From positions 1 to 56,089 of the forward strand of contig JAJRPO010000031.1 of assembly GCA_024280735.1 (NCBI GenBank): a DNA stretch of 56,089 nucleotides, read 5' to 3'. The DNA is from Alphaproteobacteria bacterium. GTDB taxonomy: Bacteria; Pseudomonadota; Alphaproteobacteria; Rhodobacterales; Rhodobacteraceae. Within the stretch, counting starts at the first letter, position 1. Each line of letters opens with the position of its first letter. Made by a program: the position numbers and the translations under genes. This document shows positions 1-56,089 of this stretch, one piece after another. Below the pieces are notes generated by a model. It was not told the DNA's origin. It did no database searches and saw only the letters and a program-made list of their open reading frames with translations.

Positions 1-101
1 CGGTATCCCAAAAGCTCAATTCGGGTTATATTTGAAGGAGTGTGAGTGGAGATTTAACAACAGTGACCCTTCAGATCAGTTATTACAGCTAAGACAATGG
101 G

Positions 102-419
102 TTAGACATCATCTAAGGTAGTTATCTGGGTCAGCCCCTTATCAATCGTACAAATCGGGCGTAAGTCAACGACCTGCGTGTTTGCCAAATCAAGATGCTG
201 TAAATTTTTCAGCTCACTCAAAAGGGAAATGTCGCTGACCTGAGTATCGCCTAAGTGAAGAATTGTCAATTTGTTCAGATCGGCGATTTCGGGTGGTAAC
301 TTGTTTAGGGCGCGCGCGGTCTTGAGGTCGAGTTCTAGAAAATTCGATTCCATTTTCTTTGCTTTTGAAATTTCATTTTCGGCCCACTTGTAGGCCTTGT
401 CCGCAGCATTTTGTTCCAT
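102..419 (-). CDS. short leucine-rich-repeat protein, possibly a truncated gene
   Basis: The protein has about 105 residues from the first ATG. A charged N-terminal helix is followed by three or four LRR units, with cores such as LTILHLGDTQVSDISLL and LQHLDLANTQVVDLRPI. LRRs of this kind form curved protein-binding surfaces. No signal peptide or catalytic domain is visible. Neither the ATG nor an upstream in-frame TTG at 437 has a clear ribosome binding site, so this may be the remnant of a longer LRR or STAND-type protein. The next gene is tRNA-Asp on the other strand. No function is proposed. Confidence 0.5.
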   Translation of the reverse strand: MEQNAADKAYKWAENEISKAKKMESNFLELDLKTARALNKLPPEIADLNKLTILHLGDTQVSDISLLSELKNLQHLDLANTQVVDLRPICTIDKGLTQITTLDDV

Positions 420-522
420 AACAACCGTTTTACGCAACTGGATCGAAATGGCAAGAAAATGTGGCGTTGTGTAAGCCTTGCTTACCCACCTAATCCATTT
501 CTCTCACCCCCCGCTTTAATCC

Positions 523-551
523 TTGACGCCCCCCGTGCAACCCACTATTCC
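523..551 (+). promoter_or_regulatory. probable sigma70 promoter of tRNA-Asp
   Basis: TTGACG at 523-528 is followed after 17 bases by TATTCC at 546-551. The predicted start lies just upstream of the mature tRNA 5' end at 563. The -35 is near consensus and the -10 is weak. Confidence 0.5.
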
Positions 552-562
552 GCCCCTCATGC

Positions 563-639
563 GCGGTTGTAGCTCAGCTGGTTAGAGTGCCGGCCTGTCA
601 CGCCGGAGGTCGCGGGTTCGAGCCCCGTCAACCGCGCCA
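563..639 (+). tRNA. tRNA-Asp (GTC anticodon)
   Basis: This is a complete 77-base cloverleaf. The acceptor stem GCGGTTG pairs with CAACCGC, the discriminator is G, and CCA is encoded at 637-639. The D-arm reads AGCTCAGCTGGTTAGAGT, the anticodon GTC is at 597-599 inside the CCGGC/GCCGG stem, and the T-arm contains GGGTTCGAGCCCC. It is a single gene, not part of an rRNA operon. Confidence 0.97.
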
Positions 640-676
640 CTTCTTTATATATCTCACGGCCCAAGGGGCCTCCGAT

Positions 677-779
677 GAGGCGGCCTGACCGGCCGACGCA
701 CGGTCGTGCGTTTGGGTGTATTTCTGTGAGCATGGAGGCGGTCTGGCCGACCGAAGCGTGGTCACGCTTTTGGGGTGGT
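677..779. repeat. two tandem structured repeat units with compensatory base changes
   Basis: Unit 1 (677-719) and unit 2 (735-779) share one architecture: GAGGCGG lead, hairpin 1, hairpin 2 with loop GGTC, then a T/G-rich tail. Hairpin 1 pairs CGGCC/GGCCG in unit 1 and CGGTC/GACCG in unit 2. Hairpin 2 pairs ACGCAC/GTGCGT and AAGCGT/ACGCTT, with three pairs changed on both sides. Each plus-strand hairpin 2 ends in a short T run (GTTTGGG, TTTTGGGG). The pair may therefore act as tandem terminators for tRNA-Asp, and possibly also for the convergent sulfatase gene. Confidence 0.7.
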
Positions 780-812
780 GTTGCGGCGAGATTGAGCGGT
801 AGTTTGTTTCTT

Positions 813-2117
813 CTATTTTTTGTGAATGCGTTTGTACTCATTCATTAGGCGGGTGTAGGCGTCGGTTGCTCTTGCGTCGTCACCCAAAATATTCTCGGTT
901 TCAAACGGGTCGTTGCGCAGATCAAACAGCATTTCTTTGTCGCTGGCGAGGTGTACCAGTTTATACTGCTCGTCGCGGACAGCCCAGCCATAGACGGCAC
1001 CGCGTTTCTTCTTTTTCACGGAAAAATGCTCGGAGTAAACAAATTCCCGATTGCTGGCCTGACCTTTGAAAGCATTGGTAATATCGATGGAATCGCGGGT
1101 CTCAGCCTTTGCTCCTGCCAAGCTTGCGATGGTGGTGAACAGATCGGTGGTTGTCACCAAATCCTGACTGCGCCCAACACTGATGCCGGGGCCGGATACG
1201 ATCATCGGTATATTGATGCCGCCTTGAAAAAGCGTGGCTTTGGCCCCACGGTGGGCATAGACCTGATCTACCACATCGTTCGGCGTACCGTTATCGCCGA
1301 TGAAAATCACAATCGTGTTGTTGCGGGTTTCCGGCGTCATTGAATCCAGCAATCGCCCCAACTCGGTATCAAGGGCTTGTAGGGCGGCATTGTAATAGGC
1401 TCTGTTCTGGTTCTTTTTTGGTTTCTGGCCCGCGCGGACCTCGGAGTAGGTGTGCAGGTTCGCGGGGGGCGCGTGAAACGGTTTGTGCGGTGCGTTATAG
1501 GCCAGCCATAAAAACCACGGCTTGTCCTGCTCATTCACCCATTTCACCGCCCTGTCGGTGAGAACCGTCGTCGTGTAGCCCTCAATCCGCTGGGTCTTGC
1601 CGTTTTCTACGGCGCGCCAATTGTAATAGCTTTTGGCAATGCCAGAATAAATGCCGAAATAATACGGCACCCCTAGTTTTGCCGGATGGTTAAAGCCCTT
1701 TTTGGGCAGGGTCAGGTGCCATTTTCCAATCACCGCTGTGCTGTAATCGGGCAGTTGCTGGTTAAATATGTCAAACAGGCTGGTTTCTGACGTGCTGAGG
1801 ATTACCGGATTACGTTTGCGGCTGATGGCCCCGCCGATGCCGGTGCGAAAGCCGTATTTTCCGGTCATGATGGTGGCGCGTGTCGGCGAGCAGGAGGGGG
1901 GAGTGTAGGCTTGGTCAAACACCATACCGCTGGCGCAAAGGCCGAAAACTGTGGGCATGCGCGGGCGCTGGTTGCCGATGCGGTGGCAAGGGCTGGCATC
2001 CAGGCCCATGTCGTCGGCGATGACGAGCAAGATATTGGGCTTGGCCGCGAGTGTGCCGCTAAAGGCCAGTAAAAACATCATGCTGGTGAAAAAACGGTGT
2101 AGATAAGTAAAGGACAT
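813..2117 (-). CDS. exported type I sulfatase
   Basis: The protein has 434 residues with an N-terminal signal peptide ending near GTLAA (residue 25). The alkaline-phosphatase-superfamily metal site starts at NILLVIADDMG. The formylglycine motif C-S-P-T-R is at residues 76-80, so Cys76 is the residue matured by a formylglycine-generating enzyme. GKWHLT and FIGDNG supply further active-site residues. It hydrolyses sulfate esters, probably in the periplasm or at the surface. The substrate, such as an algal polysaccharide, cannot be told from the sequence. No second carbohydrate-active gene or maturase lies nearby. GGGAG lies upstream of the ATG. Confidence 0.85.
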   Translation of the reverse strand: MSFTYLHRFFTSMMFLLAFSGTLAAKPNILLVIADDMGLDASPCHRIGNQRPRMPTVFGLCASGMVFDQAYTPPSCSPTRATIMTGKYGFRTGIGGAISRKRNPVILSTSETSLFDIFNQQLPDYSTAVIGKWHLTLPKKGFNHPAKLGVPYYFGIYSGIAKSYYNWRAVENGKTQRIEGYTTTVLTDRAVKWVNEQDKPWFLWLAYNAPHKPFHAPPANLHTYSEVRAGQKPKKNQNRAYYNAALQALDTELGRLLDSMTPETRNNTIVIFIGDNGTPNDVVDQVYAHRGAKATLFQGGINIPMIVSGPGISVGRSQDLVTTTDLFTTIASLAGAKAETRDSIDITNAFKGQASNREFVYSEHFSVKKKKRGAVYGWAVRDEQYKLVHLASDKEMLFDLRNDPFETENILGDDARATDAYTRLMNEYKRIHKK

Positions 2118-2269
2118 TTAGCGAAAGGCTCCCGGTGGATTGTTGAATTAACCTTAGCGCCAAGCTGCCGGAAAACCAACCCATTGTCGCGGAGGGCATT
2201 TTTGGGTTTCTTTGCCGGCAGGGTCTCGCTATACGGAGCACGGTTTTCATTAAATGAAAGAGGCTTGAA

Positions 2270-3562
2270 ATGGCCAATGTGGTAGTTGTCGGCGCCCAAT
2301 GGGGTGATGAAGGCAAAGGTAAAATTGTGGACTGGCTGTCCGAACGCGCTGATGTGATTGCGCGCTTTCAGGGCGGGCATAACGCTGGGCATACGCTGGT
2401 GATTGACGGCGAGGTTTTCAAACTTGCCGCTTTGCCGTCGGGGATTGTGCGCGGTGGTAAGCTGAGCGTGATTGGCAACGGTGTTGTTCTGGACCCGTGG
2501 CATTTGCTGGGCGAGATCGAAGGCATTCGCAAGCAGGGCGTCGAGGTTAGCCCCGAGAGCCTGATGATCGCGGAGAATACCCCACTGATCCTGCCAATTC
2601 ACGGCGAGTTGGACCGCGCGCGCGAGGCGCAAAACGGGGTGGCGAAGATTGGCACCACGGGGCGCGGCATTGGGCCGGCCTATGAGGATAAGGTTGGGCG
2701 GCGCGCCATTCGGGTGGCTGATCTGGCAGATAAAAAAACGCTGGAGCAACGGGTTGATCGCGCGTTGATGCACCATGATGCCCTGCGCCGTGGTTTGGGC
2801 ATGGAGCCGGTGGATCGTGCGGATCTCTTGGCTAAACTCAATGAAATTGCGCCAAAAATTCTGGCTTATGCCGCGCCTGTTTGGAAGGTTCTGAACGACA
2901 AGCGCAAGGCGGGTAAGCGGATATTGTTTGAAGGCGCGCAAGGGGCGTTACTGGATATTGATTTTGGCACTTATCCGTTTGTGACTTCGTCTAATGTGAT
3001 TGCAGGTCAAGCGGCAACAGGTGTTGGCGTTGGGCCAAATGCAATTGATTTTGTGCTGGGCATCGTCAAGGCTTATACTACGCGGGTTGGCGAGGGGCCT
3101 TTTCCGGCGGAATTGAATGACGCAGATGGTCAACGGCTGGGTGAGCGGGGCCATGAGTTTGGCACCAACACGGGTCGGCAGCGGCGCTGCGGTTGGTTTG
3201 ATGCGGTTCTGGTACGCCAGACTTGCGCCACCAGTGGTGTCAGTGGTATTGCTTTCACTAAACTGGATGTGCTGGACGGGTTTGAAACCCTGAAAATATG
3301 TGTGGCTTATGATCTGGACGGTAAGCGGTTGGATTATCTGCCCACGGCGGCGGATCAACAGGCGCGTTGCACCCCGATATACGAGGAAATGCCCGGCTGG
3401 AGCGAAAGCACCGAGGGCGCGCGTTCCTGGGCGGAATTGCCCGCTGCGGCAATCAAATATGTGCGCCGCGTCGAGGAGCTGATTGACTGTCCCGTGGCGA
3501 TGCTGTCCACCTCACCGGAACGCGAGGATACCATCCTTGTGACCGACCCGTTTCAAGATTAG
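2270..3562 (+). CDS. purA: adenylosuccinate synthetase
   Basis: This 430-residue protein catalyses the GTP-dependent joining of IMP and aspartate in AMP synthesis. The P-loop-like [11 protein letters not shown] is at residues 8-18 with catalytic Asp13. GGHNAGHT carries His41. Later blocks include [19 protein letters not shown] and the arginine-rich [11 protein letters not shown], which binds substrate. The length is normal and a GAGG ribosome site precedes the ATG. DUF2842 follows after 9 bases, an arrangement common in alphaproteobacteria. Confidence 0.97.
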
Positions 3563-3571
3563 GAAATTGCT

Positions 3572-3793
3572 ATGACCCTATCCTACAAAGCGCGCCGTCG
3601 CTGGTCTCTGGTCCTGCTGCTGATCGGCCTGCCGCTGTATATTGTGGTGGCCGTCAGCATTATGAATTGGCTGAACCGGCCGCCGTTTATCGTGGAACTA
3701 CTGGTTTATGCCATTCTAGGCGTGCTCTGGGCGATACCGTTTAAGTTTGTGTTCAAAGGTATCGGGCAGGCGGATCCAGACGCTAAAGATTAA
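3572..3793 (+). CDS. DUF2842 small membrane protein
   Basis: This is a 73-residue protein with a short basic N-terminus (YKARRRW) and two hydrophobic segments, at about residues 12-30 and 41-62. Length, topology and position just after purA fit the DUF2842 family. AGGAAA precedes the ATG, and the 9-base gap suggests co-transcription with purA. Its function is unknown. Confidence 0.75.
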   Translation: MTLSYKARRRWSLVLLLIGLPLYIVVAVSIMNWLNRPPFIVELLVYAILGVLWAIPFKFVFKGIGQADPDAKD

Positions 3794-3804
3794 AGCATAG
3801 TGTT

Positions 3805-3822
3805 CGGGCCAGAACTGGCCCG
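3805..3822. terminator. short hairpin between convergent genes
   Basis: CGGGCCAG at 3805-3812 pairs with CTGGCCCG at 3815-3822. It sits between the end of the purA-DUF2842 operon and the stop of the convergent PhnD-like gene. Neither side has a long T run, so a bidirectional terminator role is an inference. Confidence 0.45.
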
Positions 3823-3823
3823 T

Positions 3824-4561
3824 TCACGGATTGCGGATTTCGCGGTATTTATCCAATGGAATGTAAATTATTCCCTTGAGTCCGAGGGCCGCCCTGTCCG
3901 CTGGCTCCAGCGCCAAAATAGCCAAGCGAACCGCCTCGAATGTTTCTTTTTGCGGGGCGGTTTTTGCGGCGATATAGGGCAGGGACGGGGTTTCTACCGT
4001 CCATTCAAACACCCGCAATTGATCGGCGAAATCGTCATAGCGCTGGATCAATCGCCATGTTACCGCATCAATCCCCGCCATGCCTGCCTTGCCTGACGCA
4101 ACAGCGCGGGCGGATTCGATGTGGGAGCCGGTTTTTAACAGTTCCTTAAACCAATAGCCCTTGGCACGCACATGCCAATAGGGGGCGGCGTAACCGGATT
4201 GCGAGCCGACTTCATTATAGGCGAAAACGGCAGATCGATAGTCGTGAAAATGGCCCTGCATATTGTCTTTATGCACTATCATCGCGCTGCGGTAATAACC
4301 CGCCTTGCAGTCCTCAACGCCAAAATCCGGCGTGCCGATCAGGGTCACGTGGTCGTGCAACTTGGTCCGGTACGGCAGGCCACAGGTTTGCGACAGAACC
4401 AGATCAGGGGCGTTCCAGACCGAAAAAACGTCGTCAGTCTGGCTGAGAGTTTTGGGGCTGTCGACGCCCGACTCGGACAGAAAATGACGGATCAAATCCC
4501 AATATCTGCCATGGGCAGCTTCCAGTTCGGGGCGCATATACATGCTTAAGCTGGCAATCAT
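3824..4561 (-). CDS. PhnD/SsuA-type periplasmic-binding-protein-like protein, apparently without signal peptide
   Basis: The start is set at the ATG ending at 4561 because GGAG lies 8 bases upstream, giving 245 residues. The fold is that of the PhnD family of phosphate/phosphonate ABC substrate-binding proteins. FAYNEVGSQSGY matches the family's ligand-loop pattern, and TLIGTPDFGVEDCKAGYY and DAVTWRLIQRY fit the following blocks. The N-terminus (MIASLSMYMRPE) goes straight into the domain and shows no secretion signal. No ABC permease or ATPase is nearby. The start is one base from the stop of the upstream TPR gene, so the two are probably translationally coupled. Confidence 0.7.
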   Translation of the reverse strand: MIASLSMYMRPELEAAHGRYWDLIRHFLSESGVDSPKTLSQTDDVFSVWNAPDLVLSQTCGLPYRTKLHDHVTLIGTPDFGVEDCKAGYYRSAMIVHKDNMQGHFHDYRSAVFAYNEVGSQSGYAAPYWHVRAKGYWFKELLKTGSHIESARAVASGKAGMAGIDAVTWRLIQRYDDFADQLRVFEWTVETPSLPYIAAKTAPQKETFEAVRLAILALEPADRAALGLKGIIYIPLDKYREIRNP

Positions 4562-4562
4562 T

Positions 4563-6233
4563 TTAGTCTCCACAACATTTGGTTCGACATAGGCAGGCGG
4601 CGGTGATGGGGACATCTGTTAGCGCCTGCGCCGTTGCAAGTTGTTTAGCGCGTTCCGGCAGCTCTGTAGACTCGCCGCGTTGCCGCAGGCATTCCACCAA
4701 CCCATGCAAGGCCCAAACATTGCGCGGGTGTTGGGCGCAGCGTTGCAAAGTGTCATTCAGGCCGAGGTCTGTGCGGTACACTTCTTCGGCCTCACCAAAA
4801 TGCCCCTGTTCGGCCAACAATGCCGCCAATGCGTGGCGCGGCGGGTGCATCCAAGCCCAAGGCTCGGTATATTCCAGCGCATCGTCGCGCGCCACGCTTT
4901 CGCGCAGATGGGTGAAAGCGGTTTCATAATCGCCCTTGTGATAGGCCAACTCACCCAGCGCCATCTTTTCGCCAATGCCCAGCGTCACCAGCGCATTATT
5001 GTTAAAGAATTTGCGATTTTGCGGGATGTTTTTCAGCGAGGCGTAGAATAGCGCGAGCTGTTCATCGGCCTGCGGAAACTGTTTCAACGCCGCATGACCA
5101 ACCACTTTGGCGTAATGGTGCATCGCCGTGGAGACGCAATAAAGCAAAGCGTCGTCAGGCATTGGTTCATCGACAATGTCCTCCCAGCGACCAAAACGCA
5201 CAAGGACGTGCATTTTCATGGCGAAATAGCCTTCCATCGTCACCGCCATTTGCGGGCGGTTGGTCATCGACAGCACGTCTTTGGACAGGGTGGCGCAAAT
5301 GGCCTCGGCAGCTTTGATCGCCGGTTTGTATTGGCCGAGGAACATGCAGGTATACATCATCAAGTGCAAATCATGGCAACGCGCGGTGGTGTAGAAATTA
5401 AACGGGCCTGCGTATTCTAGATACATGTCATCGGCGGTAATCGCCTTAACACTGGCAATGCGTGCCTTGTCGTATTCGCCACACAACACATAAGTATGGC
5501 CCGGCATGTGATTCATATGGCCCGCATCAGGGCACATGTCTGCCAGTAGATCGGCGGAAGGTAAGGCTTGTTCGGGGTCGTTTGACATCTCGGTGACGTG
5601 AATATGTAGGTGCAATATTGCGGGGTGTTGCGGGGTGCCTGCAGCATCTGCCATGGCCAGGGCGCGTTCGCAAACGGCGAGGGCCTCTAGCGTGTCTGCG
5701 CCAGCTGCGGGCGCGCCTGTTTGCACATTCCATAGATTCCACGGGGTGCGGGTCATTAACGCTTCGGTGAACAAGGCCATCACGTCGAAATCATCGGGGA
5801 ACGCGCGATACACGTTGCGCATGGCGTCGGCGTAGGCGTCATCCCATTGGTCAAATTCTGCTTGTGTTACTGGGTGTGGCTTTTGAAACCGCGTGGTGAG
5901 GGCGTTTATCAGGGCTTTCTCAGCCGCCGTGCAATTTGCGGATAACGCCACGGCGCGCCGTGCATGGTCATAGCAAAAACGGGTGGTCTCGATGGCCTCG
6001 TCCGCGCCATAGTCACACCAAGGCTGGTTGTAAAATGGGCCAGCCCCGTAGGCGATACCCCAATGGGCCATGGCGCAGTCGGGATCATGTTCCAGCACCG
6101 CTTGAAAGCACTTGCCCCCCTCTTCGTGGTTAAAACCAAAGCACCAATTCAGCCCCAGAGTGAACAGCCGTTGGGCATTGCGAGAGGATGTCGTTACTTG
6201 CCGCGAATGGCGGCCCAAATTAAATCTTTCCAT
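4563..6233 (-). CDS. TPR-repeat protein, probably cytoplasmic
   Basis: The protein has 556 residues. It is built of TPR-like helical pairs, for example HEEGGKCFQAVLEHDPDCAMAHWG near the N-terminus, YDKARIASVKAI, YKPAIKAAEAI, YETAFTHLRESV and FGEAEEVYRTDL. There is no signal peptide. Histidine- and tryptophan-rich blocks (HLHIHVTEMS, AGHMNHMPGHTYV) are conserved-looking and unusual for a plain scaffold. It is followed after one base by the PhnD-like gene and is divergent from the PiT transporter gene. The function is unknown. Confidence 0.65.
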   Translation of the reverse strand: MERFNLGRHSRQVTTSSRNAQRLFTLGLNWCFGFNHEEGGKCFQAVLEHDPDCAMAHWGIAYGAGPFYNQPWCDYGADEAIETTRFCYDHARRAVALSANCTAAEKALINALTTRFQKPHPVTQAEFDQWDDAYADAMRNVYRAFPDDFDVMALFTEALMTRTPWNLWNVQTGAPAAGADTLEALAVCERALAMADAAGTPQHPAILHLHIHVTEMSNDPEQALPSADLLADMCPDAGHMNHMPGHTYVLCGEYDKARIASVKAITADDMYLEYAGPFNFYTTARCHDLHLMMYTCMFLGQYKPAIKAAEAICATLSKDVLSMTNRPQMAVTMEGYFAMKMHVLVRFGRWEDIVDEPMPDDALLYCVSTAMHHYAKVVGHAALKQFPQADEQLALFYASLKNIPQNRKFFNNNALVTLGIGEKMALGELAYHKGDYETAFTHLRESVARDDALEYTEPWAWMHPPRHALAALLAEQGHFGEAEEVYRTDLGLNDTLQRCAQHPRNVWALHGLVECLRQRGESTELPERAKQLATAQALTDVPITAACLCRTKCCGD

Positions 6234-6295
6234 GCTGTAGTCATGTCAGGCCGGGGCATTTCCGACAACCGTTATCGCGACAAATTTCGACGCTT

Positions 6296-6329
6296 GTGTC
6301 ACATGGCTGTTACATTACCGCCCTATCTT
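6296..6329 (+). promoter_or_regulatory. candidate Pho box and -10 element upstream of the phosphate transporter
   Basis: GTGTCACATGG (6296-6306) and CTGTTACATTA (6307-6317) form an 11-base direct repeat resembling the PhoB consensus CTGTCAT-N4-CTGTCAT. TATCTT at 6324-6329 sits at the usual distance for a -10. The position, 60 bases before pit, fits induction by phosphate limitation. This is a motif match only. Confidence 0.5.
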
Positions 6330-6374
6330 GCTGGTGAATAAAGTTCTGATACAAAAAGAAGTGAAGGTAGAACA

Positions 6375-7859
6375 ATGGTAAAGAACCCCCGCCCAAACCG
6401 GACGCTGGATCGTGACCTGAACACCCGGGTGATGATGGAAAAGGCAAATGTGGCGATCCGTCAACCGATGGTGGCGCCCGCACTTGCCGGAACATTCATA
6501 TTTCTGTCAGGCCTGATTGCCAGCTTTGCTTTTGGCTATGGCAACAACGGGTTGATTATCGCCGCCGCCGCTGCAATCGGTGCCTATATGGCACTGAACA
6601 TCGGGGCCAATGATGTGGCCAACAATGTCGGCCCTGCGGTGGGGGCCAACGCGCTGACCATGGGGGGCGCGCTGATTATGGCGGCCATTTTTGAAACCGC
6701 TGGCGCGCTGCTGGCCGGGGGCGATGTGGTCGGGACGATTTCAAAGGGCATCATTGATCCGTCTTATGTGAGCGATCCAAAGGTGTTTATCTGGGTGATG
6801 CTGGCCGCCTTGATGGCCTCGGCGATTTGGGTGAACCTTGCCACAATTGTAGGGGCACCCGTTTCAACAACCCATTCGGTTGTCGGTGGCGTCATGGGAG
6901 CCGGAATTGCTGCGGCTGGTTTGGTTGCCGTGAACTGGCCCAAGATGTCGCAAATTGCGGCCAGTTGGGTGATTTCGCCGGTTCTGGGCGGCTTGGTTGC
7001 GGCGGGTTTTCTGTGGTTCATCAAATCGCGTGTTTCAGATCAACAAGACAAAATAGCCGCCGCGCGCCGCTGGGTGCCGGTTTTGATTGCCGTTATGGCA
7101 GGCGTATTTTCGGCCTATCTGGCAGTGAAGGGCTTGAAAAAAATCATCAAGATCGACCTGCAAACCGCGTTGTTAATTGGGGCGGGGATTTCGGCTGTTA
7201 CCTATTTTCTGACCAAACCGATGGTCAAGCGTCAATCCGAGGGCAAGGAAAACACCAAGGAGACCGTGCGGGGCTTGTTTGTTGTGCCGCTGATTTTCGC
7301 CGCGGCGTTGCTATCGTTTGCCCATGGGGCCAATGATGTGGCCAACGCGGTGGGACCCCTTGCCGCGATTGTGCATACGGTTGATCTGGGCGAGGTCGCC
7401 AGCAAGGTTTCCATCCCAATCTGGGTGATGGCCGTCGGGGCGTTTGGCCTGTCGCTGGGGTTGCTGTTGTTTGGCCCTAAAATGATCCGGCTGGTGGGCG
7501 AAAGCATCACCAAACTGAACCCTCTGCGTGCCTATTGCGTGGCCCTGTCCGCCGCCATAACCGTGATTATTGCCAGTGGGATGGGCCTGCCTGTCAGTTC
7601 TACGCATATTGCGGTAGGGGCGATTTTCGGGGTTGGTTTTTTCCGCGAGGCCCATTGGCGCATTACTGCGAATGCGGCTGATGTGCAGGAAGTTGTGGCA
7701 ACCGAGGCAGCCAAAGCCCAAAAGAAAAAGCGCAAACACCGCAAGCTGGTGCGCCGCTCGCATTTCCTGACTATCATTGCGGCTTGGGTGATTACCGTGC
7801 CTGCGGCAGGAATATTGTCGGCGATAATATTTGCACTTTTGAACAAGTTTGCAAGTTAA
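6375..7859 (+). CDS. PiT-family inorganic phosphate transporter
   Basis: The 494-residue integral membrane protein has the PiT signature twice: GANDVANNVGP in the N-terminal half and GANDVANAVGP in the C-terminal half, each followed by a small-residue helix. PVSTTHS and PVSSTHI are the paired re-entrant motifs. About ten to twelve membrane segments flank a cytoplasmic loop with a basic stretch (AAKAQKKKRKHRK, residues 438-450). It imports phosphate, usually as a metal complex, with protons. GAAGG precedes the ATG. The upstream Pho-box-like repeat suggests control by PhoB. Confidence 0.9.
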   Translation: MVKNPRPNRTLDRDLNTRVMMEKANVAIRQPMVAPALAGTFIFLSGLIASFAFGYGNNGLIIAAAAAIGAYMALNIGANDVANNVGPAVGANALTMGGALIMAAIFETAGALLAGGDVVGTISKGIIDPSYVSDPKVFIWVMLAALMASAIWVNLATIVGAPVSTTHSVVGGVMGAGIAAAGLVAVNWPKMSQIAASWVISPVLGGLVAAGFLWFIKSRVSDQQDKIAAARRWVPVLIAVMAGVFSAYLAVKGLKKIIKIDLQTALLIGAGISAVTYFLTKPMVKRQSEGKENTKETVRGLFVVPLIFAAALLSFAHGANDVANAVGPLAAIVHTVDLGEVASKVSIPIWVMAVGAFGLSLGLLLFGPKMIRLVGESITKLNPLRAYCVALSAAITVIIASGMGLPVSSTHIAVGAIFGVGFFREAHWRITANAADVQEVVATEAAKAQKKKRKHRKLVRRSHFLTIIAAWVITVPAAGILSAIIFALLNKFAS

Positions 7860-7886
7860 TCACTTTGTAATATTCCAAAATGCACC

Positions 7887-7922
7887 TATCCTCCCCAAAT
7901 AGATGAAAATCAGGGGAGGGTA
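7887..7922. other. 10-bp hairpin that buries a strong ribosome binding site
   Basis: TATCCTCCCC (7887-7896) pairs with GGGGAGGGTA (7913-7922) around a 16-base AT-rich loop. It lies between the convergent pit and aminotransferase genes, so it could be a weak bidirectional terminator. On the plus strand the 3' arm is also the Shine-Dalgarno sequence of a 20-codon ORF starting at 7925. Confidence 0.45.
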
Positions 7923-7924
7923 TT

Positions 7925-7987
7925 ATGCTAAAAATAGCCAGCGTCGGGAATGGCGGTGCGATCTTGTCGCCGGTGACAGGCGTATAG
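7925..7987 (+). CDS. possible 20-residue small ORF or 5' remnant of a lost gene
   Basis: GGGGAGGG lies four bases before an ATG opening 20 codons that translate to MLKIASVGNGG followed by AILSPVTGV. The start resembles that of a globular enzyme cut short by a stop at 7985. The ribosome site is very strong but sits in a hairpin. It could be a true small protein, a leader peptide, or decay of an older gene. Confidence 0.25.
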   Translation: MLKIASVGNGGAILSPVTGV

Positions 7988-8022
7988 AGGACCCAACCAA
8001 TCTGGCCGGGTCCAACTATTTC

Positions 8023-9402
8023 CTAACCAAATACGTCGGTCAACGCCTTGTCAATCGAGCCAACAATCTGGTCAATATCCGCCTTGGTACAAATCAGGGC
8101 AGGCGACAGGCATAGCGTGTTGTTGAAGCCCGGAACCGAGCGGTTTGTCATGCCGATGATAACGCCTTGATCCATGCAATGGGCGGTAACCGCCGCGACC
8201 TTTTTCTCATCCATCGACGCTTTGGTGGCGCGATCCGAGACCAGTTCCACTCCAAGGAACAACCCCTTGCCGCGCACATCGCCAACCACTTCGTGTTTGG
8301 CTTTCAGCGCTTCCAGCAGCCCCATGCAATAGTCGCCCATGGCAATGCAGTTTTCTAACAGGCCTTCTTCCTCGATGATTTTGATATTTTCGATGCCCGC
8401 TGTAGGGCCAGCCGTACAGCCGCCAAAGGTTGAAATATCGCGGAAATAGCTCATTTTGTCGTCCGGGTTTTCCTTGAACATGTCAAAAACGGCTTCCGTC
8501 GTGACCATGCAGGAAATCGCCGCGTAACCAGAAGCGACGCCTTTGGCCATGGTGACAAAATCGGGCTGGATGTCATAGTGCTGATAGCCAAACCAAGTGC
8601 CGGTACGCCCTAGGCCGCAAACAACCTCGTCAATGTGCATCAGGATATTATATTTGCGACAAAGCGCTGACATGCCTTCCCAATAACCCGCGGGTGGCGG
8701 GATCACACCACCACCTGCGGTAATAGGTTCCAGACACATGGCACCAATGGTTTCGGGGCCCTCGCGCAGAATGATTTCCTCAGTCGCCGCAACCACTTGC
8801 GGGCCGTAGTCAAGGTCGCTGTCATACTGGTTGTGGTATTCAAGACAATGGGGAATGGCGACAAAACCGGGGGTGTAGGGGCCGTATTGGGCGTTGCGTT
8901 CCTGTTGGCCGCCTGCTGATAATGTGGTGATTGTCGTGCCGTGGTAATCGCGATCACGGTACAGGATTTTGTATTTCTTGCCGTTGTATTTGTTGTGAGA
9001 AATCTGGCGGACCAGTTTAAACACTTTCTCGTTGGCCTCGGAACCGGAGTTTGAATAGTAAACGCGGCTCAGGCCCGGCATTTTAGAAATCAGCATTTCG
9101 GCGAAAATTGACCCTGGAATAGAGCCGGCAGACCCGGCGAAATAGTTCAACTTTACCAGCTGGTCCCGCACCGCATTGGCGATCCGCTCGCGGCCATAGC
9201 CAACGTTGACGGTCCACACACCGCCGGAAACCGCATCAAGGAATTCCGTGCCACGGGCATCCCAAACCTTCATGCCTTTGCCCTCGACCATAATACGGGG
9301 ATCAACGGTTTCAAACGGTTTATGTTGGACCAAATGATGCCACACCCGCGCACGGTCGGTTTCAATTATTGCATCAATGTCATTGGTATGGAGAGCGTCC
9401 AT
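8023..9402 (-). CDS. tpa: class III aminotransferase, probably taurine--pyruvate aminotransferase
   Basis: The 459-residue PLP enzyme has an N-terminal block EFLDAVSGGVWTVNVGYG that is characteristic of the Tpa group. SGSEANE contacts the cofactor phosphate, MHIDEVVCGLGRTG holds the cofactor Asp, and TMAKGVASGY carries the Schiff-base lysine. Tpa turns taurine and pyruvate into sulfoacetaldehyde and alanine in roseobacters. Related enzymes use beta-alanine or polyamines, so substrate is an inference. The usual partners (xsc, tauABC, tauR) are not in the window, so the gene stands alone. Confidence 0.7.
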   Translation of the reverse strand: MDALHTNDIDAIIETDRARVWHHLVQHKPFETVDPRIMVEGKGMKVWDARGTEFLDAVSGGVWTVNVGYGRERIANAVRDQLVKLNYFAGSAGSIPGSIFAEMLISKMPGLSRVYYSNSGSEANEKVFKLVRQISHNKYNGKKYKILYRDRDYHGTTITTLSAGGQQERNAQYGPYTPGFVAIPHCLEYHNQYDSDLDYGPQVVAATEEIILREGPETIGAMCLEPITAGGGVIPPPAGYWEGMSALCRKYNILMHIDEVVCGLGRTGTWFGYQHYDIQPDFVTMAKGVASGYAAISCMVTTEAVFDMFKENPDDKMSYFRDISTFGGCTAGPTAGIENIKIIEEEGLLENCIAMGDYCMGLLEALKAKHEVVGDVRGKGLFLGVELVSDRATKASMDEKKVAAVTAHCMDQGVIIGMTNRSVPGFNNTLCLSPALICTKADIDQIVGSIDKALTDVFG

Positions 9403-9529
9403 GATCTGTTACCCCACGGCGAATTTCAGGAAATCGGTGGGCAATTTTGACCACCTATTCAAAAACTTCAACGGTATACAGCCAGAGTCGCATAGGGCCA
9501 AATTTTGTATTGCTTAAGTCCAGAGGGCG

Positions 9530-9745
9530 CTACATATCGTAGTCAATTTCTTCGCACATTTTTGTTACGATATCCCAAACATGACCATTAGGACACAGCT
9601 TTCGGGTTTTTCTCTTAACTGCGGATGGTTTAACCATCTTTGCGTCAGGTTTGATGTCAGTCTTTGCACCAGAGGTTCCCGCCTGGGCACCGGTTACTGC
9701 GATTGATGAAATTAGGCAGGCTGAAATAATCGTTCTGAGCTGCAT
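9530..9745 (-). CDS. small exported protein with C-x-N-G-x-V-W-D-x3-K-x-C motif
   Basis: The 71-residue protein has a signal peptide (MQLRTIISACLISSIAVTGAQA), a Lys/Pro/Thr-rich linker and a C-terminal CPNGHVWDIVTKMC motif. AGGAG precedes the ATG. The two cysteines probably form a small disulfide loop in the periplasm. The neighbouring TPR protein at 9922-10461 has the same motif after its signal peptide, so the two are related, perhaps by local duplication. No function is known to me. Confidence 0.65.
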   Translation of the reverse strand: MQLRTIISACLISSIAVTGAQAGTSGAKTDIKPDAKMVKPSAVKRKTRKLCPNGHVWDIVTKMCEEIDYDM

Positions 9746-9883
9746 TGTGGCACTCCTTTTGGAATGGAAGATTCTGAGGCTTTTGTTGTGGCCACTCTAA
9801 CTGCGCAATTCATGTGCCGTAAAATCACAATCGCACGCTGGTTAGACAAGTTTTAGTTATTTCAGAGCAGCAAACAGAAGGTC

Positions 9884-9911
9884 GGTATGCGTGGAGATCG
9901 CCACGCATACC
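9884..9911 (-). terminator. perfect 11-bp hairpin downstream of the exported TPR gene
   Basis: GGTATGCGTGG pairs with CCACGCATACC around a 6-base loop, just after the TPR gene stop. On the minus strand it is followed by CTTCTGTTTG, a poor T tract. A terminator or 3'-end stabilising hairpin is likely. Confidence 0.6.
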
Positions 9912-9921
9912 GCAGTGTCTT

Positions 9922-10461
9922 TTAGTATGCCACAGTCCCAGCAATTGAATTTTTCAAGGCGTTATAAGACCAACTGTCTTTGCCGCCACGATCTGCGATT
10001 TGAACCAGTTGTTCCCAAGCCCCCTCCATGTCACCCGACAGAACCAATGCTTGGCCCATATAGCTGCGGGCCAGAATGTAATCCGGATTGATAGCCAGTG
10101 CCTGTTGGTAATACTGCATTCCCAGTTCCGTGTTTCCAGCCTTGCGGTTTGCAAAACCCAAATAGTTAAGGATGCGCGGATCTTGTGGGTTTGAAGCCAG
10201 TTTCAACAGGCTAATCGCGTGGTCATATTGATCGTCGTAAGCCAGTTCGCGGGCATTTTCATAGATAAAATCGTCACTGAACATGCCATAAGAGGGGTCT
10301 ACACATTTCTTTTTGTTCTTGTCCCAAACTTGACCGTTTTTGCATTCTTTGGTGGTTTTGGTTGATTTTGGTGCCGAACCGCTGCTGTCGCCTGCGGCGA
10401 AAGTAGCAGTGGCAATGCTCGCGCCGATAAAGCCGGCTGTCAGAATTGAGATGAATTTCAT
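9922..10461 (-). CDS. exported TPR protein with N-terminal Cys-loop motif
   Basis: The start is the ATG ending at 10461, with GGAG upstream and a signal peptide MKFISILTAGF...ATFA. The 179-residue protein continues with a Ser/Lys/Thr linker, then CKNGQVWDKNKKKC, which shares C-x-N-G-x-V-W-D-x3-K-x-C with the adjacent small protein. Two or three TPR units follow (YDHAISLLKLA, TELGMQYYQQALAINPDY, MEGAWEQLVQI). It is probably a periplasmic protein-binding module. Partner and pathway are unknown. Confidence 0.7.
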   Translation of the reverse strand: MKFISILTAGFIGASIATATFAAGDSSGSAPKSTKTTKECKNGQVWDKNKKKCVDPSYGMFSDDFIYENARELAYDDQYDHAISLLKLASNPQDPRILNYLGFANRKAGNTELGMQYYQQALAINPDYILARSYMGQALVLSGDMEGAWEQLVQIADRGGKDSWSYNALKNSIAGTVAY

Positions 10462-10579
10462 AGCGGTTAACTCCGTTTGTAACTGTGTTTTGTGAATGAA
10501 TAACAACTTGCAACGATATTTATTCATAGATTATTACATTGCAAGTTTTTTTAAGGTAACTGACGGTTTCGTGGTTAAC

Positions 10580-10664
10580 CAAATTGAGGCGCTTTCAGCG
10601 CCACTCCTTTTTAGCGCTAACGCGCGAATTTCGCTCCGCGGGGGATATTGTTAAGAACAAAGAA
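10580..10664. repeat. dispersed structured repeat, copy A (full length)
   Basis: On the minus strand it starts TTCTTTGTTC, then ATATCCCCCGCGGAGCGAAA, CGCGCG, AGCGCT, and ends in a GGCGC/GCGCC hairpin before CTCAA. It matches copy C at 19120-19208 nearly end to end and faces copy B at 10764-10844 in inverted orientation, so A and B flank a candidate sRNA. Confidence 0.75.
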
Positions 10665-10679
10665 ACTATTTGTTACTAA

Positions 10680-10770
10680 TCTTGAAGGACGGTACAGGCG
10701 GGGACGCCGATGGCCGTGAACGAAGAAGGTCCTCAACTTTACATTTAGAGTTGGGGGCTTCTTTTCTTTG
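10680..10770 (+). ncRNA. candidate small RNA with intrinsic terminator, between inverted repeats A and B
   Basis: The 3' end is a clear intrinsic terminator: CCTCAACT (10731-10738) pairs with AGTTGGGG (10749-10756), followed by CTTCTTTTCTTTG. Upstream, GGAC/GTCC, ACGG/CCGT and GGCG/CGCC nest into one folded domain at about 10687-10732. No ORF of useful length is present. The promoter and 5' end are uncertain. The interval from 10462 to 10912 carries no protein gene and holds this element plus repeats A and B. Confidence 0.45.
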
Positions 10771-10844
10771 TTCTGGCAAATATCCCCCGCGGAGCAAAAT
10801 CGCGCGCAGCGCTTAAGGGGAATGCCCCGAAGGGGCGCATTTTC
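10764..10844. repeat. dispersed structured repeat, copy B
   Basis: On the plus strand it runs TTCTTTGTTC, AAATATCCCCCGCGGAGC, CGCGCG, CAGCGCTTAAGG, then hairpin GCCCC-gaa-GGGGC and CATTTT. It is inverted relative to copy A. Its first bases double as the T tract of the sRNA terminator. Confidence 0.75.
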
Positions 10845-10860
10845 CTTATGAGCAGGCCAC

Positions 10861-10886
10861 AAAAAAACCCCGCCAAAAAGACGGGG
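10861..10886 (-). terminator. intrinsic terminator of cspA
   Basis: On the minus strand CCCCGTC pairs with GGCGGGG around a TTTTT loop and is followed by seven T residues. It lies 27 bases after the cspA stop. Confidence 0.9.
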
Positions 10887-10912
10887 CTTCCAAATACGCC
10901 GAAGCGAAGTTC

Positions 10913-11122
10913 TTAGTCTGCCAATTTCAATTCAGTAGCAGCTTCACGGCCGTTGCGGCCGGTTTCAATGTCGTATGACACTTTTTGGTTGTCGTTCAAG
11001 CCGCTCAGGCCGGCACGCTCCACTGCGGAAATATGTACGAATACATCGGATCCGCCATTGTCAGGTGCGATAAAGCCGTAGCCTTTGGTGGAATTGAACC
11101 ATTTTACTGTTCCGGTTGCCAT
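10913..11122 (-). CDS. cspA: CspA-family cold-shock protein
   Basis: The 69-residue single CSD-domain protein has RNP1 as KGYGFI (residues 13-18) and RNP2 as VFVHIS (27-32). It binds single-stranded RNA or DNA and melts RNA structure. Its length is standard. The divergent spacer to the next gene is about 270 bases, leaving room for the long 5' leader typical of cold-shock genes. A strong intrinsic terminator follows. Symbol cspA is by family, as roseobacters carry several paralogues. Confidence 0.92.
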
Positions 11123-11390
11123 GATGAGGCCTCCATTTAGATAACGCCATCAGCAAAGTGCCATGACTGTCGGTGTAGCTTTTAGGGTCTTCAGGTCGGG
11201 CCGTGTTGCTACAACGTAGATGTCGCGGAACGGTGAAAACGAAACTCACGGGGCTTTATGCCGCAGTTTAAGGCAGATAGCAACGAATTGTTTATCTAGT
11301 GGGCGAATAATAACTGGCAGAATGGGGCATTGCACCAGCTGCTGTAAGCTGATTGAACAAAGGAAAATGCACTTATTAGGGATATTGGTG

Positions 11391-11711
11391 ATGGTTCTTT
11401 ATGGGTTGAAAGCTTGTGATACTTGCCGAAAGGCGCTAAAGGCCCTGCGCGCCGCCGGGCATGAGGTGCAATTTGTCGATGTTCGGATGGCGCGTATTCC
11501 GCCAGAACAGCTTGCTCTTTTTTACACCAAATTTGGGTCGGATCTGGTAAATACCCGCTCCACCACTTGGCGTGGCCTGTCAGATGTTGCGCGCCAATCA
11601 CCCGCGCTGGAGTTATTGGCCCAACATCCAACATTGATGAAACGCCCCGTCATTGATCATAACGGGGCATTGACGCTTGGCTGGAAAAAAGATGTGATCG
11701 CACTGTATTAA
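11391..11711 (+). CDS. ArsC/Spx-family thioredoxin-fold protein
   Basis: The 106-residue protein starts at MVLYGLKACDTC, which matches the family N-terminus. The frame is open further upstream, but that sequence does not resemble the family. The redox pair is Cys9-x-x-Cys12. THPTLMKRPV-like sequence (HPTLMKRPVIDHNG) is the conserved cis-Pro region. It belongs to the YffB/Spx-like group rather than classical arsenate reductase with a clear arsenic operon. Its stop overlaps the convergent DoxX gene by four bases. Confidence 0.75.
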   Translation: MVLYGLKACDTCRKALKALRAAGHEVQFVDVRMARIPPEQLALFYTKFGSDLVNTRSTTWRGLSDVARQSPALELLAQHPTLMKRPVIDHNGALTLGWKKDVIALY

Positions 11712-12262
11712 ACAGTGAAAACTCGGCGCAACAACCTATCCAGTGACAATGGCCCCGCGCCTTTGACCAGCAGTATCGCAAACAGAACCATCCACAAAAG
11801 CCGTTGATCCAAGATCAATGCGTTAGAGGGGCCATCGAACCAGCCGCCGATGGTTTTTGCGTCGACGCCATGGCCGGTGATATCGACAATGGATTGAACC
11901 ATGACAAATCCGGCCATTCCCAAAGCGGCGAGGCGGGTGAATAACCCGATCAGTATTAGCAAAGGCAAAACAAATTCTGCCACAGTTCCCGCAACGACGA
12001 CCAAATGTTCCAGAATCCCGAATTGACTGATGTCAAAGCCAAATTCTTCGGTTTTTGCTGGAAATACTTGGTAAAAACCCGTTTCATTCGGATTGAAAAC
12101 CCCTAGAATCCCGTCGCCGAGTTTGGTTTTGGCCGAATTCCAGAAGTAAAACAGCAACACAGCGGCAAAGCTGAATCGGGCGAGGGTCGGCAAAAACCAA
12201 TCGCCAAGCATGGTTGTGATGGCGCCGATCACGGCGTCATGAAGTTTGATGATGGTATTCAT
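11708..12262 (-). CDS. DoxX-family membrane protein of the buf operon
   Basis: The 184-residue protein has four main hydrophobic segments: FAAVLLFYFW, LVVVAGTVAEFVLPLLILIGL, LAALGMAGFVMVQ and LLWMVLFAILLV. This is the DoxX/TQO small-subunit-like fold. AGGGGGG precedes the ATG. It starts 8 bases after bufC, so it is the last gene of the buf operon. DoxX-type proteins commonly accompany MNIO/DUF2282 clusters. A role in thiol or copper-related redox chemistry in the membrane is an inference from that context. Confidence 0.8.
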   Translation of the reverse strand: MNTIIKLHDAVIGAITTMLGDWFLPTLARFSFAAVLLFYFWNSAKTKLGDGILGVFNPNETGFYQVFPAKTEEFGFDISQFGILEHLVVVAGTVAEFVLPLLILIGLFTRLAALGMAGFVMVQSIVDITGHGVDAKTIGGWFDGPSNALILDQRLLWMVLFAILLVKGAGPLSLDRLLRRVFTV

Positions 12263-12270
12263 ATGCCCCC

Positions 12271-13020
12271 CTAGAGGTCTATTTTTGTTATTATTTCCGT
12301 TTGTAGCATGATCCCGAGTGCGGCAGATAAATCAAACCCGGGGTGGGCCTGGGCTGTGGCCTCCAGCGCGGATGTCAAGTCTTGACCATCGATCAGCAGG
12401 GTCAAAAACAGGGCGGTATCTGCACCGATAGCTGCCATATGTGGATCAAATGCCGGTCTGCTTATCAACGCGATTTGCCCGCTGGGTTCAGGCACGGGAG
12501 CATCCTCGATCATGTTGAAATTCCACAGATCGATGATTGGATGATCGCTGGTTAGTATGTGCAGGGCAGGCGCGAATTGGAACCGCGCCCCCATCAGCTG
12601 CTCAGGGTCAATTTCACCAAGGGCTTCCGGATTAATTGCAGGAACATCAGCGGCGTGATAAGCCACACGGCGCGCCAGTTCCAGACGGGCGACATCCGGT
12701 AAGTAGGGGGATTTTGCCAAGAGTTCCACGGCGGCAAGGAATTTTGGAAATTCTGCCCCGTAAAACATCAATATCGGCAGGCGGGGCGGATGTTTTCGGA
12801 CAAAATCACCACTTATGGCGTGGAATAATTCCTGCCCCAGCAGTTTTTCAATCACCGGAAAGGCGGTTCGCATGGCCTCTAGTAAGCTGAAAACAACATT
12901 GTTGCGGTACACATCAAAGCGTTTGCCCGCCGGACGACCGCTGGAATCTATCAACCCTTTAGGCGTCGCTTGATCGGGGTTCAACAGGGCCGCTGTGAAT
13001 TCATGTTGATCCACATTCAT
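12271..13020 (-). CDS. bufC: DUF2063-type partner protein of the MNIO enzyme (BufC-like)
   Basis: The 249-residue protein starts at the ATG overlapping the bufB stop as ATGA. An N-terminal DUF2063 region (FTAALLNPDQ, FDVYRNNVVFSLLEAMRTAFPVIEKLLG) is followed by a helical middle and a winged-helix-like C-terminal half. In characterised MNIO systems this partner recognises the precursor peptide and presents it to the oxygenase. Translational coupling to bufB supports a stable complex. No frame damage is seen. Confidence 0.85.
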   Translation of the reverse strand: MNVDQHEFTAALLNPDQATPKGLIDSSGRPAGKRFDVYRNNVVFSLLEAMRTAFPVIEKLLGQELFHAISGDFVRKHPPRLPILMFYGAEFPKFLAAVELLAKSPYLPDVARLELARRVAYHAADVPAINPEALGEIDPEQLMGARFQFAPALHILTSDHPIIDLWNFNMIEDAPVPEPSGQIALISRPAFDPHMAAIGADTALFLTLLIDGQDLTSALEATAQAHPGFDLSAALGIMLQTEIITKIDL

Positions 13021-13889
13021 ACCGCGGCCTTTGCCCCAGCTTTGGCCAGAATTGCATCTGCCAAAACAGCCTCGCTGGCCAATACCTCCCATTCGGGGAT
13101 GTCATTGTCCCATTCAATCAAGGTTGGCAGGGGGCCTGATTTTTGAAGGGTATAGTCAAAAAGCGCCCAAACCGGATCAACCACCGCACGTGAGTGGCTG
13201 TCGATTAACAAGTCGTCGCCGTAATCATCCGCGTCTATCTCGTGGCCGCCCAAATGGATTTCGCCGACCAGTTCCAACGGGAAAGCATCAATATATTCTG
13301 TTGGCGAATAGCCATGATTGGTGGCGGACACAAAAACGTTGTTCACATCAAGCAACAACCCGCAGCCCGTACGTTTGGCAACATCGCGCAAGAATTCGAT
13401 TTCGGAGCGGTCACTCTCGGTAAACATCACATATGTGGACGGGTTTTCCAGCAGCATTTGGCGCCCGACCACGTCTTGAACCTGATTGATGTGCGCGACC
13501 ACCGTGTCAGCGGTTTGTTGGGTATAGGGCGCTGGCAGCAGGTCGTTGAGAAAAAAACCATCATGGGTAGACCATGCCAGATGTTCCGAGAATAGCGCCG
13601 GTTTTAACCAATTTTCCAGCTTTTTCAAACGGTTGAGGTGATCAATGTCCAGATGCCCTTCGGCCCCGATTGACAAGCCAACACCGTGGCAGGAAATCGG
13701 AAATTGTTCTGCCAGCCGTTTCAACTGGGCGATCGGGCGGCCGCCGTCACCCATGTAGTTTTCCGCGTGAATTTCCAGCCAACCAATGGCCGTAGGGTTG
13801 TTTAAAATGCTGTTCAGATGTTGCGGTTTATATCCCACACCAGCCTTATTGGGGATGTTCTTGGGGCAGGTTGTGTTGCCATCCAGCAT
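13017..13889 (-). CDS. bufB: DUF692 multinuclear iron oxygenase (MNIO, BufB-like)
   Basis: The 290-residue TIM-barrel protein has the MNIO metal ligands in order: EIHAENYMGDGG, SCHGVGLSIG, SEHLAWS, LLENPSTY, LLLDVNNV, EIHLGGH, IDSHSR and EWDNDIPEW. MNIOs use an iron cluster and oxygen to modify cysteines in a RiPP precursor. In bufferins they make thiooxazole-type, copper-binding groups. The precursor gene lies 77 bases upstream and bufC overlaps downstream. The ribosome site is weak, and a terminator hairpin precedes the gene, so its output is probably kept low relative to bufA. Confidence 0.9.
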   Translation of the reverse strand: MLDGNTTCPKNIPNKAGVGYKPQHLNSILNNPTAIGWLEIHAENYMGDGGRPIAQLKRLAEQFPISCHGVGLSIGAEGHLDIDHLNRLKKLENWLKPALFSEHLAWSTHDGFFLNDLLPAPYTQQTADTVVAHINQVQDVVGRQMLLENPSTYVMFTESDRSEIEFLRDVAKRTGCGLLLDVNNVFVSATNHGYSPTEYIDAFPLELVGEIHLGGHEIDADDYGDDLLIDSHSRAVVDPVWALFDYTLQKSGPLPTLIEWDNDIPEWEVLASEAVLADAILAKAGAKAAV

Positions 13890-13918
13890 ATTAAAAGACC
13901 CATTTACAAGGTAAGGAC

Positions 13919-13949
13919 AAAAAGGGGCGGGCGGAAACCGTCGCGCCCC
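13919..13949 (-). terminator. intrinsic terminator between bufA and bufB (attenuator)
   Basis: On the minus strand GGGGCG (13949-13944) pairs with CGCCCC (13929-13924), and an inner GACGG/CCGCC helix adds about five pairs around a TTT loop. TTTTTG follows directly at 13923-13918. It sits 18 bases after the bufA stop and before bufB, so most transcripts may end here, giving an excess of precursor over enzyme. Confidence 0.75.
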
Positions 13950-13966
13950 AATTCAAAGTAGCAGAG

Positions 13967-14254
13967 TTATGCAGGAACGTCGCGTGTCAGCGCTTCCAAA
14001 GAACCCATGCGGTCGCCTGGCAACATTTTGGTTACGCAAGAACCTTTGTCGACCAGTGACCACGCGTTGCCTTGGTAATCAACTGTAGATGTACCGGCGC
14101 AAGATGTGCCTGGGCCAGCGGCACAACCGTTTTCGCCTGCCAGTGAAACGCCGAAACATTTTTCTTTGCCAGCAGCGGAGGCGGTGTTTGCAGTTGCAGT
14201 AAGGGCGGCGGCAACTGCGGATGCAACGGCCAGAGCTTTGATTGTTTTAGACAT
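13967..14254 (-). CDS. bufA: DUF2282 bufferin-type RiPP precursor
   Basis: The 95-residue protein has a signal peptide (residues 1-27, ending ASA) and a mature part with four cysteines at 33, 44, 52 and 73. [14 protein letters not shown] and [16 protein letters not shown] match the bufferin core. AGGAGAG precedes the ATG, which fixes the start. In known systems these cysteines are modified by BufBC and the exported product binds copper in the periplasm. The first gene of the bufABC-doxX operon is here separated from bufB by a terminator hairpin. Confidence 0.88.
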
Positions 14255-14518
14255 TTCTAAATCTCTCCTGAGGGATGAAAATTTGCTAACGCGTCTTTGC
14301 GATAACCAAAACCTAGCAGAGTTATGTTGCGGGTTTCCATTCACATGCTTGTGAGTAACGCGCCGGTTAGAGTTTGTAACAAAAAGCCCGCGATTTAGGG
14401 GGAAATGCCGGCAATCAGTCGCGGATTCTGAAACATTCCAGTTGGGGAGGCTTTGCCGGTTGGCAATTATCACGGAATGTTACAGAAATAACAGCAGCGG
14501 TGTGCGCCGCGCCATTTT

Positions 14519-15337
14519 TTACCCGACAAACGCCTTTTCGACCACAAATTCTGCGGGTTGGCTGTTGGATCCTTCATCCAGACCGGCGGCCTCGATGATT
14601 TCCTTGATGTCGGTGTTCAGCCCCATGGAGCCACAGATCATTACCCGATCAATCTTTGGATCAAAGGGCGGCAAGCCAAGGTCTATCGCCAAAGTGCCGT
14701 CTTTCAGCAAATCGGTAATCCGGCCCATATGCGGGCTGTCTTCGCGGGTGGTGGTGGGATAATAAGTCAGCTTATCGCCGACAAATTCACTCATCAATTC
14801 GTCATCTTTGATGCTTTGTACCAGATCAGCACCGTATTTCAGTTCCGCCACTTCGCGGCAGGTGTGGCACAGGATCACTTCGTCGTATTGTTCATACAGT
14901 TCAGGATCGCGGATCAGCGAGGCGAAAGGGGCAAGCCCGGTGCCGGTTGCCAGGAAATACATCCGTTTGCCGGGCAGCAGCGCGTCGAGAACCAATGTGC
15001 CGACAGGTTTGGGGCGAATGATCACTTCGTCGCCCACCTTGATATTTTGCAGCTTTGAGGTCAGCGGCCCGTCGGGCACTTTGATTGAATAAAACTCCAG
15101 CTCCTCATCCCAATTTGGCGAGGCAATGGAGTAAGCGCGCAACAGCGGTTTGCCGTTATCGCCCATCAAGCCGATCATCACAAATTCGCCAGAGCGGAAT
15201 CGCAAGGAAACAGGCCGCGTGACCTTAAAGGAAAACAGCTGGTCGGTATAGTGGACCACCTCGGTCACGGTCTGGGCATTGGGAAGAACTGGCACGGTTT
15301 GCGCTTTCGTTTTATCTAGGTTTTGTTGTTCGCGCAT
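14519..15337 (-). CDS. fpr: ferredoxin--NADP+ reductase
   Basis: The 272-residue FAD enzyme has RAYSIASPNW as its FAD-binding motif, ATGTGLAPFASLIRD at the NADP-binding fold, CGSMGLN near the nicotinamide site and a C-terminal FVVEKAFVG, as in the alphaproteobacterial Fpr group. It passes electrons between NADPH and ferredoxin or flavodoxin. It is the last gene of the DUF2849-cysI-cysH-DUF934 operon, 42 bases after DUF934. It is therefore well placed to supply electrons to the ferredoxin-type sulfite reductase. AAAGGA precedes the ATG. Confidence 0.9.
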   Translation of the reverse strand: MREQQNLDKTKAQTVPVLPNAQTVTEVVHYTDQLFSFKVTRPVSLRFRSGEFVMIGLMGDNGKPLLRAYSIASPNWDEELEFYSIKVPDGPLTSKLQNIKVGDEVIIRPKPVGTLVLDALLPGKRMYFLATGTGLAPFASLIRDPELYEQYDEVILCHTCREVAELKYGADLVQSIKDDELMSEFVGDKLTYYPTTTREDSPHMGRITDLLKDGTLAIDLGLPPFDPKIDRVMICGSMGLNTDIKEIIEAAGLDEGSNSQPAEFVVEKAFVG

Positions 15338-15379
15338 GGTGGGTGTCCTTTAGTGATTATGCAAGAGGGCATTTAAGGT

Positions 15380-15814
15380 CTAACAGACCCTTTGCAGGCG
15401 GTCTTGGTAATTGTGGGCGCGCCAATCTGCGCGGAATTTCCAGTCTTCTACTGGTTGGCGTGTGGCAAGGCTTTGATTTACCTCAACCTCGTCAAAACCA
15501 CAACGTCGCGCCATGGCATATTGGTCGGCGATGATATGGCCCGCAGCCCGCAGCCTGCCTTGGTACCCCAGCAGCCGCAAATGGCGCGCGATTGAAAAGC
15601 CGCGCCCGTCAGCAAAATTGGGGAAATTAATGCGGATCATTGCCGCGGTTTTGAAATAGGGTTGCAAGTCTTCGGCACAAACCGTGTTGGGCACATTAAG
15701 GCCGTAGCCCGTAAAACCGTGCCATTCCGGCGTTTGGGTGTTCTCCCATTCCTCGATTTCGCGGGTGAAATCATCCGTTACGAAACCACTATCCTGTATG
15801 ACAACATTAGCCAT
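15380..15814 (-). CDS. DUF934 protein of the sulfate assimilation operon
   Basis: The 144-residue soluble protein starts at the ATG with AAAGGA upstream and overlaps the end of cysH by 8 bases. The central block DGRGFSIARHLR..GYQGRLRAAGHIIADQYA is the DUF934 signature. The family is always found with cysH and cysI in proteobacteria and is thought to assist sulfite reduction, but its reaction is not settled. No metal-binding cysteine motif is visible. Confidence 0.82.
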   Translation of the reverse strand: MANVVIQDSGFVTDDFTREIEEWENTQTPEWHGFTGYGLNVPNTVCAEDLQPYFKTAAMIRINFPNFADGRGFSIARHLRLLGYQGRLRAAGHIIADQYAMARRCGFDEVEVNQSLATRQPVEDWKFRADWRAHNYQDRLQRVC

Positions 15815-16535
15815 TATTTTGATCCTTTCCAAAGTGGATGCCACATTCTGTTTTAGTCGCGCCGCGCCACCGGCCAGAGCGTTCGTCTTCGTCTTTGCCC
15901 ACAGCACTGGTGCAAGGCGCACAGCCGATTGACGGAAAGCCCATGGCCACCAATGGATGGCGGGGCAGGGCGTTATTAATCATGTATTCGGCCACATCGT
16001 CTTTGCGCCAACGGGCCAGTGGGTTTATTTTCAGGCGTTTGTCATCTTCTGCCTCAAACAACTGCAATTCTGCGCGGCTGCCGGCCTGAAACCGTTTGCG
16101 CCCTGTTATCCAAGTATCAAACCCCGCAAGCGCCTGTTCCAACGGCTCGGTCTTGCGCAACTCGCAGCAGGCATCCGGTCGGGCGCGGTGCAGCAGGCCA
16201 TAGGGGTCGCGTTTTGCCACCTGCTCGCTATCTGCACGCACAACCTGCACATTTTGCAGACCCAGCTTGGCGCATAGATCAACCTGGTATTTCAAGGTTT
16301 CCGCAAACAACATCCTTGTGTCGATAAACAGAACCGGCGTTTCGGGGCGCAGCAGTGCCACCATATGCAACAACACCACGGATTCCGCCCCAAAGGATGA
16401 TACCAGCGCCACACGCCCCACAATGGGGTCATTTAACGCCCCGCGCAGCGTTGGCATTACTGCGTGGTTTTTATAGGCGGTATTGAGCATCTCGGCGCGC
16501 GCCGCAATGCCAAGGGCCGGGTTTTCAAAGGGCAT
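15807..16535 (-). CDS. cysH: assimilatory adenylyl-sulfate (APS) reductase
   Basis: This 242-residue enzyme reduces activated sulfate to sulfite using thioredoxin. Cys123-Cys124 and Cys205-x-x-Cys208 are the four ligands of the [4Fe-4S] cluster, which marks the APS-using type rather than the cluster-free PAPS type. The catalytic ECGIH carries Cys231. The ATP-pyrophosphatase-like SSFGAES loop binds the nucleotide. AAGGAAA precedes the ATG, 9 bases after cysI. Confidence 0.93.
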   Translation of the reverse strand: MPFENPALGIAARAEMLNTAYKNHAVMPTLRGALNDPIVGRVALVSSFGAESVVLLHMVALLRPETPVLFIDTRMLFAETLKYQVDLCAKLGLQNVQVVRADSEQVAKRDPYGLLHRARPDACCELRKTEPLEQALAGFDTWITGRKRFQAGSRAELQLFEAEDDKRLKINPLARWRKDDVAEYMINNALPRHPLVAMGFPSIGCAPCTSAVGKDEDERSGRWRGATKTECGIHFGKDQNNG

Positions 16536-16544
16536 AAGATTTCC

Positions 16545-18212
16545 TTACTCGGCTGCGACCTGCACCGCTGGATAAAGCGCCGCCTTGAAAGGTGCCTGAC
16601 CCAATCGGCGGTAAGCCTGCAAAAAGGTTTCATCCGCATCAACGCGCAGATCGAGATAGGCATAGATCAACCGCTCGACCGCCGGCACAATGGCATCATA
16701 AACAAAGCCCGGCCCGGCCCGCTGGCCAATGCTGGCAGTTTCAGTACCATCGCCACCAAGGGTGATCTGGTAACTCTCGACGCCGCCCTTTTCTAACCCC
16801 AAAATACCAATGTGGCCCATGTGGTGATGGCCGCAGGCATTGATGCAGCCGGAAATCTTGATCTTGAGCGCGCCGATTTCATGCTCCAGCGCCAACGCGT
16901 CAAAGCGCAGGGCAATCTGCTGGGCAATCGGGATAGAGCGCGCAGTGGCAAGCCCGCAATAATCCATACCGGGGCAAGCGATAATATCGGAAATTAGGCC
17001 AATGTTGGCCGTCGCCAAGCCAACCTCGCGCAGGGCATCAAATACCGCCGGCAAATCGGATTTATGCACATGCGGCAAAATCACATTCTGCTCGTGGCTG
17101 ATGCGCAGCTCGTCATGGCCGAATTGTTCCGCCAAACCTGCCATCACCTGCATTTGTTCACTGGTGGCATCCCCAGGCGTCGCGCCGTGTTTCTTCAGGG
17201 AAATCGTCAGAATGGCGTAATCTGGGTGCTTGTGCGCCGCCAAATTGGTATCGGTAAAAGAGCGGAAAACCGGATCGCTGTTTTGGCGCGCCAGAAAGCT
17301 GTCTATGGGGGTATTTGCGAACTTCGGCGCGGCAAAGGCCCGCTGAATATCCGCAAACAACTGCTGGTCATTACCGCCAAAGGCCGCCCTTTGCAGGGCA
17401 AAACGTGCCTCGACCTTGTCGCGTATGCTATCAATGCCATTCTCATGCACAGTGATTTTGATCCGCGCCTTGTATTTGTTATCCCGCCGCCCCAGCACGT
17501 TGTAAACTTGCAGGATCGATTCAACATAGGGCAACAGATCCGCCGCTGGCAAAAACTCCCGCAACACCTTGCCCAGCATCGGCGTGCGCCCCAGCCCGCC
17601 GCCAACAAACACGCGGTACCCCAGATCATCGCTGGAATTGCGCATGATCTGCAAGCCAATATCATGCGCCCGCAACACAGCGCGGTCGTTTTGCGAACCG
17701 ATCACCGCAAATTTAAATTTCCGCCCCAGAAAGGCAAATTCCGGATGATCCGTGGACCATTGTCGCAACAATTCCGCCGTTGGGCGCGGGTCCATCACCT
17801 CGTCATTGGCGGCCCCCGCGAAATGATCCGCCGTCACATTGCGAATGCAATTGCCCGAGGTCTGGATCGCGTGCATGTCTATGTCGGCCAAACTGTCCAA
17901 TATATCCGGCACATCCGTCAGGGCAGGCCAGTTAAACTGCACGTTCTGGCGGGTGGTGAAATGGCCATACCCCTTGTCCCACCGATCTGCAATTTCCGCC
18001 AGTTTGCGCATCTTGGCACCATTCAGCGTGCCATAAGGGATCGCCACCCGCAACATATAGGCGTGCAATTGCAAATACAGCCCGTTCATCAGGCGCAGGG
18101 GCTTGAACTCCTCCTCGGTCAAGGCACCACTGATCCGACGTGCCACTTGGGCGCGAAACTGGCGGTTACGCTCAATGACGAACTCCCTGTCAAAATCGGA
18201 ATAATTATACAT
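16545..18212 (-). CDS. cysI: sulfite reductase haemoprotein
   Basis: This 555-residue enzyme reduces sulfite to sulfide with six electrons. Cys413, Cys419, Cys456 and Cys460 (CPGMDYC and GCINAC) bind the coupled sirohaem/[4Fe-4S] centre. YGHFTTRQNVQFNWP and GNCIRNVT are sirohaem-site blocks. The ATG ending at 18212 is chosen because GGAG precedes it and it overlaps DUF2849 by 8 bases. No flavoprotein cysJ is present. Electrons probably come from ferredoxin through Fpr, encoded in the same operon. Confidence 0.92.
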   Translation of the reverse strand: MYNYSDFDREFVIERNRQFRAQVARRISGALTEEEFKPLRLMNGLYLQLHAYMLRVAIPYGTLNGAKMRKLAEIADRWDKGYGHFTTRQNVQFNWPALTDVPDILDSLADIDMHAIQTSGNCIRNVTADHFAGAANDEVMDPRPTAELLRQWSTDHPEFAFLGRKFKFAVIGSQNDRAVLRAHDIGLQIMRNSSDDLGYRVFVGGGLGRTPMLGKVLREFLPAADLLPYVESILQVYNVLGRRDNKYKARIKITVHENGIDSIRDKVEARFALQRAAFGGNDQQLFADIQRAFAAPKFANTPIDSFLARQNSDPVFRSFTDTNLAAHKHPDYAILTISLKKHGATPGDATSEQMQVMAGLAEQFGHDELRISHEQNVILPHVHKSDLPAVFDALREVGLATANIGLISDIIACPGMDYCGLATARSIPIAQQIALRFDALALEHEIGALKIKISGCINACGHHHMGHIGILGLEKGGVESYQITLGGDGTETASIGQRAGPGFVYDAIVPAVERLIYAYLDLRVDADETFLQAYRRLGQAPFKAALYPAVQVAAE

Positions 18213-18510
18213 GGGCCTGCTCCTGCTTGCCGTGGTGATAATTCGACGGGCCTTTGGTGCGGAATACTTCGCGAAAATGGGTTGGGTAGGGGCTGCCATC
18301 GGCTGTCAGCGCCGCCTCGGCCAAATAGGGACCAACAGCAGTTTGGGGCTGGTTTGTGGCCCGCGTCAGCGCTTGCTCGGCTGAATTTGCATCGCGCAGA
18401 ACAGTTGCAGCAGCAACATCGCGTGACCACCCATCGGCGGCCCAATAGATCGCATCACCGGTTTGCAGATGATTGGCAGTCAGAATTTTGTCAGTGAAGG
18501 GACGTGTCAT
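18205..18510 (-). CDS. DUF2849 protein, first gene of the cys operon
   Basis: The 101-residue protein contains TGDAIYW and WSRDV motifs, typical of DUF2849, which regularly precedes cysI in rhodobacters and rhizobia. AAAGGA precedes the ATG. It overlaps cysI by 8 bases, implying coupled translation. No catalytic motif is visible. A helper role for sirohaem or sulfite reductase is only a guess from context. Confidence 0.82.
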   Translation of the reverse strand: MTRPFTDKILTANHLQTGDAIYWAADGWSRDVAAATVLRDANSAEQALTRATNQPQTAVGPYLAEAALTADGSPYPTHFREVFRTKGPSNYHHGKQEQAHV

Positions 18511-18538
18511 GGATTTGTTCCTTTGAGTTGCCGAATTT

Positions 18539-18600
18539 AGAACATTTTTCTGAAATCAATGCCAGACACCTTGAAAAACAAGAACGTTGTTCTGTATAAT
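18539..18600. promoter_or_regulatory. divergent control region with twin palindromes and the regulator's promoter
   Basis: AGAACATTTTTCT (18539-18551) and AGAACGTTGTTCT (18581-18593) are two 13-base inverted repeats 42 bases apart, close to four helical turns. The second lies inside the promoter TTGAAA (18571-18576), 18 bases, TATAAT (18595-18600), which reads toward the Lrp-type gene. The first lies close to the cys operon start. The layout suggests one regulator acting on both genes. Confidence 0.65.
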
Positions 18601-18645
18601 GCAAGGCTCCCATCCCAGTTTCCCGAAATGACGAGGCCCGCCAGA

Positions 18646-19107
18646 ATGCCAGCCCAACTCGACGCCACAGACCGGAAAATTCTTGCAGCCCTGCAAGAAG
18701 ACGCCACCCAATCACTCGATGAAATTGCCCGCAAAACCGGCTCTTCCAAGACGCCGGTGTGGAATAGAATCCGCAAATTGCGCGAATCAGGGGTGATCAA
18801 AAGCCAGACAACTTTACTGGACCCGGAAAAGCTGGGGCTAGAGGCCTGCTTCTTTGTGCTGGTCCGCACCTCGGAGCATGATCAGGCTTGGCAGGCTAAA
18901 TTCTTGCAAACCCTGCAAGCACGCGGCGAGGTGATGGAAGCACATCGTTTGGCAGGCGACATCGATTATATCCTGAAAGTACGGGTCAAAAACGCCCGCG
19001 CCTATGATACTTTCTACCAAGCCCTGATTGCCGAGGTGAAAATCTTCAACGTCACCGCCTTGTTGTCGATGGAAGAAATCAAATCAACCACAATACTGCC
19101 TGTGTAA
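18646..19107 (+). CDS. Lrp/AsnC-family regulator, probably of the cys operon
   Basis: The 153-residue protein has an N-terminal winged helix (LDATDRKILAALQEDATQSLDEIA, then SSKTPVWNRIRKLRESGVI) and a C-terminal RAM ligand-binding domain (LAGDIDYILKVRV). Family members bind DNA as dimers or octamers and respond to amino acids. The gene is divergent from the cys operon, and two matched palindromes lie between them. A cysteine-responsive regulator of sulfur assimilation is therefore likely. The ATG at 18646 fits the family length. Confidence 0.82.
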   Translation: MPAQLDATDRKILAALQEDATQSLDEIARKTGSSKTPVWNRIRKLRESGVIKSQTTLLDPEKLGLEACFFVLVRTSEHDQAWQAKFLQTLQARGEVMEAHRLAGDIDYILKVRVKNARAYDTFYQALIAEVKIFNVTALLSMEEIKSTTILPV

Positions 19108-19119
19108 TCCTCTTGCCCC

Positions 19120-19208
19120 TTCTTTGTTCCCTTAAATATCCCCGAGCGGAGCGGAAACCCGCGCGCCAGCGCTCAAAAGGCGTGGCGCGGCACGCGCCTC
19201 ATTTTGCT
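19120..19208. repeat. dispersed structured repeat, copy C (full length)
   Basis: On the plus strand: TTCTTTGTTC, AAATATCCCC, GCGGAGCGGAAA, CGCGCG, AGCGCTCAAAAGG, then hairpin GGCGCG/CGCGCC and CTCATTTTG. It matches copy A throughout, with changed bases in the terminal hairpin that keep pairing. It lies just after the Lrp gene stop. Confidence 0.75.
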
Positions 19209-19242
19209 TGGGTTTACCCGATTTGCAGACTAACACTATGAT

Positions 19243-20235
19243 ATGAAACTCGCGCACCCCAATTCCCGAACCCCGGATGGCGGCTCCGAAATTATTTTCG
19301 AGCTGTTTGTTCAAAACGGTTTTTCCGAAATTGAGCTGGCCTCGGTGACGGCGGTGTTGCAGCTTGCCAACAGGCTTGGGCAAAACAGGATCTTCAGCTG
19401 GCGCTTTACCTCTGATAATCCCGGCCTGGTAGAGGGCGGCGGCGGTATGATGGTGCGGGCAATGCCGGCCATTCCCGATTACGATTTTGCGGATTGCCTG
19501 ATTGTCGTGGGAACGCTGCACCCCAGCCCTGAAATGTGGCTCAAACGGATGCGCGCCATGCGGCACCAGGGCCTGCCGGTGATCCTGCTTTCCACGGCGG
19601 CCACCGCGTTTATCAAGTCAACGCGTGTGTCGAGCGGGGCGGTGACAACCCACTGGAATGATGCGGCATTGCTTCAGGAGGAGGGGGATCACCCTAAACT
19701 CAGCACCTGCATGTCCGAAAAAACGGGGGGCATTGTTACCAGCGCAGGCTCTGGCTATACGGCCGAGCTGGTTTTAAATCTGATTGCGGATTACATGAAT
19801 GCGGATGTCGTCGCGGAAATTGGCAATCACTTGCTGATTCCGACCATTCGCGGTGCCGCCGCTGAGCAACCCAAACACATTGGTGCCAATACCAACCTGT
19901 TTGACAATCATGTGTTGCGCGCCATTCAGAAAATGGAGGAGGCCATTGCCGAGCCGATACCGATGTTTGAACTCGCCAAGCAATTAAATCTGTCCGCGCG
20001 CCAGTTGGAACGTAAGTTCAATCTGACTTTGCACACACCACCCGCGCGGTTTTACAAACAATTGCGGGCCAAACGGGCGCGGATGTTGCTGCTGGAAACC
20101 CGGATGCCGACGATTGATGTGGCGATCGCCACGGGGTTTTCCTCAACCGCGGCCCTGTCGCGCGGCCTGCGGGATTGTTTTGGCCAAACCAGCAGCGAAG
20201 TGCGGGCCAGTCGGAACAAGCCGAATGGCGGGTAA
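19243..20235 (+). CDS. GlxA-type AraC-family transcriptional regulator with DJ-1/PfpI-like domain
   Basis: The 330-residue protein has an N-terminal class I glutamine-amidotransferase-like domain (about residues 15-200), without an obvious catalytic Cys-His pair. The C-terminal AraC HTH domain follows (MFELAKQLNLSARQLERKF, then TIDVAIATGFSSTAALSRGLRDCFG). Relatives sense small amines such as carnitine, choline breakdown products or dimethylglycine. The target cannot be told here. Its end is four bases from the convergent MFS gene. Confidence 0.85.
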   Translation: MKLAHPNSRTPDGGSEIIFELFVQNGFSEIELASVTAVLQLANRLGQNRIFSWRFTSDNPGLVEGGGGMMVRAMPAIPDYDFADCLIVVGTLHPSPEMWLKRMRAMRHQGLPVILLSTAATAFIKSTRVSSGAVTTHWNDAALLQEEGDHPKLSTCMSEKTGGIVTSAGSGYTAELVLNLIADYMNADVVAEIGNHLLIPTIRGAAAEQPKHIGANTNLFDNHVLRAIQKMEEAIAEPIPMFELAKQLNLSARQLERKFNLTLHTPPARFYKQLRAKRARMLLLETRMPTIDVAIATGFSSTAALSRGLRDCFGQTSSEVRASRNKPNGG

Positions 20236-20239
20236 CCTT

Positions 20240-21436
20240 TCAGGCGTCCGGCAGGTCCACATGAACCAATCCGTAAGCCAGCAAATACAGTACAAAATGA
20301 CTGGCCAGCAGGGGCAGTGGATTGCCATCAAATGCCAGCCCAATTGGCGCGGCAATCAAAACCGCCCCCAGCGTTGCGCTCGCCCCAATCACCGCAGAGG
20401 CCAGCCCGGCGATATGGCCCATCGGCTCCATCGCCAGCGCGTTGACGTTGCCCAACACCAAACTCATGCACAGGAAAGAGACGATGGACCAAGCCAGAAA
20501 TGCACCCAGTAACAGGCTCTCTGGCCCCCAAATTTGAAATCCCAAAGCTGCCAGCGCCGAGAGCGTCGACAAGGCAATGGCGAATTTACACATCCGCCGC
20601 ATCCCCAGCCGCATCACCAGCGACCCGTTGATAAAGGCCGCAAGACCAGAGGTCAGTGCCACGGTGGCAAAATACAGCGGAAATTTGTCGCCTACCCCGA
20701 AACTATCCACATAAATCTGCTGGGCAGAACTGAGATAGGCGAATAATCCACCCAGCAATAATGTCTGAATACCCATAAAAATCAGCACAATCCGGTTGGT
20801 CAGAACCTCTTTGACGGCGCTCAGTAATTCGGACCGTAACAGCATCCGTCGCCGTTCTGGCGGGTGCGATTCCACTTGCCGCAACAGCATCCAGGCCCAG
20901 GCAAAGACGGCAAACAAGATGAACGCCAAATAGATCGAGCGCCAGCCATAAATGCCCATAATTGCTTGCCCGACGGACGGCGCAACCGCAGGCACCAGCA
21001 CAAATATGCCAAAGGAAAACGACATAACCCGCGCCATTTCGCGACCCTTATAAAGATCCCGCACCATGGCGATGGTGACGGTGCGCGGGCCGGAAACCCC
21101 CAGCCCCTGAATGAAACGCCCGATCAGCATCCACTTTAGATCATCCACGTAAAAACAAATCACGCAGCCAATCAGAAACAATAATATCCCGGCACTAATT
21201 GCTGGCTTTCGCCCCGTGGCATCTGACATCGGCCCAAAGAACAGTTGCCCCAATCCGGTGCCAAGCACAAAGGTGGTGATCACTAATTGCGCCTGATTAA
21301 CATCGCTCAGCTGCAAATCCGCGGCAATGGCAGGCAGGGAGGGCAGCATCGCATCGGTGCCAAAAGCAATCAGCGAAAACATCAGTGAGACAATGACGAC
21401 AAATTCCAGAAAGGGCGTGGACTTACCGGTGTTCAT
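20240..21436 (-). CDS. Bcr/CflA-type MFS efflux transporter
   Basis: The 398-residue protein has about twelve hydrophobic helices. FGPMSDATGRKP is the MFS loop 2-3 motif A, and RFIQGLGVSGPRTVTIAMVRD resembles motifs B/C of the DHA1 drug/H+ antiporters, specifically the Bcr/CflA group (DAMLPSLPAIAADL). It overlaps the upstream DsbA-like gene by four bases, so it belongs to the operon starting with the acyl-CoA synthetase. Its exported substrate is unknown. Confidence 0.85.
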   Translation of the reverse strand: MNTGKSTPFLEFVVIVSLMFSLIAFGTDAMLPSLPAIAADLQLSDVNQAQLVITTFVLGTGLGQLFFGPMSDATGRKPAISAGILLFLIGCVICFYVDDLKWMLIGRFIQGLGVSGPRTVTIAMVRDLYKGREMARVMSFSFGIFVLVPAVAPSVGQAIMGIYGWRSIYLAFILFAVFAWAWMLLRQVESHPPERRRMLLRSELLSAVKEVLTNRIVLIFMGIQTLLLGGLFAYLSSAQQIYVDSFGVGDKFPLYFATVALTSGLAAFINGSLVMRLGMRRMCKFAIALSTLSALAALGFQIWGPESLLLGAFLAWSIVSFLCMSLVLGNVNALAMEPMGHIAGLASAVIGASATLGAVLIAAPIGLAFDGNPLPLLASHFVLYLLAYGLVHVDLPDA

Positions 21437-22080
21437 GTCTCGGCTACCTTGGCCTTCCCGGTGATTTCTTTAATCACCCGCTCCCACATCTCGACAGGCT
21501 GTGCGCCGTTCACAACATACTGATTATCAACCACAAAACAAGGAACGCCGGTCACACCTTTGTGGCGCGCATCAATGTCGCGGGCCCGAATATCATCCCG
21601 ATCTGAATCGCCCTTCAGCAATTCGCGCACCACGTCACCATCCATGCCGGCGCCTGCCGCAATACGCACCAGAACCGAAATGTCGGAAATATCGCGACCC
21701 TCTTTGAAATAGGCTTTGAACAGGCGGTTCACCACCGCGTTCTGGCATTCCTCGATACCTGCCCAATGGATCAGGCGATGCGCATCCATGGTGTTGGGCG
21801 TGCGTTTTATTCCTGCAAAATCAAGAAATAAGCCGGTTTTTTCCGCCGCCTGCTCAATTTGTAAATAGAAATCCACCGCGCCCTTTTTACCGCCAAACTT
21901 CAACTCCAGATACTCCCGCCTGTCCATCCCCTCGCTGGGCATTTTGGGATTCAGCTGAAACGGATGCCATTCAATCACGAAACTATGCTCGGGGTTGGCT
22001 TCCAGTGCGCGGTCCAGTTTGGTTTTCCCGATATAGCACCAGGGGCAAATCGGGTCGGATATGATGTCGATCTTGGTCAT
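21433..22080 (-). CDS. DsbA/FrnE-family thioredoxin-fold oxidoreductase
   Basis: The 215-residue protein has its active-site CPWC at residues 13-16 (SDPICPWCYIG) and cis-Pro region GVTGVPCFVV. The helical insertion and DAHRLIHWA block are typical of FrnE-type cytoplasmic DsbA relatives. There is no signal peptide, so it acts in the cytoplasm, perhaps as a disulfide or polyketide-related oxidoreductase. Four-base overlaps with both neighbours place it in a three-gene operon. Confidence 0.87.
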   Translation of the reverse strand: MTKIDIISDPICPWCYIGKTKLDRALEANPEHSFVIEWHPFQLNPKMPSEGMDRREYLELKFGGKKGAVDFYLQIEQAAEKTGLFLDFAGIKRTPNTMDAHRLIHWAGIEECQNAVVNRLFKAYFKEGRDISDISVLVRIAAGAGMDGDVVRELLKGDSDRDDIRARDIDARHKGVTGVPCFVVDNQYVVNGAQPVEMWERVIKEITGKAKVAET

Positions 22081-23588
22081 AATATGCGCAGGTCCTTTCG
22101 GCGAATTTTGTTATTGGCCCCTTTGGGCAGGGCGTCCAAACGGTTGAATATACGGGGGCATTTGTAACGCGCCAAATGTGCAGCGCAATGGGTAATTAAC
22201 ATGTTATCGGGAATGTCATAATCCGATACATAATAGATCGCAATAACGGATATATCGTCTTTGACGCGGTGTTCAACTGCTGCCGCCTCGCTGATACCCT
22301 CAAAACCCAGCAAAGCGCTTTCAATCTCCAGCGGCGAAACGCGGTATCCACCGGCGTTAATCATATCATCGTCGCGCCCCAGATAGGTGACATAGCCATC
22401 CGCATCCATCGAGACAGTATCCCCCGTCACAAACCATTCGCCTTGCATCTTAGCAGCGGTTTCAACCGGTTGACCCCGATACCCCAGCATCAACCCTTGA
22501 TCGTGACGGCAAATTGCCAATACCCCCGCGGCGTTCAATGCCACAGGCCCATCATCCCCTAATACCGCCACGCGCCGACCCGTTTGCACACGGCCAGCGG
22601 CCCCCTCAATCGGGGGTACCGAGGGGCTTGAGGAAATAAATGTCGATATCTCACTCATGCCCAAAGCTTCAAAAATCGGCTTACCAGTCTCAACACCCCA
22701 ACGCTCCAAAGTTTTTACCGGCATTTTTTCACCCGCACTCAGCCCATGGCGCAGGGTGGCAAAATCTCTGCCAAGGGGCTGCCTTAGGATCTGGCGGTAA
22801 ACCCCGGGGGCGGCGGCAAAAATGCTCGGGTGATGTTTGCGGGCCAGCGCCGCCCAAATCGCCTTATCGGGCGCGCCGGTATATATCATTGCCGTGGCTC
22901 CAATTGCCCAAGGATCAAGCAACCCGGTGCCCAGCGTATAAGTCCAGTTGAACGCCCCTGCGTGTAACATCCGGTCGTCCTCCCGCAAGTCATACCACCC
23001 CTCCCACATCATCCGGCGCGCCCAAACTGCGCGTTGCGCATGCATCACCGCGCGCGGCTGTCCAGAGGTGCCGGACGTGTAAATAATATAGCCAAGGTCA
23101 TCGGGCCTGCGGGGCAACGGCTTGGCGGGGGGCGCAGTGCGCAAAGCCCGCAAGCTGGTTTGATCCAGCCAATCACAGGGCAGATTTTCCAACGGCGCAA
23201 CCCCGCCTGCGAAACAAATCAATGCCGGCTCCAACTCGGCAATGATGTGACGCACCTCCGGCTCTGTCAGCAGGGCAGACGTGGGCACCGGCACCGCCCC
23301 TATGGCGATCGCTGCCAGAAACAAAATCGGAAAATCTGCCGAATTGCCAATGCGCAGCAATATCCGGTCACCAACCCCTAAACCCCGCTCGCGCAAACCG
23401 CCAGCGGTGCCCAGAACGGCTGCCCGCAAGGCGCTGTATGTCCAGATTTCCGGTGCCCCGTCGCCATAAACCTCTAGCGCGTTTTTCGTGGGCGATGCCA
23501 AACCCTGCGCCAAAACATACCCCGCAATATTGAACGGATCAGGGCAGGGGGCGGGGCGGCCCGCATCAAATATCGAAAGCTCTATCAT
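22077..23588 (-). CDS. AMP-forming acyl-CoA synthetase
   Basis: The start at the ATG ending at 23588 gives 503 residues. It has the ANL-superfamily ATP loop YTSGTSGQPR, a core motif around EALGMSEISTF, GEWFVTGDTVSMDADGYVTYLGRDDDMI with the hinge Asp, and a C-terminal GANNKIRRKDL that carries the catalytic lysine. It activates a carboxylic acid as the acyl-AMP and then the CoA ester. The acid is unknown. The gene is divergent from an XRE-cupin regulator and heads an operon with the DsbA-like and MFS genes. Confidence 0.87.
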   Translation of the reverse strand: MIELSIFDAGRPAPCPDPFNIAGYVLAQGLASPTKNALEVYGDGAPEIWTYSALRAAVLGTAGGLRERGLGVGDRILLRIGNSADFPILFLAAIAIGAVPVPTSALLTEPEVRHIIAELEPALICFAGGVAPLENLPCDWLDQTSLRALRTAPPAKPLPRRPDDLGYIIYTSGTSGQPRAVMHAQRAVWARRMMWEGWYDLREDDRMLHAGAFNWTYTLGTGLLDPWAIGATAMIYTGAPDKAIWAALARKHHPSIFAAAPGVYRQILRQPLGRDFATLRHGLSAGEKMPVKTLERWGVETGKPIFEALGMSEISTFISSSPSVPPIEGAAGRVQTGRRVAVLGDDGPVALNAAGVLAICRHDQGLMLGYRGQPVETAAKMQGEWFVTGDTVSMDADGYVTYLGRDDDMINAGGYRVSPLEIESALLGFEGISEAAAVEHRVKDDISVIAIYYVSDYDIPDNMLITHCAAHLARYKCPRIFNRLDALPKGANNKIRRKDLRIL

Positions 23589-23633
23589 GGGAATCTGTCT
23601 ATTCCGATTTTGCCAAGTTGCAAGCGGATGTAT

Positions 23634-23648
23634 CCTTGCGCTACAAGG
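23634..23648. promoter_or_regulatory. candidate operator between the divergent genes
   Basis: CCTTG (23634-23638) and CAAGG (23644-23648) form a perfect inverted repeat with a 5-base centre. GGAAT-N6-ATTCC at 23590-23605 is a second, different palindrome. Either could bind the XRE-cupin protein encoded immediately downstream. Confidence 0.35.
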
Positions 23649-23673
23649 TTTCAATCCTGACCGAAAGCGCCCC

Positions 23674-24300
23674 ATGACCACCAACCCTCAACCCAGCCTG
23701 ATCCGCATTGCCAAATCTGACGGCAGCAACGAGGAAGCCGAGACTTTGAACCTGGGCGAACGGGTGCGTGCCCTGCGCAAAGCCCGCAATTGGACCTTGG
23801 AACAAGCGGCACAAAAGGCAGGGCTGGCGCGTTCCACCCTGTCAAAAATTGAAAACGGCCAGATGTCTCCAACCTTTGACGCGGTAAAAAAACTGGCGGA
23901 GGGGTTGAATATCTCGGTGCCACAACTGTTCACCGCCCCGCGCGGCGACCAGATATTGGGGCGCATGGACATCACCAAAGACGGCCAAGGCAAGGCCCAC
24001 ACCACCGCGACCTATGAACATGAACTGCTGGGCGCTGGCCTGAAATCGAAACAAATGATCCCCTACCGCGCCCGTATTCGTGCCCGCTCGATTGATGAAT
24101 TTGACGGCTGGGTACGCCACGACGGCGAGGAATTCCTCTATGTCCTGTCCGGCATCATCACCTTTTACACCGAATTCTATGAGCCAAAGGAATTGCGCCG
24201 TGGCGACAGCGCCTATTATGATGCCAGCATGGGCCATAATGTGGTGTCCTCGGGCCAAGAGGACGCGGTGATCCTTTGGGTAACGTCGCTAAAGGACTGA
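23674..24300 (+). CDS. XRE-family regulator with C-terminal cupin domain
   Basis: The start at 23674 gives 208 residues. The helix-turn-helix (ERVRALRKARNWTLEQAAQKAGLARSTLSKIENGQ region) covers about residues 24-80. A single cupin_2 domain follows (EFLYVLSGIITFYTE, then GDSAYYDASMGHNVVSSG) with histidines that may bind metal or a ligand. Relatives (the PuuR/SutR type) repress neighbouring catabolic genes. The divergent acyl-CoA synthetase operon is the likely target. Confidence 0.87.
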   Translation: MTTNPQPSLIRIAKSDGSNEEAETLNLGERVRALRKARNWTLEQAAQKAGLARSTLSKIENGQMSPTFDAVKKLAEGLNISVPQLFTAPRGDQILGRMDITKDGQGKAHTTATYEHELLGAGLKSKQMIPYRARIRARSIDEFDGWVRHDGEEFLYVLSGIITFYTEFYEPKELRRGDSAYYDASMGHNVVSSGQEDAVILWVTSLKD

Positions 24301-24793
24301 TATACACCTCTTAGCAGCGCTCATTATTGTCAGATTGTAATTCAATGCACAAACGAACCCTCATCACTGAAGATACTAGAAAATTAATTGCTGGAAGCTT
24401 CAAAAATACCAAATTGGGCTTAATGAGAATAGCAAAAAAACTTGAATCTTCAGGGTATGGATGACAGTGATGTTGTTCGCCATTGTCACAAAATTATCCT
24501 ATCGACCCCAATCCCCAATCCCCAACATCGAAGTTCGAGGTGAAAACTATTATCTGTACTCGCATGAATATTCGGCTGTGTTGACCATTAATAGATCAAG
24601 TTTGGGCATCATTACTGCAAAATTATTTCCTTAGCAGGTTTGACGGGGAATCGATTCTCATTGATTTATGAAGAGAAATCAGCTTCTCAAACTGGCAGGC
24701 TGATCGCAGTCTACCTTTATAGTTGTGAACTTCATGTAGCCATCCACCCCAAGTTTTTAAGGCCGAATTAACCATTTCCCCAAAATCAGCGCC
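24301..24793. other. AT-rich stretch without a convincing gene
   Basis: About 490 bases, visibly richer in A+T than the flanking genes. The only frame of note is 24345-24464 on the plus strand: 39 codons beginning MHKRTLITED and ending in a basic helix-like segment (MRIAKKLESSG). It lacks a good ribosome site and may be the remnant of a DNA-binding protein. No RNA gene, transposase or repeat copy was found here. Confidence 0.4.
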
Positions 24794-24869
24794 AAAAAAA
24801 ACGCCCTCACAAGGAGGGCGTCAAGTTATTGAGGCAGGTTTCATACAGGCAAGAAACCTATCGAGCAGT
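24794..24869 (-). ncRNA. candidate small RNA upstream of the YejA-like gene
   Basis: On the minus strand a promoter TTGGCG (24904-24899), 17 bases, TATAAC (24881-24876) leads into a roughly 76-base transcript. It has one hairpin (GGTTTC pairs with GAAACC, about 24833-24854) and a strong intrinsic terminator, ACGCCCTCC/GAGGGCGT with loop TTGT, followed by eight T residues at 24801-24794. No protein-coding frame fits. It is divergent from the binding-protein gene. Confidence 0.65.
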
Positions 24870-24875
24870 AAGGAT

Positions 24876-24904
24876 GTTATACAAAATAAGCAGCGAACCG
24901 CCAA
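24876..24904 (-). promoter_or_regulatory. predicted promoter of the small RNA
   Basis: On the minus strand TTGGCG (-35) and TATAAC (-10) are separated by exactly 17 bases. The start of transcription would be near 24869. Confidence 0.5.
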
Positions 24905-24981
24905 GTAAAAAAATTAAGTATTCCGTGGATAGTCTTGATACATATGGAAAAACACGATTCAGTATAGGGAATGTTGCGCAG

Positions 24982-26796
24982 ATGACACGGGTCAAGGGTA
25001 GGGTGGTCGGGATTGTGGCAATATGCGCAACAATCCTGTGTCTGAACAATGGCATAGCCATGGCAGAACCGCGTCACGGCATCGCGATGAACGGTGATTT
25101 GGCGCTGGAAAAGGGGTTTTCCGCCCTGCCATATGCGAATCCCGACGCTCCAAAGGGGGGGAAACTGGTTTTTGGCGAATCGGGGGGCTTTGATTCTCTT
25201 AATCCCTTCATCCTGAAAGGCCGCGCCCCTTGGGGCATCCGCGCCCATGTGTTCGAGAGCCTGCTGGGGCGCAATTATGATGAGGCGTTTTCGCTCTACG
25301 GCCTGCTGGCCGAGACTGTGGAAACCGGACCAAACCGCGATTGGGTAGAATTCACCCTGCGCCCCGAGGCACAGTTCTCGGATGGCTCGCCTGTCACGGT
25401 TGAGGACGTGCTCTGGTCTTTTGAAACGCTGGGTACTGTGGGGCACCGACGTTACACCAATGCGTGGGAAAAGATTGCAACTGCCACCCAAACCGGACCG
25501 CGCTCTGTACGGTTTACATTCAAGGTAAAAGACCGCGAACTGCCGCTTATTCTTGGCCTGCGCCCGGTGTTGCGCAAGGCTGATTGGCAAGGGCGTGATT
25601 TTACCGACAGCGGGTTGCAGGTGCCAACCGGCAGCGGCCCTTATGTCATTGATAAGATGGAAGCAAACCGCTATATCACTTTCAAGCGCGATCCTAATTA
25701 TTGGGGCCGTGATTTGGGGTTTAACGCGGGCCGTCACAATTTCGATGAAATCCGCTATGATTATTTCTTCGATCAGAGCGTAATCTTCGAGGCGTTCAAA
25801 GCGGGCGAGATTTCGACCTACCGCGAGGGCAACGCTGAAAAATGGAAAAACGGTTATGATTTTCCTGCAATTTTGTCCGGTGAGGTCATAAAGGCCGAAA
25901 TACCCCATGCGCGCCCCTCAGGTATGAAAGGGTTGGTGATGAATACACGCCGCGCCATATTCGCCGATTGGCGGGTGCGGGCGGCATTGATTCACGCCTT
26001 TAACTTTGAGTTCATAAATCAGGCGTTGAATGGCGGCGGCGAGATACGGCGCAGCTCTTACTTCTCCAACTCGACCCTTGGCATGGAGGCAGGTGCGGCC
26101 ACGGGGCAGGTGCGCGCATTACTGGAACCTTTCGCCGCTGAATTGCTGCCCGGCGCAGTTGAGGGCTACACATTACCTGTTTCAAACGGATCGGAACGCA
26201 ATCGGGGTAATCTGCGCAAGGCGTTGCGTCTGTTCAAACAGGCGGGTTGGGCCGTGAAAGATGGCATTATGCAAAATGCCGCTGGCACTCCGTTTGAATT
26301 TGAGGTGTTGTTGAAATCATCCGCGCGGGAACAAGAAGCAATTACAAGCATTTACATTGACGCGTTAAAGCGTTTGGGCATCAAGGCCTATGTCACTCCT
26401 GTCGATAATGTGCAGTATTTTGAACGTAAGAAATCCTATGATTTCGATGTAATTTTCAATGCGTGGTTCTTGTCCCTGTCACCCGGCAATGAACAGATGC
26501 TCTATTGGGGATCAAAGGGCGTTACCGCCCTTGGCACCCGAAATTATATGGGGATGAACAGCCCCGCAGCGGAGGCGATGATTAACGAGATGTTGAACGC
26601 CACCGAATCGAAAGATTTTACCGCAGCAGTCAAAGCCTTGGACCGGATTTTGACATCCGGCCGTTACGTTATTCCAATCTGGTACGGGGCCACGTCACGC
26701 CTCGCCCATCGGGCAGAGTTTCGCTATCCGGAAAAACTGCCGCTTTACGGCGATTGGTCCGGCTTTCTGCCAGATGTGTGGTGGTACGAGGAGTAA
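24982..26796 (+). CDS. YejA-like family 5 extracellular solute-binding protein
   Basis: The start at 24982 gives 604 residues beginning with a signal peptide (MTRVKGRVVGIVAICATILCL to GIAMA). The SBP_bac_5 domain has LVFGESGGFDSLNPF, WVEFTLRPEAQFSDGSPVTVEDVLWSF, GSGPYVI and NTRRAIFADWRVRAAL, the pattern of YejA-type peptide-binding proteins. Such proteins deliver oligopeptides to an ABC importer. The usual yejBEF permease and ATPase genes do not follow. metY converges directly after, so this is an orphan binding protein. The frame is open further upstream, but that segment is AT-rich and non-homologous. Confidence 0.87.
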   Translation: MTRVKGRVVGIVAICATILCLNNGIAMAEPRHGIAMNGDLALEKGFSALPYANPDAPKGGKLVFGESGGFDSLNPFILKGRAPWGIRAHVFESLLGRNYDEAFSLYGLLAETVETGPNRDWVEFTLRPEAQFSDGSPVTVEDVLWSFETLGTVGHRRYTNAWEKIATATQTGPRSVRFTFKVKDRELPLILGLRPVLRKADWQGRDFTDSGLQVPTGSGPYVIDKMEANRYITFKRDPNYWGRDLGFNAGRHNFDEIRYDYFFDQSVIFEAFKAGEISTYREGNAEKWKNGYDFPAILSGEVIKAEIPHARPSGMKGLVMNTRRAIFADWRVRAALIHAFNFEFINQALNGGGEIRRSSYFSNSTLGMEAGAATGQVRALLEPFAAELLPGAVEGYTLPVSNGSERNRGNLRKALRLFKQAGWAVKDGIMQNAAGTPFEFEVLLKSSAREQEAITSIYIDALKRLGIKAYVTPVDNVQYFERKKSYDFDVIFNAWFLSLSPGNEQMLYWGSKGVTALGTRNYMGMNSPAAEAMINEMLNATESKDFTAAVKALDRILTSGRYVIPIWYGATSRLAHRAEFRYPEKLPLYGDWSGFLPDVWWYEE

Positions 26797-28080
26797 TTAC
26801 CCCGCCGCCTGTGCCAATGCCTGATCCAGATCAGCAATCAGATCCGCCACAGTTTCAATGCCAATCGACAGGCGCACCATGTTAGGCGCGGCTCCGGCTG
26901 CGATCTGCTGCTCCTCGTTCAATTGGCGGTGTGTGGTCGAGGCCGAGTGGATAATCAATGAGCGCGTATCCCCCAGATTGGCCACATGGCTGAATAATTC
27001 CAGCGCATCCACCAGTTTGATACAAGCATCATAGCCGCCTTTGATTGCGAAGGTGAACAGCGCGCCGGCCCCCTTGGGATAGAGCCGCGCAGCCCGTTCC
27101 GCATAGGGCGAACTGGCCAGACCCGCATATGTGACAGACTCCACCCGCGCGTCCTTCTCCAGCCACTGCGCCACCGCAACCGCGTTTTCCACATGGCGCT
27201 GCATCCGCAAAGACAGAGTTTCAATTCCCATCAAGGTATAATGCGCACCCTGCGGATTCATTGTCATGCCAAGGTCGCGCAGACCAATGGCAATGCCATG
27301 AAAGGTAAAGGCCAATTCGCCAAAGGTCTCATGGAATTTCAACCCGTGATAAGCTGGCTCTGCTTCGGATAAGGATGGAAATTTGTCGCTGGCTGACCAA
27401 TCAAACTTACCACTGTCCACCACACAACCGCCCGTCACTGTACCATTACCCGTCAGGTATTTGGTGGTGGAATGCACCACAAGCGTCGCGCCTTGGGCAA
27501 TCGGGTTGCACAGATAGGGCGTGGCCGAGGTATTATCTACAATCAACGGAATACCCGCCGCATCAGTAATCGCCGCGATTGAGGGAATATCGGTGACATA
27601 CCCGCCCGGATTAGAAACGCTCTCGCAGAAAACTGCGCGGGTATCGTCGTTAATTGCCGCCTTCACCGCATCCGTATCGTCGAAATCTACAAAAGTTGCC
27701 GACCAGCCAAAACGCTTAATGGTTTGGCTGAATTGCGTCAGCGTCCCACCATACAACCGTGTCGAGGCCACAACATTACGCCCGGGTGCCATCAAGGGAA
27801 ACAGCGCCATGATCTGCGCCGCGTGGCCGGACGAGCAACAAACAGCCCCAACGCCGCCCTCTAGCGTCGCAATGCGTTCTTGCAAAACTGCAATTGTCGG
27901 ATTGGTCAGGCGGGAATAAATAAACCCCACTTCTTGCAGATTAAACAGCGCCGCCGCGTGATCCGCGTCGCGAAAAACATAACCCGTGGTCTGGTAAATC
28001 GGCGTCTGGCGCGCGCCGGTAGCTGGATCAGGCCGCGCGCCTGCGTGAATTTGTAAGGTGTCAAAGCCGTAATTTGTCAT
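26797..28080 (-). CDS. metY: O-acetylhomoserine sulfhydrylase
   Basis: The 427-residue Cys/Met-metabolism PLP enzyme makes homocysteine from O-acetylhomoserine and sulfide. GFDTLQIHAGARPDPATGARQTPIYQTT is the N-terminal signature of the MetY branch (abridged here as blocks GFDTLQIHAG and RQTPIYQTT). HSTTKYLTGNGTVTGG carries the PLP lysine, and MNPQGAHYTLMGIETLSLRM is the C-terminal substrate block. Two nearby ATGs (28089, 28080) are possible, and the second is preferred by family alignment. It abuts the YejA-like stop and complements metZ at 39116. Confidence 0.9.
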   Translation of the reverse strand: MTNYGFDTLQIHAGARPDPATGARQTPIYQTTGYVFRDADHAAALFNLQEVGFIYSRLTNPTIAVLQERIATLEGGVGAVCCSSGHAAQIMALFPLMAPGRNVVASTRLYGGTLTQFSQTIKRFGWSATFVDFDDTDAVKAAINDDTRAVFCESVSNPGGYVTDIPSIAAITDAAGIPLIVDNTSATPYLCNPIAQGATLVVHSTTKYLTGNGTVTGGCVVDSGKFDWSASDKFPSLSEAEPAYHGLKFHETFGELAFTFHGIAIGLRDLGMTMNPQGAHYTLMGIETLSLRMQRHVENAVAVAQWLEKDARVESVTYAGLASSPYAERAARLYPKGAGALFTFAIKGGYDACIKLVDALELFSHVANLGDTRSLIIHSASTTHRQLNEEQQIAAGAAPNMVRLSIGIETVADLIADLDQALAQAAG

Positions 28081-28187
28081 TTCAATCATCCCATTGTTTT
28101 TTTTAGAAGTTTAGGGCAGGGGCGGGCCTTGCTCAACCAGCCATTTACGTGTTTGCTAACAAAAAACAACAGCAAGAGGATACCCCC

Positions 28188-28937
28188 ATGGCCAGCCCCG
28201 CTCAAGTATTTCGCGACCTTCATGTCAAAGGCGATCCTGTTATTCTGTTTAACATCTGGGATCCCGGCAGCGCCAAAACAGTGCAGGATGCCGGGGCCAA
28301 GGCGCTTGCCACGGGTTCCATGCCTGTGGTGATTGCCCATGGATTTGAAGACGGGGAAAACATGTCACTGGAAATGGCACTGGATAATTTCCGCCGCATC
28401 ATCGCGATTACAGACGTGCCGGTTTCTATGGATTTGGAAGGCGGATATGGCGCGGCCGCTGAGGTGGTTGCGGATACAGTGGCGCAAGCGATTGCCGCAG
28501 GCGCTTGTGGGTTTAATTTTGAAGATCAGGTTGTGGGCGGTGACGGGCTGTATGACATTGAGGAGCAGGTTAAACGCATCACAGCGGCGCGCAGCACCGC
28601 ACAAGATTCCTTCCTAAATGCTCGCACAGACATTTTTCTAAAAGCGCCGCCAGATACGCATAACGCGGAAATGCTGGACGCAGTGATCGAGCGGGCCAAA
28701 GCCTATGAACAGGCAGGGGCAGACGGGTTCTTTGCCCCAGCGTTGGTGGACGAAAAACTGATAGAGGCGCTGTGCAATGCCACCGCTCTGCCGGTCAATA
28801 TCCTCGCCTTGCCCCATGCTCCGGACAATAAAACGCTGGCAGGTTTGGGTGTGTCGCGTATCAGCTATGGCCCCGTGGTCTACAAACAGATGTCCGCGTG
28901 GTTGGGGGAACAGGCGCTCACAGCTTTGACGAAATAA
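28188..28937 (+). CDS. isocitrate lyase/PEP mutase family enzyme
   Basis: The 249-residue TIM-barrel protein starts at 28188 with AAGAGGA upstream. VSMDLEGGYG and GFNFEDQVV are the metal and substrate motifs, and LNARTDIFL carries the catalytic region of the PEP-mutase/oxaloacetate-decarboxylase-like group. The lyase-specific KKCGH loop is absent, so isocitrate lyase activity is unlikely. The natural substrate, perhaps a 2-methylisocitrate or oxaloacetate analogue, is unknown. It overlaps the convergent CoA-binding protein gene by 20 bases. Confidence 0.8.
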   Translation: MASPAQVFRDLHVKGDPVILFNIWDPGSAKTVQDAGAKALATGSMPVVIAHGFEDGENMSLEMALDNFRRIIAITDVPVSMDLEGGYGAAAEVVADTVAQAIAAGACGFNFEDQVVGGDGLYDIEEQVKRITAARSTAQDSFLNARTDIFLKAPPDTHNAEMLDAVIERAKAYEQAGADGFFAPALVDEKLIEALCNATALPVNILALPHAPDNKTLAGLGVSRISYGPVVYKQMSAWLGEQALTALTK

Positions 28938-29397
28938 TACCGGTGTTAAAGCCACCCATCCGCAACTCGCCATAAAGGCGCTGATATTCAATCTTGGGAC
29001 AGCGGTTTTGAATAACCTGCACCCGGCGCGCCGTGGCCACCTGTTCCGCCTCGGCATTATGCACCCCGATCTGCATCCAGATGGTTTTCAGCTCGGGAAG
29101 GGTTTCCAATGCCATATCCACAATTGGCGGCACATGTTCCGAGCGGCGGAAAATATCCACCATATCGATGGTAATATCCTTGGGAATATCGTTAAGCGAG
29201 GCGTAAACCTGCTCGCCAAATAGTTCTTTTCCCGCATGGCCCGGATTAACCGGAATAACCCGAAATCCCCGCAATCCCAGATAGCGCGCCACAAAATACG
29301 AGGGCCTGATTGGATTCATCGACACACCAACGCAGGCAATCACTTTGGTTTGCGTCAGGATTTTGCGCAGCAGCGCGTCACTTGGGTTATCGGTCAT
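28918..29397 (-). CDS. CoA-binding (YccU-type Rossmann) protein
   Basis: The 159-residue protein has a single CoA_binding domain: VIACVGVSMNPIRPSYFVARYL at the nucleotide loop, FRVIPVNPGHAGKELFG, DMVDIFRRSEHVPPIVD and KTIWMQIGVHNAEAEQVA. It is similar to E. coli YccU, whose role is unknown. Its start overlaps the RecD-like helicase stop as ATGA, so the two are probably translated from one message. There is no catalytic histidine as in succinyl-CoA synthetase alpha. Confidence 0.87.
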   Translation of the reverse strand: MTDNPSDALLRKILTQTKVIACVGVSMNPIRPSYFVARYLGLRGFRVIPVNPGHAGKELFGEQVYASLNDIPKDITIDMVDIFRRSEHVPPIVDMALETLPELKTIWMQIGVHNAEAEQVATARRVQVIQNRCPKIEYQRLYGELRMGGFNTGIISSKL

Positions 29398-30905
29398 TCT
29401 GGTGCCTCCAAGGTCAATTTTGCCGGCGTTTGCGTGCGCAAATCATCGATGGTCAGCGGTTCCGTCGGTTTGGCCAACATATAGCGCGTTACCCAAAACA
29501 GACGGGTCTGCGCGCGGGTGATCGCGACGTAAGCCAGCCGTTTCCACAGGGCAATTCCCGCCTCCATCCGTCCGGCGCGTGATGCCGCATAAATGTCCGG
29601 CGCAAAAACCTGAACCTCGGCCCACTGCGACCCCTGCGCCTTGTGAATCGTACAAGCAGCCCCATGCACAAACGCCGCGCCCATGCGTGCCGCAGAAGGG
29701 ATGAACGGCTCTTCTTCCCCCGGCATCTCAATTTTGATAATCGTCGCCGCAGACACCTGAGGGTCGGGCGCGCCCAGCACGTGCAGCCGCGAAAACCCCG
29801 GTTTGCGCCCCGTGCCCAAAAATACCACTTGTGCGCCTTTGATCAAGCCGCGCGCCTCCAGATCGACCCGCTTTTTGCGGTGCTTCATCGGCAATTCGAT
29901 CCCGTCACAAATCAGCGGCTCGCCCGCCAATAACATCTCTGCGGGGGCACCATATGCATTGCGAAAGGCGTGGATCAGGCGAATGCGGGTGGCATTGCGC
30001 CAAACTAAAACCGGCGCGCGCGCCATGGCGCTGGCCTGAACCCGCGGTGTCACCACCACGCGGTCATCACGCGCCGCCGCCTGTTCAATCATCCGTTCAA
30101 AGGACTCAAATGTCAGGCTGTCATCACTAAGGGCATGGGCCAGATCAAGGATCGGATTATCCTGTTCTTGGCGATGCACACGGTTAAGGACCTGTTTGCG
30201 CGGCTCTGGTAATTTGTCAAACGCCATCGAACCAGACTGGCCAAAAGGCGCCAATTGCGCCGGATCTCCAAACAACACCAAGGTCGAGAATATCTCTTTT
30301 AGATCATCGAGTTGCCGGTCATCCAGCATTGAAGATTCGTCAATAAATCCGATGTCCAGCGGATCATCCCGCCGCTTCCAGCCAATGATGAAATCAGACC
30401 CGCGCAGGCCCGCAATCGCCAAGGCCCCGGGAATGGATTTGTTGGATTTGTAAAATTCTGCGGCCCGCATCAGCGCGATATCGCTCAGCCCCTCAATTTC
30501 CGGTTTGTCCCCGTTACCGGCCAGCCATTCAGCGATCTTTTCATATTCCGGATCATACATCGGTGTATAAAGAATGCGGTGAATGGTGGTCGCGGCCACG
30601 CCCTGATTGCGCAACACACTGGCCGCTTTGTTGGTGGGGGCCAGTATCGCCAATGTGCGGCGATCTTTGCGTTTCTTACCCTCATAATCGCCGGAAATAA
30701 TGTCGACATCCATCTGCTGCAACGCTTCGGCCAAATGCGCCAACAACAGGGTTTTTCCCGAACCGGCCTTACCCAGAACCGCCATCACCTGATCAGATCC
30801 CGCGGATTGGGGCAGGGTGGTGCCATTGACCAAATCAACACCGGCACTTTTCAGCGCCTCGGTTATTGCATCATACGCAACCGCCTGATCATCGGAAAAC
30901 ATCAT
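29394..30905 (-). CDS. RecD2-like superfamily 1 DNA helicase
   Basis: The 503-residue protein starts at the first ATG, 30905, with GAAGG upstream. An in-frame TTG lies six codons earlier. Walker A is GKAGSGKT (residues 45-52), then APTNKAASVLRNQG (motif Ia), IGFIDESSML (Walker B), LFGDPAQLAPFGQ (motif III), CTIHKAQGSQWAEV (motif V) and YVAITRAQTRLFWV (motif VI). It lacks the long N-terminal region of RecD2 and is not next to recB or recC. It probably acts in replication or repair, 5' to 3'. Confidence 0.82.
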   Translation of the reverse strand: MMFSDDQAVAYDAITEALKSAGVDLVNGTTLPQSAGSDQVMAVLGKAGSGKTLLLAHLAEALQQMDVDIISGDYEGKKRKDRRTLAILAPTNKAASVLRNQGVAATTIHRILYTPMYDPEYEKIAEWLAGNGDKPEIEGLSDIALMRAAEFYKSNKSIPGALAIAGLRGSDFIIGWKRRDDPLDIGFIDESSMLDDRQLDDLKEIFSTLVLFGDPAQLAPFGQSGSMAFDKLPEPRKQVLNRVHRQEQDNPILDLAHALSDDSLTFESFERMIEQAAARDDRVVVTPRVQASAMARAPVLVWRNATRIRLIHAFRNAYGAPAEMLLAGEPLICDGIELPMKHRKKRVDLEARGLIKGAQVVFLGTGRKPGFSRLHVLGAPDPQVSAATIIKIEMPGEEEPFIPSAARMGAAFVHGAACTIHKAQGSQWAEVQVFAPDIYAASRAGRMEAGIALWKRLAYVAITRAQTRLFWVTRYMLAKPTEPLTIDDLRTQTPAKLTLEAPE

Positions 30906-30977
30906 TGTTTGGCAGACCTTCAAAACCTGTTCGCCGCCAAGCTATAGTGTTGCATGAAGGACGCCCAGCCCCCTCTT

Positions 30978-31020
30978 CGAATTCGTCAAAAAATATCCCC
31001 GCCGGAGGCATCCTTTAAAT
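30978..31020. repeat. dispersed repeat, copy D (short form)
   Basis: On the plus strand it reads CGTCAAAAAATATCCCC, GCCGGAGGCATCCTTTAAA. Only the GGGGATATTT core and the GATGCCTCCGGC arm are kept. The core is identical to copy E at 41741-41778. It lies between the helicase start and the luxI stop. Confidence 0.6.
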
Positions 31021-31031
31021 TGTTCGGAAAT

Positions 31032-31670
31032 TCAGGCACATTTCGATTGCGCAATTTCCATGCCAAAAGCCCGATTATACCAATGACGCGACAATTCAGA
31101 TGAGATTCCGGCCTTTTGCGCCAAACGATAGCGCACCGCCTCGGAAAAATCCCACAGCCCAACATAAATCCGGTCGCGGCCGATGCCTTGGCTTCCCAAA
31201 ATCTCTGGCGACCAACCCAGCGCGCGGTAAATCCGAACCATACGAGGGTCAAACACCCCAACCGCGTGTTCTAGTCCGAAATTTAGCCCGATTTCACAGC
31301 CCGCCAGCATCAAAGCCGCCGAAACGCGCCCCGCCTCTGCGCCAACATCAGGCGCGAGACAAAACCGCGTACTCTCCCAAATCAAAGGGCTGGAAATTCT
31401 CCCGCCCGCAATACCCGAGAAAAAGTCATTCACCATGCAGGGCGCGGTCGTCGGCAATACCCGCATCGAGCCACCGTGTCGCCCCTGCGCATTCTGCCAG
31501 ATCACATAAAGCGGATTTTGTGCGTCATACTGATCTCGTTCAAACCCGTGTTTATCCACAGTAACATCCCAATCCAATCGTTCGCGAAATTGGGTTGCCC
31601 TGTCTCGAAAGAGAGATCTTTGTAATTTTGGGTAAGATTCCAATTGATCGCCGTAAAGATAGGTCAACAT
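31032..31670 (-). CDS. LuxI-family acyl-homoserine-lactone synthase
   Basis: The 212-residue protein starts at the ATG ending at 31670 with GGAG upstream. All invariant LuxI residues are in place: Glu44, Asp46 and Asp49 in FERDQYD, Arg70 in SMRVLP, Phe83, and Glu99 with Arg102 in WESTRF. It makes an N-acyl homoserine lactone from SAM and an acyl carrier protein or acyl-CoA. The acyl chain cannot be predicted. The cognate luxR lies 143 bases upstream on the same strand. Confidence 0.93.
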   Translation of the reverse strand: MLTYLYGDQLESYPKLQRSLFRDRATQFRERLDWDVTVDKHGFERDQYDAQNPLYVIWQNAQGRHGGSMRVLPTTAPCMVNDFFSGIAGGRISSPLIWESTRFCLAPDVGAEAGRVSAALMLAGCEIGLNFGLEHAVGVFDPRMVRIYRALGWSPEILGSQGIGRDRIYVGLWDFSEAVRYRLAQKAGISSELSRHWYNRAFGMEIAQSKCA

Positions 31671-31745
31671 CCGCGCGCTCCTTTTATCGGGGGAAGCCTT
31701 TGCAGGCATGGCGCAGATTTGGCAGATATTGGTTAACGCGGGCTG

Positions 31746-31755
31746 ACCGTACGGT
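31746..31755. promoter_or_regulatory. 10-bp palindrome upstream of luxI
   Basis: ACCGTACGGT is a perfect palindrome 76 bases before the luxI start. It is shorter than a classical 18-20-base lux box but is well placed for a LuxR-type activator near the -35 region. Confidence 0.35.
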
Positions 31756-31813
31756 GCATTTACCCAATTGTAATCAGTTATTTAGGGAAAATTTACTGCA
31801 ATTTTTCAATATT

Positions 31814-32527
31814 TCAGAGGGCGATCAACCCCTGCGACATCGCCTTGGCCACCGCATGTGTGGTGTTCGCCGCCCCCAGTTTGAAACGCGCGGATTCGAT
31901 ATAGACCCGTAAAGTGTGCTCGGAAATAGACAGTTTTTCGGCAACGCGCGCCCGATTTAAACCGCCGCCAAGCAGCCGCAAAGCATCATTTTCACGCGGT
32001 GACAGGTTTGTGTACACCCGCTTGACCCCTGCGAATTCAATCTTGCGCGCGGTTTGGTGGATAAAGTGACCAATCAGCAGCAGGTCAGACATGTGGTTCG
32101 TCACAAACTTTGCCCAGGCGGCATCTGTGCAACTGTGGCTGAGCGAAAACAACGCGAATTCGCCATGCGGGCCACGAATAGGCACGGACACGCCTTGATT
32201 TCCCACGCCGCCGTCAATCGCGTCGACCAGAAAACTGCGGCAGCGCTTTTTGTCCCACGACAGGTTTTTCCAATTATAGGGATGGAACCGTTGAAAGGCG
32301 CTAAGCACGACAGGGTCAATTTTGTATAGCTCTTCCTTCGCGTAATAATCCGCCCATTCTGCCCCATAGGTGGCCAGCGCAAAGGGTTCACTCTTTCGGT
32401 TAACCGAATGATAAACAGCGTGATTAACCTGAAACAGGCACCGCAATTCCCCCACTTGATGATAGAGGTCTTCAAAAGTGTTACAATGCTCTACGCGCTC
32501 CAGGAACGCTTCCATTTGGTCGTGCAT
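31814..32527 (-). CDS. LuxR-family quorum-sensing regulator
   Basis: The 237-residue protein starts at the ATG ending at 32527 (GGAG upstream). The N-terminal autoinducer-binding domain keeps Trp58, Tyr62, Asp71-Pro72 and Trp86. The C-terminal GerE HTH is LSPRENDALRLLGGGLNRARVAEKL, with SISEHTLRVYIESARFKLGA as the recognition helix (blocks shown separately). It should bind the AHL made by the adjacent synthase and control transcription. A small ORF overlaps its 5' end by 47 bases. Confidence 0.92.
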   Translation of the reverse strand: MHDQMEAFLERVEHCNTFEDLYHQVGELRCLFQVNHAVYHSVNRKSEPFALATYGAEWADYYAKEELYKIDPVVLSAFQRFHPYNWKNLSWDKKRCRSFLVDAIDGGVGNQGVSVPIRGPHGEFALFSLSHSCTDAAWAKFVTNHMSDLLLIGHFIHQTARKIEFAGVKRVYTNLSPRENDALRLLGGGLNRARVAEKLSISEHTLRVYIESARFKLGAANTTHAVAKAMSQGLIAL

Positions 32528-32684
32528 ATGACTCCACCACGATCGCTTTACGCGCCTTAGCTGTGATTTCCTCCACAGCGATGTGAATGGTGTCGTCCAG
32601 CTGTTCCGCCAGCGCCTCAAAACCGTTCTTTTGGGAAAACTTACGCAAGTCCCGCAGAACGTCGATCATCCAATCCTGTGACAT
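32481..32684 (-). CDS. small protein overlapping the start of luxR
   Basis: The 67-residue ORF starts at the ATG ending at 32684 with GAGGG six bases upstream. MSQDWMIDVLRDLRKF and FEALAEQLDDTIHIAVEEI look like two amphipathic helices. The C-terminal 15 residues are read through the 5' end of luxR in another frame and look unselected. The good ribosome site and protein-like helices support a real gene translationally coupled to luxR. The function is unknown and could be modulation of LuxR. Confidence 0.6.
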   Translation of the reverse strand: MSQDWMIDVLRDLRKFSQKNGFEALAEQLDDTIHIAVEEITAKARKAIVVESYARPNGSVPGARRAL

Positions 32685-32832
32685 ATACACCCTCAGTCAT
32701 AAAGGTTAACAGATTATTAATTTCAACCCTAACACGAGTAATTATGCACCTACTATTCGCTGTTGTACACTAGCCATAAAGAGCGAGAGGGCGATTCTAA
32801 GGCCTTGATAGAATTAAGATTATTTTTTAGAC

Positions 32833-32867
32833 AAAAGGCCAACAACAGCATTCAGCTGTTGTTGGCC
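32833..32867 (-). terminator. strong intrinsic terminator after ccr
   Basis: GGCCAACAACAGC pairs perfectly with GCTGTTGTTGGCC around ATTCA (13 bp). On the minus strand it is followed by TTTTGTC. It lies about 46 bases after the ccr stop. Confidence 0.88.
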
Positions 32868-32913
32868 CTCATCGTTTTGCCAGAAAAATAGAAAACCAAT
32901 CGGGCGTCAGGCC

Positions 32914-34197
32914 CTAAAACTTGGCTTTGCTGGCCTCTAAGGTATCCTCGAGTGTCCGCAGACCTGTTGTGCTCGCCGAAACCAGCACCGCCATATTGCC
33001 CGGTTTATGCTGGTTCTTGCGCATTTTAACATGGGCGTCCGGAATTTCGGCCCAAGGGAAAACCTCGGACATACAGGGGTCCAAACGGCGTTCCAGCATC
33101 AATTGGTTGGCCGCAGCCGCCTGTTTTAGGTGTGCAAAGTGAGAGCCTTGGATCCGTTTCTGGTTCATCCAGACATAACGCGCATCCATCGTCAGATTAT
33201 ACCCCGTGGTACCGGCACAAATCACCACCATACCGCCCTTTTTGCAGACAAATGTGGACACGGGAAAAGTCGCCTCGCCGGGGTGTTCAAACACCATATC
33301 GACGTTTTTGCCCTTGCCGGTAATCTCCCAAATTGCCTTGCCGAATTTGCGGACTTCCCCGAACCAAGCCTTATACTCGTCGGAATTCACCACCGGCAAT
33401 TGCCCCCAGCAATTGAAATCCTTGCGGTTAATCACACCCTTGGCGCCCAGCCCCATGACGAAATCACGCTTGTCCTCGTTGGAAATCACCCCGATTGCGT
33501 TGCCGCCCGCGGTATTAATCAACTGAATTGCAAATGAGCCTAAACCGCCTGACGCGCCCCAAACCAGCACGTTTTGCCCTGGTTTTAACTCATGCGGGTG
33601 ATGCCCGAACAACATCCGGTAGGCGGTCGCCAATGTCAGGGTATAACTGGCACTTTCTTCCCATGTCAGATGCTTGGGGCGGTGCATAACCTGCTGCGCC
33701 TGGACCCGCGTGAACTGGGCGAAAGACCCATCCGGCGTTTCATAGCCCCAAATCCGCTGGCTGGCAGAGAACATCGGATCACCGCCGTTACACTCCTCGT
33801 CGTCCCCGTCGTCCTGATTGCAATGAACCACAACTTCGTCACCAACTTTCCAGCGCTTAACCTTATCACCCACGGCCCAAACAATGCCGGAGGCGTCAGA
33901 CCCTGCAATGTGGTAATCTTGTTTGTGGATGTCAAAGGGCGATATGGGAATACCCAACCCTGCCCAAACGCCGTTGTAATTGACCCCGGCGGCCATCACA
34001 AAAATCAGCACATCCTGACTGTCCAGAACAGGTGTATCCACGACCTCTACCTGAAAAGACTGGTCCGGCTCTCCGTGCCGCTCGCGTCGAATGGCCCAAG
34101 CATACATCTGTTTAGGCACAAAGCCCATGGGCGGAATTTCACCGACCTCATAGAGGTCTTTTTCCGGGGCGTCGTATCCACCATCAAGAGGGGCCAT
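32914..34197 (-). CDS. ccr: crotonyl-CoA carboxylase/reductase
   Basis: The 427-residue MDR-superfamily enzyme converts crotonyl-CoA, CO2 and NADPH to ethylmalonyl-CoA, the key step of the ethylmalonyl-CoA pathway for acetate assimilation. DLYEVGEIPPMGFVPKQMYAWAIRRER-type blocks open the protein (EVGEIPPMGFVP), NYNGVWAGLG and GSDASGIVWAVGD follow, and LVWGASGGLGSFAIQL binds NADPH. FEHPGEATFPVS and the Asn/His region of the carboxylating type are kept. The ATG at 34197 (GGAG upstream) is preferred over a TTG two codons earlier. Confidence 0.94.
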   Translation of the reverse strand: MAPLDGGYDAPEKDLYEVGEIPPMGFVPKQMYAWAIRRERHGEPDQSFQVEVVDTPVLDSQDVLIFVMAAGVNYNGVWAGLGIPISPFDIHKQDYHIAGSDASGIVWAVGDKVKRWKVGDEVVVHCNQDDGDDEECNGGDPMFSASQRIWGYETPDGSFAQFTRVQAQQVMHRPKHLTWEESASYTLTLATAYRMLFGHHPHELKPGQNVLVWGASGGLGSFAIQLINTAGGNAIGVISNEDKRDFVMGLGAKGVINRKDFNCWGQLPVVNSDEYKAWFGEVRKFGKAIWEITGKGKNVDMVFEHPGEATFPVSTFVCKKGGMVVICAGTTGYNLTMDARYVWMNQKRIQGSHFAHLKQAAAANQLMLERRLDPCMSEVFPWAEIPDAHVKMRKNQHKPGNMAVLVSASTTGLRTLEDTLEASKAKF

Positions 34198-34312
34198 GGT
34201 CAATTCTCCTGTACAAACATGCTGTGCCGCGACTCATATCGCGTCTGTGTTAACAGGTGTTTGCACTTGCAGCATTAAAATCACAAGGGCAATAATCGTA
34301 AACTGCAAGGCC

Positions 34313-34345
34313 CCGTCGCGTAATTTAATTACGCGGCGGATTTTT
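34313..34345. terminator. strong hairpin with T tract between ppaC and ccr
   Basis: CCGTCGCGTAAT pairs with ATTACGCGGCGG around TTA, and ATTTTT follows on the plus strand. It lies just after the ppaC stop on the minus strand, which has no T tract. The orientation of its best activity is therefore opposite to the flanking genes. Confidence 0.6.
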
Positions 34346-34351
34346 CCAAAA

Positions 34352-35269
34352 TCAAACTTTCAAACTTGGAATGATTTGTTTCTTCCGCGATACCACGCCT
34401 GGTAGAACCACAGTGTCGCCGGATACAGTCACACCAAACGATTTCTCTGCGATGGTTTTCACCAGATCATTCGGGATCAACAGGGTGGCTTCCTCGTTCA
34501 GGATATCCACCACAAACAGCAAAACCTGATCTACAGAATCCTCGCTGGCCACGCTGCCCATGGTGTCCATCAAGCTGGCCTTGCGGTCCAAAACGATGGC
34601 AGGCGAGGTGGTTTCAAGAACCGATATGCGGAAGCCTTTGCCGCCAAACTCAAACTTCTTGCTGTCCATGCGCAGCAATTCAGCATCGGAAAACGCGGAG
34701 ACATCGGATTTTGCGGCAAACATATCAGCAGCCAGCGCCGCGATATCAATGCCCAGATCAGAGGCCAGCGATTCCGCACAGGCGCGATCCACGTCGGTGG
34801 TTGTCGGCGAACGAAATTCAAGCGTGTCGGAAATAATGCAGCTCAGCATCATGCCTTTGATTTCACGCGGGGCGCGGGCCAGATCGTCGCCCATCAGCGA
34901 GGCTATAATCGTTGCGGTACACGCAACCGGGCGCACAGTGATGTTGATCGGCGCTTTGGTTTTGAGGCCGCCAACCAGCATGTGGTGATCGATGATTTCC
35001 ATGATATTGGCGTCGTTAATACTGGGGGGCAGTTCTGCCGGATTGTTGGTATCCACAATCACCACATCGTCGCCGGCTGTCACATCGGCAATTATCTCGG
35101 GCTTATCAAATCCCCATTGCGCCAGTACAAAAGTCGCCTCGGTATTGGGTTCACCCAACAGCTTTGGCGTGGCGGGGGTGCCTTTGATTTCATTCAGATA
35201 CCAGCTCCAGACAATTGCGGAACCGGTGGCGTCGGTATCGGGGGCCAGATGGCCAAAAACTTGGATCAT
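34352..35269 (-). CDS. ppaC: manganese-dependent inorganic pyrophosphatase
   Basis: The 305-residue DHH-family enzyme splits pyrophosphate to two phosphates. GHLAPDTDA provides His7, Asp11 and Asp13, VIVDTNN the next Asp, and IIDHHML the DHH motif. The C-terminal DHHA2 domain ends in SRKKQIIP, with the substrate-binding Arg-Lys-Lys. The length is typical of family II enzymes. These are less common in proteobacteria than family I. Confidence 0.92.
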   Translation of the reverse strand: MIQVFGHLAPDTDATGSAIVWSWYLNEIKGTPATPKLLGEPNTEATFVLAQWGFDKPEIIADVTAGDDVVIVDTNNPAELPPSINDANIMEIIDHHMLVGGLKTKAPINITVRPVACTATIIASLMGDDLARAPREIKGMMLSCIISDTLEFRSPTTTDVDRACAESLASDLGIDIAALAADMFAAKSDVSAFSDAELLRMDSKKFEFGGKGFRISVLETTSPAIVLDRKASLMDTMGSVASEDSVDQVLLFVVDILNEEATLLIPNDLVKTIAEKSFGVTVSGDTVVLPGVVSRKKQIIPSLKV

Positions 35270-35356
35270 AGTATTGCTCGCCTAGGGGTGATTTGGTTTC
35301 AGCGGCCCTTATAGGGGGCGAAACGCTGTCTGTCACGACCCCAAAACGCATAACTG

Positions 35357-36748
35357 CTATTCGCCTGAGGGATGTAAATGGGCGATGGTATTGGCGTAAT
35401 ATCTAATTAAATTGGCTTCTTTGGGGTTAATCTCAAACAGATTTTCCCCCTCAATCAACATATGGCGCAGGGTCATATGTTCGATGCCGCTCTCGATTGC
35501 GGCGCCGTGATTTTCCGGCAGGATATGGGTGTAGGCCCCATTTTCCAGCAAGTTCGCCAGCTCGGTTTTGGCTTTGTTAACCAGATCAGTCTTGGAAATA
35601 GATGGCTCTGCGTGGGTGCCAAGCACGGATGCCAGCAGACTGACGGGCAGAATTGGTACAGATTTTCCGACCTCTACCATGATCTTGTCGCCCAGATTTC
35701 GGGTCATATCCTCAAAACTGCCTGATGTGTCGGTCTCGATAAACTCGCGGATCGAAAGAGGATGGCCAAAGCTGACGCTGGCATAGCCAAAACGATGAAA
35801 CTTGCCGCGCAGACGCATTACAATATGGTTGCCGATAAAATACAGCGCGCCCCAGATTTTTTGGCCAAAATTCGCCCGCTCCACCCCGGCAGAGGCCAGT
35901 AAAACCCGATCCTCCAGCACGCGGTCATAGTTCAGGCCGACCGGCACAAAAACCACGTCGCGGTCACTCTCTGGATCAAATCCCGCCACGATATAAGACA
36001 GCAGCCCCAGTTTCGCAGGCAATAATTCGCCGCGCCGTGTTAGCCCGCCCTCGGGAAAAACCGCCTGTGCCACGCCGCCTTCGGTTGCCATTTGCACGTA
36101 GCGCGCCAGCACGCGGCGATACAGTTGGTTGCGGGATTTGCGGCGGATGAAATACGCCCCCATTGAGCTGATGATTTGCTTTAACGGCCAGATCCGCGCC
36201 CATTCCCCGACCGCATAAGCCAGCGCAGAACGCCGTGCTGCCAGGTATGTTACCAGCACGTAATCCATGTTCGAGCGGTGATTCATCACAAAAACCACAG
36301 TTGCCTTGGGGTCAATCGTGTCCAGTGCCCCCTCATCCAGATACCCCAAGCGCACATGGTACAGCTTTTTGGACAGCCAGCGCGACAGCCTTGTACCCAG
36401 TGAAAAATAGGCGAAGGCAGAAAAGGAGGGCACGATTTCGCGGGCGTAAAGTTCGGCCCGGCCAGCCGCCACTTGGTAGGGCACGTCTTCCGCCTCCATG
36501 TGGTCCAAAATCGCCTGAATGATTTTAGGATCATGGGCGAGGCGATCCACCATAATACGCCGTTTGGTCAGCTTGAAAGGCGGGATTTCCAGTGATAGTT
36601 TTTGGTTTAGCTTGCCAATCACTGTGTTGAAACGGCGGCGCAGATACCAGCTGACGGAGGGAACGAGAATGCGGTCTACAAGACCTGCCAGAGCGAGCAA
36701 TCCGGCGATCCAAACAATCCAGACCGGAATTTCTATTGTATTAAACAT
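35357..36748 (-). CDS. PlsB-like glycerol-3-phosphate/lysophosphatidate acyltransferase
   Basis: The 463-residue membrane-associated protein has an N-terminal membrane segment (IPVWIVWIAGLLALAGLV). The acyltransferase motif I NHRSNMDYV supplies the catalytic His-x4-Asp, and FPEGGLTRRGELLPAK is motif III. VFVPVGLNYDRVLEDR is motif IV. It is much shorter than E. coli PlsB, lacking its large N-terminal domain. It probably takes part in phospholipid synthesis. An alternative is a lysophosphatidate or storage-lipid acyltransferase. Confidence 0.77.
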   Translation of the reverse strand: MFNTIEIPVWIVWIAGLLALAGLVDRILVPSVSWYLRRRFNTVIGKLNQKLSLEIPPFKLTKRRIMVDRLAHDPKIIQAILDHMEAEDVPYQVAAGRAELYAREIVPSFSAFAYFSLGTRLSRWLSKKLYHVRLGYLDEGALDTIDPKATVVFVMNHRSNMDYVLVTYLAARRSALAYAVGEWARIWPLKQIISSMGAYFIRRKSRNQLYRRVLARYVQMATEGGVAQAVFPEGGLTRRGELLPAKLGLLSYIVAGFDPESDRDVVFVPVGLNYDRVLEDRVLLASAGVERANFGQKIWGALYFIGNHIVMRLRGKFHRFGYASVSFGHPLSIREFIETDTSGSFEDMTRNLGDKIMVEVGKSVPILPVSLLASVLGTHAEPSISKTDLVNKAKTELANLLENGAYTHILPENHGAAIESGIEHMTLRHMLIEGENLFEINPKEANLIRYYANTIAHLHPSGE

Positions 36749-36797
36749 CTCCAGACTGTGACCCTGTTAAGGGGCCACGTCCAGTGAAATTTCAAAT

Positions 36798-37244
36798 TCA
36801 GCCAGCCAGTGAAGCGGCCTTTTGGCGGCACAGGGCGCTATCTTTGTCGCTAACCCCCAGAAAACTCACGACCATTCGGATCAACCGGTCTTCCATATGG
36901 TCACGTTCGCCGTCCGCCAAGGCCACCTGCCATAGGGCTTCTACGACTGTGCGGCGATCTTCATAGGGCACTGCGTCTTTTATTGCGCGGGTGAAACGCA
37001 CGGTGTCCGGTGCCTTGACCTCCAACTCTTCCGCCTCGGCTTGCAAGGTTTTTGCCTCTGCGCTGCTTAACCCGTAACGGGTTTCCAACACGGCCTTAAT
37101 CGCGGCAACTTCGCTGGCGTCATATTGATCGTCAGCGCGGGCAACCCGCACCAGCAAGGCGGCCAAAGCAATGCGCCCGTCTGACGGGCTAAGGGGGGTG
37201 TCTTTGGGCGGGTTTCGCAGGAATTTTAACAGGGAATCGAGCAT
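36798..37244 (-). CDS. TerB-like protein
   Basis: The 148-residue, mostly helical, acidic protein has a TerB-family domain: LAALLVRVARADDQYDASEVAAIKAVL and VVEALWQVALADGERDHMEDRLIRMV form the two halves, each with an acidic, possibly metal-binding, loop (ADDQYD, ADGERD). It overlaps the GST gene stop by one base (TGATG), so the two are coupled. No other tellurite-resistance gene is near. The family label does not prove tellurite resistance. Confidence 0.8.
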   Translation of the reverse strand: MLDSLLKFLRNPPKDTPLSPSDGRIALAALLVRVARADDQYDASEVAAIKAVLETRYGLSSAEAKTLQAEAEELEVKAPDTVRFTRAIKDAVPYEDRRTVVEALWQVALADGERDHMEDRLIRMVVSFLGVSDKDSALCRQKAASLAG

Positions 37245-37948
37245 CAGTCAGCCTTGGTTTTGAACAGAATTTTCTGCGCTTCTTTGGATGTCGGGGCTTG
37301 TCGCATATCCGCCGCCACATCGCGCCCTTTAAACAGGGCGGGGCGTGCTTTGCAACGGTCCAGCCACAATTTCATATTTGGGAATTTGGTGATGTCTTGT
37401 TCTTGGCGTTCCCACAGGCAGGCCCAGGACCAAATGGCCATATCTGCGATAGAATAGTCACCGCAAATAAAATCGCGCCCCTCCAGCCGCCGATTTAGCA
37501 CACCATACAGCCGCCCAGTTTCCGCGCGGTACCGATCTTGCGCATAAGGCAACACCTGCGGCGGGTCCATTAACGGCGCATAGGTCAGGAAATGATGCGT
37601 TTGTCCGGCCATCGGCCCTAGGCCACCCATCTGCCACATCAACCATTCGTCAATCTCGACCCGCTCGCGCTCCGAGTTGCCATAGAACTTGCCTGTCTTG
37701 CGCGCCAGATATTGCAGAATCGCCCCGCTCTCGAATACTGAAATCGGTTTGCCATCCGGCCCGTCGGGATCAACAATTGCTGGCATCCGGTTATTGGGCG
37801 CTATTTTCAGGAAATCCGGCTCAAACTGTTCGCCTTTGCCGATGTTCACCAGCTTAACTGTATAAGGCAGGCTCATTTCCTCCAAAGCTATGGAAATTTT
37901 CCAGCCGTTGGGTGTGGGCCAATAATACAGCTCTATCGGTTCTTGCAT
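37244..37948 (-). CDS. Ure2p/YfcG-like glutathione S-transferase
   Basis: The 234-residue protein has an N-terminal thioredoxin fold (IELYYWPTPNGWKISIALEE) with NRMPAIVDPDG and FESGAILQYL at the glutathione site. A helical C-terminal domain follows (WLMWQMGGLGPMAGQ, ICGDYSIADMAIWSW). The TPNGWK motif is that of the YfcG/YghU group, which has disulfide-bond reductase activity in E. coli. It is followed directly by the TerB-like gene. Confidence 0.88.
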   Translation of the reverse strand: MQEPIELYYWPTPNGWKISIALEEMSLPYTVKLVNIGKGEQFEPDFLKIAPNNRMPAIVDPDGPDGKPISVFESGAILQYLARKTGKFYGNSERERVEIDEWLMWQMGGLGPMAGQTHHFLTYAPLMDPPQVLPYAQDRYRAETGRLYGVLNRRLEGRDFICGDYSIADMAIWSWACLWERQEQDITKFPNMKLWLDRCKARPALFKGRDVAADMRQAPTSKEAQKILFKTKAD

Positions 37949-38000
37949 GTGAATCCTCCCTTTGCGTTAACTTGGCACATCTGTAGGGGAGGGCAAGGGG

Positions 38001-38852
38001 TTATCGCACCCTTGGTGTTCTAACGGGGATCAGCGAGAGGGGGCCAGGGATTGCTGCCCCCAACAGGTTACGCATTTCTGAAATATCCGTTTGTCCGCGG
38101 TCACGCAAAAACACGGCTTCCAGCTGGGCAATCAACGCAGGCTTTTTAACGCCTTGTTTCAGGTCGAGCAGTTTATCGCAAACCGCCGTTAATGGATGGC
38201 GCACCGCAGGGCGGTCCAGCCGTATGTCCACCCAATTTCCCCGCGGAAAGGCGAAGCCCTTACAGAGCAATCCATCCGCAGGCCCGGGCCGCGGCCCAAA
38301 GTGGTGCATTATTCGGTGGAACAGCAAGGTCTTTTCCGTTGTTACATTGTAAAATGCCATGTTGCGCGCGGCTGGCGCTGTCAATGCCAGCAAGGTAATC
38401 GCCGAAAATTCAACCGCTGCCAAACCAACCAATCGCGCCAGATTACTGTGCTGCAACAACGGCAAGGCCTGCAAACCAACCCTTGCGCCCAGAGAGTGCG
38501 CCAACAGGTCAATCGGCCTGTCCGGTGCCAACTCCCCCAACAGATTTATCAGCCAAGCAAGGGCAGGGGCCGCATTTCCCGCATCAAAATACAACTGATT
38601 AACATCCGGCAAAGCCCCGAAAAATCGCGCCGTTGCAGGCCAGTTTAGCGTGATTGCCAGCCCAACCTGCTGGCGTGCCTGTGCCAGCACGTCCGGGTGC
38701 GGCCAATCCTGATGCCCATGCACATAAATCACAATCGGCGCTCCAGCGGGTAAGTCAGCCAGTGCCGGTTCCAGTGTATGGCGCAAATCGCGGCGCGGCC
38801 ATTTGGGGTTCACCACCTGATTGCCACGCACATTTACCTGTATGACTGCCAT
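38001..38852 (-). CDS. alpha/beta hydrolase (lipase-like)
   Basis: The start at the ATG ending at 38852 gives 283 residues. IVIYVHGHQD is the oxyanion-loop strand, and LLAHSLGARVGLQAL contains the nucleophile elbow (A-H-S-L-G) with Ser as nucleophile. The fold fits DUF900-like or general lipase-type hydrolases. There is no signal peptide. The substrate is unknown. No operon partner is evident. Confidence 0.75.
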   Translation of the reverse strand: MAVIQVNVRGNQVVNPKWPRRDLRHTLEPALADLPAGAPIVIYVHGHQDWPHPDVLAQARQQVGLAITLNWPATARFFGALPDVNQLYFDAGNAAPALAWLINLLGELAPDRPIDLLAHSLGARVGLQALPLLQHSNLARLVGLAAVEFSAITLLALTAPAARNMAFYNVTTEKTLLFHRIMHHFGPRPGPADGLLCKGFAFPRGNWVDIRLDRPAVRHPLTAVCDKLLDLKQGVKKPALIAQLEAVFLRDRGQTDISEMRNLLGAAIPGPLSLIPVRTPRVR

Positions 38853-38986
38853 GTTCCAACCCTTTGTTCTGCCCGTGGTTACTGGCATAAATCAGCCGGA
38901 TTACGATTTCATGAACCCGCGCCAAAAAATTGCCATGTTTTTAGTTGCGGGAATTGACCTGCGCAGCTGTTTCCCTTATTCAATCC

Positions 38987-39040
38987 CCGTGGCGATTTGA
39001 AACCGGATTGTGGGCCACGTTAAAATTCCACTAAAAGGTC
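38987..39040 (+). promoter_or_regulatory. SAM-II riboswitch upstream of metZ
   Basis: CGTGGC (38988-38993) pairs with GCCACG (39014-39019) as P1. The conserved GATTTG follows the 5' arm, CCGGATTG lies in the loop, and TTAAAA..CCACTAAAAGG forms the 3' pseudoknot strand. This is the SAM-II pattern seen before met genes in alphaproteobacteria. A terminator hairpin follows 14 bases later. High SAM should lower metZ expression. Confidence 0.82.
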
Positions 39041-39054
39041 GCGGGCAATAATGC

Positions 39055-39085
39055 ACCCCGATCGTTTTCACGGTTGGGGTTTTTT
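39055..39085 (+). terminator. intrinsic terminator in the metZ leader
   Basis: ACCCCGATCG (39055-39064) pairs with CGGTTGGGGT (39071-39080) around TTTTCA and runs into TTTTTT. It lies between the SAM-II aptamer and the metZ start, which suits transcriptional attenuation. Confidence 0.85.
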
Positions 39086-39115
39086 ATTGGGCCACGCGCC
39101 TTGAAAGGATATGAT

Positions 39116-40294
39116 ATGGAAAACTGGAACGCAAAGACCAAACTGGTACACGCAGGCACCAAACGCAGCCAATACGGCGAGCTGTCGGAAGCAATTTTCC
39201 TGACGCAAGGTTTTGTCTATGACAGCGCTGAACAGGCCGAGGCCCGTTTTGTTGAATGCGGTGACGACGAATACATCTATGCCCGTTACGGCAATCCAAC
39301 TGTCGCCATGTTCGAGGAACGCATCGCCGCGTTAGAAGAATGCGAGGCAGGTTTTGCCACTGCCTCTGGTATGGCGGCGGTCAACGGGGCGTTAATGGCC
39401 TCGCTGAAAGCGGGCGATCACGTGGTTTCTGCCCGCGCGTTATTTGGATCTTGCCTCTATATCCTAGAGGATATCCTGCCCCGTTTCGGTGTAGAGGTCA
39501 CTTTTGTTGACGGTACAGACCTCGACGCATGGCGTGCCGCCTATCGCCCCAATACCAAAGTCTGTTTTCTGGAGGCAATCTCCAACCCGACACTGGAAGT
39601 CATCGACATTACCGGGGTTTCCGAAATTGCCCATGAATTCGGGGCACGGGTTATCGTGGACAATGTTTTTGCCACCCCGATTTTCCAACGCTCTCTGGCG
39701 CTTGGGGCGGATGTGGTGATTTATTCCACCACCAAACACATAGACGGGCAGGGCCGATGCCTTGGCGGCGTGGTGCTGGGGGATCGTGAATTCATCCGCG
39801 GCCCGCTAGAGGCATTTCTAAAGCATACAGGGGCGGCGATGAGTCCGTTTAACGCCTGGGTGATGCTCAAAGGTCTGGAAACCCTGCAACTGCGCTGTGA
39901 AGAACAGGCGCGGACGTGCAACACGTTGGTTCAGGCGCTGGCAGGTCACGATAAACTGGCCCGCGTGATTTATCCGTTTGCCGATGACCACGCGCAACAG
40001 GCGCTGGCCAAGAAACAGATGACGGCTGGCGGTACAGTGATTTCACTTGAAATCAAAGGTGGGCAGGGGGCTGCGTTTCGTTTCCTGAATGCGCTTCAGA
40101 TTGTGATTATCTCCAACAATCTTGGTGATGCCAAAAGCCTTGTAACTCACCCCGCCACGACAACCCATCAACGCTTGTCGCCGGAGTTGCGCGCCTCGCT
40201 GGGAATTACCGATGGTCTGGTGCGGGTGTCCATCGGGCTGGAAGATAGCGCTGATCTTGCCGCAGATATAGTGCAAGCGCTGGAAGCGATTTAG
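39116..40294 (+). CDS. metZ: O-succinylhomoserine sulfhydrylase
   Basis: The 392-residue PLP enzyme makes homocysteine directly from O-succinylhomoserine and sulfide. GFVYDSAEQAEARF and YARYGNPTV open the family pattern, STTKHIDGQGRCLGG holds the PLP lysine and is diagnostic of MetZ, and TTHQRLSPELRASLGI closes it. GAAAGGA precedes the ATG at 39116. A SAM-II riboswitch with terminator sits in the leader. The sulfide is supplied by the cys operon at 15-18 kb. Confidence 0.93.
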   Translation: MENWNAKTKLVHAGTKRSQYGELSEAIFLTQGFVYDSAEQAEARFVECGDDEYIYARYGNPTVAMFEERIAALEECEAGFATASGMAAVNGALMASLKAGDHVVSARALFGSCLYILEDILPRFGVEVTFVDGTDLDAWRAAYRPNTKVCFLEAISNPTLEVIDITGVSEIAHEFGARVIVDNVFATPIFQRSLALGADVVIYSTTKHIDGQGRCLGGVVLGDREFIRGPLEAFLKHTGAAMSPFNAWVMLKGLETLQLRCEEQARTCNTLVQALAGHDKLARVIYPFADDHAQQALAKKQMTAGGTVISLEIKGGQGAAFRFLNALQIVIISNNLGDAKSLVTHPATTTHQRLSPELRASLGITDGLVRVSIGLEDSADLAADIVQALEAI

Positions 40295-40536
40295 CCCGCC
40301 AAAGCATATTTCGCGATACCATAGACATACAGAACGCTGAACAAGATATTAATGTATTTTAGCTGGCGTTCTGTATGCAGCCACGCGCAATAAATCCAGA
40401 TCATGCAGAACGGCAGGCCCAGCAGCATCGGCCAGGGGTGCCAATTTTGCACGATGGCAATTGTGGAGGCCAAGCCCAGCACAAGGGCCAGCCATTTTAA
40501 TTGTTGTTCATACTGCGCAAGTGAACGGAATCGCAT
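40291..40536 (-). CDS. small membrane protein of unknown function
   Basis: The start at the ATG ending at 40536, with TCGGAG upstream, gives 81 residues. A short N-terminal cytoplasmic helix is followed by three hydrophobic segments (WLALVLGLASTIAIV, WPMLLGLPFCMIWIYCAWL, YINILFSVLYVYGIAKYAL). Its stop overlaps the convergent metZ stop by four bases. I recognise no named family. Confidence 0.6.
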   Translation of the reverse strand: MRFRSLAQYEQQLKWLALVLGLASTIAIVQNWHPWPMLLGLPFCMIWIYCAWLHTERQLKYINILFSVLYVYGIAKYALAG

Positions 40537-40748
40537 ATTGGCTCCGAAGGTTTCAAATTTTGGGGAAAGCGAAAATATCACTTTGCAATTGACTAACACA
40601 GGGGGGCGTAATGTCAATTCCCGGCCAAAGTGTTTCGTCACAGACTGTATTTTGGGCGTCTATTGCTCGCGAATTGTCGCAACCCTCTATCCTTTTCGCA
40701 AATCCGCGCCATATAATACCCTTCAACGGTTTAACCAAGGGGGCATTC

Positions 40749-41729
40749 ATGACCATTCATGACCCAGCTATTGAGACCGAAACCCGCCAGTCCGGCGTGT
40801 TGTCTCGTGATTATCCAGACGGTTTTGTTGCCGACAAAGCCTATATCAAAACCCTGCCAGACCTGCAAAACGGGCCTTCCAGCTTAATTCGTGGCTCCAA
40901 AGCGGCGATTCAGCATGTGGGGATCTCTAATTTCCGCCTGCCGGTTCAATTTCACAGCCGCGACGGGGCTGACCTGACCTTGGAGGCGGCGATTACCGGT
41001 ACTGTCTCGCTTGATGCTAATAAAAAGGGCATCAACATGAGCCGGATCATGCGGTCCTTTTACAAACACGCAGAGAGCATTTTTAGCTTTGATGTGATGG
41101 ATGCGGCACTGGCTGACTATGTTAATGATCTGGACAGCTTTGATGCGCGCTTGCAAATGCGCCTGTCCTTTCCGATGCGAAAGCAATCCTTGCGCTCTGG
41201 TCTTTCAGGCTATCAATATTACGATCTGGCACTGGAAACAACGCGTGTTGGCGATCAGCGCACCAGAATAATGCACCTAGATTATGTCTATTCCTCTACC
41301 TGCCCTTGTTCGCTTGAACTCGCCGAACATGCCCGCGAGACCCGTGGGCAACTGGCAACCCCGCATTCGCAACGCTCGGTCGCGCGGATTTCCGTGCAGG
41401 TTTTGCCCGGCGATATTCTGTGGTTCGAGGATTTGGTTGATCTGTGCATCAAGGCGGTGCCCACCGAAACCCAAGTCATGGTGAAGCGCGAAGATGAACA
41501 GGCGTTTGCCGAGCTTAATGCCGCCAACCCGATATTTGTCGAAGACGCTGCGCGCCTGTTCTATCAACAGCTCACAGCCGACCCGCGCATTGGCGATTTC
41601 AGGATTGTCGCCAGCCATCAAGAGAGCCTGCACAGCCATGATGCCATTTCGGTTTTGACCGAAGGGGAAATGTTTGCCGTGAACAGCTTTGATCCAAGAT
41701 TGTTTGATACGTTGATCCATCGGGGGTGA
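40749..41729 (+). CDS. folE2: GTP cyclohydrolase FolE2 (type IB)
   Basis: The 326-residue enzyme makes dihydroneopterin triphosphate for folate. VGISNFRLPVQF, INMSRIMRSF, SSTCPCSLELAEHA with the metal-site cysteine, and PHSQRS are FolE2 blocks. AAGGGGG precedes the ATG at 40749. FolE2 can work without zinc and is often the zinc-starvation isozyme. No clear Zur box was seen upstream. A TATAAT at 40712-40717 may be its -10. Confidence 0.92.
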   Translation: MTIHDPAIETETRQSGVLSRDYPDGFVADKAYIKTLPDLQNGPSSLIRGSKAAIQHVGISNFRLPVQFHSRDGADLTLEAAITGTVSLDANKKGINMSRIMRSFYKHAESIFSFDVMDAALADYVNDLDSFDARLQMRLSFPMRKQSLRSGLSGYQYYDLALETTRVGDQRTRIMHLDYVYSSTCPCSLELAEHARETRGQLATPHSQRSVARISVQVLPGDILWFEDLVDLCIKAVPTETQVMVKREDEQAFAELNAANPIFVEDAARLFYQQLTADPRIGDFRIVASHQESLHSHDAISVLTEGEMFAVNSFDPRLFDTLIHRG

Positions 41730-41740
41730 CGCCAAAAAAA

Positions 41741-41778
41741 AAGATGCCTCCGGCGGGGATATTTAGAAGAACAAAGAA
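41741..41778. repeat. dispersed repeat, copy E (short form)
   Basis: On the plus strand GATGCCTCCGGCGGGGATAT is followed by TTAGAAGAACAAAGAA. It sits between the convergent folE2 and Slam-like genes. On the minus strand it runs into a nine-T tract (41742-41734), so it may also end transcription. Confidence 0.7.
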
Positions 41779-41802
41779 TGTAGAAGTGTTTTTTTCAAAT
41801 GG

Positions 41803-43182
41803 TTAGAATGTGGAGTTGAAGCCAATACTCATGCGTAAATCTTTGGTCGAATAAATGTCGATGCTTGAATCGTTCCGGTTGGCGCTTAAGTTTAATGTGG
41901 GCGCAAAGCCGTAATAGGAGATTTTTGGGAAGAATAGCGACAGGTTGGCGCTGACTTTTTCGTCAACCCGTTGGATGCCGTTAATCGGGTTGTCAAAGCC
42001 TATGTGTTTATAGGCAATGCTAAAGCTGGGGCGGATATCCCAGATCATTGGGGCCAGAGTAATCTGCACATCCGCGCCGATGGTTGTGTACTGTACTAGG
42101 TTGGAATCGGAGTTGGATTTCTGTGCGTTGATGGCATAGCGGATTTGGGTGTTCTTTTGGGTCTTTCGCGTCAGGCCAAATTCGAGGTTTGCAGATTTAG
42201 AAGAATTTATTGTGCCATCCAGCCGGTTTTGAATGTTTATGCCAAAACGAACATCGCCATGCGTGCGCGCAGAAAATAGATAGTCTTGCTGGACGGATCC
42301 CCTGAGTTGTACCGACAATGGATCGCCGCCATACCAGCTGTGACCTAGGGCGCCAGCAAGCTTTAGGCGTCCCCAGCCGGAGTTTTTGTGGGATTTTGGT
42401 CGGATTGCCAGCCCCAAACGGGCCTCAACCGTGGCAAAGGCGAAGTCAGAGCCGGTTTGGCCCGAATCCAAGGCCTTGGCGGCGCTGGATAATTTGTAGG
42501 TGGTGCCAAGGGTAAAGAGGCCCAAGCGCAGGCTGGTGCGGGCGTTAATCTTGTGGGTGTAGCTGGTCTCAAAGCCGGCAGTCAGGGCGGTGCCGGAATG
42601 AGGCTTGGCCGTCTTAAGGGGTAAGCCGAGCACCGTGATCTGATTGTTAATCGCCCCATTGTTGATGTTGGAGGTGGGAGCCATGCTGAAGAACAACTTG
42701 GTCGACAGTTTTTTGCCGCGGCGGATAAACTTGAAATCCCGCTTGCTCAGGGATTTTGCCCGCTGATCCGGCGCAATTTGTGTTGCCCGTCGCAACCAGA
42801 ATTGCGCCCGCGTACTGGCCCCTTTGGCAAAATACGCTTTGGCCACCAAATGCGCCGCGTCAAAGCGTTGACCTTGATCGGCACCTTTTTGAAATGCATG
42901 GCGCGCAGCGGCGGCGGCGGCGGTGTGTTTATCCAGCGCAAGCAGTGCCTGCGCTTGCAAAAAGATCAGCTCAAAATCATCGGGTGTTTTCTTGGCCATC
43001 GCCGAGGCGATCTGCAACGTCAGCGCAGGTTTGCCAATTTGCAAAGCCCGCCAAGCCGCCGCGCGCGCCTGATCATTGTCCAGCCGCACCGGCTGCGCTT
43101 GCGCTCGTACCGCAGGGGGTGGGTAAATCCCCCCTGCCATCAACGCCACAACCGCTGCTATTTTCAGATTGCCTTTACCCAT
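41803..43182 (-). CDS. Slam-like outer-membrane protein (surface lipoprotein assembly modifier, type XI secretion)
   Basis: The 459-residue protein has a signal peptide (to VRAQA, about residue 28). A TPR-like helical domain follows (RAAAWRALQIGKPALTLQIA, HTAAAAAARHAFQKGA, ARAQFWLRRATQIAPD). A C-terminal half of alternating hydrophobic beta strands ends in Phe (MSIGFNSTF), as outer-membrane barrels do. TPR plus DUF560-type barrel is the Slam architecture. It lies 19 bases after a predicted surface lipoprotein gene, which is the expected substrate pairing. Confidence 0.75.
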   Translation of the reverse strand: MGKGNLKIAAVVALMAGGIYPPPAVRAQAQPVRLDNDQARAAAWRALQIGKPALTLQIASAMAKKTPDDFELIFLQAQALLALDKHTAAAAAARHAFQKGADQGQRFDAAHLVAKAYFAKGASTRAQFWLRRATQIAPDQRAKSLSKRDFKFIRRGKKLSTKLFFSMAPTSNINNGAINNQITVLGLPLKTAKPHSGTALTAGFETSYTHKINARTSLRLGLFTLGTTYKLSSAAKALDSGQTGSDFAFATVEARLGLAIRPKSHKNSGWGRLKLAGALGHSWYGGDPLSVQLRGSVQQDYLFSARTHGDVRFGINIQNRLDGTINSSKSANLEFGLTRKTQKNTQIRYAINAQKSNSDSNLVQYTTIGADVQITLAPMIWDIRPSFSIAYKHIGFDNPINGIQRVDEKVSANLSLFFPKISYYGFAPTLNLSANRNDSSIDIYSTKDLRMSIGFNSTF

Positions 43183-43201
43183 GATGTCACAGGCCCTAAT
43201 C

Positions 43202-44092
43202 TTATTGCTCTGCGATTATCGATCCGGTCTCGCGGTATTCGCCGTGGGTAATCACAACCACACCAGCAACTTCGCCGCCATCAGGGCCGCCAAACAGCGC
43301 TTGCCAAGTACCGCCCAGATCTTCGCCATTAATTGTCCCATTAATTGTGCCATCTGAAACAATGGCCTCTGTGCGATCGATATTACCTTCGATTAGGGTA
43401 ACCGAAGAGCTAAGCCCCACTTTGCTTTCATCTTGTGTCAGGAGGCGATTGACGATGAAGCCACGCAATTTATTATCGGAGAAGTCAGCCTCCATCTGCA
43501 CATCGCCTTTGATGATATCGATTGGACCGATGCCACCGGCAACCGTTGGATCTGCTACAGTTCGCAGCCCCACATAAGACCCGTTGTAAAATGCCCGCTG
43601 CGTGGTTGAGGGCAGGTTCACTGACCCCGAGCGCGCGTACCCCGCCCCCGCATGGCCGTGATCCGCATAGCCACCCTGTGCAACAATGGCAGAGGAGACA
43701 TTGCCGGTGCTGCTGGTGCCATAATAGGCAATGTAATTGTCCAAATTGCCATTTGTAGGGCTATAAGCCTTGTACCCCGGCACATCAGATGATGCCACCC
43801 GATCATACCGCCCCTCAAACACATCATCGTCAAACGGCAAGGATTCCACGATCAACTGGTCATTTGCCGTATCATATTCAATCCGCGAGGCGCTATAGCC
43901 TGTCGACAGCAATTTAGCCGTCGCTCCCGTGCCATTGTCTGTACCTGCCGTGGTGCCATCATCTACCACATCATCACAACTGCCAACCGTGCCCAGCAAA
44001 GGCGTATAGGTGCAGCCCGCATCGCTGACACTGCTTGAACAGGCGGCAAGCGTCAGCAGGGCCGCTGAGGCCAATAAGATAGATTTTGTCAT
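43202..44092 (-). CDS. lipoprotein with TbpB-like beta-barrel domain, predicted Slam substrate
   Basis: The 296-residue protein has a lipoprotein signal with lipobox LAAC and lipid-bearing Cys18. An acidic, Thr/Gly-rich linker is followed by a beta-rich domain. FYNGSYVGLRT, GDVQMEADFSDNKLRGF and GTWQALFGGPDGGEVAGVV match the pattern of transferrin-binding-protein-like C-lobes used by Slam-dependent lipoproteins. It is co-oriented with and just upstream of the Slam-like gene. The ligand, possibly a host or environmental protein or haem, is unknown. Confidence 0.75.
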   Translation of the reverse strand: MTKSILLASAALLTLAACSSSVSDAGCTYTPLLGTVGSCDDVVDDGTTAGTDNGTGATAKLLSTGYSASRIEYDTANDQLIVESLPFDDDVFEGRYDRVASSDVPGYKAYSPTNGNLDNYIAYYGTSSTGNVSSAIVAQGGYADHGHAGAGYARSGSVNLPSTTQRAFYNGSYVGLRTVADPTVAGGIGPIDIIKGDVQMEADFSDNKLRGFIVNRLLTQDESKVGLSSSVTLIEGNIDRTEAIVSDGTINGTINGEDLGGTWQALFGGPDGGEVAGVVVITHGEYRETGSIIAEQ

Positions 44093-44324
44093 TTTGTTGC
44101 CTTGTAGCTTTTGCTTTTAGACTGCTCTTTTGACCATCCTTGCATGGCGGGGGCGTATTCTGTCAAGAATCCCAAGCACTTCGCCCCTGATGTGTTGCAA
44201 TTCTGCGCGTTAATCGCCACATTTTCGCCACATTCTTTTCCGCCAAACACCGCATCTGGCGGTTCCCCAATGGCAAACCTCCAGATATAGTGTTCCGCGA
44301 GTCACCCCTAAAAGCGAGCGCAAA

Positions 44325-45233
44325 ATGCCCCTGACACCGGAACAACAGGCTGAAATCACCGATCAACGCGCGCAAAGCGCTCAAACCATGCGCGCCACGG
44401 TGCCGGGGATGGAACAGCACCTCTATACCGCCCACGAGGTCCTCGACCATGGCTTCGTGCGTGTCATCGACTATATGGGCGATGACGCCGCGATCTGTCA
44501 GGCGGCTAGGGTATCTTATGGGCGTGGCACCAAGGCGGTGACAAATGACGAGGGCCTGATCCGCTACCTGATGCGCCACTGGCATTCCACCCCGTTCGAG
44601 ATGTGCGAGATCAAGCTGCACGTCAAATTGCCGGTCTTCGTGGCGCGTCAATGGATTCGCCACCGGACCGCCAACGTGAATGAATACTCCGCCCGTTATT
44701 CGATTTTGGACCGAGAGTTCTACATCCCCGCGCCCGAACACGTGAACGCGCAATCGGTGATCAACAATCAGGGCAGGGGCGAAGTGCTGCAAGGCGAGGA
44801 AGCCGCCCGCGTGCTGGAAATCCTCAAGGCCGACAGCAACCGCTGCTATGACAATTACGAGGCGATGATCTCGGACGAGGGCCAAAACGGTCTGGCCCGA
44901 GAGCTCGCCCGCATGAACCTGCCGGCCAACATCTATACCCAGTGGTATTGGAAGGTCGATCTGCACAACCTATTCCACTTCCTGCGCCTGCGCGCCGACG
45001 CCCACGCCCAATACGAAATCCGCGTCTACGCCGATATGATTTGTAAAATAGTCGCTGACTGGGTGCCAGCCGCCTACGGTGCTTTCGAGGACTACCGGTT
45101 GGGAGGCGCTCAACTATCAGGACGTGCGGTTGACGCCATGCGGCGTATGCTTAAAGGTGAGAAAATGGACGCGGCAAAGGCCGGCATGAGTGCGGGCGAG
45201 TGGCGTGAGTTTATGGGGGTTGTTGAGGGTTGA
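44325..45233 (+). CDS. thyX: flavin-dependent thymidylate synthase
   Basis: The 302-residue enzyme methylates dUMP with methylene-tetrahydrofolate and FAD. The ThyX signature [15 protein letters not shown] is at residues 112-126 with FAD- and dUMP-binding arginines. [19 protein letters not shown] is the C-terminal substrate block. The gene is GC-rich and intact. The next ORF is AT-rich and starts inside its stop codon. Confidence 0.95.
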
Positions 45234-45961
45234 TAATTACTAAGTATTTCAATTTGAAAGACTGGGATCGCTACGAAGCAGGCAGCTTTAAAATTGGGAC
45301 CCTTGAAGAGTACCGCAAGTCAGAGCAAGAAGTGGCACGAATGAGTGACACGGATGAGGGCATAGCCCAAAGAGGGTTCGGCGAAGGCAATGCGTACATC
45401 AAACATATGGTGTTGCCGGGTAATAATGTTATTGAGAATTGCACATTTATTGACTGCGGAACAATTGTTAAGGTTGATACAGTATTCAATGAATTTGTTT
45501 TCTGTGCGAGTAAGGGCGGTTATGACCAAGGCCACCATATTAAAATGGTTGAAGGAGAATTGCTTGAAGATGGTTTAGAGTATAATGGCAACGAAGATTT
45601 GAACTGTTACGCTGAAATCGAACTTTCGCGGTTTTTAAAAGGATTGAGATTCTGGGGATTTGGAAGCGAGAAAGTTTTGTCAAAACTTTCTCCACAACAA
45701 TACATTATTGCCAAGCCAGTATCATATGAACCAAGACTGTTAAAGAAAGAGCTAAAAGCGGAAAGTATCGTCGATGACGGTTTAACTGAAGAAATGTACT
45801 TTAGTACGATTTTTAATAAACCAATAAAGTTTTCGACAGAAAGAGAATTTCGTATAGTATTAAGTGCTCTTGCACCCAGACTTCCTTCAAGTGGGGTATC
45901 TGCATTGTATCCGCAGTCAAGTAAGTTGAGAAAATCCATTCTGCGAATGGGAAGACTTTAA
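45230..45961 (+). CDS. AT-rich protein of unknown function fused by overlap to thyX
   Basis: The 243-residue soluble protein starts at TTG overlapping the thyX stop as [29 protein letters not shown] with D..EG (residues 5-45, shown as blocks) is typical of small-molecule- or phage-defence-linked families resembling DUF2971/AbiGi. C-terminal [11 protein letters not shown] recalls the same group. Codon use is AT-rich (AAA, TTT, GAA, AAT), unlike thyX before it, which suggests recent transfer. The function is unknown. A defence role is a hypothesis only. Confidence 0.55.
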
Positions 45962-46062
45962 TGGTCAAGCCCGATGGGGCGGGCGAAGTGCGTTTGTCGT
46001 GTGGTCTTGCTTTAAGTTGAGAGCATGTTGCCCTATCGTTTCCCAGCCGCTACGCTCCCCCC

Positions 46063-46497
46063 ATGCAAACACTTACCGCCACTTGGCCGTTCTGGGCCGT
46101 CCTCGCCGCCATATTCGCAGCCCTTACCGCCATACTCGCCAAACTCGGGGTGGCGGAGGTTCCCAGCAACCTTGCCACCTTGATCCGCACCCTTGTGGTC
46201 GTCGCCGCCTTGTTGCCGCTGATCTGGTTCACCGGAGAGGCCGCGGGTATTGGCGCGGTCTCGGGGCGCTCTTGGTTGTTCCTCACCTTGTCAGGCCTCG
46301 CAACCGGTGCCTCATGGCTGTGTTATTTCCGCGCGCTACAGCTCGGCCCCGCCAGCAAGGTTGCGCCGATTGATAAATTGTCGATCGTTCTGGTGGTGAT
46401 ATTCGCCGCCCTGTTCCTTGGCGAGAAACTGTCCCTCACCGGATGGTTTGGTGTCGCCATGATCGGCGTGGGCGCAATCATGGTCGCGGCGGGTTAA
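46063..46497 (+). CDS. half-size EamA/DMT-family transporter
   Basis: The 144-residue protein has five hydrophobic segments, beginning WPFWAVLAAIFAALTAILAKLGV, and the EamA closing motif SKVAPIDKLSIVLVVIFAALFLGEKLS followed by GWFGVAMIGVGAIMV (blocks). This is a single five-helix EamA unit, which normally works as a homodimer. The substrate is unknown. Confidence 0.8.
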   Translation: MQTLTATWPFWAVLAAIFAALTAILAKLGVAEVPSNLATLIRTLVVVAALLPLIWFTGEAAGIGAVSGRSWLFLTLSGLATGASWLCYFRALQLGPASKVAPIDKLSIVLVVIFAALFLGEKLSLTGWFGVAMIGVGAIMVAAG

Positions 46498-46573
46498 CTT
46501 TGACCCTAAAACACATTGCCTACCCTAAAACAGACAAGCAAATTCCGGTCATTTCAGGGTTCTGTTAAAATGG

Positions 46574-46674
46574 AAAAAAATTGGGAGGACACTGGTTGCG
46601 GGAAGGTAACCTGACCACGCCTTGGCGGGTCTGCGTGTCCTCCCAGTATAAGAGAGCAGGGAGGATTGCTCTTT
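46574..46674 (-). ncRNA. strong candidate small RNA with a CCTCCC loop
   Basis: On the minus strand the 5' hairpin pairs AGAGCA (46672-46667) with TGCTCT (46658-46653) around loop ATCCTCCC. The 3' half is a 10-bp stem, GGGAGGACAC (46644-46635) with GTGTCCTCCC (46592-46583), followed by AATTTTTTT at 46582-46574. An exposed CCUCCC loop is typical of anti-Shine-Dalgarno sRNAs in alphaproteobacteria (CcsR/cuckoo-type). A near-consensus promoter lies directly upstream. No ORF is present. The 46498-46921 interval carries no other gene. Confidence 0.7.
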
Positions 46675-46680
46675 CGATAT

Positions 46681-46710
46681 ACTATATGCTGCAATGCGGC
46701 ATCAGGTCAA
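46681..46710 (-). promoter_or_regulatory. promoter of the CCTCCC sRNA with palindromic operator in its spacer
   Basis: On the minus strand TTGACC (46710-46705), 18 bases, TATAGT (46686-46681). The spacer contains TGCCGCATTGCAGCA (46702-46688), a near-palindrome built of TGC/GCA half-sites. Confidence 0.6.
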
Positions 46711-46773
46711 GCGGGTGCGGCGTTTTTACGCCGATATTCCTGTAACTGCTTTACATCATACACTTAAATTATA

Positions 46774-46784
46774 CTGCAACGCAG
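46774..46784. promoter_or_regulatory. second TGC/GCA palindrome
   Basis: CTGCAACGCAG is a perfect CTGC-N3-GCAG palindrome, the form described for PhaR sites in Paracoccus. On the minus strand it follows a TATAAT at 46773-46768. Together with the copy in the sRNA promoter it marks a probable common operator. Confidence 0.45.
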
Positions 46785-46921
46785 CATTGTCGCACCTCTG
46801 ACAGCCCGTCACGCGATGGTGACACGGCTTGTTTTGCCTGTGATTCCCGATCGCGCTACCTTTAGGACATCCCCGAAAGGGGCATTATGCTCCTTTCTTG
46901 AACCAGTATAGGAGAATCCCC

Positions 46922-47230
46922 ATGTTTAAACGTATCGCAACCGCCGCCCTGATCTTCGGCATGGCCGCCACAGCACCCCCAGCACTGGCCCAAAGCGCCT
47001 GCGCGCCACGTGACAAGATCGTCTCGCAACTTACTGATAAGTATGGAGAAGTCAGTCACGGCGTTGGCCTGCAATCCGGCACAAAATTGGTCGAAGTCTG
47101 GTCCTCCAAACGCACCGGCAGCTGGTCCATCCTTGTCACCCACGCCAGCGGATTAAGCTGCATTCTGGCGACCGGCAAAAACTGGACCCCGAACCCGAAA
47201 TTCGCCCTCGCAGGGGACCCAGCCGCGTGA
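46922..47230 (+). CDS. small exported protein of unknown function
   Basis: The start at 46922 has AGGAG upstream. The 102-residue product has a signal peptide ending PALAQ (about residue 24). The mature part begins SACAPRDKIVSQLTDKYGE and later has VTHASGLSCILATGKNW, so two cysteines may form a disulfide. It resembles short periplasmic proteins that are common in rhodobacters. I cannot name the family. A CCCC-gaaa-GGGG hairpin lies in the leader at 46871-46882. Confidence 0.7.
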   Translation: MFKRIATAALIFGMAATAPPALAQSACAPRDKIVSQLTDKYGEVSHGVGLQSGTKLVEVWSSKRTGSWSILVTHASGLSCILATGKNWTPNPKFALAGDPAA

Positions 47231-48397
47231 CTATTGCCGTTCGGCAAAATCAACCAGTCTTTTCAAGGCCTTGACGAAAGGCGCATCCGCTATCGTCATT
47301 GCCACACGCACATGTCCGGCGGCGCTGTTGCCAAAGCTCTCGCCGGGCATCACTGCGATCAATTCCTCGTCCAACAACTTGTTGGCAAACTGTTCACCGC
47401 TCATCCCCGTGTTGCGCACATCCAGCATCAGATACATCGCCCCTTGCGCCGGAATAAGGCGTAAGGCGTTGGTTTTTTGCAATATTTCCTGCGACATTTC
47501 GGTACGGCGGCGAAATACATCCGCGATTTTGGCCTCAAACTCTGGCCCTTGTTTCAGGGCAAACTCCGCGGCATCCTGAATGAACCCGGGCACACCGTAA
47601 GCATTGACCGTGGACAGGTTCATGATTTGGTCGATAATTTCCTCCGGCCCAATGATCCAGCCAATCCGTGACCCGGTCATTGCATGGCTTTTGGACATAG
47701 ACCCAACCACCAAAGTGCGTTCGGCCATCCCTGGCAACCCACGTGGAGAAATATGCGCACCTTGCCAGATCTGGCTGTCGTAAACCTCGTCTGAAATCAG
47801 CCAAAGGTCATGCCCAATGCAAACATCGGCAATCATTTGCATGGTCTCTAAAGGGTAAACCACGCCTGTGGGATTGTTTGGCGAATTGATCAGCAGTGAT
47901 TTGGCGTTTTTGGCAGCGGCAGCCAAAGCCCCGCGCTGGGGGAGAAAGTTGTCAGAGGAGCGGGTCGGCACCATTTGCACCTCCGCCCCCGCCGCGCGCA
48001 AAACGCCAGGATAGGTGGCGTAATAGGGATCGCAGATCAGGCCCGTATCGCCAGGGTTTAATGCGGCCAGATGCGCAGAGAACAGCGCAGCCTGTCCGCC
48101 AGAGGTGACCAGAACGTTTCCGGCCTTGGTTTCCACGCCGGTAAGGCGCTGATAACGCGCGGCAATTTCGGCGCGCAGGGCAGGGCTGCCGGGAACAGCG
48201 GAATAGGTTGTATTGCCGGATTTGGCACTGGCAAACATCGCGTCAATAATGATTGGATCGGTTTTAATGTCATGCTCGCCGATTGTCAGTTCGATCACGG
48301 GTTGGCCCGCGCCAATCATTTCGCGGGCGCGCAGGAACACCTCCCAGCCATCGGAACCACCGCCGTTGATATTTGCAATACGATTTGAAAGTTTCAT
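47231..48397 (-). CDS. class I/II pyridoxal-phosphate aminotransferase
   Basis: The start at the ATG ending at 48397 gives 388 residues. NSPNNPTG, ISDEVYDSQIW and SMSKSHAMTGSRIGW (PLP lysine) are the fold-type I aminotransferase motifs. EGLTIGEHDIKT replaces the more usual TxGEPD block (ELTIGEHDIKTD). It is probably an aspartate- or aromatic-type transaminase. The substrate is not resolved. It abuts the convergent small exported gene with no gap. Confidence 0.85.
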   Translation of the reverse strand: MKLSNRIANINGGGSDGWEVFLRAREMIGAGQPVIELTIGEHDIKTDPIIIDAMFASAKSGNTTYSAVPGSPALRAEIAARYQRLTGVETKAGNVLVTSGGQAALFSAHLAALNPGDTGLICDPYYATYPGVLRAAGAEVQMVPTRSSDNFLPQRGALAAAAKNAKSLLINSPNNPTGVVYPLETMQMIADVCIGHDLWLISDEVYDSQIWQGAHISPRGLPGMAERTLVVGSMSKSHAMTGSRIGWIIGPEEIIDQIMNLSTVNAYGVPGFIQDAAEFALKQGPEFEAKIADVFRRRTEMSQEILQKTNALRLIPAQGAMYLMLDVRNTGMSGEQFANKLLDEELIAVMPGESFGNSAAGHVRVAMTIADAPFVKALKRLVDFAERQ

Positions 48398-48643
48398 GGT
48401 CCTGCCCTCTGTATTCAGTTTGCCAGAGGGCATCATGATTCCCCCTGTCTTGGCAAGCCTATTTGCGACAAAGGATATTGCCCCTTGTCTTTGGGTAATA
48501 GTTGCGGCTAGTTTATCGTCATGAGACGCCAAATAACCACCTGCTGTATTTGTATCCCCTGCTAACATCGCTTTTGCGGGTCGTCTCTCTTATTCAAAAT
48601 TCAGTGACAGGCCCGCGCCGGAACCCAACGCCGTGAGAGACCT

Positions 48644-50110
48644 ATGACCGAGATCAAACTGTATAATACCAAAACCCGCAGCAAGCAGGTTTTCAAGCCG
48701 ATTGATGCCGATAACGTGCGGATGTATGTCTGTGGGCCGACGGTGTATGACCGCGCCCATATCGGCAACGCGCGCCCGGTGATTGTGTTTGATACGTTGT
48801 ACCGGTTGCTGCGCCATGTGTACGGCGTGGATCACGTCAAATATGCGCGTAATTTTACCGATGTGGACGACAAGATTAACACCCGTTCAGCCGAGAGCGG
48901 ACGCTCTATTCGCGACATTACCGATGAAACGATTGGCTGGTTTCTCGACGATATGGGCGCGCTGGGGGCGCTTGAGCCGGATTTTGCGCCGCGCGCGACG
49001 GAGTATATCGATCAGATGATCACAATGACGGAGGAGTTGATAGCGGGCGGCTTTGCTTACGCCGCTGACGGGCATGTGCTGTTTGATGTAACCTCCTATG
49101 ATCGCTACGGTTCTTTGTCGGGCCGCTCGATTGACGATATGATCGCGGGGGCGCGGGTCGAGGTTGCCCCCTACAAACGCAACCCGATGGATTTTGTATT
49201 GTGGAAGCCGTCTAGCGGCGCGCAACCGGGCTGGGAAAGTCCTTGGGGGTTTGGCCGCCCGGGCTGGCATATCGAGTGTTCTGCCATGTCGCGCGAATTG
49301 TTTGGCGAGACGTTCGACATTCATGGTGGCGGGCTGGATCTGGCCTTTCCGCATCACGAGAACGAAAAGGCGCAGAGCTGTGCCTGCATGGGCGAGGACA
49401 GCTTTGCCCAAGTCTGGATGCACAACGAGATGTTGCAGGTTGAGGGCAAGAAAATGTCCAAGTCCTTGGGCAACTTTTTCTCGGTGCGGGAGCTGTTGGA
49501 TCAGGGATATCCGGGCGAGGTGATCCGGTTTGTGTATTTGAGCACGCATTACCGCAAACCGATGGACTGGACAGAGAAGAAGGCTGCGGGTGCCGAAGCG
49601 ACGTTGCGCAAGTGGCGAGCGCTGGTAGAGGGTATCGAACCCTCCACCAGCGCGGCCGTGCCTGCTGTCATCGCGTGCTTGGCAGATGATCTGAACACGG
49701 CTGGCGCAATTGCGGCATTGCATGATTTGGCGAAGGCTGGAGATGCGGAGGGTTTGAAGGCATCGGCGGAATTGCTTGGGTTGTTGGGGGATGATCTGGG
49801 GGGGTGGGAAAACAAGGCAGTAAGATTTGAAGAGGTTCTTCTAGATGTTGTTGAGATTTGGAGAGCACATAGGACGAACAAACGATACGAATTTGCGGAT
49901 GCTATAAGGGATAGGTTCACTTTTCTTGGACTAGTGATTAGCGATTCAAGCGAAGGGGCAACCTTCAGGCTGGACTATAAAAAGGCGATGGAATCCTTTT
50001 TGATGAGTGGAAATGTTGCTAAACTACAAAATGGTCCACTTATCGGAGTGCCCTTTTCAGAGATCGATAGTTGGGTAGCCAGCGAATTGGTAAAATTGGA
50101 GGATAGTTGA
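48644..50110 (+). CDS. cysS: cysteinyl-tRNA synthetase with AT-rich 3' end
   Basis: The 488-residue enzyme has Cys30 (VCGPTVYD) as a zinc ligand, HIGN at residues 39-42 and KMSKS at 270-274. The catalytic part is GC-rich. From about 49830 the DNA becomes clearly AT-rich, although the family block [18 protein letters not shown] is still present. About 45 further residues ([13 protein letters not shown] to LEDS) extend beyond the usual end. This looks like a replaced or horizontally acquired C-terminus. It is followed one base later by cimA. Confidence 0.93.
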
Positions 50111-50111
50111 A

Positions 50112-51737
50112 ATGACTAAACAACGCCTCTCCCTTTTCGACACCACCCTGCGCGACGGTCAACAGACCCACGGCGTAGACTTCACCGCCACTGACAAAAC
50201 CCGCATAGCCCTTGCGCTTGATGCGCTTGGCATTGATTATGTGGAGGGCGGCTGGCCGGGGGCCAATCCTACTGACAGTGATTTCTTTGATGCAGCGCCC
50301 AAGCTGAAGAACGCCACTTTCACCGCTTTTGGCATGACCAAACGGGCAGGGCGCTCAGCTGCGAATGACGAGGTGTTGGCAGGGGTGATGAACGCAAATA
50401 CGCCTGCGGTTTGTCTGGTAGGGAAATCTTATGACTTTCATGTGACAACTGCCTTGGGAATCACATTGGAGGAGAACCTAGAAAATATCGCGGAAAGCAT
50501 CCGCCATATCGTCGCACAGGGGCGAGAGGCGCTCTATGATGCAGAGCATTTCTTTGACGGCTATGCAGCAAATCCTGACTATGCGCTTGAATGCGCCATG
50601 GCGGCCCATAATGCAGGCGCGCGTTGGATTGTGTTGTGTGACACCAATGGCGGGGCCTTGCCGCCGCAGGTGGCGCAGGCCACGCGCGCGGTAATTGCGG
50701 CGGGTATTCCAGGCGATCACGTTGGCATTCACACCCATAATGATACAGAACATGCGATTGCCAACTCTTTGGCGGCGGTGGATGCAGGTGCGCGGCAAAT
50801 TCAAGGCACCTTGAACGGGCTGGGTGAGCGGTGCGGTAACGCCAATATGGTGACGCTGATTGCGACTCTGTTGTTGAAAGAACCCTATGCCAGTAAATAT
50901 CAAACGGGTGTTAGCAAGGATAAACTAAAGCAATTAACCCAGATCAGCCGGATGCTGGATGACATCCTGAACCGTGTGCCGAATAAATTTGCAGCTTACG
51001 TTGGCTCCTCTGCCTTTACCCATAAGGCAGGCCTGCACGCCAGCGCGATCCTGAAAGACCCGACAACCTATGAACATGTGACGCCAGAAACCATCGGAAA
51101 CGAGCGCCATATCCCGATGTCCAATCAGGCGGGGCTGTCCAATTTACGCAAACGGCTGGCGGAGGCGGGGCTAACCGTGCAGAAAGACGACCCACGCTTG
51201 TTGGAAATTCTGCAAGAAGTGAAACAGCGTGAGGATCAAGGCTATGCTTATGACGGGGCGCAGGCCTCGTTTGAATTGCTGGCGCGGCGCATTCTCGGCC
51301 AGTTGCCGCAGTTTTTTGAGATCAAGCGCTACCGCGTTACCATAGAGCGGCGAAAAAACCGATATGATAAGATGGTGTCAATTTCAGAGGCCGTTGTGGT
51401 GGTCAAAATCGGCAACAGTAAAGTGTTGTCGGTGTCCGAGAGTATGGACGAGAAAGGCAATGATCGGGGTCCGGTAAACGCATTATCCAAGGCGCTGAGC
51501 AAAGATTTAGGTCCCTATCAGGAAATCACTGATGATCTGCGGCTGGTGGATTTCAAAGTGCGTATTACCCAAGGCGGTACCGACGCGGCGACCCGGGTGA
51601 TTATCGACAGCGCAGACGGGCAGGGGCGGCTTTGGTCTACTGTCGGGGTGTCGGCAAATATTGTAGATGCCAGCTTTGAGGCGCTGCTGGATGCTATCAA
51701 TTGGAAGCTTATACGCGATGGGGCGAAAATTTCGTAA
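50112..51737 (+). CDS. cimA: citramalate synthase
   Basis: The 541-residue protein condenses pyruvate and acetyl-CoA for isoleucine synthesis. LFDTTLRDGQQTHGVDFT is the N-terminal substrate motif. HTHNDTEHAIANSLAAVDAGARQIQGTLNGLGERCGNAN-type metal block is shown here as HTHNDTEHA and GLGERCGNAN. The C-terminal LeuA allosteric domain (from about residue 400) allows feedback control. The long form matches the CimA group rather than homocitrate synthase. It probably shares a transcript with cysS. Confidence 0.9.
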   Translation: MTKQRLSLFDTTLRDGQQTHGVDFTATDKTRIALALDALGIDYVEGGWPGANPTDSDFFDAAPKLKNATFTAFGMTKRAGRSAANDEVLAGVMNANTPAVCLVGKSYDFHVTTALGITLEENLENIAESIRHIVAQGREALYDAEHFFDGYAANPDYALECAMAAHNAGARWIVLCDTNGGALPPQVAQATRAVIAAGIPGDHVGIHTHNDTEHAIANSLAAVDAGARQIQGTLNGLGERCGNANMVTLIATLLLKEPYASKYQTGVSKDKLKQLTQISRMLDDILNRVPNKFAAYVGSSAFTHKAGLHASAILKDPTTYEHVTPETIGNERHIPMSNQAGLSNLRKRLAEAGLTVQKDDPRLLEILQEVKQREDQGYAYDGAQASFELLARRILGQLPQFFEIKRYRVTIERRKNRYDKMVSISEAVVVVKIGNSKVLSVSESMDEKGNDRGPVNALSKALSKDLGPYQEITDDLRLVDFKVRITQGGTDAATRVIIDSADGQGRLWSTVGVSANIVDASFEALLDAINWKLIRDGAKIS

Positions 51738-51738
51738 A

Positions 51739-51790
51739 TGTAACCTTGACGTTACTAATTGATCTCCCTATGTGTAACCTAAGAGTTACA
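51739..51790 (+). promoter_or_regulatory. promoter with two identical-type palindromic operators
   Basis: TGTAACCTTGACGTTACT (51739-51756) and TGTAACCTAAGAGTTACA (51773-51790) share TGTAAC-N6-GTTAC. They overlap the -35 (TTGACG, 51746-51751) and the -10 (TATGTG, 51769-51774; spacer 17). The downstream operon encodes a small XRE regulator, so autorepression is likely. Confidence 0.7.
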
Positions 51791-51806
51791 TTTATGGGAG
51801 GTCGAA

Positions 51807-52205
51807 ATGACCATTGAAAGCCTACAGATAATCCGCCGCGCAGTGTTTTTAGCAATCGGTTTGATCTGCGTATTCTATGGTGTCGTGTATCTATTCATAG
51901 GGCTGACCAATGCGTTGAACCCCTTTTTACCCGGTATCGTCGGTGTGGTGGGAACGATTGTGCTTTTCGCCGCATCTTTTGTAAGCGGGCGCAACATCAC
52001 ACAAGTTGTATTTGATGAGTTGTCCCGTGCAGAATGGAGCCGGGCCTTGAAGTTCGGCTATTGGTTGGCCGTCGCTATGTATCCGATATTTGGTGTTGCA
52101 TTATGGCAAGGGCTGGTGGCGCACAATCAAGTTTTTGCAGTCATGGGCACATTCACCGGCGGGGTGCCTTTGCTATATTTCTGTTGGTTGGATTTCAGGG
52201 GGTAG
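51807..52205 (+). CDS. four-helix membrane protein linked to an XRE regulator
   Basis: The 132-residue protein has four hydrophobic segments: VFLAIGLICVFYGVVYLFIGL, FLPGIVGVVGTIVLFAASFV, FGYWLAVAMYPIFGVALW and VMGTFTGGVPLLYFCW. GGGAGG precedes the ATG. The next gene, a 70-residue HTH protein, starts four bases later. Small membrane protein plus short XRE regulator is a recurrent pairing, especially in Firmicutes, where the membrane partner may sense or hold the regulator. The function here is unknown. Confidence 0.65.
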   Translation: MTIESLQIIRRAVFLAIGLICVFYGVVYLFIGLTNALNPFLPGIVGVVGTIVLFAASFVSGRNITQVVFDELSRAEWSRALKFGYWLAVAMYPIFGVALWQGLVAHNQVFAVMGTFTGGVPLLYFCWLDFRG

Positions 52206-52209
52206 TCTG

Positions 52210-52422
52210 ATGGAGTTACTTAATCATATCAACAAATTACGGAAAAAAAACAACTTAACACAGGCCCAATTGGCAGAGGCCATAGGGGTATCGCGTAAAA
52301 CAATTAATACGATCGAAAACCGTATTTTCGTGCCGAGTACCGTATTGGCCTTGCGGTTGGCAATTGAGCTGAAAGCACCTGTGGAAAAAATATTTGAACT
52401 GAGTGAAAGAAAAAAATCATGA
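52210..52422 (+). CDS. small XRE-family DNA-binding protein
   Basis: This 70-residue protein is nearly all helix-turn-helix: LRKKNNLTQAQLAEAIGVSR then KTINTIENRIFVPS and a C-terminal helix (LALRLAIELKAPVEKIFEL). GGGGG precedes the ATG at 52210. Its stop overlaps the hydrolase start as ATGA. It is the natural candidate to bind the twin TGTAAC-N6-GTTACA sites ahead of the operon. Confidence 0.85.
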   Translation: MELLNHINKLRKKNNLTQAQLAEAIGVSRKTINTIENRIFVPSTVLALRLAIELKAPVEKIFELSERKKS

Positions 52423-53387
52423 TTTGGAAAATTGCAAAATTTGCGCTAATTTCTGGAGCGATCTATCTGGCTATCGCTTTGGGATTGGTCTTTTCGCAAT
52501 CGCCCCAGTCCTTTACCCAGACTAAAGGGCTTGATTTCGATCGGCTGGATAAAAATATAACCCCGATGGAAACGTCTAATTTCAAGGCGCGCGACGGGGT
52601 TTCCCTAGCCTATCGCCATTACGGCCGTGAAAACAATGGTCCGTTGGTGGTTGTGATTCATGGTTCCGGCGCGTTTGGGGCCGCCTATGACGGTTTGGCG
52701 CGTTCTGTGGCCGCGATGGGCGCAGAGGTTTTGTTGCCGGATTTGCGCGGCCATGGCGAAAACCCCGCGCCGCGTGGAGATGTCAGTTACATCGGGCAGT
52801 TAGAGGATGATTTGCAGGATTTGGTTTTGCAACACCGCAAAGCAGGGCAGAAACTGGTTCTAATGGGCCATTCCTCGGGGGGTGGTCTGGTTGTGCGTTT
52901 TGCTGGCGGGGCTTACGGGGAAACATTGGACAGGGCGGTTTTGCTGGCACCGTTCCTGAAATACAATGCGCCAACGATACGGCCCAATTCTGGCGGTTGG
53001 GCACATGTGCTGACTCGCCGTGTGATTGGTCTATCGATGTTGAATATGGTGGGCATTACCGCGCTCAATCATTTGGTGATGATCCAGTTCAATATTCCTG
53101 AAGGGATTGACCGTTCCATGATGACTGAGGCCTATAGTTTTCGCCTCAACGAATCCTATGCGCCGCGCAGAGACTATCTGGCGGATATTGCAGCATTGCC
53201 GAAATTTGCCTTGATAGTAGGGCAAGAGGACGAGGCGTTTAAAGCGTCGGAATTTGAGCCTTTGATGAGCAGTGCCACGGACAAAGGGCAATATGATATT
53301 ATCGAAAGCATGAGCCATCTGGAGATAAGCAACAGCCCGCAAGCAATTAATATTATTGATAACTTTCTTGGTATCTTAGATGAATAG
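52419..53387 (+). CDS. membrane-anchored alpha/beta hydrolase
   Basis: The 322-residue protein has an N-terminal hydrophobic anchor (FALISGAIYLAIALGLVF). VVVIHGSGAFG is the oxyanion loop, LMGHSSGGGLVVRFAGG the nucleophile elbow (G-H-S-S-G), and SMSHLEISNSP contains the probable catalytic His. It resembles serine aminopeptidase S33/monoacylglycerol-lipase-like enzymes and probably faces the periplasm. It is the third gene of the XRE operon and overlaps the next gene by 8 bases. Confidence 0.82.
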   Translation: MIWKIAKFALISGAIYLAIALGLVFSQSPQSFTQTKGLDFDRLDKNITPMETSNFKARDGVSLAYRHYGRENNGPLVVVIHGSGAFGAAYDGLARSVAAMGAEVLLPDLRGHGENPAPRGDVSYIGQLEDDLQDLVLQHRKAGQKLVLMGHSSGGGLVVRFAGGAYGETLDRAVLLAPFLKYNAPTIRPNSGGWAHVLTRRVIGLSMLNMVGITALNHLVMIQFNIPEGIDRSMMTEAYSFRLNESYAPRRDYLADIAALPKFALIVGQEDEAFKASEFEPLMSSATDKGQYDIIESMSHLEISNSPQAINIIDNFLGILDE

Positions 53388-54159
53388 CCAGATACAGCAC
53401 TGCGTTGAAATGGTTCGGGTCGGTGATCCGGACCGGTTTCTCTCGGCAATGTCAGCTCCGCCTGATCAACGGGGTGCCTTGATGGTGGTTTATGCGTTCA
53501 ACCTTGAAATTGCGCGTATCCCGTGGGTGAGCAATGAGCCGATGATTGCAGAAATGCGACTTCAATGGTGGCGTGATACTATTGATTCATTCTTTGTGTC
53601 CAAAACCATGCCCTCCCACGAAGTGGCGGAGCCGCTGGCCATTTTGATTGAAAAATACACTTTGCCGCGGTCGCTTTTCGATTGCCTGATTGATGCCAGA
53701 TCATGGGATATTTATCGCCAACCACATGCGGATATGGACGCCTTTGATCGTTATATCACCGATACAACCGTTTCGGTGATGGAATTAGGGTGCCGGGTTT
53801 TAGGGGGGGTGCCTAATCCTGAGGCCATAGCGGATTACGGTTTTGCGCATGGGGTGTCCCTAATGCTGCGCGCTGTGCCAGCCCTGAAAGAACGAGGCCG
53901 ACACGCTTTGGTTGACGACACCCATTCTGGCTTGCAATCCTTGGCGCGCCGCGCGGCGCAAAAAGGCAAGGCCGCCCAAGTAATTCTAAGAAAAGGCCCA
54001 ATAATAATGCGCCCTGCCTTGCGGAGCGCGTGGAACACCGGATCTGTGTTAAAACGGGTAATTCGCGCCCCTGCGTTGGTTGAGGCCAATGAGCTTGACC
54101 GCTCAGAGGGTTATAAAAAGCTGGTTTTATTATGGAAAGCAGCGGTCGGTGGGTTTTAG
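53380..54159 (+). CDS. squalene/phytoene synthase family protein (NDUFAF6-like group)
   Basis: The 259-residue helical protein has ALMVVYAFNLEIARIPWVSNEPMIAEMRLQWWRD-type blocks (YAFNLEIARI, MRLQWWRDTI), as in the noncanonical branch that includes mitochondrial NDUFAF6. The paired D-x3-D metal motifs of true prenyl synthases are weak or missing, so carotenoid or squalene synthesis is unlikely. A role in complex I assembly is known for the eukaryotic relatives. It overlaps the hydrolase gene by 8 bases. Confidence 0.72.
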   Translation: MNSQIQHCVEMVRVGDPDRFLSAMSAPPDQRGALMVVYAFNLEIARIPWVSNEPMIAEMRLQWWRDTIDSFFVSKTMPSHEVAEPLAILIEKYTLPRSLFDCLIDARSWDIYRQPHADMDAFDRYITDTTVSVMELGCRVLGGVPNPEAIADYGFAHGVSLMLRAVPALKERGRHALVDDTHSGLQSLARRAAQKGKAAQVILRKGPIIMRPALRSAWNTGSVLKRVIRAPALVEANELDRSEGYKKLVLLWKAAVGGF

Positions 54160-54326
54160 ATGAGTTGCCGAATGTGTTTGTAACCAAAATATTCAAATGA
54201 TTGAGTATTCCTTAATAAATCTCCCAAAATACAAATTCATTACTTGAGGTCCGACCGTAATTTTGCTTGACATTACAGTCGCATAATATCAACCATAAGA
54301 TGTATTCATAATTCTGGGAGGAAAGT

Positions 54327-55745
54327 ATGAACAACATTTTAACCACAACAATAGCGATTGTCATGCTGGGAGGTTCTGCCGTTGCGCAGAATTTTTTGGT
54401 GGAACCGATTGTCGGATATCCCGACTTTGGCTTTATGGAAGAACCGGGCACAGGTGAGGGGCAATATACCGGGCCAGTTTTTGTACTGAGTGATCAATAC
54501 CCCGACTCGATGCCACCGCTCGATCCGGGTGTTAAAGATATATTGAGCATGGATTTTAGAAATAATTCAATCAACTATGCGGTAGCGGTGCGCGATTATA
54601 TTTTTGAAGGCAATATTCGCGGTGGTGACGTGGAACGGGATTTCGATTTGCATCTGAATTCCATTGGCCGCGACTGGTATCACGCCCCTTGGCAGCATTG
54701 GGGTAAGCTGGGTCGCGAAGGGTATCATGGACTTACCCGCGAGGGGCCATTGTCAAAATTGGTGTTGGATAAAACCCAGACGGATTCCTCCTATGCCTAT
54801 GCGGTGGGGTTTTATAACGGCCCCGGCGGGCTGACCTTTGGAAAAGTTTGGCCAAGCGCAGACCAAGGACCTGATTTAAGCAGCCTTATCGCAGGAGAGG
54901 GTTTCCCCGAAGGGACGATTGTTGGTAAATTCCTGTTTACGGTCCTGGACGGGAGTCAGGTGAATTATTTGACCAATCCGTTGCAATGGAACGCTTTTAT
55001 GTACAATTGCGATGTACCCTCATCGCCAGCATATCTGCAATGTGACACTGATACGTCGCGATCTACGCAAAAGGTAAACCTGCTGCAAATGGATATCATG
55101 ATCAAAGACAACCGCGCCGTTGACGCGGCGGGATGGGTTTTTGGCACCTTCGTCTACAATGGCCATCTACCTGAAAAACATGATTATTCTGCCGCTTGTG
55201 AGCAATATCAAGGGGATGGTAAGAAATGGTGTAATTTGGTGCCGGTGGGCGTGATGTGGGGCAATGATGCAGATAACCCGATCGGGTTTTTGAATGAAAC
55301 GCCCAGTGTGGACAGCCCGACCATTATCAATCCGCTGCTAAAGCAAACAGTGATCAATCCGTCATCCGCTTTGCCGGCGCAGCATTTGGGGTGGGCATCG
55401 CGTTTGAACGGGCCTGCGGATAATCCCGGTTCCAGTTGCATGTCTTGTCATTCGACGGGCCAGTACCCAGCCGTTTCGCCCATTATGTTGACTTTTAATC
55501 CAAGTGATATGCCCCAGGGGCCGGAACCCGCAGATGCTGAATGGATGCGGTATTTCCGAAATTTCAAGGATGGCGAGGCATTCGATTTGGGGCGTGCCGT
55601 TTCAACAGATTTCTCAATGCAAATGCTGAAGTCTTTGCAGAACTATGTGGAATGGCGGTCTCAGTCGCAGGCTGGAGTCTATGCGGTTGAATATTGGACT
55701 GATGGCAATGTTGGCCCCGTTACGCGTGGGCAAGTGACAAAATAG
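54327..55745 (+). CDS. exported protein with one C-type haem motif
   Basis: The 472-residue protein has a signal peptide (MNNILTTTIAIVMLGGSAVA). A large Trp/Tyr/Asn-rich domain follows, with DKTQTDSSYAYAVGFYNG and AAGWVFGTFVYNG. A single haem-attachment motif CMSCH is at residues 371-375, near the C-terminus, so the product is a periplasmic monohaem cytochrome-like protein. GGGAGGAAAG precedes the ATG. The partner and electron acceptor are unknown. I recognise the GWVFGTFVY block from other haem proteins of unknown role. Confidence 0.7.
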   Translation: MNNILTTTIAIVMLGGSAVAQNFLVEPIVGYPDFGFMEEPGTGEGQYTGPVFVLSDQYPDSMPPLDPGVKDILSMDFRNNSINYAVAVRDYIFEGNIRGGDVERDFDLHLNSIGRDWYHAPWQHWGKLGREGYHGLTREGPLSKLVLDKTQTDSSYAYAVGFYNGPGGLTFGKVWPSADQGPDLSSLIAGEGFPEGTIVGKFLFTVLDGSQVNYLTNPLQWNAFMYNCDVPSSPAYLQCDTDTSRSTQKVNLLQMDIMIKDNRAVDAAGWVFGTFVYNGHLPEKHDYSAACEQYQGDGKKWCNLVPVGVMWGNDADNPIGFLNETPSVDSPTIINPLLKQTVINPSSALPAQHLGWASRLNGPADNPGSSCMSCHSTGQYPAVSPIMLTFNPSDMPQGPEPADAEWMRYFRNFKDGEAFDLGRAVSTDFSMQMLKSLQNYVEWRSQSQAGVYAVEYWTDGNVGPVTRGQVTK

Positions 55746-55760
55746 CCGCCGGTATTTCCC

Positions 55761-55783
55761 TTGATGCCTGATCATAGCATCAA
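55761..55783 (+). terminator. hairpin after the haem-protein gene
   Basis: TTGATGC (55761-55767) pairs with GCATCAA (55777-55783) around a 9-base loop, 15 bases after the stop. The T tract is weak. Confidence 0.45.
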
Positions 55784-55800
55784 GAACACAAATGAAATTT

Positions 55801-55830
55801 CGCGCCAGATTTCCTTGTAGGCCTGGCGCG
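55801..55830 (-). terminator. probable terminator of the tmRNA gene
   Basis: CGCGCCAG (55801-55808) pairs with CTGGCGCG (55823-55830). On the minus strand it is followed by AAATTTCATTTG. It lies about 50 bases beyond the last tmRNA pseudoknot-like segment. Confidence 0.6.
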
Positions 55831-55869
55831 GAAACCTGCGGCAATTGCCGTTAAATTAAACTCTATGCG

Positions 55870-56089
55870 CTGTTTTTAGATTAAGTGCAGGCCTCTGTTG
55901 CCAAAGAGTTTTGCCCCTTTGGCAAAATCTCCTGCCACCGATGTGATTAAGTGCAGGCTTCTGTTGCCAGGTGCCTGCGAACCCCGCCAGTCCCGGCTAG
56001 GGGAAAGGACTTAAGTTTTCGGTATTAGGTACTGCTTACGCAGCAACTGCAACCGGAGCATTGTTGTCATTTGCAACTAGCTTAAATGA
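55870..56089 (-). ncRNA. ssrA: tmRNA (ssrA), coding portion, cut by the window edge
   Basis: On the minus strand 56074-56039 encodes the tag ANDNNAPVAVAA with stop TAA at 56038-56036, an alphaproteobacterial proteolysis tag ending in AA. Downstream lie CCCCTAGCCGGG and two 24-base pseudoknot-like segments (55968-55945 and 55902-55879) differing by one base. No T-arm or CCA end follows, which agrees with the circularly permuted two-piece tmRNA of alphaproteobacteria. The acceptor half would lie beyond 56089. The tag rescues stalled ribosomes with SmpB. Confidence 0.88.

Follow-up and report, generated by a model that had tools for sequence, protein, structure and literature searches.

On the minus strand of the window, i.e. 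the whole 56,089-nucleotide stretch of Rhodobacteraceae DNA that was analysed, a predicted sRNA of about 100 nt is encoded at 46574-46674, and it seems, with a probability of roughly 70%, that this is a stand-alone sRNA gene of Amylibacter or a nearby Rhodobacteraceae lineage, which has a phasin-type promoter repressed by PhaR and produces a PHB-induced anti-Shine-Dalgarno RNA. PhaR couples PHB granules, in which carbon is stored, to gene expression. As judged by sequence comparison, the sRNA gene is real and lineage-specific, with a PhaR operator of the phasin type in its promoter, and it is likely, by analogy with RNAs described elsewhere, that its product is induced by PHB and directed against Shine-Dalgarno sequences. 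From precedent we infer PhaR binding, release by PHB, the use of Hfq and anti-Shine-Dalgarno action; the links between operator and PHB, and between loop and translation, are likewise putative.

Anatomy and distribution of the gene

Read on the minus strand from 46710 to 46574, the locus consists of TTGACC, an 18-bp spacer, TATAGT, the RNA of about 100 nt and a T7 end. The TTGACC-18-TATAGT promoter that the original prediction had placed on this strand was found at 46710-46681 (-35 box TTGACC at 46705-46710, with TTGAC at the equal position in 4/4 carrier genomes; -10 box TATAGT at 46681-46686, assigned from the promoter scan and the layout kept in the carriers), and no other promoter-like site occurs within the 601 bases scanned. 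Shuffled sequence yields 0.6 promoter-like sites, the hexamers by themselves not being beyond chance. From a putative start 7 nt past the -10 box, assigned on anatomy and conservation, the RNA opens with a 5' hairpin, AGAGCA-AUCCUCCC-UGCUCU (46653-46672, minus strand), whose six pairs are invariant in four genomes. Its anti-Shine-Dalgarno-like loop AUCCUCCC (46666-46659) is the exposed CCTCCC loop that had been expected, and is kept in the four genomes, although only the CCUCCC core is invariant (4/4) and the flanks vary (AU, C, A). Further downstream, the 5' arm of a closing stem, UGGGAGGACAC (46635-46645; TGGGAGGACAC in DNA letters, assigned from fold and alignment), pairs with the 3' arm GUGUCCUCCCA (46582-46592; GTGTCCTCCCA in DNA letters), enclosing two small hairpins on the same strand (46613-46631 and 46594-46611), the second of which has a loop with CUUCCC (UCCUCCC in G010). 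The T7 tail of the intrinsic terminator was read from the sequence at 46574-46580. Both the closing stem and the seven-T tail are thus present as predicted, although the stem comprises 11 bp instead of 10. The simple terminator scan accepts loops of 3-8 only, which is why the sRNA terminator is absent from its list. Of the traits of an Hfq-dependent trans sRNA, its own promoter, a hairpin and an intrinsic terminator with a U run are found here. The flanking genes are an EamA-type gene (46063-46497, plus strand; PF00892) and a gene (46922-47230, plus strand) whose small product has a signal-like start and matches no Pfam family, and as no minus-strand gene follows directly downstream, the sRNA is not a leader. 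No Rfam family fits it. The window also contains a SAM_alpha riboswitch (38979-39054, plus), an end-truncated alpha tmRNA (55950-56089, minus) and a tRNA (563-636, plus).

A blastn search with the 236-bp module against 101 genomes gave five hits, four of them genuine (the window, G010, G029 and G015), with E values of 3e-29 to 3e-35 in the three other genus genomes and identities to the window module over promoter, hairpins and T run of 75% (G010), 82% (G029) and 78% (G015, the copy of which is cut by a contig end). The fifth hit (G048, E 0.0068) lies within coding DNA and was dropped as spurious. The module is hence carried by 4 of the 33 genus genomes, with the promoter layout alike in all, and the same four were retrieved with the pattern TTGAC-N3-ATGCNGCNTTGCAGCATATAGT, which allowed up to 3 mismatches, used 0 and gave no match in the reversed control. 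Covariance model R1 recovers these carriers as well, by construction, having been built from them; the weak score of G015 is due to the truncated locus, and a match in G025 (E 0.92) was taken as chance. Across 394 family genomes the covariance search gave no strong match outside the window, the partial matches being at E 0.03 and 0.09.

It could be argued that there is no gene at all, and that a chance promoter happens to stand beside a long inverted repeat, as the carriers are few (4/33) and the promoter scan alone is near chance. Such a coincidence is scarcely credible, given that promoter, hairpins and T run are 75-82% identical in three genomes, two of which have a different upstream gene: the small-protein neighbour is common to the window and G010, but in G029, and by reading also in G015, a transporter-like ORF takes its place. 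Moreover, seven other genomes have a well-placed orthologue of the small-protein gene, and within 520 bp of it there is neither an operator nor CCTCCC or GGGAGG; a single one of these loci (L114) has a partial operator match (12/15). Because of the few carriers, and of these orthologous loci without CCTCCC or GGGAGG, the RNA is, on comparative grounds, a lineage-specific module; its absence from 29 of the 33 genus genomes means that it is not essential to PHB control.

The spacer palindrome and phasin promoters

The spacer is filled by a palindromic, PhaR-type operator, TGCCGCATTGCAGCA (46687-46701, minus strand), which abuts the -10 box and fits 14 of the 15 positions of the 15-mer TGCYGCRTTGCAGCA. 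A copy of the palindrome had been claimed at 46774-46784, and a second site was indeed found at 46772-46786 (TGCTGCGTTGCAGTA on the minus strand; 13/15), 85 bp from the proximal operator. Ten 15-mers in the 56-kb window score at least 12/15, and the top two are both in the sRNA promoter; the strict palindrome pattern, expected 0.02 times per random window, was seen once.

The same 15-mer (at least 12 of 15 positions) stands upstream of each of the 16 phasin starts that the genus phaR loci yielded (13 of 22 loci, the other nine having no phasin match in the stretch examined). For the family, 60 phasin upstream regions were picked from PF09361 hits, one per genome, and 58 have the site; the two without it (L199 and L226) were kept in the denominator. 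A TTG-box, the operator and a -10 box are laid out as in the sRNA promoter in 56 of these 58, and two or more sites occur in 52. The operator of the sRNA gene is the element of the phasin operators, which gives strong comparative support to the PhaR-like control and the tie to carbon storage that had been proposed. In genus phasin promoters 28-29 bp mostly separate the two sites, as against 84 or 85 bp in the sRNA promoters (4/4 genomes); the latter spacing corresponds to about eight helical turns, which would allow a DNA loop. It is kept although the intervening DNA is unaligned in the blastn hit of G029.

Whether the palindrome is bound by PhaR or by another regulator has to be considered, since the 71%-complete window genome has no match to the PhaR family PF07879 (nor to the phasin family PF09361), some strict sites are found within coding sequence, and the Bradyrhizobium 12-mer TGCRNYGCASMA fits the operator of G010 but is missed in the other three carriers. 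In fact, at the 35 genus loci with a strict palindrome, 26 of the sites lie inside mechanical ORFs of at least 100 aa, and the one strict site of G015 is in a coding region (its sRNA operator fitting the looser pattern only), so that the strict palindrome alone is not proof of PhaR control. Another regulator is nevertheless quite unlikely, as the palindrome is what precedes the phasin genes next to phaR, in genus and family, and the core YGCRNYGCR, which excerpts of PMC12542648 give as that of the S. meliloti PhaR site, is within 4/4 sRNA operators. Of the carriers, G010, G015 and G029 encode PhaR (PF07879); the strict sites of G010 number four (three phasin promoters and the sRNA) and those of G029 two (one phasin and the sRNA), with 0 in the reversed control of either genome.

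A common intergenic PhaR-type palindrome was also noted upstream of a non-phasin gene (product MSLNAVRPWRN...) at L069, L087 and L094 (in G004, G031 and G016, respectively).

Fold, loop and possible targets

The sRNA (46675-46574) folds at -41.8 kcal/mol, compared to a mean of -23.4 for shuffled sequences (z -5.7; 0 of 200 shuffles equal), and the homologous RNAs of G029 and G010 reach z -4.0 and -6.8. Together with the conservation in other genus genomes, this bears out, by sequence comparison, the claim of a stand-alone, terminated sRNA gene. In the sRNA alignment 98.8% of the pair cells are paired and nearly all pairs are invariant; a two-sided change occurs at one pair only (CG to AU, in the first inner hairpin) and is equalled by 114 of 500 shuffles, so covariation is no proof of structure. 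The invariant loop, stem arms and T run point to constraint on the sequence.

It had also been suggested that the RNA switches between two folds by pairing of the loop with GGGAGG. When this pairing is forced in the three full-length RNAs, the closing stem beats it by 14.4, 10.9 and 15.0 kcal/mol, which does not agree with a switch in the finished molecule; the alternative is favoured in the nascent chain only, where prefixes of 42-72 nt of all three RNAs (from 36 nt in one) have the loop:GGGAGG hairpin as their lowest-energy fold. In these folding models the switch is at most a transient state, and the minimum-energy folds suggest that CCUCCC would be accessible once the sRNA is complete and masked while it is still being made.

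That the flank of the loop core varies hints at generic Shine-Dalgarno pairing rather than at a single mRNA. Phasin mRNAs were tried as favoured targets and are unsupported, their duplex energies with the loop being ordinary: among 124 starts, five of six phasin start regions rank at the 42nd percentile or weaker, and phaP2 of G029 is the sole phasin start in the best 11%. An MmgR-like brake on phasins by the window RNA would be possible but is not supported by these calculated energies. The best start for the loop in the 56-kb window (-16.2 kcal/mol, one genome) belongs to a glutathione S-transferase-like gene at 37948 (minus strand), which has GGGAGGAUU ahead of its ATG; its start region, AAAGGGAGGAUUCACAUG, and the sRNA loop, AAUCCUCCC, are perfect complements.

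The phaP1 leaders of G015 (L038, ~430-450) and G029 (L041, ~450-470) begin with a hairpin of their own, GGCGG-UCCUCCC-CCGCC, and that of G010 has a stem at the equal position without CCUCCC. That the sRNA arose from a phasin promoter and leader was considered and dropped, as just 5 of the 58 phasin leaders taken without selection have CCTCCC and the first-seen CCTCCC leaders were an effect of the search pattern.

A PhaR-controlled promoter could also serve an RNA with a different mode of action; as a sponge, for instance, it might sequester another RNA or an RNA-binding protein by means of its C-rich loops. With CCUCCC alone invariant the RNA shows no seed for a particular mRNA, there is no enrichment of phasin starts, and the phaP1 leaders of G015 and G029 carry their own UCCUCCC-loop hairpin, all of which would fit; on the other hand, CU-rich loops of alpha-proteobacterial sRNAs (NfeR1, AbcR) are reported, in excerpts of PMC7143759, to act on Shine-Dalgarno regions, and we consider a sponge unlikely. 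According to the anti-Shine-Dalgarno reading, PhaR would, without PHB, occupy the spacer palindrome and block RNA polymerase, perhaps aided by the distal site 85 bp upstream. As PHB granules form they would bind PhaR, and the sRNA promoter would open together with the phasin genes. The RNA of ~100 nt would then fold such that the closing stem hides the GGGAGGA strand and CCUCCC is left open in the 5' loop, which would pair with GGGAGG-type Shine-Dalgarno sequences and lower the translation of a set of mRNAs during carbon storage. If this is true, the carbon reserve of the cell may tune protein synthesis through RNA.

Relation to MmgR and other known RNAs

In the literature examined, as far as its excerpts go, MmgR is the sRNA described in the PhaR-PHB circuit. 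In S. meliloti it is a 77-nt, Hfq-dependent sRNA with an anti-Shine-Dalgarno motif in its first loop (PMC7143759, PMC8401924; see also PMC9049629), which keeps PhaP1/PhaP2 and PHB in check and is itself repressed by PhaR (AniA); PhaR shifts mmgR promoter DNA in EMSA (PMC12542648), its site being placed between -35 and -10 (PMC8401924), all according to excerpts of these papers. No PhaR-controlled sRNA of Rhodobacterales was found in the literature searched, from which subscription papers were mostly out of reach, and a word search of the Rhodobacterales sRNA papers PMC4809877 and PMC5107571 for phasin, suhB and hydroxybutyrate gave nothing.

A family-wide search for the operator followed by CCTCCC matched 60 of the 394 genomes, with 10 matches in the reversed control, and many of the matches are phasin promoters or adjoin protein starts. 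In G277 it found TTGACA-ATGCTGCGGTGCAGCAT-TATATA followed by a short anti-Shine-Dalgarno RNA, and blastn found similar RNA bodies in four other genera (four of nine matches, in G183, G290, G053 and G441, were left out as promoter-only or partial). The resulting five mmgR-type RNAs (G277, G033, G334, G459 and G369) share the anti-Shine-Dalgarno motif UUCCUCCC, and in four of them YGCRNYGCR, the PhaR core, lies in the spacer region of the promoter. With Rfam model RF00519 three are above the gathering score of 41 (64.5, 64.1 and 60.4 bits) and G277 is below it (35.3), and the RNA of G369 is nearer to SorX (44.4 bits vs 46.6) than to mmgR (22.1). The PhaR-mmgR wiring of Sinorhizobium thus appears, from these sequences, to extend to mmgR of Rhodobacteraceae.

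Three further loci were noted. At L102 (G005:C36, 1389-1265, minus) an ar14-like RNA with three CCUCCC-type hairpins scores 49.4 bits against a gathering score of 58.8, with a strict PhaR-type palindrome ~110 bp upstream, between the RNA and a LysR-like gene. At L070 (G027:C36, ~1490-1310, minus) a PhaR-type palindrome precedes a terminated RNA with two UUCCUCCC stretches, which adjoins a DUF1127 ORF (PF06568), as at ccaF1-CcsR loci (CcsR1 giving only 21.5 bits). At L153 (G247:C1, from 1501, plus) a PhaR-type operator is followed by a hairpin with a AUCCUCCC loop and a G+C-rich, terminator-like hairpin; this RNA of ~80 nt has no Rfam match, and G247 is a lead.

A wider idea, which we hold as a tentative and rather doubtful one, is that PHB-gated anti-Shine-Dalgarno RNAs form a recurrent circuit with more than one origin, with phasin-type PhaR promoters placed before unrelated CCUCCC RNAs, such that the granule surface, by binding PhaR, would set the translation of many mRNAs, and that the nascent window RNA would mask its own loop with GGGAGG until terminated. 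Its members would be the mmgR types and, in one Amylibacter-like lineage, the window RNA, and possibly the ar14-like, DUF1127-linked and short RNAs of L102, L070 and G247. Another RNA, unrelated to MmgR, behind a phasin-type operator in Rhodobacteraceae, together with the PhaR-type sites on mmgR-family RNAs there, would establish regulation by RNA as a general branch of PHB signalling, for which the PhaR-type RNA loci are a testable list.

Like MmgR of Sinorhizobium (alpha-r8; RF00519 suhB/mmgR), its nearest known counterpart, the window RNA is short and terminated and has an anti-Shine-Dalgarno motif, and its palindrome likewise lies in the -35/-10 spacer, PhaR repression itself being known for MmgR and, by analogy, probable here. 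This shared wiring and the exposed CCUCCC, as well as the occurrence of mmgR-family RNAs with PhaR-type sites in Rhodobacteraceae, could be taken to make the window RNA a diverged homologue of mmgR, which is nonetheless very unlikely: RF00519 has no match in 181 window bases at E up to 10, model R2 (built from the five mmgR-type RNAs) gives 4.9 bits on the window versus 61-94 on its own members, and model R1 finds none of the five. The mmgR-type RNAs of Rhodobacteraceae resemble the window RNA in their anti-Shine-Dalgarno motif and terminator, but their body is unlike it, with the motif between hairpins instead of in the 5' loop. CCUCCC-type motifs in hairpin loops are also shared with alpha-r14/NfeR1 (RF02344) and with cuckoo/CcsR RNAs; however, ar14 has three hairpins with CCUCCUCCC loops where the window RNA has one CCUCCC loop, RF02344 gives 9.9 bits against its gathering score of 58.8, and CcsR1 (RF02791) has no match in the same 181 bases at E up to 10. 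In contrast to MmgR, the window RNA carries its motif in the loop of a 5' hairpin and ends in a branched terminator with a GGGAGGA arm. The spacer palindrome shows a likeness of wiring and not homology, and the window RNA, as judged from its sequence, is outside the mmgR family: the same wiring before a different RNA.
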